A DNA stretch of 23,886 nucleotides from a virus. Positions 1 to 23,886 of the stretch are shown here, in pieces. The notes beneath the pieces are model-generated. The model did not search any database. It saw only the letters and a program-made list of their open reading frames with translations, and was not told the origin of the DNA. How positions within the stretch are numbered: position 1 is the stretch's first letter; each line of letters opens with the position of its first letter. The stretch covers positions 1 through 23,886 of the IMG/VR virus record IMGVR_UViG_3300005860_000066. The stretch is one strand, 5' to 3'. Both the position numbers and the translations under genes were made by a program.

Positions 1-1065
1 CAACCATTTTCAATAAAAATAGGAAATAAATGGATTCCTATGGCATATTTTGGACCTATAGGAATAGCATTAGCAATGCCAGGAGCAATAGAAACAGCAA
101 TAGAAATGGCAGGAACAAAAAGAACAAAACCAGAACAAATTGCAACTGCAATAGAACTTACAGCAATAAATACAATGCAATTTTTAAGCACACACGTTCC
201 ATTAGATCAATGGTTTTTATTTAGCGATTTAATGGGAGGAAAATCAATAGACCAATTACCAGCAGATTTGGCATTTATAGGAGGACAATTTATTCCTTAT
301 CAAGCATTTTTGAGATATATAGCAAGATTAGCAGATCCTGTTTTAAGAGAAACAGGAGTAGGAATTCAAGCATTTATAAATACATTGAAGAAACAAATTC
401 CTTGGATGAGTAGGAGCGTAGACCCAGTTTTAAATCCAGAAGGAACACCCGTGACATTAACATTGGGACAAAGAGCAGCACCATATAGATATGGAGAAAA
501 TATAGCAACTTGGGATGAAGTTTATAATCAGCAATATAAACAATATCTTCAGCGAAAGGCAATTTTAGAACAAATGAAAAAAGCAACAGAAGAATTACCA
601 CAAGATGTTAAAAAACTTATAGAAGAAGAAAAAAATACAAAACTTATAGCATTGAAATATCTTACAGAAATTGATAATATGAAAAAGCAAGGAAAAACAA
701 AGGAAGAAATAAAAGAATGGATTAAAACAGAATTGATGAAAGAATTAGAAAAACTTCCCAATGGTGATAAAGTTTTGCAAAAGATGTTAAGCATTAGAGA
801 AGAACAAAAATTAAATCTAAAATTACCAGAAGGATTTACAATGAGTATGAAACATTGGAAGGTAAGAGACAGAGCAGTTTATATTCTTTATTGGATTGAA
901 CAAGCAAAGAAAGCAGGAATGAGTAAAGAAGAAAGAAAAGCAGTATTAAAGAAACTTGGAGAAGTAGGAATTTTAACAGATAATGTTTTAGAAGAGGCAT
1001 TAAAAATGAAAAAGATACAAAAGAAAATGGAACAGTCGGAATTAACAACAGTTGAAAGCAAATGA
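1..1065 (+). CDS. C-terminal part of a large virion protein, LPD38-like (5' truncated by window)
   Basis: The frame is open from base 1, so the gene starts upstream of the window; the ATG at 40 is probably an internal methionine. The first visible residues (KIGNKWIPMAYFGPIGIA) resemble the IGDKW-x-Y-x-x-x-x-PLG core of large polyvalent protein-associated domain 38. That domain occurs near the C-terminus of very large phage proteins thought to be injected with the genome. A hydrophobic stretch with GGQFIPYQAFLRYIA and a P-W-M-S-R-S-V-D-P-x-L-x-P-x-G-T-P segment follows, also like that family. The last half is lysine- and glutamate-rich helix and likely coiled coil. The stop overlaps the next start (ATGA). 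The family call is from memory of motif shape, so it is moderate; a structural role is likely from its place before the fibre gene. Confidence 0.5.
   Translation, partial: QPFSIKIGNKWIPMAYFGPIGIALAMPGAIETAIEMAGTKRTKPEQIATAIELTAINTMQFLSTHVPLDQWFLFSDLMGGKSIDQLPADLAFIGGQFIPYQAFLRYIARLADPVLRETGVGIQAFINTLKKQIPWMSRSVDPVLNPEGTPVTLTLGQRAAPYRYGENIATWDEVYNQQYKQYLQRKAILEQMKKATEELPQDVKKLIEEEKNTKLIALKYLTEIDNMKKQGKTKEEIKEWIKTELMKELEKLPNGDKVLQKMLSIREEQKLNLKLPEGFTMSMKHWKVRDRAVYILYWIEQAKKAGMSKEERKAVLKKLGEVGILTDNVLEEALKMKKIQKKMEQSELTTVESK
1035..1045 (+). promoter_or_regulatory. Start motif GTCGGAATTAA for the ATP-grasp gene
   Basis: The element ends 16 nt before ATG 1062 and lies within the C-terminal codons of the preceding gene, where it dictates the residues SEL. 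Confidence 0.75.
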
Positions 1066-2585
1066 AGTATGCTGTATTTACATACGATGGTCATGGCCTC
1101 CCAATTGCATATAAGCTCCTTTTAGAAGGAAATGATGTTATAGTTGGACAAGCAGAAAAATTAGAACATATGCCAGAAGAAGAGGAAGAAACAAAGAAAA
1201 GAAGACTATCACTTTATGATGGAATGATAGAAAAAGTTAGTGCTGATAAATTATTGGAAATATTGAGAAAAGAAAAAAAAGAAGATTGGTTTGTAATTGG
1301 AGATTTTAATTATGTTTATCCATATACGGAAAAAGTTAAGAAAATGGGTTTTAGGGGATTATTGCCAACAAGAGAAGATTTTGAATTAGAGGAGGATAGA
1401 AATAAAGCAAAAGAATATGTTTTTAAAAGATATAAAATTTTCTCACGACAAGATATTCAAGAATTTGACAAAATTAAAGATGGATTAAAGTTTTTAAAAG
1501 AAAGTGATAAGATTTATGGAATAAAAGGGAATAATCCCCAAGCACCAACATACTTTCCAATATCTAACGAAAAAGAAATTGCATATCAAGAATTGGAAGA
1601 TATAATGGTAAACAATCAAAAGTTATATGAAAGCGAAGGATTTATTTTAGAAGAAAAGATTGAAGATTTAATAGAATTCTGCCCGGAGATTGTAACCTTT
1701 GACTACGAAATTGTAGGAATGAGCATAAATATAGAGAACAAACCAATAGGAGCAGGGAACGTCGGTTTGCCAACAGGAGATTCCGCTTCATTTATTTTTT
1801 GGATAGATAAAGACGAACCAGGATTTCAAAAACTATATGAGATGTTTTTCTCTCCTGCAAGTGATAAAATTTATAGAGAGAATGAATTGGTAATATGGGA
1901 TGCTGGAACTATATACTCTCCAAGTAGAAATGCATTTTACTTTACCGAGTTTTGCAGTAATAGGATGGGTTTTTCGGCAATATTTGACGAACTTTGCACT
2001 CTTGATAGTGTTAGCGAATATTTTGAAAAAGCATTGGAAAAACAATATATTTTTGATAAGAATGTAAAGATGTTTGGATGCTCTATAAGAGTTTTCAATG
2101 AAATAAAGGATAAACAGGTTAAACATATGCCACAAAGAGATGCATTGGTGATAGCAGATAAGGAAAATAAAGATGTTTGGCTATGGGATGTTTATGAAAA
2201 GAATGGAAGGCTATATACAGCAGGATTAGACCATAATTTAGCAGTTATAACATCAGCAGATAATAATTGGAAAGTTGGATTTTATTTAGCAGACGAAATG
2301 CTTTCGGATGGGAAAACATTCGTATTTCCTGCTATGCTTTATAGAAGAGCATTTGAATTAGTAAGATGTGATTATCCACAGAATTTTGATGAAAGAATAA
2401 AATTTGTTTATAATCTTATTGGCAGGGAAATACCAGAAGAATTTGAGAAAACAGCAGAAGAAATAAAAGAATATATCATAAAGAAGAAACAAAAAGAGAA
2501 AGAAGAAGAAGAAGAAGAAGAAAAAGAAGGAAGAGAATTAACAGAAGAATTGGAGGGTTTATTAAAACAAATTGAGGAATTATAA
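1062..2585 (+). CDS. PurD-like ATP-grasp protein
   Basis: A 507-residue protein resembling phosphoribosylamine-glycine ligase (GARS/PurD) in order of elements. It has an N-terminal Rossmann-like start (YAVFTYDGHGLPIAYKLLLE) and FVIGDFNYVYPYTEKVKKMG near residue 80. An ATP-grasp A-type segment NKAKEYVFKRYKI follows, then the nucleotide-binding strand YGIKGNN around 150 and FILEEKIEDLIEF near 200 (the usual v-IEE-x-l-x-G-x-E). Next is a catalytic-core region with GAGNVGLPTGDS near 235. The last 60 residues are a lysine/glutamate tail encoded by (GAA/GAG) runs. Known ATP-grasp enzymes join a carboxylate to an amine using ATP. Here the gene lies between virion-protein genes, with no purine genes nearby, so de novo purine synthesis is unlikely; the substrate cannot be read from the sequence. 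Start ATG 1062 overlaps the upstream stop and has the start motif. Confidence 0.6.
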   Translation: MKYAVFTYDGHGLPIAYKLLLEGNDVIVGQAEKLEHMPEEEEETKKRRLSLYDGMIEKVSADKLLEILRKEKKEDWFVIGDFNYVYPYTEKVKKMGFRGLLPTREDFELEEDRNKAKEYVFKRYKIFSRQDIQEFDKIKDGLKFLKESDKIYGIKGNNPQAPTYFPISNEKEIAYQELEDIMVNNQKLYESEGFILEEKIEDLIEFCPEIVTFDYEIVGMSINIENKPIGAGNVGLPTGDSASFIFWIDKDEPGFQKLYEMFFSPASDKIYRENELVIWDAGTIYSPSRNAFYFTEFCSNRMGFSAIFDELCTLDSVSEYFEKALEKQYIFDKNVKMFGCSIRVFNEIKDKQVKHMPQRDALVIADKENKDVWLWDVYEKNGRLYTAGLDHNLAVITSADNNWKVGFYLADEMLSDGKTFVFPAMLYRRAFELVRCDYPQNFDERIKFVYNLIGREIPEEFEKTAEEIKEYIIKKKQKEKEEEEEEEKEGRELTEELEGLLKQIEEL

Positions 2586-2586
2586 A

Positions 2587-4707
2587 ATGGGAAAACTTAC
2601 AAAGGCACATATAAAAGCATTGGCAAGAATAATAGAGAAAATCAAGCAATTACAGGAGCAAATAAAAGCAGTTCCTAATTTTGAAGAAACTCCTACATTT
2701 CACAGAATTATAGCAACATTAGAAAATCTAACTAATAATTTCAATTCTTTGCGAACTATTACAGAAAAAGATAGAAATGAATTAAAAGCACAAGTTTTTA
2801 ATGTTCAAAGGTCTTTAACAGAATTAGAAAATAAGATTAAAGAAAACATTAACATAGTTGTTGACAGTTTAAAACAAGAAATTGGAGAAGCAAAACTTGC
2901 TTGGGTAAAAGAAAAAGGATTTGAAAAAAGAATTCAGAAATCATTATCAGAAATTGTAAAAGATATAAAAGGGGAAATAGAAGAAATTAGAAAAGAATTA
3001 GAAAAATATGAAAAAGAATTAAGGTTTACAAAACAAGGATTATTAAGAAGTTCTGGAATTATTGGTCCATCTGCTTCGGGAGTAGAAGTTCAATTGGAGG
3101 GAGTAAAACAAGGAGTATTCTCTAAATTAAATTTTGTTCAAGGAAATAATATTTCAATAACACAATCACAAGTTTCTCCAGAGGGTAAAATAAATCTTAC
3201 ACTTGATACAAATAATTCTTCTCTTACAAATACATTTGTTCCATATACAGGAGCAACACAAGATTTAAATTTGGGAAATCGTAAACTTATTGTAGATACG
3301 AATACTTTGTATGTGGATAGTGTAAATCATAGAGTAGGTATTGGGACGACGACACCACAGAATAAATTAGAAGTCATCCAACAAAGTGGAGGTGGTAGTG
3401 CTGTTCTTTTGATTAAACCGACAGACCAAACAAATGCAAGTGCTATTTTAAGGCTACAGACGAATAATGCTGTTGGTTCTGGTGCTTCTAATTCTCATGC
3501 CGACTTACAATTTTATGATGGCACAACTATGGGTTTTCGTTTTTTGGCTACCTTTGGTAACAATCCAACAGCTCGTTATGGTGGATTTATTGCATACACA
3601 GATAGGGATGGTAACAAGTTGCCTCTAAGGTTTTTTACCACAGATGCTGGTGGTAATTTACAGACTGCTTTATTTATTCAGGCAGGACAACCAGCAGGAA
3701 CTTCTGGCAATATCGGCATTGGGACGACGAATCCTTCTCAAAAATTAACAGTTGCAGGAAACATTGGAATTCAAGCAGGAGCAAATGCTTTTATTGGTAC
3801 ATTAGATAATTATGCCTTAAGTTTGAGGACAAATAATACTGATAGGGTTTTTATTACAAACACTGGCAACGTCGGCATCGGGACGACGAATCCTTCTCAA
3901 AAGTTTCATCTCTATGGCGGAACAGCATATTTAGAGTATCGAGGAACTGATATTGGAGGGCATGGTTTAGACCAATATCTTACCAGAAGCATTACTACGT
4001 CTGGGACATATTACTCACGAGGACTTTCATGTAGAGCTCATAAATATGTAGCATCTGGTGTTACTGACAGCGGATACATTGTTGGATTTTGGGGGCAAGC
4101 ATTTGCTGGGGTAGAGGGAACACACGCTGGCACATTAGCATCTGTTTATGGAGGTAATATTTCGGCAGGCATTTATGGCACAGGGCATACGGGAACAGTC
4201 GGTAACGCCTATGTTCTAAATTTGACACCCTTCGCTCAAAGTGGCACAATTACTAATTTATTTACTCTTTATTTAGGATCACTTTTAACCGGGGGGACAG
4301 TAACGAACTATTGGGGAATATATCAAGCAGATACTGCTGCTACGAATTATTTTGCAGGTAAAATGGGTATCAGAATAGCAACACCCCACAGTACACTTCA
4401 TATCAATGGTTCAATTGCCACAGCATTAGTTAATAAAACTGCGGCTTATACGCTTACTGCTTCTGATAGTATTGTTACTTGTGATGCTAGTGCTGGGGCT
4501 TTTACCATTAGCCTACCAACGGCTTCAGGGATTGCTGGTAGACAATATACCATTAAAAAAATAGATAGTTCTGCTAACGCAATAACTATACAGCCATACG
4601 GCACAGAAACAATAGATGGTGCAGCAACTTATACTTTGTCTGCTCAATGGAAATATGTCACCATTGTTTCCAACGGAACTAATTGGTTAATTGTATCAGC
4701 AAATTAA
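2587..4707 (+). CDS. Tail fibre / receptor-binding protein with GIGTT repeats
   Basis: A 706-residue fibre-like protein. Residues 1 to about 150 are charged helical coiled coil, likely the trimeric virion-proximal shaft. A junction (GVKQGVFSKLNFVQGNNISIT) then leads to a glycine/threonine/asparagine-rich beta region. Three copies of the GIGTTxPxxKL motif lie near residues 251, 376 and 430; this repeat is common in tail spikes and trimeric fibres. The C-terminus (TIKKIDSSANAITIQPYG through NWLIVSAN) resembles fibre-tip domains. I see no S74 chaperone Ser-Lys dyad. Codon use changes inside the gene: the shaft is AT-rich with AGA and GAA, while the distal part uses GGC, ACG and TCT more, which suggests exchange of the tip. 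I chose ATG 2587, one base after the upstream stop, over the in-frame TTG at 2572. The receptor is unknown. Confidence 0.8.
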   Translation: MGKLTKAHIKALARIIEKIKQLQEQIKAVPNFEETPTFHRIIATLENLTNNFNSLRTITEKDRNELKAQVFNVQRSLTELENKIKENINIVVDSLKQEIGEAKLAWVKEKGFEKRIQKSLSEIVKDIKGEIEEIRKELEKYEKELRFTKQGLLRSSGIIGPSASGVEVQLEGVKQGVFSKLNFVQGNNISITQSQVSPEGKINLTLDTNNSSLTNTFVPYTGATQDLNLGNRKLIVDTNTLYVDSVNHRVGIGTTTPQNKLEVIQQSGGGSAVLLIKPTDQTNASAILRLQTNNAVGSGASNSHADLQFYDGTTMGFRFLATFGNNPTARYGGFIAYTDRDGNKLPLRFFTTDAGGNLQTALFIQAGQPAGTSGNIGIGTTNPSQKLTVAGNIGIQAGANAFIGTLDNYALSLRTNNTDRVFITNTGNVGIGTTNPSQKFHLYGGTAYLEYRGTDIGGHGLDQYLTRSITTSGTYYSRGLSCRAHKYVASGVTDSGYIVGFWGQAFAGVEGTHAGTLASVYGGNISAGIYGTGHTGTVGNAYVLNLTPFAQSGTITNLFTLYLGSLLTGGTVTNYWGIYQADTAATNYFAGKMGIRIATPHSTLHINGSIATALVNKTAAYTLTASDSIVTCDASAGAFTISLPTASGIAGRQYTIKKIDSSANAITIQPYGTETIDGAATYTLSAQWKYVTIVSNGTNWLIVSAN

Positions 4708-4709
4708 AG

Positions 4710-4721
4710 GTCGTAAAATAA
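4710..4721 (+). promoter_or_regulatory. Degenerate start motif GTCGTAAAATAA
   Basis: It follows the fibre stop directly. The ATTAA half is altered to AATAA and the gap to ATG 4743 is 21 nt, longer than normal, so it is a weak example. Confidence 0.35.
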
Positions 4722-4742
4722 GCAATAAGTAATGAAATAAAA

Positions 4743-4898
4743 ATGAGTAAAATCTACTTGACAAAAGAAGAAATTCAAATTATAATTCAAATTATAGAGA
4801 ATACAACAGCAAATGTTAAGCAAACAGAAGAAATTTTATTGCCATTATTGACAAAATTAAGGCAAATGCTTATAGAAGAAAATGGAGACAAAACTTAA
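4743..4898 (+). CDS. Small helical protein, 51 aa, unknown
   Basis: An ATG-initiated frame encoding MSKIYLTKEEIQIIIQIIEN at its start and ending in EENGDKT. It is mostly helical with an isoleucine-rich amphipathic stretch at residues 11-18 and a second helix (ILLPLLTKLRQML) at 31-43. It overlaps the next gene by 17 nt in another frame, the dense packing seen across the window. A near-perfect promoter lies inside it, so part of this sequence may be selected as DNA and coding is less certain. I recognise no family. Confidence 0.45.
   Translation: MSKIYLTKEEIQIIIQIIENTTANVKQTEEILLPLLTKLRQMLIEENGDKT
4758..4786 (+). promoter_or_regulatory. Consensus sigma70-type promoter ahead of the lysis genes
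   Basis: TTGACA at 4758-4763 and TATAAT at 4781-4786, separated by exactly 17 nt; the start of transcription would be near 4793. It lies inside the 51-aa frame and points toward the endolysin and holin, so it could uncouple lysis from structural transcription. Confidence 0.65.
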
Positions 4899-5145
4899 GG
4901 AAAAAGCAGAATTATTACTTGATTTTTTTGGATTTGACAAAAGTAAAGTTGAAATAAATACTGAATTTAAACCTGCAAAGGGCTTTAATATAACTTTTTC
5001 TACAAAGGATGAGCAATTTATAAAAAAATTGGTCGGGAAAAGGGGAAATATGGCTAATCTATTTAGAAGAAACTTCAAAAAATTAGGAATTATTAATGGA
5101 TGCAACATAAATTTTTATGTGCTTCCATTAAAACAAAATGGTTAA
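4882..5145 (+). CDS. Small KH-like protein, 87 aa
   Basis: The protein has an N-terminal helix (ETKLKEKAELLLDFFGF), a beta strand pair (KVEINTEFKPAKGFNITFST), and then EQFIKKLVGKRGNMANLFRRNFKKLG. The segment LVGKRGNMANLFRRNF looks like the helix-GxxG-helix of KH RNA-binding domains (I-G-K-R-G-x-x-x-x-x-L), with GKRG at about residues 52-55. A final strand (NINFYVLPLK) would complete a minimal KH fold. Known KH domains bind single-stranded RNA or DNA. It is shorter than most KH proteins and the call rests on one motif, so confidence is modest. An RNA-binding protein is of interest given the RNA elements in this genome, but no link is shown. It overlaps its neighbours at both ends. Confidence 0.5.
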   Translation: METKLKEKAELLLDFFGFDKSKVEINTEFKPAKGFNITFSTKDEQFIKKLVGKRGNMANLFRRNFKKLGIINGCNINFYVLPLKQNG

Positions 5146-5257
5146 ACCAACATATTCCGAAGAAGAAGACATAGAGGAATATCCTGATGTAGATGAAGAA
5201 GAAATGAAGGAACTTGAAGAAGATGAAGAATTAAGTGAATGGGATTTAATGTTTTAA
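5138..5257 (+). CDS. Very acidic 39-aa peptide
   Basis: ATG 5138 overlaps the end of the upstream gene in another frame and the frame closes at 5257, six bases before the endolysin start. It reads MVKPTYSEEEDIEEYPDV at its start and SEWDLMF at its end, with Asp/Glu making up about half of the residues and no structural cysteine. The acidity and size recall DNA-mimic or small regulatory phage proteins, but nothing in the sequence proves that. Tight packing between two genes, with no other use of the interval, supports coding. No start motif is present. Confidence 0.45.
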   Translation: MVKPTYSEEEDIEEYPDVDEEEMKELEEDEELSEWDLMF

Positions 5258-5263
5258 GATAAA

Positions 5264-6304
5264 ATGAGTATTTTAACAAGATTTTTTAGAAAACAAGAAT
5301 TTGGCACAGGTTGGCTTGGAGATGAGAAAGAAACATTAGATGAAAGGAATTATCATACTGAAGAAATTTTTAAAGCATATCCTACTCCTACTTGGACAGA
5401 GAAAAAACCATCTGAATGGAGAAGATTTTTACCTATTAGAAATCAAAATGGGTCAGGAGGTTGTGTATCTTTTGCAACTGCTCTTGCCTTAGGAGTTGAA
5501 AACTTTTTAGAAGAGAATAAATTTGAGGTTTTATCAGCAAGATTTATCTATTCAAGAGGATATGTTGCAGAAGCAGGAGGAGGAATGTATTATTTGAATG
5601 CTTTAGAAATTGCAAGAAAAGAAGGAAGTTGTTTAGAACAACAAATGCCATCTGATGGTTTAAATGAAGAACAAATGAGAGTAAGAGATGATACACCAAA
5701 CGAAAGATGGGTTGCTCAAATCTATAAAGCAAATTCTTATATTTTCTTGCCAATGGACATTGATATATGGGCAGGAATTCTACAATCTACTAACAAGGCT
5801 TTATTAGCAGGTGTAAGATTTAATTCAGGAGGATTTTCTAATCCAGAAGTTGTTTTAAATAAAGAAGGGCAATATGGACACGCAATTAATATAGTTGATG
5901 CTACACTTTATAAAGGTAAGAAAGCATTAGTTTTTCAACATGCTTGGTCAGAAAAATGGGGATATAATGGATTAGGAGTTATTACAGAAGACCAATTTAA
6001 AAATGGAGTAATTTTAGGAGCATACTTAATAGATTTTAAATATCAACCACAAACTGCAAATAAACCTAAATTAGCAATAATGGCTCAATCATTAAAAATG
6101 GGTAGTAGGGGGATGGATGTTGTTAAATTACAAGTAGGCCTACAATGGCTTGGATATTTCCCAGCAGAACAAGATTGCACAGGATATTATGGAGGAATTA
6201 CAAGACAAGCAGTAAGAGAATTCCAAAAAGCATATGGATTACCAATTACAGGTATAGCAGATTTAAATACCATTCAAAAGTTTAATGAAATATTTGCAAA
6301 ATAG
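5264..6304 (+). CDS. Endolysin: papain-like cysteine peptidase with C-terminal PG-binding domain
   Basis: A 346-residue protein with two domains. Residues about 50-260 match the C1/papain-like fold: Q61 (oxyanion) and C67 in IRNQNGSGGCVSFATA, then H206 in QYGHAINIVDA, then the W-x-x-x-W-G-x-x-G block at FQHAWSEKWGYNGLG. In classical papains that block reads N-S-W-G and the Asn completes the triad; here the aligned residue is H226, so the third position is changed. Residues about 275-345 form a PG_binding_1 domain (LKMGSRGMDVVKLQVGLQWL, then TRQAVREFQKAYGL). The likely role is cleavage of cell-wall peptides at lysis. The neighbouring holin fits a lysis cassette. It has no signal peptide, so it would need the holin for release. 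An alternative is a virion-borne wall hydrolase. Confidence 0.8.
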   Translation: MSILTRFFRKQEFGTGWLGDEKETLDERNYHTEEIFKAYPTPTWTEKKPSEWRRFLPIRNQNGSGGCVSFATALALGVENFLEENKFEVLSARFIYSRGYVAEAGGGMYYLNALEIARKEGSCLEQQMPSDGLNEEQMRVRDDTPNERWVAQIYKANSYIFLPMDIDIWAGILQSTNKALLAGVRFNSGGFSNPEVVLNKEGQYGHAINIVDATLYKGKKALVFQHAWSEKWGYNGLGVITEDQFKNGVILGAYLIDFKYQPQTANKPKLAIMAQSLKMGSRGMDVVKLQVGLQWLGYFPAEQDCTGYYGGITRQAVREFQKAYGLPITGIADLNTIQKFNEIFAK

Positions 6305-6315
6305 GTCGTAATTAA
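6305..6315 (+). promoter_or_regulatory. Start motif GTCGTAATTAA for the holin
   Basis: It begins one base after the endolysin stop TAG and ends 15 nt before ATG 6331. No Shine-Dalgarno sequence is present. Confidence 0.8.
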
Positions 6316-6330
6316 AAAATATTAACAAAA

Positions 6331-6633
6331 ATGGCTGCAACAGCAGCAACAACAACATTGCCAATAGTAGCAAGCACAGATCCTTGGGTTAATTTGGTTG
6401 GTATAGTTTTGGTAATTGTAATTGTTAATATCGTAAAGAGATTAGTAAAGGATACTTTATCAGAAAGAGCAAAAGATATAGTTTATCCAATCTTATCTGC
6501 AGTTTTAGTAGGTTTGGGAATGGGTTTAGGAGTATTTGATACATCAAATATCAGTAATGTTATAGCATATCTTGTTGCTCCATCAGGTTTATGGATAACA
6601 GTCAATAAAGTTTTTGGCTTAAGGAAAAAATAG
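6331..6633 (+). CDS. Holin-like membrane protein
   Basis: A 100-residue protein with three hydrophobic segments at about 19-37 (WVNLVGIVLVIVIVNIV), 50-69 (IVYPILSAVLVGLGMGLGVF) and 76-92 (NVIAYLVAPSGLWITV). They are separated by short charged turns (KRLVKDTLSERAKD) and the protein ends in the basic tail GLRKK. Size, topology and position right after the endolysin fit a phage holin, which permeabilises the inner membrane at lysis. No specific holin family is recognised. The start is set by the motif at 6305 and by the alanine/threonine-rich N-terminus. Confidence 0.75.
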   Translation: MAATAATTTLPIVASTDPWVNLVGIVLVIVIVNIVKRLVKDTLSERAKDIVYPILSAVLVGLGMGLGVFDTSNISNVIAYLVAPSGLWITVNKVFGLRKK

Positions 6634-6643
6634 TCGTAATTAA
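6633..6643 (+). promoter_or_regulatory. Start motif GTCGTAATTAA for a 14-aa peptide
   Basis: Its first G is the last base of the holin stop TAG. It ends 15 nt before ATG 6659 and is the main evidence that the tiny frame there is translated. Confidence 0.75.
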
Positions 6644-6658
6644 CTAATTCTATCACAA

Positions 6659-6703
6659 ATGGCAAAGAAAAAGGTTAAAAAAGCAAAGAAAAGAGGAAGA
6701 TAA
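6659..6703 (+). CDS. 14-residue polybasic micropeptide
   Basis: The frame encodes MAKKKVKKAKKRGR and stop. Ten of 14 residues are Lys or Arg. A full start motif lies 15 nt upstream, the same distance as for the long genes, so I call it a gene despite its size. The composition suggests nucleic-acid or membrane-surface binding, for example DNA compaction or help in lysis; neither is shown. It closes the lysis block just before the next promoter. Confidence 0.55.
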   Translation: MAKKKVKKAKKRGR

Positions 6704-6728
6704 TTCACAAGTTATTAACAATTTAGAT

Positions 6729-6757
6729 TTGCTTTTTGATTTTGTTTTTTGTATAAT
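6729..6757 (+). promoter_or_regulatory. Promoter for the structured RNA
   Basis: TTGCTT at 6729-6734, 17 nt, TATAAT at 6752-6757. The predicted transcription start is near 6764, just ahead of the GC-rich hairpin region. Confidence 0.7.
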
Positions 6758-6763
6758 GTAAGT

Positions 6764-6899
6764 ATCCTTATTGTGCCTTATCCGGGCTCCTTGTGAGTAC
6801 TGGATAAGGAGAAGGGTCGGGCAATTAAGCGCAATAGGACAGGAGGAGACGCCCCGCGCCGACCAAATTATCCTCCTGTCCCGCGGGGCTTTTTCTTTT
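6764..6899 (+). ncRNA. Structured GC-rich RNA or leader with interleaved stems, about 135 nt
   Basis: This island is clearly richer in G and C than its surroundings and sits between a promoter and a U-tract. A 5' hairpin pairs CCTTATCC (6776-6783) with GGATAAGG (6802-6809). A start-like motif GTCGGGCAATTAA follows at 6816-6828, but no ATG follows at the usual distance. Four segments then alternate: A 6837-6847 (GGACAGGAGGA) pairs perfectly with A' 6871-6881, and B 6851-6858 (GCCCCGCG) pairs perfectly with B' 6882-6889. Because A' and B' touch, both full stems can hardly form together, so it looks like a switch: B-B' plus the U-tract terminates and A-A' blocks that. GGTCGG (6815-6820) can also pair with CCGACC (6859-6864). 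An open frame crosses the region but starts with no ATG of its own; I treat it as non-coding. Confidence 0.65.
6851..6899 (+). terminator. Intrinsic terminator with a 23-nt loop
   Basis: GCCCCGCG (6851-6858) pairs with CGCGGGGC (6882-6889), followed by TTTTTCTTTT. The loop contains the 3' strand of the competing stem, so termination may be conditional. Confidence 0.7.
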
Positions 6900-6908
6900 A
6901 AAAGCAAA

Positions 6909-7151
6909 ATGATACAGATTATTAAAGAGATACTTGCCTTCGGTTCTGCTTTTATAATCATTGATTGGTTTATAAAAACTTCTTGGGAATACTATAAAAA
7001 GTTTCAAAATAGAGAATGGTATTATGGATTTAAGGGAATGTTTTGTCAGATGATAATTTTGTTAATTCAATTTTTATTTAGCATAGGCGTTATAATAGTA
7101 GCAATGATAGCATCTGGAATAGATGTTAGCATTGACAGCATTATAAAATGA
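6909..7151 (+). CDS. Small two-helix membrane protein, 80 aa
   Basis: Starts MIQIIKEILAFGSAFIIIDW and has hydrophobic segments at about 8-20 and 45-68 (MIILLIQFLFSIGVIIVAMI), joined by a charged, aromatic loop (KTSWEYYKKFQNREWYYGFK). I set the start at ATG 6909, 19 nt past the terminator stem; the in-frame extension upstream would run through the structured RNA. There is no start motif at normal distance and no Shine-Dalgarno site, so expression may depend on readthrough of the upstream switch. It could be an antiholin or an exclusion protein, but I cannot assign a family. Confidence 0.6.
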   Translation: MIQIIKEILAFGSAFIIIDWFIKTSWEYYKKFQNREWYYGFKGMFCQMIILLIQFLFSIGVIIVAMIASGIDVSIDSIIK

Positions 7152-7345
7152 ACATCAAAGAAGTTATTAAAATTTTAGAAAAGATTTTAGGGTATTGTGG
7201 AAAGTGGGATGAAAATGATATTATTTCTGTTCAAAAGAAAACAGGGCATTGTGTTTCTATGAAAATTAAAACCTTTATAGGGCTATTGAAAATGGAGAGT
7301 AAATTATTAAAGGAAGGTCGCATTAAAAAAACATTAAAAAAATGA
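7148..7345 (+). CDS. Hypothetical protein, 65 aa
   Basis: ATGA overlap with the upstream stop suggests translational coupling. The protein is basic (MNIKEVIKILEKILGYCGKW at the start, ending GRIKKTLKK), with two cysteines and predicted helices. I do not recognise it. It lies between a membrane protein and an HTH protein in a run of overlapping genes. Confidence 0.55.
   Translation: MNIKEVIKILEKILGYCGKWDENDIISVQKKTGHCVSMKIKTFIGLLKMESKLLKEGRIKKTLKK
7317..7326 (+). promoter_or_regulatory. Start motif GTCGCATTAA for the first HTH gene
   Basis: A short form with one variable base. It ends 15 nt before ATG 7342 and lies inside the upstream gene, encoding part of its GRIKK tail. Confidence 0.75.
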
Positions 7346-7617
7346 AACTTCAAATCTTTTTAGAGGATGCGGGAAGGCCAGTTGCTTATTATCCTAAATT
7401 AGCAAAGTTTTTAGGGTCGGTAAATTCAGCAATCTTTCTATGCACTTATTGGGGAATAAAAGAATTTTCTAAGACTTCAAAAGAAATTGAGAAAGAAACT
7501 GGATTAACTTATAAACAGCAAAAGTTAGCAAGGAAAATATTGAAAGAAAGAGGATATTTAACAGAAAAGCGCGAGGGAATTCCACCCATAATTCATTATT
7601 CCATTAAATGGGGATAG
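7342..7617 (+). CDS. Winged-helix DNA-binding protein, 91 aa
   Basis: A compact protein whose middle reads TSKEIEKETGLTYKQQKLARKILKERGYLTEKREG. This is a typical winged helix: helix, turn at TGLT, a recognition helix with QQKLARKIL, and a beta-wing. Similar small domains occur in phage replication initiators and regulators. The N-terminus (LAKFLGSVNSAIFLCTYWGI) also resembles initiator N-terminal helices. It directly precedes the second, larger HTH gene and the putative origin, so a replication or regulatory role is likely. ATG 7342 overlaps the upstream stop and has the start motif. Confidence 0.65.
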   Translation: MKLQIFLEDAGRPVAYYPKLAKFLGSVNSAIFLCTYWGIKEFSKTSKEIEKETGLTYKQQKLARKILKERGYLTEKREGIPPIIHYSIKWG

Positions 7618-7635
7618 GATATTACTTTATAATGG

Positions 7636-7646
7636 GTCGCCATTAA
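7636..7646 (+). promoter_or_regulatory. Start motif GTCGCCATTAA for the initiator-like gene
   Basis: It ends 12 nt before ATG 7659, at the short end of the spacing range. Confidence 0.75.
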
Positions 7647-7658
7647 AAAAATAACAAA

Positions 7659-8396
7659 ATGGAAGAAGATATTCAAAAAAGTTTTTGGGCATTTATACCC
7701 TCTATGGCATTATCTGATAAAAATCTATGTTCTACAGAAAAATTGATGTTAGCAGAAATCTATTCTCTTGCTAATCAATATGGAATTTGTTACCCTTCTA
7801 ATAAACATTTTGCAGATTTATTCGATATTTCTGAAAGACTTGTAAGAAGATATCTTGCCCATTTACAAAAAGAAGGATGGATAGAAATAATATTAGAAGA
7901 AGGCTATAAACGAGTTATAAGAATTAACTTCTCCCCCCTGGATGATAAATTGAGAAATGGATACAAAAAGGTAAAGGGGGGGAGGAACTATAGTTCCGGG
8001 GGGGAGGAAATAAAGTTCCGGGGGGGAGGAACTATAGTTCCCCATAGAAATACATATAGAAATACATATAGAAATACACATAAAATATGTAATGAAACTA
8101 AGAAATCCCAAGCCGGTAGTGATAGCAAAAAAGAGAATATTCCATTAAAAGAAGAAATTGAAAAAAATACTGTTATTTGCAGTATTTGCCATCGAAGAGT
8201 GTTAAAAAGTAATGCTTTCGAGTTTTCTAAGGGAAAATACAAGTGTTCTGACTGCTTTAGAAGGGATATTGTAAAGAAAAAAGAAAAATTATTGGCTCGG
8301 CAGATTGTTCCTCCCCAAGAGCGGGCTGAAATGGAGGAAAAGATTGCTCGCTTGGAAAGAGATTTAAAAGCAGGTAAAAAGGTTGGAATTAAATAA
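7659..8396 (+). CDS. Replication-initiator-like protein: HTH domain, repeat linker, zinc ribbon
   Basis: A 245-residue protein. Residues 1-95 resemble the helix-turn-helix domain of phage and plasmid replication proteins (HTH_36 type): STEKLMLAEIYSLANQYGIC, then the recognition region FADLFDISERLVRRYLAHLQKEGWI. Residues 106-140 are a low-complexity linker (GGRNYSSGG, then RNTYRNTYRNT) encoded by two tandem repeat sets. Residues 174-199 form a zinc ribbon with CSIC and CSDC pairs, followed by a charged coiled coil (ERAEMEEKIARLERDLKAG). This matches lambda O: DNA-binding N-domain, origin within the gene, and a C-part that would contact helicase or loader. The last point is inference. A transcription-regulator role is the main alternative. 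Confidence 0.7.
   Translation: MEEDIQKSFWAFIPSMALSDKNLCSTEKLMLAEIYSLANQYGICYPSNKHFADLFDISERLVRRYLAHLQKEGWIEIILEEGYKRVIRINFSPLDDKLRNGYKKVKGGRNYSSGGEEIKFRGGGTIVPHRNTYRNTYRNTHKICNETKKSQAGSDSKKENIPLKEEIEKNTVICSICHRRVLKSNAFEFSKGKYKCSDCFRRDIVKKKEKLLARQIVPPQERAEMEEKIARLERDLKAGKKVGIK
7976..8041 (+). repeat. Three tandem 22-bp iterons
   Basis: Each unit is seven Gs followed by AGGAACTATAGTTCC. Units at 7976-7997 and 8020-8041 are identical; the middle one (7998-8019) has two substitutions that break its palindrome. Each perfect unit holds the 14-bp palindrome GGAACTATAGTTCC. The 22-bp period is about two helical turns and is not a multiple of three, so each copy is read in a different frame; the conservation is of DNA, not protein. 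Confidence 0.9.
8044..8079 (+). repeat. Three tandem AT-rich 12-mers
   Basis: ATAGAAATACAT is repeated three times with one change in the last base pair of the third copy, starting two bases after the iterons. It encodes RNTY-RNTY-RNTH. AT-rich 12- or 13-mers next to initiator sites are typical DNA-unwinding elements. Confidence 0.9.
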
Positions 8397-8472
8397 GATT
8401 AGCAAGGTGGCAGTAGGAGCGAGAAGGGGGAAGAAGTTTAAGGGAACGAAAGAGAGGATAGCACACTATAAG

Positions 8473-8495
8473 ACGGGGGATTATCCCCCGTTTTT
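8473..8495 (+). terminator. Intrinsic terminator upstream of the nuclease/protease cassette
   Basis: ACGGGGGA pairs with TCCCCCGT around a TTA loop and is followed by TTTTT. The 76 nt before it, after the initiator stop, are purine-rich and hold no gene I can support. Confidence 0.85.
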
Positions 8496-8498
8496 AAT

Positions 8499-8527
8499 TT
8501 GACTTTTAAAAAATTTTAATCTATAAT
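8499..8527 (+). promoter_or_regulatory. Promoter of the nuclease/protease cassette
   Basis: TTGACT at 8499-8504, 17 nt, TATAAT at 8522-8527. Its AT-rich spacer is nearly the same as that of the promoter at 10117, so the two may be related by duplication or answer the same regulator. Confidence 0.8.
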
Positions 8528-8545
8528 GAGGGTAGAAACTCTATA

Positions 8546-8555
8546 GGGAGGTGAT
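8546..8555 (+). promoter_or_regulatory. Shine-Dalgarno GGGAGGTGAT
   Basis: Near-perfect complement of the 16S 3' end. It places the start at ATG 8560; the in-frame GTG at 8551 is inside the binding site and so is not the start. Confidence 0.85.
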
Positions 8556-8559
8556 AAGA

Positions 8560-9213
8560 ATGTTGAATAAACTCCTTGCAGACTATTGCAGGAAGGTGTA
8601 TCTATCTGGACATTCAGAACCAGTCCAGATAGGTGTGTATCGTCCATCTGTCTTATCCTGGTCCTGTATCAGGAAGCAGTGGAATTACTACAAATTCTTA
8701 TCTGGGAAAAAAGCAGAGGAAATCCCAGATGATATTATCCTCTTGCTTGCAGGCGGAGTAGTATTCCACCGCTTGATACAAGGACTAAAAGATGAACAAG
8801 GAAGACCTTACTGGGATAAGACAGAGATTGAATGCTCCATAGAAGTTAATGTTGCAGGAGGAGAAAAGATTAAAATCATAGGACACGCTGATGCTATAAG
8901 AGGAAAAGGAATGGATAAAATAGTCTACGAGTTTAAGCATGTTAGGCAACTTCCTAACAAGCCACAATTCCCGCATCTCCTGCAACTAAACTTCTATTTA
9001 GGAGCATTGGGTGTTAATAGGGGAAGCTTGCTTTATGTAGGATATCTTCCTCATGGGGGTTTGGCTGTTAAAGAGTTTGGCTGGCTTTATTCAAACTGGC
9101 ACATGGAACATTTAATTGCAAGGGCACAGATGTTGCATACCTTGTTAATCCACAATGAGGCTCCTCGCTGTAGTTGTAAAAATAGAGTTCACGAACTCGG
9201 ACAACTAATTTAA
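8560..9213 (+). CDS. Cas4-like PD-(D/E)XK nuclease
   Basis: A 217-residue protein with the Cas4/RecB-type nuclease order: C36 in SWSCIRKQWNYYK, H70 in GGVVFHRLIQG, D111 in IGHADAIRG, E124 and K126 in VYEFKHV, and Q142 in LLQLNFYLG. Two C-terminal cysteines sit at 204 and 206 (CSCKNR). Typical Cas4 proteins use one N-terminal and three C-terminal cysteines for an iron-sulfur cluster; here only two C-terminal ones are seen, so the cluster is doubtful. The chemistry would be metal-dependent DNA cleavage. No cas1, cas2 or CRISPR array is present. The gene is richer in GC-ending codons than its neighbours, uses a Shine-Dalgarno site and is co-transcribed with the protease. It may serve recombination, or be defence or anti-defence; context favours an acquired accessory role. 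Confidence 0.75.
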   Translation: MLNKLLADYCRKVYLSGHSEPVQIGVYRPSVLSWSCIRKQWNYYKFLSGKKAEEIPDDIILLLAGGVVFHRLIQGLKDEQGRPYWDKTEIECSIEVNVAGGEKIKIIGHADAIRGKGMDKIVYEFKHVRQLPNKPQFPHLLQLNFYLGALGVNRGSLLYVGYLPHGGLAVKEFGWLYSNWHMEHLIARAQMLHTLLIHNEAPRCSCKNRVHELGQLI

Positions 9214-9222
9214 GGAGGTGAT
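9212..9222 (+). promoter_or_regulatory. Shine-Dalgarno AAGGAGGTGAT
   Basis: It overlaps the nuclease stop codon and sets the protease start at ATG 9227, eight bases after AGGAGG; GTG 9218 and ATG 9221 lie in or too close to the site. Confidence 0.85.
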
Positions 9223-9226
9223 GAAA

Positions 9227-9952
9227 ATGTTGTTGACTCGATGCTCTAAACGCGGGATTGTATTGCATAAGGTGGGAAAAATCAAAGATGTGGAGATGAG
9301 GGCAGTGAGAGGAATAAGACCCTTTATTTTTGTAAGGGAGCAGAATAAGGTTATGGACTATCCAATCCCAACGCCGCATTTACTTCCACTTCCATTCAGA
9401 CGCTTCTGCTGTTTTATAGGAGTTGCGACCCCAGAAGGAACTTGGTTAGGTTCAGGAGTTCTAACAGAGTTGGGAATTATCTCGGCCTTTCACTTGTTTC
9501 GATATCCGCGCATAGAAGAGGCTTGGGCTACATTCATCCTGGAGAATGGAACACTGACAAGTTTCAATCTTTACGATGTCTTAGCAGAAGAACCATCACA
9601 GGATTTCATAATTCTACTCCCACCACACCTATCTGGATACTTCAAACCAGTTAAGCTTGGATGGTATAGTCACGTTCCTTTCAACAAAAAGCACATTGTG
9701 GGATTTGGATGTCCAGAAGGTCTGTTAGGAACTATCTGGAGGCCGGAATATGTTGCATCAGATAACTACATGCTTTACACCAAAGGCTTTGCTTGCGGTG
9801 GAGTTTCAGGAGGAGGAATGTTCACTCTCTATAACAATGAATGGTATCTATGGGCAATCAACTCGGTTTACTTCCTTCAGTCTCGAACACTGATTTCCAG
9901 AATGGTAAGATTCAAGGAAAGGAAAACAGGGCGGAGAAAACCCACGAGATAA
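9227..9952 (+). CDS. Trypsin-like serine protease
   Basis: A 241-residue protein with the trypsin-fold triad in the right order and spacing: H89 in GIISAFHLF, D126 in EPSQDFIILLP, and S194 in GFACGGVSGGGMF (GxSGG). The strand before the histidine (GVATPEGTWLGSGVLTE) is the usual one for trypsin-like and S1C/HtrA-like cores. There is no signal peptide and no PDZ domain, so it likely acts in the cytoplasm. Its only partner is the upstream Cas4-like nuclease, 13 nt away. Trypsin-like domains joined or linked to nucleases are known in bacterial conflict systems, which makes a defence or superinfection-exclusion role plausible; prohead maturation is the main alternative but it lies far from the head genes. 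Base composition and ribosome site differ from the phage norm. Confidence 0.75.
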   Translation: MLLTRCSKRGIVLHKVGKIKDVEMRAVRGIRPFIFVREQNKVMDYPIPTPHLLPLPFRRFCCFIGVATPEGTWLGSGVLTELGIISAFHLFRYPRIEEAWATFILENGTLTSFNLYDVLAEEPSQDFIILLPPHLSGYFKPVKLGWYSHVPFNKKHIVGFGCPEGLLGTIWRPEYVASDNYMLYTKGFACGGVSGGGMFTLYNNEWYLWAINSVYFLQSRTLISRMVRFKERKTGRRKPTR

Positions 9953-9972
9953 ACTTCGTGGGACAACTCCGC
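9931..9972 (+). other. Two-tier hairpin across the protease stop codon
   Basis: GCGGAG (9931-9936) pairs with CTCCGC (9967-9972), and inside it CCCACGA (9941-9947) pairs with TCGTGGG (9956-9962), separated by an AAAA/ACAA internal loop. There is no U-tract, so it more likely protects the mRNA 3' end or affects termination. Confidence 0.6.
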
Positions 9973-9974
9973 AA

Positions 9975-10029
9975 AGGGGGGCCAAGATAAAAGAGTGAAC
10001 AAAGACAAGAAGAACCTGAGGGCCCCCCT
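9975..10029 (+). terminator. Long-loop inverted repeat, possible terminator
   Basis: AGGGGGGCC (9975-9983) pairs with GGCCCCCCT (10021-10029) around 37 nt of purine-rich loop; CTCTTT follows. The U-tract is weak, so it may be a boundary element rather than a terminator. Confidence 0.5.
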
Positions 10030-10082
10030 CTTTAAATTGTAGATAAATTGTGGATAAGATATAAAAAACATAGATTTTATAA

Positions 10083-10103
10083 GCCCTTTTATAGGGCATT
10101 TTT
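10083..10103 (+). terminator. Small hairpin and T-tract
   Basis: GCCCT pairs with AGGGC across a five-base loop, followed by ATTTTT. A short, moderate terminator insulating the next promoter. Confidence 0.5.
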
Positions 10104-10116
10104 AATTTGTGAAAAT

Positions 10117-10145
10117 TTGCATTTAAAAAATTTTTAATTTATAAT
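10117..10145 (+). promoter_or_regulatory. Promoter of the DNA-metabolism gene run
   Basis: TTGCAT at 10117-10122, 17 nt, TATAAT at 10140-10145. The predicted start near 10152 is upstream of the start motif at 10165, so that motif would be transcribed. Confidence 0.75.
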
Positions 10146-10164
10146 GATATCAGAAAAATAAAAG

Positions 10165-10174
10165 GTCGAATTAA
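10165..10174 (+). promoter_or_regulatory. Start motif GTCGAATTAA
   Basis: A short form with one variable base. It ends 14 nt before ATG 10189. Confidence 0.8.
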
Positions 10175-10188
10175 CAGATAATAGAACA

Positions 10189-10623
10189 ATGCCAGAAGAA
10201 ATCAGAATACCATATTCAAAAGTGGTAATACAGGGAGTAAAATGTAGATATTGTGGAAAAGGATTTGATGCTCCAGTAATTTTGGATGAAGAAGGAAATG
10301 AAGAGGTTATAGATGTTTGTGATGAATGTGCAAAAGATATGGCCTATGCTCAAGCTTATGATGAATTAAAAGAGAAGGTTGTTTTTGAAAACAAAACTTG
10401 GTCGGAATTAGCAAAAGAAAATAAGATGAATGAAACGCTGGGGAAACGGCAATATATCAAATTAGAACCTGCTCAGAAAATTTTTAATACGCTTTTGATG
10501 ACATTGGGAGGAGAATGGTTAAAAGAGAATGTAGAGAACAAAGAAAAACTTATAAATTTAGTGAAATTAGCAGTTGATTTAGCAGACGAATTAGTTGAAA
10601 AACTTTATAGAGAAAGCCAATAA
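10189..10623 (+). CDS. Zinc-ribbon protein, 144 aa, unknown
   Basis: The N-terminus has two cysteine pairs, CRYC near residue 19 and CDEC near residue 44, which form a likely zinc ribbon. The rest is helical (KIFNTLLMTLGGEWLKENVE and LIKLAVDL-like segments) and acidic-basic mixed. I recognise no family. It heads a run of about ten short overlapping genes. An internal ATG at 10426 is in frame and has its own near-perfect start motif, so a short form without the zinc ribbon may also be made. Confidence 0.65.
   Translation: MPEEIRIPYSKVVIQGVKCRYCGKGFDAPVILDEEGNEEVIDVCDECAKDMAYAQAYDELKEKVVFENKTWSELAKENKMNETLGKRQYIKLEPAQKIFNTLLMTLGGEWLKENVENKEKLINLVKLAVDLADELVEKLYRESQ
10401..10411 (+). promoter_or_regulatory. 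Internal start motif GTCGGAATTAG
   Basis: One base off the consensus. It ends 14 nt before an in-frame ATG at 10426, which would yield the C-terminal 65 residues of the zinc-ribbon protein. Confidence 0.4.
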
Positions 10624-10634
10624 GTCAGAATTAA
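10624..10634 (+). promoter_or_regulatory. Start motif variant GTCAGAATTAA
   Basis: It follows the stop of the zinc-ribbon gene and ends 13 nt before ATG 10648; the fourth base is A instead of G. Confidence 0.7.
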
Positions 10635-10647
10635 ACAAAAATAAAAA

Positions 10648-10854
10648 ATGGATAAAAAATTAGAAAATAAAATTAAAGAGATTGCTAATGAAATTATGGC
10701 TGATATAGATGGATATATGAATAAGTATAAACAGCAAATAGAAGAGTTTAATCAAAAATTAGAAAAACTTTGTGATGATTTAACACGAGTAAATGTTGCC
10801 TTGAAATATACATTAGAACAAATAAAGTCGGTATTAAATGAAAGCGAGAAATGA
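10648..10854 (+). CDS. Small coiled-coil protein, 68 aa
   Basis: Nearly all helix with heptad spacing of I, L and V (KIKEIANEIMADIDGY, then QQIEEFNQKLEKLCDDLTRV). It likely forms a homodimer. No catalytic motif is present. It overlaps the next start by four bases (ATGA), suggesting coupled translation. Confidence 0.6.
   Translation: MDKKLENKIKEIANEIMADIDGYMNKYKQQIEEFNQKLEKLCDDLTRVNVALKYTLEQIKSVLNESEK
10827..10837 (+). promoter_or_regulatory. Start motif GTCGGTATTAA
   Basis: It lies in the last codons of the coiled-coil gene (SVLN) and ends 13 nt before ATG 10851. Confidence 0.75.
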
Positions 10855-11129
10855 AAAAGTATTGGGTAGGATACAAAATAAAAACTGATTTTCCAGATGT
10901 TGATATTGAAAATGGATTTTATGTAATTGCAAAAAATGATGAGGAAGCAAAACAAAAAGCATACAAAATGGCAGAAGAAGTATTTGGAGGATTTGATAAC
11001 TTTGATGAGATTTTTGAAAATGAATTCTTTATAGAAGAGGAAAGAGAAAGAAGAGAGTCGAAATTAATTAAAGAAATAAAAAATGGAGAACAATTTTTTA
11101 ACATTAAAAGAAATACAAGGAAAAACTAA
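10851..11129 (+). CDS. Hypothetical acidic protein, 92 aa
   Basis: Starts KKYWVGYKIKTDFPDVDIEN; contains FYVIAKNDEEAKQKAYKMAE, which looks like a small alpha/beta fold of the kind often annotated as unknown in phages. The C-terminal 15 residues overlap the next gene in a different frame by 47 bases. The overlap region carries the start motif for that gene and is lysine/arginine-rich. Confidence 0.55.
   Translation: MKKYWVGYKIKTDFPDVDIENGFYVIAKNDEEAKQKAYKMAEEVFGGFDNFDEIFENEFFIEEERERRESKLIKEIKNGEQFFNIKRNTRKN
11057..11067 (+). promoter_or_regulatory. Start motif GTCGAAATTAA
   Basis: Embedded in the upstream coding region (SKLI) and ending 15 nt before ATG 11083, which itself lies within the upstream gene. 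Confidence 0.75.
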
Positions 11130-11277
11130 ATTGCCTTATAGAACAGTTTATTATCTGTTGAAAAAATTTGGTATCAAGACAATACAATATGGAGTTAGAA
11201 ATAAAAAATATGATTTCAATCAATTCTTGTCGGAATTAAAAAAGAATTATCCAAAATGGGAAATAAAAGATATATAG
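11083..11277 (+). CDS. HTH excisionase/MerR-like DNA-binding protein, 64 aa
   Basis: The sequence LTLKEIQGKTKLPYRTVYYLLKKFGIKTIQYGVRNKKYDFNQFLSEL, described here in pieces, matches the HTH_17 or excisionase type: helix LTLKEIQ, helix-turn-helix LPYRTVYYLLKKF, then a wing and the YDFNQFLSEL strand-helix. Such proteins act as small DNA-bending or regulatory factors. It overlaps its neighbours by 47 and 22 bases. It could regulate this operon or serve in excision, but no integrase is seen. Confidence 0.65.
   Translation: MENNFLTLKEIQGKTKLPYRTVYYLLKKFGIKTIQYGVRNKKYDFNQFLSELKKNYPKWEIKDI
11229..11239 (+). promoter_or_regulatory. Start motif GTCGGAATTAA for the resolvase gene
   Basis: It encodes LSEL in the HTH gene and ends 16 nt before ATG 11256. 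Confidence 0.75.
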
Positions 11278-11672
11278 CAGGCAGAAATTTTGAGTATAAG
11301 ATTAAAAAATGGTTTGAGAAAGATGGGTCAATTGTAATCAGAAGTGCGGGTTCACATTCTATGTTTGACTTGGTTGTTCTTTCTCCTTCAACAGATTTAT
11401 GGAGAATTGAGTTTTGGCAATTAAAAAAGAATACAACAGAAGAGGAAGTGATTAAGATTATAAGAGAAATAGGGGAAAAATTAAATTTAAAAGAAGATGT
11501 TATTATGAATTTTGAGGAATACGAATTGATACCCTCCTCAAAAACAAAAGTTGCATATCTTCAAAAATTGGGAGGTTTTTATACTAGCGGAATAAAAATT
11601 ACATTAAGATTTGGTGTAATTTATACGCTTAAAAAGAAAAATGAAAGACGCAATAAAAAAGTTTCTAAATAA
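11256..11672 (+). CDS. Holliday-junction-resolvase-like nuclease (Hjc type)
   Basis: A 138-residue protein with the order seen in Hjc-type PD-(D/E)XK enzymes: GRNFEYKIKKWFEKDG (first acidic residue, Glu in FEYK), VIRSAGSHSMFDLVVLSP (the R-S-A-G-S loop and the catalytic Asp in FDLVV), then RIEFWQLKK. The last motif would be E-x-K in the canonical family; here it is E-F-W-Q-L-K-K, so the lysine is shifted or replaced by Gln, as some relatives do. The role would be cleavage of four-way junctions during phage recombination or packaging. The C-terminus is very basic (KKKNERRNKKVSK). The start is set by the motif at 11229. Confidence 0.6.
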   Translation: MGNKRYIAGRNFEYKIKKWFEKDGSIVIRSAGSHSMFDLVVLSPSTDLWRIEFWQLKKNTTEEEVIKIIREIGEKLNLKEDVIMNFEEYELIPSSKTKVAYLQKLGGFYTSGIKITLRFGVIYTLKKKNERRNKKVSK

Positions 11673-11892
11673 TAATAAAGATTGGAAATTGGTGAAAATT
11701 GTTAAACCATCTGAAAAAACTAAAAAACGATTGAATTTACCAGATGATATGAGATATTATGTAGAAATAAATGTAAAAACTGGAGAAGTCAGATGCGATT
11801 GTATGGGCTATTTAACTCACGGACATTGTAAACATGCAAAAGAAATAGAAGATTTTATAAAGTCGGCATTAAATAAACAAAAAGAAAAATGA
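11641..11892 (+). CDS. SWIM-type zinc finger protein, 83 aa
   Basis: Residues 52-66 read CDCMGYLTHGHCKHA, the CxCx(n)CxH signature of SWIM zinc fingers, which bind DNA or protein and occur in recombination-linked proteins. The N-terminus is basic (KKFLNNNKDWKLVKIVKP). It overlaps the resolvase gene by 32 bases in another frame. A weak motif-like GTGTAATTTA at 11614 ends 17 nt before the start and is only a partial match. A role in DNA metabolism is likely by context. Confidence 0.65.
   Translation: MKDAIKKFLNNNKDWKLVKIVKPSEKTKKRLNLPDDMRYYVEINVKTGEVRCDCMGYLTHGHCKHAKEIEDFIKSALNKQKEK
11862..11872 (+). promoter_or_regulatory. Start motif GTCGGCATTAA
   Basis: It encodes SALN at the end of the SWIM protein and ends 16 nt before ATG 11889. 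Confidence 0.75.
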
Positions 11893-12224
11893 ACTGGAAA
11901 AAAGAATTAAAGGAAATACTCTTTAAAAAGAAGTGGTGGAAAAGAATAGTAAATTATGGTGATTATTTAAAGGTTAGAAATCTTATAGAAAGATTGTTGC
12001 AAGAAATGAAGAAAAAGGTAGAAGAAAAATTTGAAAATTTTATAAAAGAAGCAGAAATAAAATGTAGTGAAATGTATAACGAGGGAAGAAGAATGGGTTG
12101 GGGCGAAGGCTTCGCCGAAGGTTTTAAGGAGGGATTAAAAATGGGAATTAGGGTAAATTTAGAACAAGCATTTAAAAAGGGGTCAAAATTAACAAAACCT
12201 AAAAGAAATGGAAAAAGCAATTAA
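11889..12224 (+). CDS. Helical protein with glycine-spaced repeats, 111 aa
   Basis: The first 60 residues are basic helix (KKELKEILFKKKWWKR). Residues about 62-85 read EGRRMGWGEGFAEGFKEGLKMG, a four-residue glycine period (G-x-x-x-G) that resembles the repeats of Yae1-like or flagellar assembly FliH-type proteins. I do not assign a function. It overlaps both neighbours. Confidence 0.5.
   Translation: MNWKKELKEILFKKKWWKRIVNYGDYLKVRNLIERLLQEMKKKVEEKFENFIKEAEIKCSEMYNEGRRMGWGEGFAEGFKEGLKMGIRVNLEQAFKKGSKLTKPKRNGKSN
12182..12192 (+). promoter_or_regulatory. Start motif variant GTCAAAATTAA
   Basis: It encodes SKLT in the upstream gene and ends 15 nt before ATG 12208; the fourth base is A. Confidence 0.65.
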
Positions 12225-12684
12225 AAAATTCTTACGAAAATATCCAGCATCTTATCCATTTAGTTTTATCTCATTCAAGCCCAAAGAACCAATAGAAGTT
12301 TTATGGTGGGGAGTTCAAAAAGAAACAACAATAATTGATAAATCAGGAAAAGAAAAAGAAGTTATTCAGTTATTAGTTTTTGATGGAAAAGATAAAAAAT
12401 TTAAGATTATAACAACATCGGCAAGGTCATTATTAGAAAAACTTTCAGAAATTGAAGATGAGAATGAAAACGAATGGAATAAAGGAATGGCAAGTCTTAT
12501 AAAAATCACACAGATTAAAGAACAAAGATTAGATAAAAGATTTACAACAAGATATGAGGTTGAAAAATTAGAAAATGTATTTCGGGAGATTATGGGAAGA
12601 AAAGAGGAGATAGGGATGGCAGAAGATATATTTTTGCAAGGAGAAGAAGAAGCAGAAGAAGAGCCTTGGGTAGAAGTAGAATAG
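12208..12684 (+). CDS. Possible single-stranded DNA-binding protein
   Basis: A 158-residue protein with a beta-rich middle (IEVLWWGVQKETTII, EVIQLLVFDGKDKKFKIITT, MASLIKITQIKEQR, FTTRYEVEKL) consistent with an OB fold. It ends in an acidic tail, EEAEEEPWVEVE. Single-stranded DNA-binding proteins combine just such a fold and acidic tip, and the gene sits among resolvase, SWIM and HTH genes. No clear family signature is visible, so the call is an inference from architecture. A dead-end alternative is an unrelated beta-rich phage protein. Confidence 0.45.
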   Translation: MEKAIKKFLRKYPASYPFSFISFKPKEPIEVLWWGVQKETTIIDKSGKEKEVIQLLVFDGKDKKFKIITTSARSLLEKLSEIEDENENEWNKGMASLIKITQIKEQRLDKRFTTRYEVEKLENVFREIMGRKEEIGMAEDIFLQGEEEAEEEPWVEVE

Positions 12685-12693
12685 TCGAATTAA
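12684..12693 (+). promoter_or_regulatory. Start motif GTCGAATTAA; decides start at 12709
   Basis: Its first G is the last base of the preceding stop TAG. The distance is 15 nt to ATG 12709 but only 3 nt to the in-frame TTG at 12697, so it supports the ATG. Confidence 0.75.
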
Positions 12694-12708
12694 GAATTGA
12701 AAACTAAA

Positions 12709-13131
12709 ATGAAAAAAAGAATAAAACTAAAACTCAAAGGAAAAATTAGTAAAAAAATTCAAAAACAAGTAGAAGAATTAGGCAATCAATTGGCAGATAC
12801 AATATCAAAAGAACACTTAAAAACAAAGGATATCACAACTCCAGACTATTTAACAGAGGTTATCAACGAATTTTGGTTTTCTTCCTCTCCTTTTGTGGGA
12901 ATGGATGGCGGAAATTTTTTGAAAATGATTAGGGAATTGGTATATAGCGTTAAAAAGTATGAAATCGAAAAAATCTTTGATTTTCTCGAAAAAGCACCCT
13001 CCGATAATCTAAAAAACATTATTGTAGGGCTTAGAAAACAATATGAAGCAATTTTTAATTTTGAGAAATGGAATTATGATATTAAGAATGATTATTTTGA
13101 TTATTTAATTAAAAAATATACCCAAGAATAA
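12709..13131 (+). CDS. Hypothetical protein, 140 aa
   Basis: The first 30 residues are very basic (MKKRIKLKLKGKISKKIQ), followed by a helical domain with DYLTEVINEFWFSSSPFVGM, NFLKMIRELVYSV and EKIFDFLEKAPSDN. There are no cysteines or catalytic signatures. I do not recognise it. It lies in the DNA-metabolism run; the basic N-terminus could contact nucleic acid. The preceding GTCG motif places the start at the ATG, not the upstream TTG. Confidence 0.6.
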   Translation: MKKRIKLKLKGKISKKIQKQVEELGNQLADTISKEHLKTKDITTPDYLTEVINEFWFSSSPFVGMDGGNFLKMIRELVYSVKKYEIEKIFDFLEKAPSDNLKNIIVGLRKQYEAIFNFEKWNYDIKNDYFDYLIKKYTQE

Positions 13132-13140
13132 TAATGGGAG

Positions 13141-13151
13141 GCCGAAATTAA
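13141..13151 (+). promoter_or_regulatory. Start motif variant GCCGAAATTAA
   Basis: It ends 16 nt before ATG 13168; the second base is C. Confidence 0.65.
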
Positions 13152-13167
13152 AAATTAAAAACTAAAA

Positions 13168-13602
13168 ATGAGCGAACAAGAACTTGAAAAAACGATTCAA
13201 GAAACAGAAAAAAAGATTTTTTTAGATTTTCTTGAGGAGCAAGGAAGAATTAAGGAGGCAGTAGAAAAGAGAGAAGAAGCAATTAGAAATTTGGCTTCTC
13301 GAATATCGGCAAATCCTAAACTTACTTCTCGTTATCTTCTTTTATGGTATAACTTGATAGAAGAAAATAAAGAATTGATAGAAAAAAGAAGAAAATTAAA
13401 AGAGAATTTTAGAAAAATAATTTTAAAAATTAAGAATAAAATAAATGATGCAACAAAAGAAAAGTATGCTAAAAAAATGAAAAAAGCCTTAGATAATTTA
13501 AAGAAAAAGATAGAAAAAATTGAGAAAAAAATGAAAGAGAATGAGATAGAAATTGAGTTTTATCATAGGATATTTGATACGGTAGAAAAATTATTAAAAT
13601 AG
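13168..13602 (+). CDS. Coiled-coil protein, 144 aa
   Basis: Long stretches of K/E-rich helix with heptads (EKTIQETEKKIFLDFLEEQG, LDNLKKKIEKIEKKMKENEI) and no other domain. Fold and composition suggest a dimeric coiled coil with a structural or accessory role. It is the last gene before a promoter-like inverted repeat and the transglycosylase gene. Confidence 0.55.
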   Translation: MSEQELEKTIQETEKKIFLDFLEEQGRIKEAVEKREEAIRNLASRISANPKLTSRYLLLWYNLIEENKELIEKRRKLKENFRKIILKIKNKINDATKEKYAKKMKKALDNLKKKIEKIEKKMKENEIEIEFYHRIFDTVEKLLK

Positions 13603-13605
13603 TAC

Positions 13606-13639
13606 TTGCCCCAATGGTCAATCTCGGTTATAATTGGGG
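13606..13639 (+). promoter_or_regulatory. Promoter with overlapping inverted repeat (possible operator)
   Basis: TTGCCC at 13606-13611, 17 nt, TATAAT at 13629-13634, with a predicted start near 13641, directly at the following start motif. An exact inverted repeat, CCCCAAT (13609-13615) and ATTGGGG (13633-13639), spans the -35 to the start site. It could be a repressor site. In a transcript from upstream it could also fold as a hairpin. Confidence 0.55.
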
Positions 13640-13641
13640 TG

Positions 13642-13652
13642 GTCGGAATTAA
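13642..13652 (+). promoter_or_regulatory. Start motif GTCGGAATTAA for the transglycosylase
   Basis: It ends 13 nt before ATG 13666, which decides that start over an in-frame TTG 60 bases upstream that would run through the promoter. Confidence 0.8.
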
Positions 13653-13665
13653 CATTTTTAAGGAA

Positions 13666-14106
13666 ATGGAAAGCCCGAAAAAATGGCTAAAATTGGGAAT
13701 TTTTATCCTAATTTTAGCCTTGATAATAGGAATAATATGGACAAAGAAAAAACGAATAATAACAATTATACCAGAACAAGCCAATCAAGTAGAACAGCAA
13801 GACACGGATTATTATGAGCAGTTAGCAGAAAAGTTAATAATGTGTGAAAGCTCGGGAAAAGATAAAGCAATAAATTTAAAGGATAGAGATGGTACAGCTT
13901 CATTCAGTTATCTTCAGTGGAAACCAGAAACCTTTAAAGAATATGCGATAAAATACGGAATAATAGGAGAAAAAGCAAGTTGGAATTATATAATGACAAT
14001 CATCTGGAATAGAGATATCAATAAGTATTTAGTCATACAGATATTAAAAAATGAGCCAGAAAAAGTCAAATTCTTATGGCCAGTTTGCAGTAGAAAAATA
14101 AAATAG
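13666..14106 (+). CDS. Membrane-anchored lytic transglycosylase-like protein
   Basis: A 146-residue protein. Residues about 8-26 form one transmembrane helix (LKLGIFILILALIIGIIW) behind a short basic N-terminus, then a basic stretch and a linker. The domain from about residue 48 starts YYEQLAEKLIMCESSGKDKAIN, the helix of SLT/lysozyme-like folds with the catalytic Glu as E61 in the C-E-S-S-G motif. RDGTASFSYLQWKPETFKEYA follows, matching the usual D-x-x-G-x-x-S-x-G-x-x-Q-f-x-x-x-T-F. It would cut the glycan strands of peptidoglycan at the outer face of the membrane. It may help DNA entry or act as a second lysis enzyme; it has its own promoter, away from the endolysin. Confidence 0.7.
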   Translation: MESPKKWLKLGIFILILALIIGIIWTKKKRIITIIPEQANQVEQQDTDYYEQLAEKLIMCESSGKDKAINLKDRDGTASFSYLQWKPETFKEYAIKYGIIGEKASWNYIMTIIWNRDINKYLVIQILKNEPEKVKFLWPVCSRKIK

Positions 14107-14108
14107 AA

Positions 14109-14119
14109 GTCGGCATTAA
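14109..14119 (+). promoter_or_regulatory. Start motif GTCGGCATTAA for a 33-aa peptide
   Basis: It lies between the transglycosylase stop and ATG 14132, ending 12 nt before that ATG, and supports translation of the short frame. Confidence 0.7.
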
Positions 14120-14131
14120 AAAACTAGAAAA

Positions 14132-14233
14132 ATGTATAATTTAATTTTTCAGATAGGAGCACAATTTGCCTGTAAATATGGGATGTTTTTTATATCAGCA
14201 TTTAATAAATTGATGGGATTTATAGTAAAATAA
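14132..14233 (+). CDS. 33-residue hydrophobic micropeptide
   Basis: The frame reads MYNLIFQIGAQFACKYGMFF at its start and closes with GFIVK. Nearly all residues from 4 to 31 are hydrophobic or small, so it likely spans or lies in the membrane. The start motif and its place after a membrane-anchored wall enzyme make coding credible. It might regulate that enzyme or act in entry; nothing here proves it. Confidence 0.5.
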   Translation: MYNLIFQIGAQFACKYGMFFISAFNKLMGFIVK

Positions 14234-14560
14234 CTCTAAAATGGCACCAGTGAAAAGATTTTTAAGTGGCAATATATAAATATGGGTAGTAAGTAAAAAA
14301 CTTTAAATGGAAGCAAAATAAAAGGGGGCTCCATACCAGGGCCTCCTTTTTCCTTGCCTTGCTTCTTCAGGGGAGGAATAAAAACCAATTCTTATTTAAT
14401 CTTTTTTATCTTTTTCAATTTAACATAAAAAAATTTGTGGCAAAAGAAGATTGCATTAAAGAAGAAACAAAAGAATTCTTAAACCCCATAAGAAGAAACA
14501 ATCTAACATTTTCACATTTTAACATATTTATATATGAAAGAGAAAAAAATTAAAACTTAT
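14234..14560 (+). other. Mostly non-coding interval
   Basis: Apart from the terminator at 14321, I find only tiny frames: ATG 14241 (12 codons, MAPVKRFLSGNI) and one of four codons, with no start motif. The 3' part is T- and A-rich. A frame over 14359-14553 starts only with TTG and has no ribosome signal; I do not call it. Confidence 0.5.
14321..14351 (+). terminator. Intrinsic terminator
   Basis: AAAGGGGGC pairs with GCCTCCTTT (one G-U pair) around an 11-nt loop, with the U-tract TTTTT at 14347-14351. It closes the transglycosylase unit. Confidence 0.8.
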
Positions 14561-14589
14561 TTGACAGAAAATAACAAAGGATTTAAAAT
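14561..14589 (+). promoter_or_regulatory. Promoter of the packaging module
   Basis: TTGACA at 14561-14566, 17 nt, TAAAAT at 14584-14589; start near 14596, so the motif at 14598 would be at the very 5' end of the RNA. Confidence 0.75.
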
Positions 14590-14597
14590 TTAACAAG

Positions 14598-14607
14598 GTC
14601 GAATTAA
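14598..14607 (+). promoter_or_regulatory. Start motif GTCGAATTAA with long spacer
   Basis: The spacing to ATG 14650 is 42 nt, far outside the usual range; the extra length is mainly the 11-mer repeat that follows. Confidence 0.55.
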
Positions 14608-14640
14608 AAAAATCAAAGAAAAATCAAAGAAAAATCAAAG
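14608..14640 (+). repeat. Three tandem 11-mers in a leader
   Basis: AAAAATCAAAG (with AATCAAAG as core at 14611, 14622 and 14633) repeats exactly at period 11 between start motif and gene. Removing two copies would give a 20-nt spacer, so a recent tandem expansion is likely. Confidence 0.8.
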
Positions 14641-14649
14641 AATTTAAAA

Positions 14650-14973
14650 ATGAGAACTGAAAAACAATTAGCAAATTTAAAAAAATTTAAGAAAGGACAA
14701 TCAGGAAATCCAGCAGGAAAACCAAAAGGAACTTTAAGTTATAAAACAATATTCAATTTAGCAGCAAAAGAAGTTGCAAAAAAATTAAAACTAGGAGAAG
14801 AACCAGAAGACTTTTTAAAAACTCTCTTAATAGTAGGAGCAAAAAAAGGATTATCAGGCAATTATGCATTTTATAAGGATATTCTTGATAGATTATTTGG
14901 ACAAGCAAAGCAAATAATAGAAACCGAAGAAAAAAGAATTTTAATTTTAGACAAAGAAGATGAAAAAGAATAA
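14650..14973 (+). CDS. DUF5681-domain protein (candidate small terminase)
   Basis: The first 35 residues hold FKKGQSGNPAGKPKGTLSYK, the hallmark of DUF5681, a domain widespread in phage genes next to terminase. The rest is helical (KTIFNLAAKEVAKKLKLGEE, FYKDILDRLFGQAKQIIETE). At 107 residues it fits a DNA-recognition partner for packaging. Its position three genes before the large terminase and behind a strong promoter supports a small-terminase-like role, but this is by context; the domain itself has no assigned activity. Confidence 0.65.
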   Translation: MRTEKQLANLKKFKKGQSGNPAGKPKGTLSYKTIFNLAAKEVAKKLKLGEEPEDFLKTLLIVGAKKGLSGNYAFYKDILDRLFGQAKQIIETEEKRILILDKEDEKE

Positions 14974-15310
14974 AAAAGAAAACAAGAAAGAAAAACGATT
15001 TAAAAAGATAAATTTTTATATGTGTGCAGAATGTGGATTTATAGGACTTGAACCTCCTACAGATTATTGCACAGATTGGCAAGTTTTTGTTACTTCCCAA
15101 GAATATAAATACCTTAAAAAAGAATGGAAAAAATTTTTGAAGTTTCAGAAATATATAAAAAAATTATCTAGGCTAAGAAAGGTTAAGAAAGAGAAAAAAC
15201 AAGAATATAAAGATCCAGAAATACAAGAGAAATTTGAACTTTTTAAAAAAATTGTAAAAGCGGGAGGAGGAATTATAACAGCTAATCCCGAAATATGGGA
15301 AAAGGAATAA
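14960..15310 (+). CDS. Basic protein with one CxxC, 116 aa
   Basis: The N-terminus is highly basic (MKKNKKENKKEKRFKK), followed by FYMCAECGFIGLEP, a half zinc-knuckle, and lysine-rich helix (YLKKEWKKFLKFQKYIKKL). It ends with FKKIVKAGGGIITANPEIW. No family is recognised. It overlaps the preceding gene by 14 bases. The first 20 nt of the coding sequence are the same as those of the next gene. Confidence 0.55.
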   Translation: MKKNKKENKKEKRFKKINFYMCAECGFIGLEPPTDYCTDWQVFVTSQEYKYLKKEWKKFLKFQKYIKKLSRLRKVKKEKKQEYKDPEIQEKFELFKKIVKAGGGIITANPEIWEKE

Positions 15311-15317
15311 ATTAGCC

Positions 15318-15848
15318 ATGAAAAAGAATAAAAAAGAAATAAAATTTTATTTGGAGAGCAAGCTAGGTAAGATACCAAAAGAAAAGTTAGCAATAAAAAA
15401 TATTAAAGATTTGGACAAAGATTATAGGGGCAATCCTTATTATCCTTTTTATATTCGAATAGATTTAAACCTTTTTCCCAAAGAAAAAACACTTTCAGAA
15501 TACTATTTAGAAGTAGTTGATATTGATGAACTTTTGTTTGAATTGGGCTATAAAATCATAAATGATAAGGATTTATTTCGAAAAAGGAAAATTTGGGAAA
15601 GAAAGGGTGTGATTGTTGGAATTCCATTGATAATAGCTGTTTTGGAGGCTTTTAAAGATAAGGAAAAGAAAATTTTTAATGAGAAGCTGTTTGTTGAAAA
15701 GCAAGGGTACGGGATGGGAATACGCTTATGGACGTTTGGACCTTTTATAAAAATTCTCTTAGAACCACTTTTTTATGATAAAAAAAGTTTTTGGGGAGAA
15801 GTTTTAAAAAGATTTAAAAAAAAGATTGCTGTAAAATCGCGTGAGTGA
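15318..15848 (+). CDS. Hypothetical protein, 176 aa
   Basis: Begins MKKNKKEIKFYLESKLGKIP, sharing its first six residues and their codons with the upstream gene, then a mixed fold (YRGNPYYPFYIRIDLNLF, YYLEVVDIDELLFELGYKII). A hydrophobic stretch GVIVGIPLIIAVLEAF near residue 100 could be buried or membrane-associated. No family is recognised. No start motif is visible; it follows the previous stop by eight bases. Confidence 0.55.
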   Translation: MKKNKKEIKFYLESKLGKIPKEKLAIKNIKDLDKDYRGNPYYPFYIRIDLNLFPKEKTLSEYYLEVVDIDELLFELGYKIINDKDLFRKRKIWERKGVIVGIPLIIAVLEAFKDKEKKIFNEKLFVEKQGYGMGIRLWTFGPFIKILLEPLFYDKKSFWGEVLKRFKKKIAVKSRE

Positions 15849-15898
15849 AAAGATTTTAAACAGGGATATATAAAAGTATTGGCAGGCAAAAATCTTTT
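15848..15898 (+). repeat. Spaced inverted repeat AAAAGATTTT / AAAATCTTTT
   Basis: Two exact 10-bp arms at 15848-15857 and 15889-15898, 31 bases apart, just upstream of the terminase promoter. The arms are AT-rich, so chance cannot be excluded; a regulator site is possible. Confidence 0.35.
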
Positions 15899-15925
15899 AT
15901 CTGGTGCGATTCTAGAGGCATTTTC

Positions 15926-15954
15926 TTGACAAAACATTGAAAATATTGTAAAAT
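15926..15954 (+). promoter_or_regulatory. Promoter of the large terminase gene
   Basis: TTGACA at 15926-15931, 17 nt, TAAAAT at 15949-15954. The leader to ATG 15995 would be about 34 nt and lacks the start motif and a Shine-Dalgarno site. Confidence 0.75.
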
Positions 15955-15994
15955 AGGCCTATTAAAATCGTGTGTTTTTATATGTTTTAAATCA

Positions 15995-17314
15995 ATGGAA
16001 AAAGTAAGTTTTCAAAAGTTAGCAAACTTTACACCAAAACAAAAACTTTTTTTAGAATTAGTGAAAAACTATAGATATACGCTGTTAAGTGGAGTTGTTG
16101 GAACTGGGAAATCAAGATGTTTAAGATGGACTTTGTTATATCTCCTCTTAAAATACGCTTCTAAAGGCTATACAGGCTTACAAGCAGGCTTATTTTGTAA
16201 TACATATCCAGAATTAAATGATAGGCATTTGAAATATATTAAACAAGAATTTCCTAATTGGTTAGGAACTTATAATGAACAAAAACACGAATTTAGATTA
16301 TTTGAAGAATACGGAGGTGGAATATTAGCATTTAGAAACCTTGACGAACCTATGAACTACCGCTCCGTGGAATTTGCTTTTATAGGAGTAGACGAATTAA
16401 CACAAATTCCTAAAGAAACTTTTGATATTTTGATAGAAAGAAATAGATGGGCAGGATTAAAAGATGTTAAATTTATAGCAGCATCTAATCCGGTTGGACC
16501 ATATAAAGAATGGGTAAGAAGACTATTTATTGAAAAACAATTAGAAAATTCCGCAGTTTTATATCTTTATAAGGGTGATAATCCATATTTACCAGAAAAC
16601 TATTATGAGGAATTGGCTAAAAATATGGATGAACCATTAAAAAAGGCTTTACTTGAAGGTGATTGGTATGCTTTAGATGATATACAAGACAAAGAAGGCT
16701 ATTTACCCCTATTGACATCAAAACAATTAAATGATGCAATTATAGACTATCAATATACCTTTGATACTGCAGTTTTAGGAATAGATCCAGGAGCAGGAGG
16801 AGATAACACAACAATTGTTATAAGAGATAATTCAATAGCAAAAATTCTATTCAATAAACAACTTTCTGATACTATGCAAATCTTACCTTTAATAGCAGAT
16901 TATTATCAAAAATATAGGCTTTATGGGATTGTTATAGATATCACAGGAATTGGAAAAGGAATTTATGATAGACTAAATGAAATAGGCTTATTTTTAAAAA
17001 CTTTAGGAATATCTTTTGGACAAAAAGCAGAGGAACCAAATAGATTTTTCAATAAAAAAGCAGAACTATTTTGGAAATTAAGAGAATGGATTTTAAAAGG
17101 AGGAAAACTTTTAAAAGATAATGGATGGAATGAGTTATTGGAAATCAAATATAAGCATCAATCTGATAAAGTTATTAGAATTCAACCCAAAGAAGAACTA
17201 TTGAAAAAAGGTATAAAATCTCCTAATGTTGCTGATGCATTAGCCTTGACATTTGCAATAGATTTAGAACAATTACAGCAATTAAAACAATTTGAAATAT
17301 ATGAAATCTATTGA
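15995..17314 (+). CDS. terL: Terminase large subunit
   Basis: A 439-residue packaging motor and nuclease. The ATPase domain has Walker A GVVGTGKS at 33-40, Walker B FAFIGVDE at 127-134 (D133, E134) and the coupling motif AASNP at 162-166. The RNase H-like nuclease has D264 in LGIDPGAGGD, D315 in IVIDITGIG and D414 in SPNVADALAL, the three metal-binding acids in order. Length and motif spacing fit the Terminase_6 type fold. It drives DNA into proheads through the portal and cuts the concatemer. It has its own promoter. Confidence 0.93.
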   Translation: MEKVSFQKLANFTPKQKLFLELVKNYRYTLLSGVVGTGKSRCLRWTLLYLLLKYASKGYTGLQAGLFCNTYPELNDRHLKYIKQEFPNWLGTYNEQKHEFRLFEEYGGGILAFRNLDEPMNYRSVEFAFIGVDELTQIPKETFDILIERNRWAGLKDVKFIAASNPVGPYKEWVRRLFIEKQLENSAVLYLYKGDNPYLPENYYEELAKNMDEPLKKALLEGDWYALDDIQDKEGYLPLLTSKQLNDAIIDYQYTFDTAVLGIDPGAGGDNTTIVIRDNSIAKILFNKQLSDTMQILPLIADYYQKYRLYGIVIDITGIGKGIYDRLNEIGLFLKTLGISFGQKAEEPNRFFNKKAELFWKLREWILKGGKLLKDNGWNELLEIKYKHQSDKVIRIQPKEELLKKGIKSPNVADALALTFAIDLEQLQQLKQFEIYEIY

Positions 17315-17372
17315 GGATATGTTAAAATTGCAGAAGAAAGAATTAAAAAAATTATTGGATGGCAAAATATAG
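17301..17372 (+). CDS. Possible 23-aa peptide overlapping the terminase end
   Basis: ATG 17301 opens a frame (MKSIEDMLKLQKKELKKLLD at its start) that leaves the terminase frame and ends before the next promoter. It is an amphipathic helix by composition. There is no start motif, so this is a weak call; it may be a chance frame. Confidence 0.25.
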   Translation: MKSIEDMLKLQKKELKKLLDGKI

Positions 17373-17428
17373 AAATCAGTTTCTTATGGGATTTCCTCCT
17401 ACTTTTTACTCTAAATTTTGAAATTTGC

Positions 17429-17457
17429 TTGACAAAATTTAAATTTACTTCTAAAAT
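17429..17457 (+). promoter_or_regulatory. Promoter directly ahead of gene 17469
   Basis: TTGACA at 17429-17434, 17 nt, TAAAAT at 17452-17457. The predicted start (about 17464) is only five bases from the ATG, so the mRNA would be almost leaderless. Confidence 0.7.
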
Positions 17458-17468
17458 TTAAGCGGAAA

Positions 17469-17897
17469 ATGGGAAAAGATTTGACAGGTTTATTAGTAGT
17501 TCAGGTTGATAAGGAAGAAGTAAGGAAAAAACATCCTGATTGGCTTGTAAAATTCCATAAATTTTGGATTTTAAAGAATGAAATTAAGGAAGAATTAAAG
17601 GAATTTATGAAGGAATTTATATGGAAATATGCAAAAGAAAAGAATTATGAACTCTATGACGAGGTTGTTGTAAGAGAACTTCCTGATAAATTCGTAGTTT
17701 ATGCTCTTGCTTATCCAAGAACTCCATTAGGTTTTTGGAAAAAATTAAGGCTAAAAAAGGAATTAACTCCAGAAAAATTTATTCAAAAAGTTAATGAGAT
17801 TTTAGCACAATACGAATTCGAAATGATAACACCAGAGATTATACAAAGAGACGAAGAACAGGAAATCTTGTCGGCAATTAATAAACAAAAATCATAA
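17469..17897 (+). CDS. Hypothetical protein between terminase and portal, 142 aa
   Basis: Helical and charged (WLVKFHKFWILKNEIKEELK), then EVVVRELPDKFVVYALAYPR and a final helix. There is no motif for a known enzyme. The position between terminase and portal is typical of small packaging or head-assembly proteins. The stop overlaps the portal start by one base, so translation may be coupled. Confidence 0.55.
   Translation: MGKDLTGLLVVQVDKEEVRKKHPDWLVKFHKFWILKNEIKEELKEFMKEFIWKYAKEKNYELYDEVVVRELPDKFVVYALAYPRTPLGFWKKLRLKKELTPEKFIQKVNEILAQYEFEMITPEIIQRDEEQEILSAINKQKS
17870..17881 (+). promoter_or_regulatory. Start motif GTCGGCAATTAA for the portal
   Basis: It has two bases between GTCG and AATTAA, encodes LSAIN in the upstream gene and ends 15 nt before ATG 17897. 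Confidence 0.75.
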
Positions 17898-19843
17898 TGC
17901 TACCATACGAAAAGCAATTTAAGGATTTGACAGAATGGACAGAAAAAGAAATTTTAGAAGAAATTTCAACACAATTTAGAGAAAGCGAGCAAAATACTTT
18001 ACAAAAGAAAACATATTGGACAGAATACATTAAACTTTATCTAAATCAAGAAAGAAAAAAAATAGGAGATTTAGCAGTTGGCTCTAATCTTCTATTTTCA
18101 CAATTTAACGATATTTATGCTTCTATTGACAATGATGATTTATTGGTAAGTTTTAAAGAAAGAAATCCAAGAGATGCAGAAGTTGTTCAATTTACAAATT
18201 GGGTTGCAAGATTTGATTTTGAAGAAATGAATTTATCAGCATTACAAAGAGAACTCTTTTGGGATGTTTTATTCTTTGGAACGGGATTATATGATGTTTC
18301 AGAATACGATAAAAAAAGAAAGGTTATAAAAGTAAGACTTCAATCTCCATTTACATTTTTTATAGATCCATTGGCAAATTCAATAGAAGAAGCAAGATAT
18401 GCAGGAAGATATGTTTATATGACACCATATGATTTAATGCAAGATGAAAGATTAGATCCTGAAAAAGTTAAAAAAATCTTATCAACAAGTTCTCCAAAAT
18501 CAATAGAAAAAATTACATTAGAAGAAAGAGCAAAAAATATATTGCTATTAGAAGGCTATAACTATTTCCAATATCAACATTCCAATGCTTATTTAGAGAT
18601 TTTGGAATGGTATATGTATGCTAATGGAAAATTATGGGTTGTATGGACAGATAATGGAATAACAACAATTTTAGGATTTAAAGAATTGAAATATGAAGAT
18701 GGAGGTTCAGGAAAAAGCAAAATTCCATTTGTTGCATATTACTATATAAAAACTCCAAGAGGATTTTGGGGGATAGGAATTCCTGATATTTTAGAAAGTG
18801 CGCATAGAACTGCGGTTTATCTACAAAATCTTATGCTTCAAGGAATAAGAATTGATGTAACTCCTTCCTTCCTAATAAATCTCCAAGCAGTTCACAATCC
18901 AAGAGATTTATTGACAAGAGAAATAAATAAAATTGTATGGACAAAAGTTCCACCAGCAGGACAAATTCAGCCATTTCCTAAAACTCAAGCAGTATCAAGC
19001 GATGTTTTAGCATTCTACAATATGATAATTAATGAAGCAATGGGAGCAATAGGAAGCCAAAGAATTTTAAGAGGTTCATTAGGACAGATAAAGAAAACTG
19101 CAACAGAAGTTGCTATAGCAAAAGCAAAACAAGACTTACAAATAGCATCTCATATGAGAAACATTTTAAGAGGAGAAAGAGACTTTTGGTATAGATGGTT
19201 AAAAAGACATAAGAAATTCTTAAGTAAAGATGATACAAAACTTGTTGAAATTATAGGAACTTATGGAGCAAAACAATTTGTAGAGGTTAGAAAAGAGGAT
19301 TTTATTCCAGCAGTAGATCCAATTATAGAAATTACATCTTCTTTGGTAGCAGAACCAACAAAGATTGTAAGAAGAAGAGATTTAGCAGAAGTTTTGCCAT
19401 TAATAGGAGAAATGGGAGGAAATCCAAAAGCAGGATTGAAAATGATTTTAAGAGATATGGATTTATCGCCAGAACAAATTGATATTCTATTACCTCCATC
19501 TCCTCATCAAATAAAGGCAAGGAAAGAAAATGAATTATTAGAAGAGGGAATATGGGTAGATATAGATGAGCAAGATAATGATAATGAGCATTTAGAAGAG
19601 CATTACAAACTTCAAGAAAATGATGTTGTAAGATTGCACATTGAAGCACATATAAAAAATATTCTTTTGAAGCAAAGAATGAAACAACCACAACCAGCAA
19701 TACCAGCAGAAGGAGAAATACCAGAAGAAGAAATAGAAATGGGAACTCCTCAAGAAGTGCAGAAAGAATTAACAAAAGAAATTCCAATAGAGGGAATTGA
19801 AGCATTGAGAGGTGCGATAAGGCCATCAATGCCACAGAAGTAA
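17897..19843 (+). CDS. Portal protein
   Basis: A 648-residue protein of the large portal type. The region with FWDVLFFGTGLYDVSEYD at about 121-138 and VRLQSPFTFFIDPLANSIEE at 146-165 is the conserved portal core, where position of the D-P pair and the G-T-G turn are typical. A long alpha-helical stem region follows (IILNEAMGAIGS-like stretch near 375-385, where helices ring the channel). The C-terminal part has acidic helices (NEHLEEHYKLQENDVVRLHI) and a proline/glutamate-rich tail. Twelve copies would form the vertex ring through which DNA passes. Location right after terminase fits. Confidence 0.88.
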   Translation: MLPYEKQFKDLTEWTEKEILEEISTQFRESEQNTLQKKTYWTEYIKLYLNQERKKIGDLAVGSNLLFSQFNDIYASIDNDDLLVSFKERNPRDAEVVQFTNWVARFDFEEMNLSALQRELFWDVLFFGTGLYDVSEYDKKRKVIKVRLQSPFTFFIDPLANSIEEARYAGRYVYMTPYDLMQDERLDPEKVKKILSTSSPKSIEKITLEERAKNILLLEGYNYFQYQHSNAYLEILEWYMYANGKLWVVWTDNGITTILGFKELKYEDGGSGKSKIPFVAYYYIKTPRGFWGIGIPDILESAHRTAVYLQNLMLQGIRIDVTPSFLINLQAVHNPRDLLTREINKIVWTKVPPAGQIQPFPKTQAVSSDVLAFYNMIINEAMGAIGSQRILRGSLGQIKKTATEVAIAKAKQDLQIASHMRNILRGERDFWYRWLKRHKKFLSKDDTKLVEIIGTYGAKQFVEVRKEDFIPAVDPIIEITSSLVAEPTKIVRRRDLAEVLPLIGEMGGNPKAGLKMILRDMDLSPEQIDILLPPSPHQIKARKENELLEEGIWVDIDEQDNDNEHLEEHYKLQENDVVRLHIEAHIKNILLKQRMKQPQPAIPAEGEIPEEEIEMGTPQEVQKELTKEIPIEGIEALRGAIRPSMPQK

Positions 19844-19848
19844 AATAG

Positions 19849-19859
19849 GTCGTAATTAA
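19849..19859 (+). promoter_or_regulatory. Start motif GTCGTAATTAA
   Basis: It follows the portal stop and ends 13 nt before ATG 19873. Confidence 0.8.
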
Positions 19860-19872
19860 CAAAAATATAGCA

Positions 19873-20061
19873 ATGCCATTAACAAAAAAAGGAAGAGAAA
19901 TCTTAAAAAAGTTTCAAGAGCAATACGGAAAAGAAGAAGGAAAAAGGTTTTTCTATGCTGCAATAGTTAAGGGAAATATTCCTCATAGCAAGGTTGCAAA
20001 AGGAAAAGGAAGTGGAAAATTATTAAAAGCAATAAGAACATATAAGAAGAAAAAAAGATGA
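19873..20061 (+). CDS. Small basic protein of the head module, 62 aa
   Basis: Reads MPLTKKGREILKKFQEQYGK at its start, then FFYAAIVKGNIPHSK and a basic tail. Short proteins with this L-T-K-K-G-x-x-I-L-x-x-x-x-x-x-Y-G-x-x-x-G-x-x-x-F-Y-A pattern are common downstream of portals in phages and are annotated as unknown. Its role may be in scaffolding or DNA binding. Its stop overlaps the next start. Confidence 0.65.
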   Translation: MPLTKKGREILKKFQEQYGKEEGKRFFYAAIVKGNIPHSKVAKGKGSGKLLKAIRTYKKKKR

Positions 20062-20372
20062 TGGAAGAAAATAAACCACTTTTAGAAGAATATTTTGGAA
20101 AGCAAATTCAAGAATATATTGCAGGAAATCCAGAAAAAGCAAAAGAATTAATATTGAGATTAAGAACTTTTTTAGCAACTGAAGAATGGAAAGTTTTAAA
20201 GAAGGTTATTGAGGATACAAGAGAAAGAGTTATACAGAATATGAGCATATGTCCTGTAGAAATGGGAACATTATTGGCATATAGAGAAAGTATAACAGCA
20301 TTAGATTTTTTGAGGAATTTACCAGAAAATTTAATCAAGGTTTTAGAACTTCAGATAACAGAAGAAAAATAA
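20058..20372 (+). CDS. Hypothetical protein, 104 aa
   Basis: A helical protein (YFGKQIQEYIAGNPEKAKEL, WKVLKKVIEDTRERVIQNMS) with one cysteine. ATG 20058 or 20061 start; the first overlaps the upstream stop. It sits in the head operon, so an assembly role is likely. I do not recognise it. Confidence 0.55.
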   Translation: MMEENKPLLEEYFGKQIQEYIAGNPEKAKELILRLRTFLATEEWKVLKKVIEDTRERVIQNMSICPVEMGTLLAYRESITALDFLRNLPENLIKVLELQITEEK

Positions 20373-20379
20373 AAATTAC

Positions 20380-20408
20380 TTGACAAAATTTAAAGTCGGA
20401 ATTAAAAT
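20380..20408 (+). promoter_or_regulatory. Promoter overlapping a start motif
   Basis: TTGACA at 20380-20385, 17 nt, TAAAAT at 20403-20408. The motif GTCGGAATTAA at 20395-20405 shares three bases with the -10. The predicted start would be six bases before ATG 20421. Confidence 0.6.
20395..20405 (+). promoter_or_regulatory. Start motif GTCGGAATTAA
   Basis: Ends 15 nt before ATG 20421. A transcript from the overlapping promoter would start downstream of it, so the motif would be used only on read-through RNA from upstream promoters. Confidence 0.65.
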
Positions 20409-20420
20409 AAGGGTAGAAAA

Positions 20421-20717
20421 ATGGTAAAGAAAAAAGAAGAAAAAATAGAAGAAAAAATGCCTAAAATTATTGGGGGGATTTGCGAATTTTGCGGTATTCC
20501 AGCAAGGGAATGTCCACATTTTAAGGAATTATTTGCCAGTGGTCAATTTAGGTGTTTATGTGGAAGTTCCGCTAATCCAAGCACTTTTAATCAATCAATC
20601 TATATGTTTGTTCCCAAGTGGAATGCTTGGATATGCAATTCAGAGCAATGTAGGAAACAAGTAGAATTGAGAGGTGGATATACAGATCCCGAGATAATGA
20701 AATTCTACATGCCATAA
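20421..20717 (+). CDS. Cysteine-rich zinc-binding protein, 98 aa
   Basis: It has three cysteine clusters: CEFCGIPARECPHF near residue 21, CLCG near residue 45 and CNSEQC near residue 73. They likely hold two zinc ions. The tail ends YTDPEIMKFYMP. The N-terminus is a lysine/glutamate stretch. Its position before the scaffold gene suggests a head accessory or regulatory role; no family is recognised. Confidence 0.6.
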   Translation: MVKKKEEKIEEKMPKIIGGICEFCGIPARECPHFKELFASGQFRCLCGSSANPSTFNQSIYMFVPKWNAWICNSEQCRKQVELRGGYTDPEIMKFYMP

Positions 20718-20728
20718 GTCACAATTAA
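20718..20728 (+). promoter_or_regulatory. Start motif GTCACAATTAA for the scaffold gene
   Basis: It begins at the base after the stop codon of the zinc-binding gene. The raw distance to ATG 20771 is 42 nt, but a perfect 28-nt hairpin lies in between, leaving 14 nt when folded. Confidence 0.75.
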
Positions 20729-20733
20729 CCTTC

Positions 20734-20761
20734 CTTGCCATAATGCTCCCGTTATGGCAAG
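20734..20761 (+). other. Spacer hairpin upstream of the scaffold gene
   Basis: CTTGCCATAA pairs perfectly with TTATGGCAAG around TGCTCCCG. There is no T-tract. Folding it brings the start motif to the usual distance from the start codon. Confidence 0.8.
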
Positions 20762-20770
20762 AGTAAAAAA

Positions 20771-21274
20771 ATGGGCGAAGAACTACAAAATCAAACAGAG
20801 GAACAGGTTCAGGAAGAACCAGTTCAAGAAACTCCTGAACCTAAAGCAGAAGAAAAAATTGAAGAAATATCTCCAGTCAAGATATTGAGAAAGAAGTATG
20901 AAGATATATTGAGAGAAAATAAGCAATTGAAAGAAGAAATAAAGAAACTAAAAGAAGTTGTCTCTATATCAGATGTCAATACTCTTATATCAAAACTCAA
21001 CAAGTTAGAACTGGAGAATGTAATACATAAGCAATATCCAGAACTTGCTGGGGAAATTGATAAGATTTTAGAAATGAGAAAACCAGATGAACCAATTGAA
21101 GATACAATTGCAAGATATATAGGAAAGAAAGCATTAGAAAGTCAGAAAACAGAGGGAATTAGGTCGTCTAATTTAGGTGCAATTCCCTCTGAACCCGATA
21201 TCATAAATCTTCCTAAAGAAGAAAGAGATAAAATAGCAGAAGAATTATTTAAAAAGGTGTATGGAATAGAATAA
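20771..21274 (+). CDS. Scaffold-like protein
   Basis: A 167-residue acidic and coiled-coil protein. Residues 1-35 are a low-complexity acidic tail (QEEPVQETPEPKAEEKIEE); residues 42-75 form a coiled coil (YEDILRENKQLKEEIKKLKE); the C-terminus is helical with charged patches (KEERDKIAEELFKKVYGIE). It lies directly upstream of the major capsid gene, the usual place for scaffolds, which assemble the prohead and are then removed. No protease gene is adjacent. Confidence 0.75.
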   Translation: MGEELQNQTEEQVQEEPVQETPEPKAEEKIEEISPVKILRKKYEDILRENKQLKEEIKKLKEVVSISDVNTLISKLNKLELENVIHKQYPELAGEIDKILEMRKPDEPIEDTIARYIGKKALESQKTEGIRSSNLGAIPSEPDIINLPKEERDKIAEELFKKVYGIE

Positions 21275-21318
21275 GAAATCAGAGTAATCGTGGTTTGGAG
21301 GGAATGCTGTAATTAACA

Positions 21319-22254
21319 ATGGCGGTTACTAATACTACAAACCTTGAGAGTGCCCAAAAGGCATTTGGAATTTACTGTGACACTGTAGTCATAGAATCCT
21401 TGCAACCAAATCTATACTTTGAGCAATTTGGGACAATTGTAAAGGTTCCTGAGGGTAATTATACTTCAAGGTTCTTTACATTCACCCCAATTGCCACAGC
21501 TTCTGTTACTCAATTAATAGAAGGCACAGCACCTACTGCAATTTCAGTTTCTGTAAATGGAATTGATACAACTCCAACACAATATGGTGTAAATGTTCAA
21601 TTAACAGATTTAGTAGCATTAACTGCAGTATTTGACTTGATAAAAACAACTCTTAATGAAGTTGGTAAAGCAATGGCAAGAAAGATTGACCAAGTTATTC
21701 AAACTGTAGTTAATGCGGGAACAAATGTTGTATATGCTGGAACTGCAACCTCAAGGGCTTCTCTAACTTCGAGTGATTTGATTAGCGCAACATTGATTAT
21801 AAAAGCAGTTCAGAAATTGAGAGCAAATTCTGCTCCTGAATATGCAGGAGGTGGCTATGCTTGCGTTTTACACCCATTTGTAGGTTATGATTTAATGAGC
21901 AATACTTCTGCGGGACAATGGATTGATGTTCACAAATATGCAATGCCTGAAAATATCTTCAGGGGTGAAATTGGTTCATTGGGTGGAGCAAGGATAGTTC
22001 AATCTCCTCATGTTCAGCCATTCTCTTCAACTGTTACTGTTTATCCAACAACTTTAATAGGTGCTGATGCCTATAGAATTGCTTACTGGTTGCCAAATAA
22101 AGTATCTACATATGTATTACCTCCTGAAACAACTCTCTCTGTTGACAACCCATTGGGACAACTTGGTTCAGTGGGTGCCAAGGTTAACATGGGAGTTGCA
22201 AGAACTCAGGAGGAAAGATTAATAAGAATAGAATCTGCTGCATCTTCTCTATAG
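21319..22254 (+). CDS. Major capsid protein, N4-gp56-like
   Basis: A 311-residue HK97-fold capsid protein. Residues 184-192 (LHPFVGYDL) and 213-230 (IFRGEIGSLGGARIVQSP) match the conserved core of the N4-gp56 capsid family, and an N-terminal LQPNLYFEQFG with VPEGNYTSRFFTFTP fits the E-loop region. The C-terminus is LGSVGAKVNMGVARTQEERL. The leader differs from the others: GGAGGG at 21297-21302 is 16 nt before the ATG, and GCTGTAATTAA lies only two bases before it. GC-richer codon choice (GCT, ACT, CAA) is visible, as expected for a very highly expressed gene. Confidence 0.88.
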   Translation: MAVTNTTNLESAQKAFGIYCDTVVIESLQPNLYFEQFGTIVKVPEGNYTSRFFTFTPIATASVTQLIEGTAPTAISVSVNGIDTTPTQYGVNVQLTDLVALTAVFDLIKTTLNEVGKAMARKIDQVIQTVVNAGTNVVYAGTATSRASLTSSDLISATLIIKAVQKLRANSAPEYAGGGYACVLHPFVGYDLMSNTSAGQWIDVHKYAMPENIFRGEIGSLGGARIVQSPHVQPFSSTVTVYPTTLIGADAYRIAYWLPNKVSTYVLPPETTLSVDNPLGQLGSVGAKVNMGVARTQEERLIRIESAASSL

Positions 22255-22268
22255 TGATGTAAATTAAA

Positions 22269-22300
22269 CCCCCGGGAGGAGGCAATCTTCCTCCCGGGGG
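22269..22300 (+). other. Strong hairpin after the major capsid gene
   Basis: A 14-bp stem, CCCCCGGGAGGAGG (one G-U pair), closed by CAAT. The stem locks a Shine-Dalgarno-like GGAGGAGG. There is no U-tract, so it is not a classical terminator; it may protect the capsid mRNA. It sits between an ATTAA (22263-22267) and the next ATG; removing it leaves 15 nt. Confidence 0.8.
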
Positions 22301-22314
22301 AGATAGAAAACTTT

Positions 22315-22995
22315 ATGGCTATAACAATTCAGAAAATTTTTGATAAAACAAGAAAATTAGCAAAAACTTCTTCTGCAATTTTAACTGATGCTAAATTGTT
22401 TGATTTAACAAATGAAACTTATTTGGATATTCAAAGAGCATTAGCAAATGAGGGAATAGAGATTTTAGGAACAATACAAAAAACTGATTTAGTAGCAGGA
22501 CAAGAAAACTATCAGTTGCCAACCGATATGTTGGCAATTTTAAGATTGGAGATAAATTATGAGGATGCAACAGATGATACAAAATGGAAAAAGATGTCTC
22601 AAAGTGATTTGGGAAATTTACCTTATGAATGGTATGAACTTTTAAAAAAGCAACCAATTTCTAAACCATTATATGACCTTTTTAATGCTCAATTATTTGT
22701 TTTTCCCAAACCAACAACTAATCAAACAGCAGGATTAAGAATTTGGTATATTCAAAGACAACCAGATTTTACAAATACAAGTGATAGCATACCACAGATT
22801 TTAGATAACTATTGGGATGTTTTTTGCTATGGAAATGCTTGGAGATATTTAGAGGAAGTGGGAGAACCACAAGCAGATAGATATATGCAATTATATCAAG
22901 CCTATTTACAAAAAATGATTGCAGATTTAAAGACAGAAGTTATTGAACCAATTAAAATTACAATACCACCATACTTTTGCAATGGATGGCTTTGA
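22315..22995 (+). CDS. Head-tail connector/adaptor protein
   Basis: A 226-residue protein downstream of the capsid gene. It begins with helices (ITIQKIFDKTRKLAKTSSAI, NETYLDIQRALANEGI). YQLPTDMLAILRLEI near residue 63 and NAQLFVFPKPTT near residue 125 follow, with WYIQRQPDF near 142; these stretches appear in adaptor and tail-tube A-like proteins of podoviruses. It is followed by ILDNYWDVFCYGNAWRYLEE and a helical C-terminus. The family call is from memory and context. It would plug the portal and join head to tail. Confidence 0.65.
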   Translation: MAITIQKIFDKTRKLAKTSSAILTDAKLFDLTNETYLDIQRALANEGIEILGTIQKTDLVAGQENYQLPTDMLAILRLEINYEDATDDTKWKKMSQSDLGNLPYEWYELLKKQPISKPLYDLFNAQLFVFPKPTTNQTAGLRIWYIQRQPDFTNTSDSIPQILDNYWDVFCYGNAWRYLEEVGEPQADRYMQLYQAYLQKMIADLKTEVIEPIKITIPPYFCNGWL

Positions 22996-23001
22996 TAAAA
23001 A

Positions 23002-23886
23002 ATGAGCGACCCAGTAAGAAATTTTTGTAAGGGAACATTGAAAAATGGAATAGATGCATCAGCAACTTCTTTAGATTTAATAGCAGGGGATGGAGCAAAA
23101 TTTCCTGATCCAGCAACAGAAGGAGCCTATAATTGCGTTATTTGGAATGCTTCTGACTATTTAGACCCATCAGATGACCCATACAGAGAAATTGTAAGAG
23201 TTACAGGAAAATCAGGAGATACCTTAACAATTATAAGGGGACAAGAAGGAACATCAGCACAACCTCATAATATAGCAGGAAAAATCTATAAAATTATGAG
23301 ACCTATAACTGCAAAAGATTATGAGGATTTACAGAAAATTACAGTTGCTCAAAATGGAACTATAGTAGGAAGTGAGAAAATTTTAAACTTTCTAAATTTT
23401 ACAGATATAACTGATGATAGCGCGAATAATAGGATAAATTTGAATTTGGGAAGTTTTATGCAATATAACTTTGGGGATGGAAGCGATGGAGATTTAATAA
23501 TTTCAGCAGGAACAACAACAATTGATTTAGGGGGAAATAAGGTTTTTGTAAAAAAATATAGGAATTTAAAAATTACAGGAAATGCTAATTTAACCTTTAT
23601 TAATCCCCATGATGATGGAACATTAATAGTTTTTTTAGTTGCTGGAGATTGTGAATTAACTTCTACTGCTCCTAATACGATTGATTTGAGAAATTTAGGA
23701 GGGAAATCAGACAGGGGATGGTTTATGATGGCAGGGGGTATGACGGGGGTATACAGGGGAAGGGCTAGTGCTGCTAATTTCAGCTTTGGCGAGGGTGATA
23801 TCGGCGCACTAAACGGTTCGGGAGGTAGCTCTGCTGTTAATAATAGTCCCAACAAAGAAAGTTTTTATTTCGGTTGGGCTCATACT
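23002..23886 (+). CDS. Fibre-like structural protein (3' truncated by window)
   Basis: The frame is open from ATG 23002 through the window end with 295 codons and no stop. The N-terminal 90 residues (NFCKGTLKNGIDASATSLDL, then YREIVRVTGKSGDTLTIIRG) resemble the beta-rich domain that starts many phage tail-fibre or baseplate-adaptor proteins and binds the virion. RGQEGTSAQPH is typical of this class. After residue 150 the sequence is glycine- and asparagine-rich beta repeat. From about 23700 codon use shifts to GGC, GCG and TCG, as in the fibre at 2587. It has no start motif. Confidence 0.65.
   Translation, partial: MSDPVRNFCKGTLKNGIDASATSLDLIAGDGAKFPDPATEGAYNCVIWNASDYLDPSDDPYREIVRVTGKSGDTLTIIRGQEGTSAQPHNIAGKIYKIMRPITAKDYEDLQKITVAQNGTIVGSEKILNFLNFTDITDDSANNRINLNLGSFMQYNFGDGSDGDLIISAGTTTIDLGGNKVFVKKYRNLKITGNANLTFINPHDDGTLIVFLVAGDCELTSTAPNTIDLRNLGGKSDRGWFMMAGGMTGVYRGRASAANFSFGEGDIGALNGSGGSSAVNNSPNKESFYFGWAHT

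Follow-up and report, generated by a model that had tools for sequence, protein, structure and literature searches.

The window analysed here, the entire IMG/VR record IMGVR_UViG_3300005860_000066 (23,886 bases, a linear fragment), in all likelihood contains an intragenic theta-type origin of replication of a tailed phage, located inside the linker of the phage's own replication initiator gene (7659-8396, + strand). Replication would start at the repeats within this gene. The origin was assigned to the class of intragenic origins because of its layout and of selection at the DNA level, and judged by its sequence it is very probably of the lambda-O/SPP1-gp38 kind, with an unusual zinc-ribbon C-terminus. 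The features observed for this are the repeats and their dyads, a repeat period out of frame with the codons, DNA-level conservation among homologues, covariation of iterons and helix-turn-helix (HTH) domain, and a linker that is disordered in the structure model. A terminase gene (15995-17314) as well as portal and major capsid genes were found in the window by family searches. The search for a host via the terminase in bacterial and archaeal genomes gave no hit.

Replication initiator gene and protein domains

The initiator gene encodes a protein of 245 aa. Its N-terminus matches PF13730 (HTH_36) at residues 22-75 with 35 bits (cut-off 25; E 1.2e-8), and the comparison with PHROG resulted in several families named replication initiation protein or O-like, the best being PHROG 270 (E 1.4e-18). 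A homologue was also found on the viral contig G005. According to these matches, the product is an HTH_36 phage replication initiator. The helix-turn-helix domain that the preliminary description had read before the repeats is thereby recognised by a family model, and the zinc ribbon placed after them could be located as a CxxC-x18-CxxC motif (C174, C177, C196 and C199; 8178-8255, + strand), whose four cysteines are kept in the G005 homologue and in the initiator of a sister phage. The C-terminal part with this zinc ribbon may be the region that recruits a partner.

The winged-helix DNA-binding domain (aa 15-89; 7701-7925, + strand) is well modelled by AlphaFold (blocks of pLDDT 83-96), and residues 102-160, a span including everything encoded by the repeat array and the AT-rich block, are without structure in the model. 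Winged-helix proteins, including the plasmid Rep-DNA complex 5kbj, and phage O-like proteins were matched by Foldseek, and a PDB sequence search with the initiator returned no match. Binding of the iterons by the winged helix is predicted from the covariation described below.

Iterons and AT-rich repeats

Three iterons of 22 bp are located in tandem at 7976-7997, 7998-8019 and 8020-8041 (+ strand) in the order GGGGGGGAGGAACTATAGTTCC, GGGGGGGAGGAAATAAAGTTCC, GGGGGGGAGGAACTATAGTTCC, copies 1 and 3 being identical. Each consists of a G7 run, an A and the dyad GGAACTATAGTTCC, which is perfect in copies 1 and 3 (7984-7997 and 8028-8041) and degenerate in copy 2 (GGAAATAAAGTTCC, 8006-8019). The array is the top-scoring tandem array in the window (TRF score 118), and G7 is confined to the three iterons on both strands of the whole window. 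The preliminary description, which had noted three 22-bp repeats, two of them identical, with G7 and a palindromic tail, is thus borne out. It had further described AT-rich 12-mers that start two bases after the array and end at 8079; the start at 8044 is correct, and the end has to be moved slightly, as TRF extends the run to 8087 (8044-8087, + strand; consensus ATAGAAATACAT, 3.8 copies, score 74). The word TAGAAATACA is present in three copies in this block, which is a putative unwinding element.

Since the period of 22 nt puts each copy in another reading frame, the residues encoded by the successive iterons do not repeat (GGRNYSS, GGEEIKFR and GGGTIVP), and the total of 66 nt preserves the frame. 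The translation into three different peptides agrees with the earlier statement that the period is out of frame with the codons. The self-match of the array at lag 22 scores 32. When the protein was recoded at random with synonymous codons according to phage codon usage, the maximum was 13 (500 trials); permuting the gene's own synonymous codons likewise gave no more than 13 (300), and codon shuffles no more than 14 (300). The 22-bp array is neither a product of chance nor explained by the protein.

Homologous initiator genes

In total, 11 homologues were read, which belong to phages of Lactococcus, Lactobacillus, Staphylococcus, Enterococcus, Lysinibacillus, Acetoanaerobium and Pseudomonas and to one faecal phage. 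A tandem array with a period of 22-24 follows immediately after the HTH domain in all 11, and in nine it is followed by a separate AT-rich array of 12 or 15 bp; the two exceptions, which gave no such second array, are the Pseudomonas phage Cruim01, which is GC-rich, and L015 from faeces. In the record of BK5-T, a repeat_region is annotated at the corresponding place. Dyads are present in most of the homologue arrays, e.g., TTGACGCAAATGTCAA and CTCCGCAATTTTGCGGAG. The window shares the arrangement of the homologues read, a 22-24-bp array and then an AT block in the linker. Hence the search for iterons in homologous genes, proposed as a check in the preliminary description, had a positive outcome, with DNA repeats found in the same linker.

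For a broader survey, 80 viral loci were collected, resulting in 78 initiator genes, of which 47 are nonredundant. TRF arrays with a period of 21-25 were detected in 30 of these 47 HTH_36 initiators, compared with a single one of the 189 other ORFs from these loci. Across the genes compared, the layout of iterons plus AT block is general in the HTH_36 initiator family and not unusual in itself. The following results were counted against the origin reading: TRF reported no array in 17 of the 47 nonredundant homologues; the iteron pattern of the window has no exact relative among the other viral contigs of the viral collection; no helicase or helicase loader was recognised when the window proteins were scanned against families, the record being a fragment; and the GC skew is positive across the entire fragment, a single sign that is uninformative on the replication start.

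In three Pseudomonas phages, phita81A (L108), UFJF_PfDIW6 (L110) and AF (L111), initiator-like genes with other N-termini were observed. The linker of phita81A contains GTCACGC repeats of ~10 bp, with purine-rich GA tracts following in both L108 and L110. These features suggest that origins of a different design occupy this slot in these phages.

A single-protein scan of viral contigs for close relatives found none. Contig G005 was reached via the neighbouring Cas4-like gene and holds the sole full-length initiator homologue found (37%, zinc ribbon with its four cysteines included). Its linker protein LEENLKTSLRKLKDPSLRKLKD is unrelated to GGRNYSSGGEEIKFRGGGTIVP of the window, but at the DNA level the linker contains the dyad TCTTTAAGAAAACTTAAAGA in three repeats, spaced 22 and 24 nt apart, and the ATAGAAATACATATA of the window comes after them here too; TAGAAATACA is present in one copy. 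The preliminary description had claimed that the DNA rather than the protein is conserved and had named a conserved protein linker lacking the DNA repeats as the contrary outcome. In G005, the reverse was found.

The sister phage G001 has a terminase with 90% to that of the window. The N-terminal domain of its initiator differs from that of the window and is recognised by no family. The plan of the gene is the same, with dyads of ~22 bp (GTTAACTCCAGTTAAC), AT-rich 15-mers carrying the word TAATACTATA and then a zinc ribbon, which matches the zinc ribbon of the window in blastp (28% over 46 aa, E 5e-4), the N-termini being otherwise unrelated. Because of this other N-terminal domain, the protein search with P0001 gave no match in the first sister records, and the sister initiator was located from ORFs and repeats. 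A core AACTNNAGTT is common to the window iterons and GTTAACTCCAGTTAAC of the sister phage. It is real but was found post hoc and was dropped; nothing was built on it because the nearer homologue G005 lacks this core.

The initiator genes of G001 and its relative L025 differ in 23% of the bases in the N-terminal domain and in 20% in the C-terminal domain. Among codons for identical residues, no synonymous change was found in the 22 codons of the iterons or the 18 of the AT block, compared with 59 of 114 in the N-terminal and 19 of 75 in the C-terminal domain. Pooled, this amounts to 0/40 codons in repeats and AT block vs. 78/189 elsewhere (Fisher 1.3e-8), where the AT block was delimited by the motif itself, which biases the Asn and Thr codon counts.

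A neutral tandem duplication by slippage in the disordered linker, having no DNA function, would account for two identical copies, as from a recent duplication, and disordered linkers tolerate insertions. It is nevertheless hardly credible, as unrelated repeats with the same 22-24-bp period and with dyads occupy the same place in the homologues, such arrays were found in only 1 of 189 control ORFs, and the synonymous sites are frozen between G001 and L025. In the window, dyad iterons and an adjoining AT-rich tract are located within the initiator coding sequence, and DNA-level selection independent of the protein is indicated by the same-protein recodings and by the synonymous sites, which are frozen in the sister lineage and in the family at large.

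Covariation of iterons and HTH domain

The similarity of the iterons correlates with that of the HTH domain when the C-terminus is controlled for (partial r 0.54, permutation p 0.001), and the partial r with the C-terminus, controlled for the HTH domain, is 0.03. Natural recombinants could be identified as well. L026 and L039 (and near copies) have the AT block and the C-terminus in common (98% identical), and both the HTH domain (63%) and the iterons differ. L076 and L079 have the HTH domain and the iterons in common, and the C-terminus differs (51%). As far as can be read from these pairs, the iterons move with their HTH domain in such exchanges, and in L026/L039 the AT block and the C-terminus stay in place. 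The covariation and the swaps in the homologues are most simply read as recognition of the iterons by the HTH domain. The natural swaps of HTH domain plus iterons provide matched pairs for questions of origin specificity. Since pooled pair counts include recombinants, which lower the C-terminal divergence, pairs with both flanks diverged and the G001/L025 comparison were relied upon.

Dyads bound by the HTH protein within its own gene would also fit an autoregulatory operator, by which the protein controls its own transcription while the origin is located elsewhere. A complex at this site could affect transcription, and in SPP1 a second origin lies away from the initiator gene (PMC6316719). 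However, the repeats lie 300 nt inside the gene and are followed by an AT-rich block in the homologues, promoter-like sites in the repeat region are no commoner than in shuffles, and the matched protein families are replication initiators. An operator in place of an origin is thus quite improbable.

The AT-rich block

In the survey, the AT block carries TAATAATACA or TAATACTACA, mostly at steps of 12 or 15 nt. At least two occurrences of AATACW in the linker were found in 26 of 29 clusters, compared with 1 of 51 control stretches taken from these genes. Related sequences were counted, so that pooled p-values overstate independence; the reduction to 29 clusters keeps the result.

In the homologues, successive AT repeats almost always stand a multiple of three nt apart (9, 12 or 15), and the word is in one frame in 102 of 103 cases, so that coding constrains or preserves it and a constraint on the protein is possible as a second factor. 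One explanation would be that the 12-mers of the AT block matter for the protein only, as a spacer rich in Asn and Thr, and that the iterons alone serve as DNA sites. This is unlikely in view of the near-fixed synonymous choice: for Asn in Asn-Thr pairs of the linker, taken at the protein level, AAT and AAC are used in a ratio of 125:1 vs. 627:237 elsewhere, and the Ile codons ATT and ATA in a ratio of 22:1 in the AT block vs. 272:221 elsewhere, which goes beyond mere AT-richness. Furthermore, the word is retained in the Pseudomonas phage Skulduggery, whose gene has a GC3 of 0.70, it is conserved at synonymous sites even where the iterons are unrelated, and the synonymous divergence is 0.08 in the AT block vs. 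0.49-0.54 in the flanking domains. In lambda, in-frame deletions of 12 and 15 bp in the AT tract are origin mutations, and the O protein still complements (PMC6022878).

The near-fixed codon choice and the word kept in GC-rich Skulduggery argue that the AT block is constrained as DNA, beyond its AT content. A possible, though rather doubtful, extension is that the block is no generic melting tract and instead a conserved sequence-specific element (TAATAATACA or TAATACTACA, in the window TAGAAATACA, at 12- or 15-nt steps), which would be read single- or double-stranded by a shared factor, iterons and HTH domain being lineage-specific. If this holds, the origin would consist of a private lock (iterons and HTH domain) and a common door (the AT word), recombining at their border. 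The conserved word bears on whether unwinding needs a specific sequence or merely weak base pairing. The literature searched contains no account of the AT word; as most subscription journals, including the main reviews of phage replication modules, were outside its coverage, the word is not claimed as new.

In the unwinding region of bacterial origins, DnaA-trios form an AT-rich element in triplet register beside duplex binding sites. A likeness to the AT block, whose register is also in triplets and whose TAATAATACA is readable as TAA-TAA-TAC, was seen by eye and is a lead only; unlike for DnaA, none of the families found for the window initiator is an AAA+ domain, and the triplet spacing is also explained by coding.

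Proposed mechanism and comparison with known origins

In the intragenic origin proposed here, dimers of the N-terminal winged helix would bind the three 22-bp dyad iterons, which would face one side of the DNA because they are about two helical turns apart. The assembled complex would strain and open the adjoining AT-rich tract (8044-8087), and the C-terminal zinc ribbon with its helical tail would then recruit the host replicative helicase or loader. This recruitment we infer, since the family scan of the window proteins recognised neither a loader nor a helicase. The disordered linker is expected to tolerate almost any residues, and its DNA can therefore evolve as a binding site.

In lambda and Stx phages, dyad iterons and an AT-rich tract are located in the middle of gene O (PMC7466680; PMC6022878). 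As in the window, the gene encodes an N-terminal DNA-binding domain, and the unwinding tract follows directly after the iterons. Unlike the window, lambda has four hyphenated dyads of 18-19 bp, a 39-bp AT tract and the dedicated loader P, whereas the iterons of the window are three units of 22 bp that carry G7, its AT tract is made of tandem 12-mers, its initiator has a zinc-ribbon C-terminus, and a loader gene was not recognised in the fragment. No gene recognised as a helicase loader adjoins the initiator, whose downstream neighbours are a Cas4-like nuclease gene and a gene whose product matches no family; the loader may be host-encoded or located outside the fragment. By analogy, the window would function like the lambda ori, and it is not a lambda O-P module. 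The lambda-like layout of initiator plus origin, proposed in the preliminary description, gained support from the comparative predictions, i.e., the linker repeats, the frozen synonymous sites and the covariation of iterons and HTH domain.

The oriL of the Bacillus phage SPP1 is located in gene 38, which encodes its binding protein gp38 (PMC6316719). Direct repeats and an AT-rich unwinding element within the gene of the origin-binding protein are common to SPP1 and the window, and the likeness is one of layout: the loader gp39, the helicase gp40 and the second origin oriR of SPP1 have no recognised counterpart in the fragment. The HTH_36 initiators of phages from Firmicutes, from Pseudomonas and from marine sources (BK5-T, c5 and Skulduggery among others) have a homologous winged helix, a 22-24-bp array and an AT block with the AATACA word in the same order. 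The window differs from them in its GAAATACAT units, compared with their AATAATACA, and in its zinc ribbon, which is absent from the C-termini of the other isolates read. An uncultured phage lineage with zinc-ribbon initiators would thereby join the known class of self-contained initiator-plus-origin modules. From sequence alone, such origins should be recognisable by three features: the linker holds a 22-24-bp array, the AT word comes after it, and the synonymous sites are frozen.

Further observations in the window and its relatives

Directly upstream of the initiator, a 91-aa ORF (7342-7617) matches the N-terminal part of the O-like phrog_9773 (E 1.3e-17). It encodes a second winged-helix protein that has neither the repeats nor the C-terminal part and is perhaps a regulator or the remnant of a replaced initiator. 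Downstream of the initiator (8551-9952), a Cas4/PD-(D/E)XK-like nuclease (phrog_1706, E 4.6e-11) is followed by a gene whose product has no family match and carries a GVSGGG serine-protease-like motif. This gene pair is kept in G001 and L114 and is inverted relative to the lysin gene in G001. A weak match to Hjc-like Holliday-junction resolvases (E 0.044) was obtained at 11256-11672, with counterparts beside the Cas4-like gene in G001 and L114.

The terminase ORF of the sister phage (L009:6425-9814, - strand; 1129 aa) contains two intein-like insertions, and another one was found in L114:9487-11868 (- strand), a homologue of the window gene at 1062-2585. These insertions are absent from the window copies of both genes.

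Perfect 11-bp repeats (AAAAATCAAAG, 3.2 copies, TRF score 70) are located in an AT-rich stretch at 14608-14642. They directly precede a small gene at 14650, whose counterpart neighbours the initiator gene in G001 and G005, and could represent a second origin or a packaging-related site.

Follow-up and report, generated by a model that had tools for sequence, protein, structure and literature searches.

The locus considered here raises the question of whether two adjacent phage genes, one encoding a predicted Cas4-like nuclease and the other a predicted trypsin-fold protease, form a single system and, if so, what such a system would do. The stretch of DNA analysed (hereafter the window) is a virus record of 23,886 bases with terminase, portal and capsid genes, in which the pair lies between the replication-initiation (rep) gene and the first early genes. 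The original prediction, made from the letters of the window, had described the pair as an insulated cassette with its own expression signals and suggested an undescribed conflict system with a protease-gated nuclease, or a superinfection-exclusion moron. The observation itself was borne out, and the interpretation found partial support. Comparison of sequences established the fold families, the intact active sites, the fixed pairing and order, the possession of own signals, the joint inheritance and the movement between phage backbones; what the pair does can be stated with graded confidence only. Table 1 lists the features of the cassette. As had been claimed, neither cas genes nor a CRISPR-like repeat array were recognised in the window; no cas gene was seen near the pair and no Rfam family was detected in the pair loci.

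Table 1. Features of the nuclease-protease cassette, in window coordinates
Feature	Position	Strand	Basis and remarks
Terminator-like hairpin and T run	8475..8492 (hairpin 8475-8488)	+	Scan and sequence; sets the cassette apart from the upstream replication-initiation gene
Sigma-70-type promoter, TTGACT-17-TATAAT (predicted)	8499..8527	+	Scan; followed by a GTAG leader conserved in four phages
Shine-Dalgarno site of the nuclease gene, GGGAGGTGA	8546..8554 (limits approximate)	+	Sequence; Shine-Dalgarno tally
Cas4-like PD-(D/E)XK nuclease (predicted), 217 aa	8560..9213 (ATG at 8560)	+	phrog_1706; TIGR00372 (L002 homologue); PDB 4ic1; invariance in four phages
Shine-Dalgarno site of the protease gene, AAGGAGGTGA, at the nuclease stop codon	9213..9222 (limits approximate)	+	Sequence
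Trypsin-fold serine protease (predicted), 241 aa	9227..9952 (ATG at 9227)	+	PF13365 and PF00089 matches of homologues; triad; hydropathy
Terminator-like hairpin 3′ of the protease gene	10018..10030	+	Scan; such a hairpin in 4/4 phages
Second terminator-like hairpin	10083..10097	+	Scan; precedes the promoter-like site of the next operon (10116-10145)

A search for the same gene pair had been proposed as a check of the prediction, and it was found in three further independent IMG/VR phages and one near-duplicate. A first viral scan rendered one more phage with the same gene order, IMGVR_UViG_3300035183_000244 (G1; pair locus L002), whose nuclease and protease were about 71-72% and 44% identical, respectively, to those of the window. 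A degenerate DNA pattern around the nuclease motifs led to IMGVR_UViG_3300005573_000159 (G432; L084) and IMGVR_UViG_3300000085_000003 (G433; L094), and a near-duplicate of G432 was also found (3300027863_000164; L053); in all three, the protease gene lies directly downstream of the nuclease gene. The adjacent pair, in the same order, was present in five of five nuclease-bearing contigs, which represent four independent phages. The viral scans, the last of which used a four-member profile and added none, gave no member of this nuclease clade that lacked the protease partner; the idea that the two genes would never be paired elsewhere, named beforehand as a ground for refutation, was contradicted. 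Since the four phages were found through the pair itself, the fraction of the phage group that carries it is not derivable from them. Plasmid searches gave no match, and a nuclease peptide scan of bacterial and archaeal genomes gave none. Nuclease profiles run against sampled genomes produced 0 matches and no chromosomal or defence-island copy, a result that, for want of a positive control in those samples, indicates rarity weakly. When the protease serine motif was sought in bacterial and archaeal genomes, 30 stretches were returned, none homologous to the family, and two motif matches in viral contigs (L008 and L009) were false.

Although the other proteases share no more than 34-44% identity with that of the window, the catalytic residues are invariant. 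Values of dN were 0.16-0.39 for the nuclease and 0.35-0.69 for the protease, while synonymous sites were saturated or nearly so, and dN was far below dS wherever the latter could be estimated. Given these low dN values at near-saturated synonymous divergence, both genes are under purifying selection, with the protease evolving faster (its protein-level divergence is roughly double that of the nuclease). This bears on the simplest alternative, namely that the two genes do not function together and are either adjacent by chance or part of an insertion in decay. Their composition, atypical of the window, would fit such an origin; conservation in four phages, purifying selection and invariant catalytic residues contradict it, and we regard it as very improbable.

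The window nuclease matched phrog_1706 (4.6e-11) and the PADLOC Cas4 model (1.4e-4), and its L002 homologue matched TIGR00372 cas4 (5.4e-6). A two-member nuclease profile retrieved PDB structure 4ic1 (1e-6), a Sulfolobus Cas4. The PD-(D/E)XK catalytic motifs are present, and the motif residues H70, D111, E124-x-K126 and Q142 are invariant in all four phages, as are Cys 10, 36, 204 and 206. Three of these (C36, C204 and C206) would correspond to Fe-S cluster cysteines of the Cas4 type, the last expected position being occupied by Cys in L002 and by His in the other three members. The TIGR00372 scores (17.9 and 26.3 bits) are far below the curated cut-off of 65 and no cas neighbours were recognised; on these grounds the nuclease is, to judge by sequence, Cas4-like but not a CRISPR Cas4. 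It resembles the virus-encoded and mobile-element Cas4 proteins (phrog_1706; lipothrixvirus and phage nucleases; PMC5704561) in fold, motif residues and the lack of other cas genes. It differs from them in that the fourth cluster cysteine is replaced by His in three of the four members, and in that the two known copies examined, those of its distant relatives Streptomyces phage Gilson and Acidianus filamentous virus 9 (AFV9), sit among recombination genes and have no annotated protease neighbour.

The setting of these relatives speaks for another reading, in which the nuclease is a routine recombination or replication exonuclease of the phage group and the protease processes, removes or merely accompanies it. 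This reading also draws on the presence of an Hjc-like gene in all four phages, adjoining the pair in G432, and on the fact that nothing else in the window was recognised as a recombination exonuclease. It is weakened by G1, which has a separate RecB-like exonuclease (L002:459-1067; PF12705, 6.5e-4), and further by the cassette having its own promoter, terminator and expression signals, by its movement independently of the Hjc-like gene (see below) and by its fixed protease partner. No recombinase was recognised beside the pair in any of the four phages, many neighbours being unnamed. A routine exonuclease, which the original prediction had named as a finding that would count against it, is kept alive by the neighbourhoods of the distant relatives, and we consider it unlikely.

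The window protease by itself gave no Pfam match; PDB searches with the protease gave no significant match, and none was found when the window protease was compared with named phages. Its assignment comes from homologues: the L084 and L094 proteases pass the PF13365 Trypsin_2 cut-off (29.2 and 30.5 bits against 27.6; 7.2e-7 and 1.8e-6), and a homologue also matches PF00089 (3.4e-4). The catalytic His, Asp and Ser occur in this order, together with the oxyanion Gly, and all four residues (H89, D126, G192 and S194) are invariant in the four phages. The seven residues on which both active sites had been called intact (D111, E124, K126 and Q142 in the nuclease; H89, D126 and S194 in the protease) were found at those positions and were invariant across the four homologous pairs. 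The proteases share fold family, triad order and the GxSGG oxyanion motif with Trypsin_2/HtrA-type proteases (PF13365), and differ from these in having neither a further domain nor a signal peptide. Their length (215-241 aa) corresponds to a protease domain plus a short variable N-terminus, with no fused sensor or defence protein. At the position of trypsin Asp189, six residues ahead of the catalytic Ser, the proteases have a large hydrophobic side chain (Phe, Met or Leu), and Val replaces trypsin Asp194; these presumed equivalences were assigned by inspection. Hydropathy analysis revealed no signal peptide or membrane segment in either enzyme, which for the protease supports the cytosolic location predicted. 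The L002 protease also matched Lamassu LmuA (PADLOC PDLC03855; 8.2e-8), which is no specific similarity since the same model finds matches in 7 of 14 control genomes, E. coli and B. subtilis among them, and the match therefore shows protease fold only. AlphaFold models of both proteins, built on alignments of two rows, were too poor for use (pLDDT 34 and 38), and fold searches with them gave unrelated matches only.

Several signals indicate that the pair is expressed independently. The window promoter has 11 of 12 matches and was the best among 11 promoter-like sites in positions 7300-11000. The number of such sites was not above chance (12.6 in shuffles), so the promoter call rests on position and conservation: the TATAAT box and the GTAG leader occur at the same place in all four pairs, preceded by TTGACA-16 in L002 (TTGACA-16-TATAAT; 12/12) and by TTGTAA-17 in L094 (TTGTAA-17-TATAAT; 10/12), while L084 keeps TATAAT and has no good -35 box. 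This agreement with the three other loci upholds the predicted own promoter. Terminator-like hairpins exceeded expectation (9 found against 2.6), and one lies 3′ of the protease gene in each of the four phages; the upstream terminator and downstream inverted repeats foreseen in the window correspond to the three hairpins of Table 1. Strong Shine-Dalgarno sites precede both window genes, as predicted. Such sites occur at all eight pair genes of the four phages, whereas of the 134 other ORFs in those phages that encode roughly 80 residues or more, 10 have one.

The claim that the pair differs from all its neighbours in start signal and codon choice held with an adjustment. GC3 was 0.38 for the nuclease gene and 0.41 for the protease gene, against a window median of 0.21, and pair GC3 was well above the median in each of the four phages. 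In the window, the protease gene ranked first and the nuclease gene third, an ORF of 126 aa (6771-7151; 0.39) coming between them. As to start signals, the neighbours do not merely lack Shine-Dalgarno sites: many have upstream the element GTCGN(1-2)ATTAA, which commonly ends 12-16 bases 5′ of the ATG. The window has 16 such sites, where shuffled sequence would give 0.12, and the other three phages have 10, 5 and 8; the element was absent from all pair genes, and no gene had both the element and a Shine-Dalgarno site. The cassette accordingly uses different, conventional expression signals, since its genes have Shine-Dalgarno sites and lack the GTCG element. The element itself (e.g. at 1035, 6305, 7636, 10165, 11862 and 19849) occurs in the window on the coding strand only and also at genes inside operons, and may be a translation signal or a promoter for near-leaderless transcripts.

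The four phages fall into two structural lineages, one comprising the window and G432 (capsid 75% and portal 65% identical) and the other G1 and G433 (terminase 71%, portal 66%, capsid 60%). Between lineages there is almost no structural similarity: one gene downstream of the capsid gene is weakly similar (23-29%), as is one tail-region gene (33%). The pair groups the phages differently, and in this its two genes agree: G432 goes with G433 (nuclease 80%, protease 59%) and the window with G1 (about 72% and 44%). The location of the pair also varies, at the 3′ end of the early operon and facing the late genes in G1, G432 and G433, and elsewhere in the window. This different grouping and these different positions indicate that the pair travels as one block, and from the sequences the promoter and terminator travel with it. 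The block moves apart from the Hjc-like gene, since that of G432 is closest to its counterpart in G1 (78%) whereas the G432 pair is closest to that of G433. An autonomous two-gene cassette with horizontal movement is what would be expected of a moron, as had been suggested. Like phage morons, it appears to be an additional transcription unit that brings its own promoter and terminator, is atypical in composition and varies in position; instead of a single conversion gene, it would encode two enzymes resembling one system.

Other features of these phages were noted. Intein-like insertions with LAGLIDADG domains occur in G1 (L005:6196-8577) and G432 (L105:6425-9814); they lie in a protein that measures 421 aa in G433 and in the G432 large terminase, whose window counterpart has no such interruption. 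The 40.9-kb G432 contig has two capsid/portal/head sets (L105:850-1788 and L106:14541-15482), both capsids being about 75% identical to the window capsid, which may reflect head-module duplication or chimeric assembly. An IS110-family transposase-like gene is present in the early operon of G1 (L002:1541-2218).

Fixed pairing, co-transfer and shared expression argue that the two enzymes form one system, and a functional pairing of nuclease and protease is likely. In an alternative reading, the two co-expressed enzymes would serve host takeover or anti-defence and each have a target of its own, such as host DNA or CRISPR adaptation in the case of the nuclease and defence or regulatory proteins of the host in that of the protease. 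Shine-Dalgarno sites, a conventional promoter and independent expression suit unmodified host machinery, the roughly twofold faster protein divergence of the protease might follow changing outside targets, and a phage Cas4-like protein has reportedly been tied to host-derived spacer acquisition in Campylobacter (PMC4283603). Two independent enzymes, however, would not need strict pairing and joint transfer in four phages, and we consider such separate roles possible and rather doubtful. Our preferred reading, held tentatively and with somewhat less than even confidence, is that of a mobile, independently expressed, moron-like cassette whose enzymes are one system, in which the protease controls the nuclease by cutting it and which is used in conflict. 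The most economical mechanism would be that protease cleavage of the nuclease either activates or removes the DNase, and the unit may act against competing genetic elements or the host.

The nearest known parallel provides a precedent for protease control of this kind. Pairs of a trypsin-like protease and a metallo-beta-lactamase nuclease were published in 2025 from Hachiman (HamM with a protease-HamA), AVAST, Lamassu and DRT, with the caspase relatives Canu, and for the Hachiman and AVAST pairs it was demonstrated that protease cutting of gating loops activates the DNase (PMC12799240). The phage pair is like them in having the nuclease gene directly upstream of the trypsin-like protease gene, in co-inheritance, in movement as a unit between unrelated genetic backgrounds, and in the proposed logic of protease control of a DNase. 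It differs in that their nuclease is of the metallo-beta-lactamase type with gating insertions, whereas that of the phages is a Cas4-like PD-(D/E)XK enzyme with no visible insertion, and in that their protease, encoded in bacterial loci, forms a fusion with a further defence protein, whereas here it stands alone and the carrier is a phage. Because the nuclease fold differs and the protease is unfused, the phage pair is not a member of that group, which it resembles in arrangement and possibly in logic. The description of the cassette as undescribed must be qualified in the same sense: protease and nuclease pairs with the same gating logic have been published, and those differ in nuclease fold and protease fusion.

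Against gating, there is no visible match to the gating loops of the published pro-nucleases and no sensor domain on the protease. The alignment of the Cas4-like catalytic core with 4ic1 (83-160 to 77-154) shows no net insertion, and gating would therefore have to work by some other device. This, if any, might be the first 30 residues at the N-terminus or the metal-site region at the C-terminus; alternatively, the protease may limit the nuclease. A more specific proposal is that the phages carry a conflict system in which a Cas4-like pro-nuclease would be turned on or off by the free-standing trypsin-fold protease, proteolytic control having been assembled independently on another nuclease fold and in phages instead of bacterial defence islands; this seems to us unlikely on present evidence. 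If the protease does control the nuclease, the gating of DNases by proteolysis would extend beyond a single nuclease fold and beyond bacterial immunity, with phages as carriers and exchangers of such switches. Should there be no gating, the cassette is still a compact two-enzyme unit that moves between unrelated phage backbones with its own conventional signals.

Two further observations concern the window itself. Three tandem G-rich repeats (GGGGGGGAGGAACTATAGTTCC-like, with 22-base spacing) lie at 7965-8041, inside the replication-initiation gene, and are suggestive of origin iterons. The gene at 5264-6304, which adjoins a holin-like gene, encodes a papain-family (C1) protease fused to a peptidoglycan-binding domain and is an unusual endolysin candidate.

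Follow-up and report, generated by a model that had tools for sequence, protein, structure and literature searches.

The question raised by this locus is how a gene start can be read across an RNA hairpin that separates the start signal from the AUG. The locus belongs to a viral record with a GC content of 31.8%, and the whole stretch analysed, referred to here as the window, is 23,886 bases long. An earlier note on this DNA had claimed that hairpins in front of two genes, the scaffold gene and the connector (adaptor) gene, bring a start motif back to its usual distance from the ATG. Both leaders lie where that note had placed them (Table 1). Relatives strengthen the scaffold half of the observation and speak against the connector half. 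Gene 20771 owes the name scaffold to its place only, having no family match; a scan for relatives of its protein found none, and tblastn of the portal protein against named phages gave no match. Relatives were gathered through the head protein, the adaptor and the terminase, together with a scan for the hairpin pattern.

Table 1. Genes and leader elements of the window
Feature	Position	Strand	Description
Strict motif before gene 14650	14598..14607	+	42 nt to ATG 14650; fold 0 kcal/mol
Large terminase subunit	15995-17314		profile match
SU10-type portal	17897-19843		profile match
Scaffold start motif	20718..20728	+	GTCACAATTAA; 3 of 4 GTCG + ATTAA
Conserved RNA hairpin	20734..20761	+	12 bp; loop CUCC 20746-20749; apex U-G-CUCC-C-G 20744-20751
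3′ spacer to ATG	20762..20770	+	9 nt; GUA 20763-20765 invariant in 25/25 rows
Scaffold-position gene	20771..21274	+	167 aa; position before major head protein
Major head protein	21319..22254	+	phrog_1357, E 1.9e-56; PF25209
ATTAA, earlier "connector motif"	22263..22267	+	judged outside any start site
GC-rich hairpin	22269..22300	+	14 bp; 14 nt after head-protein stop, 14 nt before ATG 22315
Adaptor (connector) gene	22315..22995	+	PF24175 SU10_adaptor, E 3e-17

The start motif is bipartite. In its strict form, GTCG and ATTAA separated by 0-3 nt, it occurs 17 times on the + strand of the window and never on the − strand. Across 34 stretches, comprising the window, its relatives and other contigs, there are 72 strict sites, 58 of which have, no more than 90 nt away, the start of an ORF of at least 40 codons; the distance from motif to start is 13-18 nt in 47 of these 58, with a peak at 13-16 nt. 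Strand bias and spacing together indicate that the genome-wide value on which the earlier note relied is real. A bare ATTAA half-site carries no weight, because AATTAA is not enriched in the window (78 observed against 90 expected). The leader of gene 14650 is a counter-example to a need for folding inside the window itself, being hairpin-free with its motif at 42 nt, and no clear ordinary spacing can be read from the homologues of this gene. The earlier note mentioned neither this leader nor the fact that its connector "motif" is a bare ATTAA.

In the scaffold leader the motif also stands 42 nt from the ATG, and folding out the hairpin leaves 5 + 9 = 14 nt. The same arithmetic, 42 nt minus a 28-nt hairpin, applies to a looser motif in seven relatives. 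The hairpin had been called perfect; it is present but not literally perfect, since one of its 12 bp is U.G. The leader RNA folds at -18.1 kcal/mol (z -3.06, with 0 of 200 shuffles as good). The window contains five hairpins of at least 12 bp, and 20 dinucleotide shuffles of it contain 0.45 on average, which puts both the scaffold and the connector hairpin beyond chance. A terminator scan of the + strand scored neither of them as an intrinsic terminator, and among the covariance models of Rfam 15 the scaffold hairpin reaches no family's gathering cut-off.

The structure is conserved among relatives. The alignment holds 25 distinct hairpin copies from 19 contigs, without L010 and L038 and without L164, which was found later. 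Pairing is kept in 99.7% of 298 possible pair cells (shuffled mean 82.2), both sides have changed at 8 of the 12 pairs, with 51 such cells against 11.7 in shuffled alignments, and sliding the partner by 1-3 columns lowers pairing to 40-54%. Covariation in homologous leaders that keeps the folded distance within 12-16 nt had been proposed as a check, and for the scaffold hairpin both covariation and a folded distance of 14 nt were found. Letters of the stem differ among copies; near-fixed positions are the apex U-G-CUCC-C-G, the GUA flank and the pairs CU/AG. The U.G pair adjacent to the loop is present in 25 of 25 rows and would become an A.C mismatch on the opposite strand, and in sum 48 of the 298 cells are U.G pairs that would be mismatches if read on that strand. 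Such pairs form only in sense-strand RNA, which argues against a double-stranded DNA operator. A signal at the DNA level, whether a palindromic operator or part of a promoter, is therefore highly improbable. It would account for an inverted repeat and would have a parallel in the homologues of window gene 20421 (L007, L009, L012, L015), where the motif GGTCGTAATTAA sits within the 17-nt spacer between TTGACA and TATAAT, but what is conserved in the scaffold hairpin is the pairing and not the letters of the stem. In the promoter of those homologues the -10 box ends about 8 nt upstream of the ATG. Overall, these data support a conserved sense-strand RNA structure, and the covarying set supplies ready compensatory mutants.

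A covariance model of the hairpin (R1) finds the window copy, which is part of the model, at 60.8 bits (E 3.6e-11), and 14 of 23 sources at E < 1e-6, most of these being the model's own sequences. A search with it of 200 host-order genomes gave two matches, both in one family. The copy in one MAG (G015) is absent from the model, has a new stem and precedes a homologue of the scaffold gene.

The place of the hairpin is also conserved. It ends 8-10 nt before the ATG in 21 of 23 start-proximal copies and 26-27 nt before it in the other two (L016, L038). The motif was scored in the 24 nt upstream of the hairpin, where 7.8% of 20,000 random 24-mers score at least 7 of 9; this score is reached in 19 of the 23 start-proximal copies (the window and 18 others). 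In L016 the hairpin precedes the best motif, AAAAGGGCGTA, which stands 9 nt from the ATG. Hairpin-free homologues of the scaffold gene that still have the motif at 42-47 nt would have refuted the earlier note; none was found among the relatives, so that for this gene the refutation did not materialize.

Tandem copies of this start unit separate the hairpin from the motif. The unit is duplicated in L003, L008, L011, L012, L024, L027, L059 and L061, and also in L010, where the first hairpin differs. All nine upstream copies retain the full hairpin and none has a motif score of at least 7; motif scores of start-proximal and upstream copies differ by U-test (p 4e-5), with rows that are not phylogenetically independent. 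This comparison at first included 17 start-proximal and 7 upstream copies and in its final form 23 and 9, with L016, L038, L059, L063, L061 and L164 added and the second, downstream copy of L010 left out of motif scoring. An ATG 3-9 nt downstream of each of the nine upstream copies opens an ORF of 3-12 codons (3-8 codons in the eight contigs listed), and these copies may thus still start translation. The predicted peptides include MGV, MPRA and MPWV.

These observations bear on the possibility that the hairpin does nothing but repair spacing at the scaffold gene, its letters being irrelevant, in the style of T4 genes 25 and 38. The folded-out 14 nt equals the usual distance of ordinary genes, and the T4 genes, as described in the available part of PMC3014915, provide a precedent. 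However, the apex letters and the flank are near-fixed although the distance does not need them, the stem persists in upstream copies whose motif is poor, the hairpin lies 26-27 nt from the ATG in L016 and L038, and gene 14650 manages without a fold. Pure spacing repair is therefore unlikely. The role in spacing claimed earlier stands for the distance in the scaffold leader and fails as the sole purpose of the hairpin, because the hairpin is kept where no spacing is repaired and its apex letters are kept although spacing needs none.

We lean slightly towards a hairpin that controls translation of the scaffold gene and loops out of its non-Shine-Dalgarno start site. The hairpin would lie inside the spacer of a start site of the form (G)GUCG-N-AAUUAA, about 14 nt, AUG, and the ribosome would tolerate it because, once it is looped out, the motif stands as far from the AUG as in other genes. 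As an operator or enhancer, the hairpin would act as a control element of the scaffold gene, with a candidate ligand, either a protein or some other factor, reading its apex. Such a factor would be the simplest account of why hairpin and apex are retained together. Autoregulation of a scaffold is known from P22. The displaced hairpins of L016 and L038 count against a control hairpin as well. So does the distribution of one candidate reader, an 87-aa protein at 4882-5145 in which a KH-like GKRG stretch is seen by eye and which has no Pfam or PHROG match; it was rejected as a universal reader of the hairpin, being matched in only one of ten relatives.

A role in mRNA processing or stability could take the place of translational control. 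Hairpins stand at three adjacent junctions, before the scaffold gene, after the head protein and before the adaptor, and their stems are strong; they could bound processed segments near the head genes, either as RNase III-type sites or by protecting 5′ or 3′ ends. This explanation is quite unlikely, as a generic end needs neither a fixed apex nor the 8-10 nt to the AUG found in 21 of 23 copies.

Known systems resemble the proposed control hairpin in part; what is said here of T4 and RB69 follows the portion of PMC3014915 that is available. In T4 genes 25 and 38, RNA structure shortens the start spacing from 27 to 11 nt and from 22 to 5 nt, respectively, and these structures are kept only in close relatives (PMC3014915). 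The scaffold leader is alike in that a structure between start signal and AUG gives a working distance, here the ordinary 14 nt; the connector leader has no such arrangement. It differs in that its signal is non-Shine-Dalgarno, whereas that of the T4 genes is Shine-Dalgarno (PMC3014915), and in its near-fixed apex and its tandem copies, of which the upstream ones have lost the motif. Another example is the operator of T4/RB69 gene 43: its hairpin stands some 40 bases ahead of the initiation codon, operator sequence extends to the ribosome-binding site, and the polymerase is the ligand (PMC3014915). Like that operator, the scaffold hairpin is conserved at the top and variable in the lower stem, and as in a translational operator its apical letters stay the same on a stem that covaries; the ligand of the gene 43 operator is known (PMC3014915), whereas that of the scaffold hairpin is only putative. 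The scaffold hairpin is unreported in the literature searched, which lay mostly outside subscription journals and included the available parts of PMC6509639, PMC6851277, PMC12641178 and PMC10783764. It is thus a well-supported, undescribed RNA element before a phage scaffold gene, one that joins three questions seldom open to a common test: non-Shine-Dalgarno gene starts, the way a ribosome deals with a hairpin that separates signal from AUG, and capsid timing in phages of Patescibacteria.

The connector leader differs from the scaffold leader. Its hairpin folds at -31.4 kcal/mol (z -4.13, with 0 of 200 shuffles as good). Fifteen relatives have a different hairpin in the adaptor leader, with 13 aligned bp and the fixed apex UGGGGUUGCUCCCUG, in which 99.5% of 195 cells pair and 6 of 13 pairs have changed on both sides; this version is absent from the window, L002, L013 and L016. 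In all 15 aligned relatives an ATTAA lies between the hairpin and the ATG, 11-14 nt from the latter. Because this order holds in 15 of 15, the connector hairpin is outside the motif-to-AUG spacer, and the claim that it restores spacing there is not supported. The ATTAA at 22263 of the window has no counterpart at that place in relatives and is a lone half-site in AT-rich DNA. The structured mRNA start site argued for in the earlier note is thus upheld by a covarying sense-strand hairpin at the scaffold gene and falls away at the connector gene.

The best explanation of the connector hairpin is that it is an element separate from the scaffold hairpin. It is probably a divergent counterpart either of the adaptor-leader hairpin of the relatives or of a terminator behind the head-protein gene. 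Most relatives have a GC-rich hairpin after the head-protein stop, followed by a T run in L006, L007, L009-L012 and L044. That 22269-22300 is a leaky terminator, or protects the 3′ end of the head-protein mRNA, has almost an even chance: the hairpin occupies the place past the stop where these seven relatives have hairpins with T runs, but no T run follows it on the + strand of the window, and the terminator scan scores it on the − strand only. In most of the post-head hairpins of L006, L009-L012 and L044 the inner sequence is CTGGTGATGAGCCAG, and in several cases the next gene has GGTCATAATTAA about 14 nt before its ATG.

The phages probably have hosts in a family of Parcubacteria. One relative, with 80% head-protein identity, belongs to a Candidatus Parcubacteria MAG (KatS3mg096). 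Another MAG of the same family contains a second scaffold hairpin. Such a host is probable and not proven, because binning may mislead. The 16S tail of the KatS3mg096 MAG reads GGACCAATTCCTTT in place of the canonical GGATCACCTCC. The family provided 14 16S loci, and CCUCC is absent from all 12 readable tails (L069, L091-L099, L101, L102), those of L090 and L100 not being found by pattern. Most of the 12 read GGACCAATTC. Genes of the family lack a Shine-Dalgarno sequence and have TATAAT 6-12 nt before the ATG. Bacteroidota (Flavobacterium) likewise start genes without Shine-Dalgarno sequences, according to the available parts of PMC10783764 and PMC6847099; the present case differs from that described in PMC10783764 in having an upstream motif and a Parcubacteria tail without CCUCC. 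The literature searched contained nothing joining the anti-Shine-Dalgarno with Parcubacteria.

Start signals were counted before 421 ATG starts in 480 kb of the main contig of the KatS3mg096 MAG. GGTCG occurs 19 times against 3.3 expected, AATTAA 96 times against 41 and TATAAT 85 times against 14; GGAGG, with 8 against 6.6, does not rise above background. The excess of GGTCG and AATTAA indicates that the phage motif is shared thinly by the likely hosts. In the phages, bipartite (G)GTCG-N-AATTAA is dense, both in the window and in L030-L047. No clear excess of GGTCG was seen in G020, G025 and G027, where numbers are small. Simple base pairing between GGUC and a GACC in the 16S tail is not supported, as G012, with the tail GGAATAAATC, still has GGTCG before starts 6 times against 0.8 expected. 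A motif marking operon-internal genes only was also rejected, since GTCG is equally frequent before first and internal operon genes in four host genomes and the phage set. TATAAT is commoner before first genes in G011, G012 and G023, not in G017 and not in the phages. The GTCG frequencies fit a per-gene start signal and do not prove action in RNA, where the motif presumably acts. A wider proposal can be made only tentatively and is somewhat doubtful as a whole: the Parcubacteria family without CCUCC and its phages would use a new bipartite start signal for operon genes, (G)GUCG-N-AAUUAA some 14 nt ahead of the AUG, the scaffold gene would be read across a looped-out regulatory hairpin whose UG-CUCC-CG apex is fixed, and the duplicated copies would drive the mini-ORFs.

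Other leaders have features of their own. Genes 8551-9213 and 9218-9952, the first of which matches phrog_1706 (CRISPR/Cas associated), have strong Shine-Dalgarno sequences (AGGGAGGTGAT and AAGGAGGTGAT, respectively) without the motif, in a genome that is otherwise poor in them. An AT-rich 14-bp hairpin (GGCTAAAATT...AATTTTAGCC, 13685-13719) is located close to where ORF 13606-14106 begins. Head-protein leaders of L016 (4907-5000) and L002 (1440-1535) form a long hairpin with the motif, or a variant of it, in the loop, and at about 1080-1120 of L004, in the leader of gene 17469, GGAC...GTCC flanks a variant of the motif.
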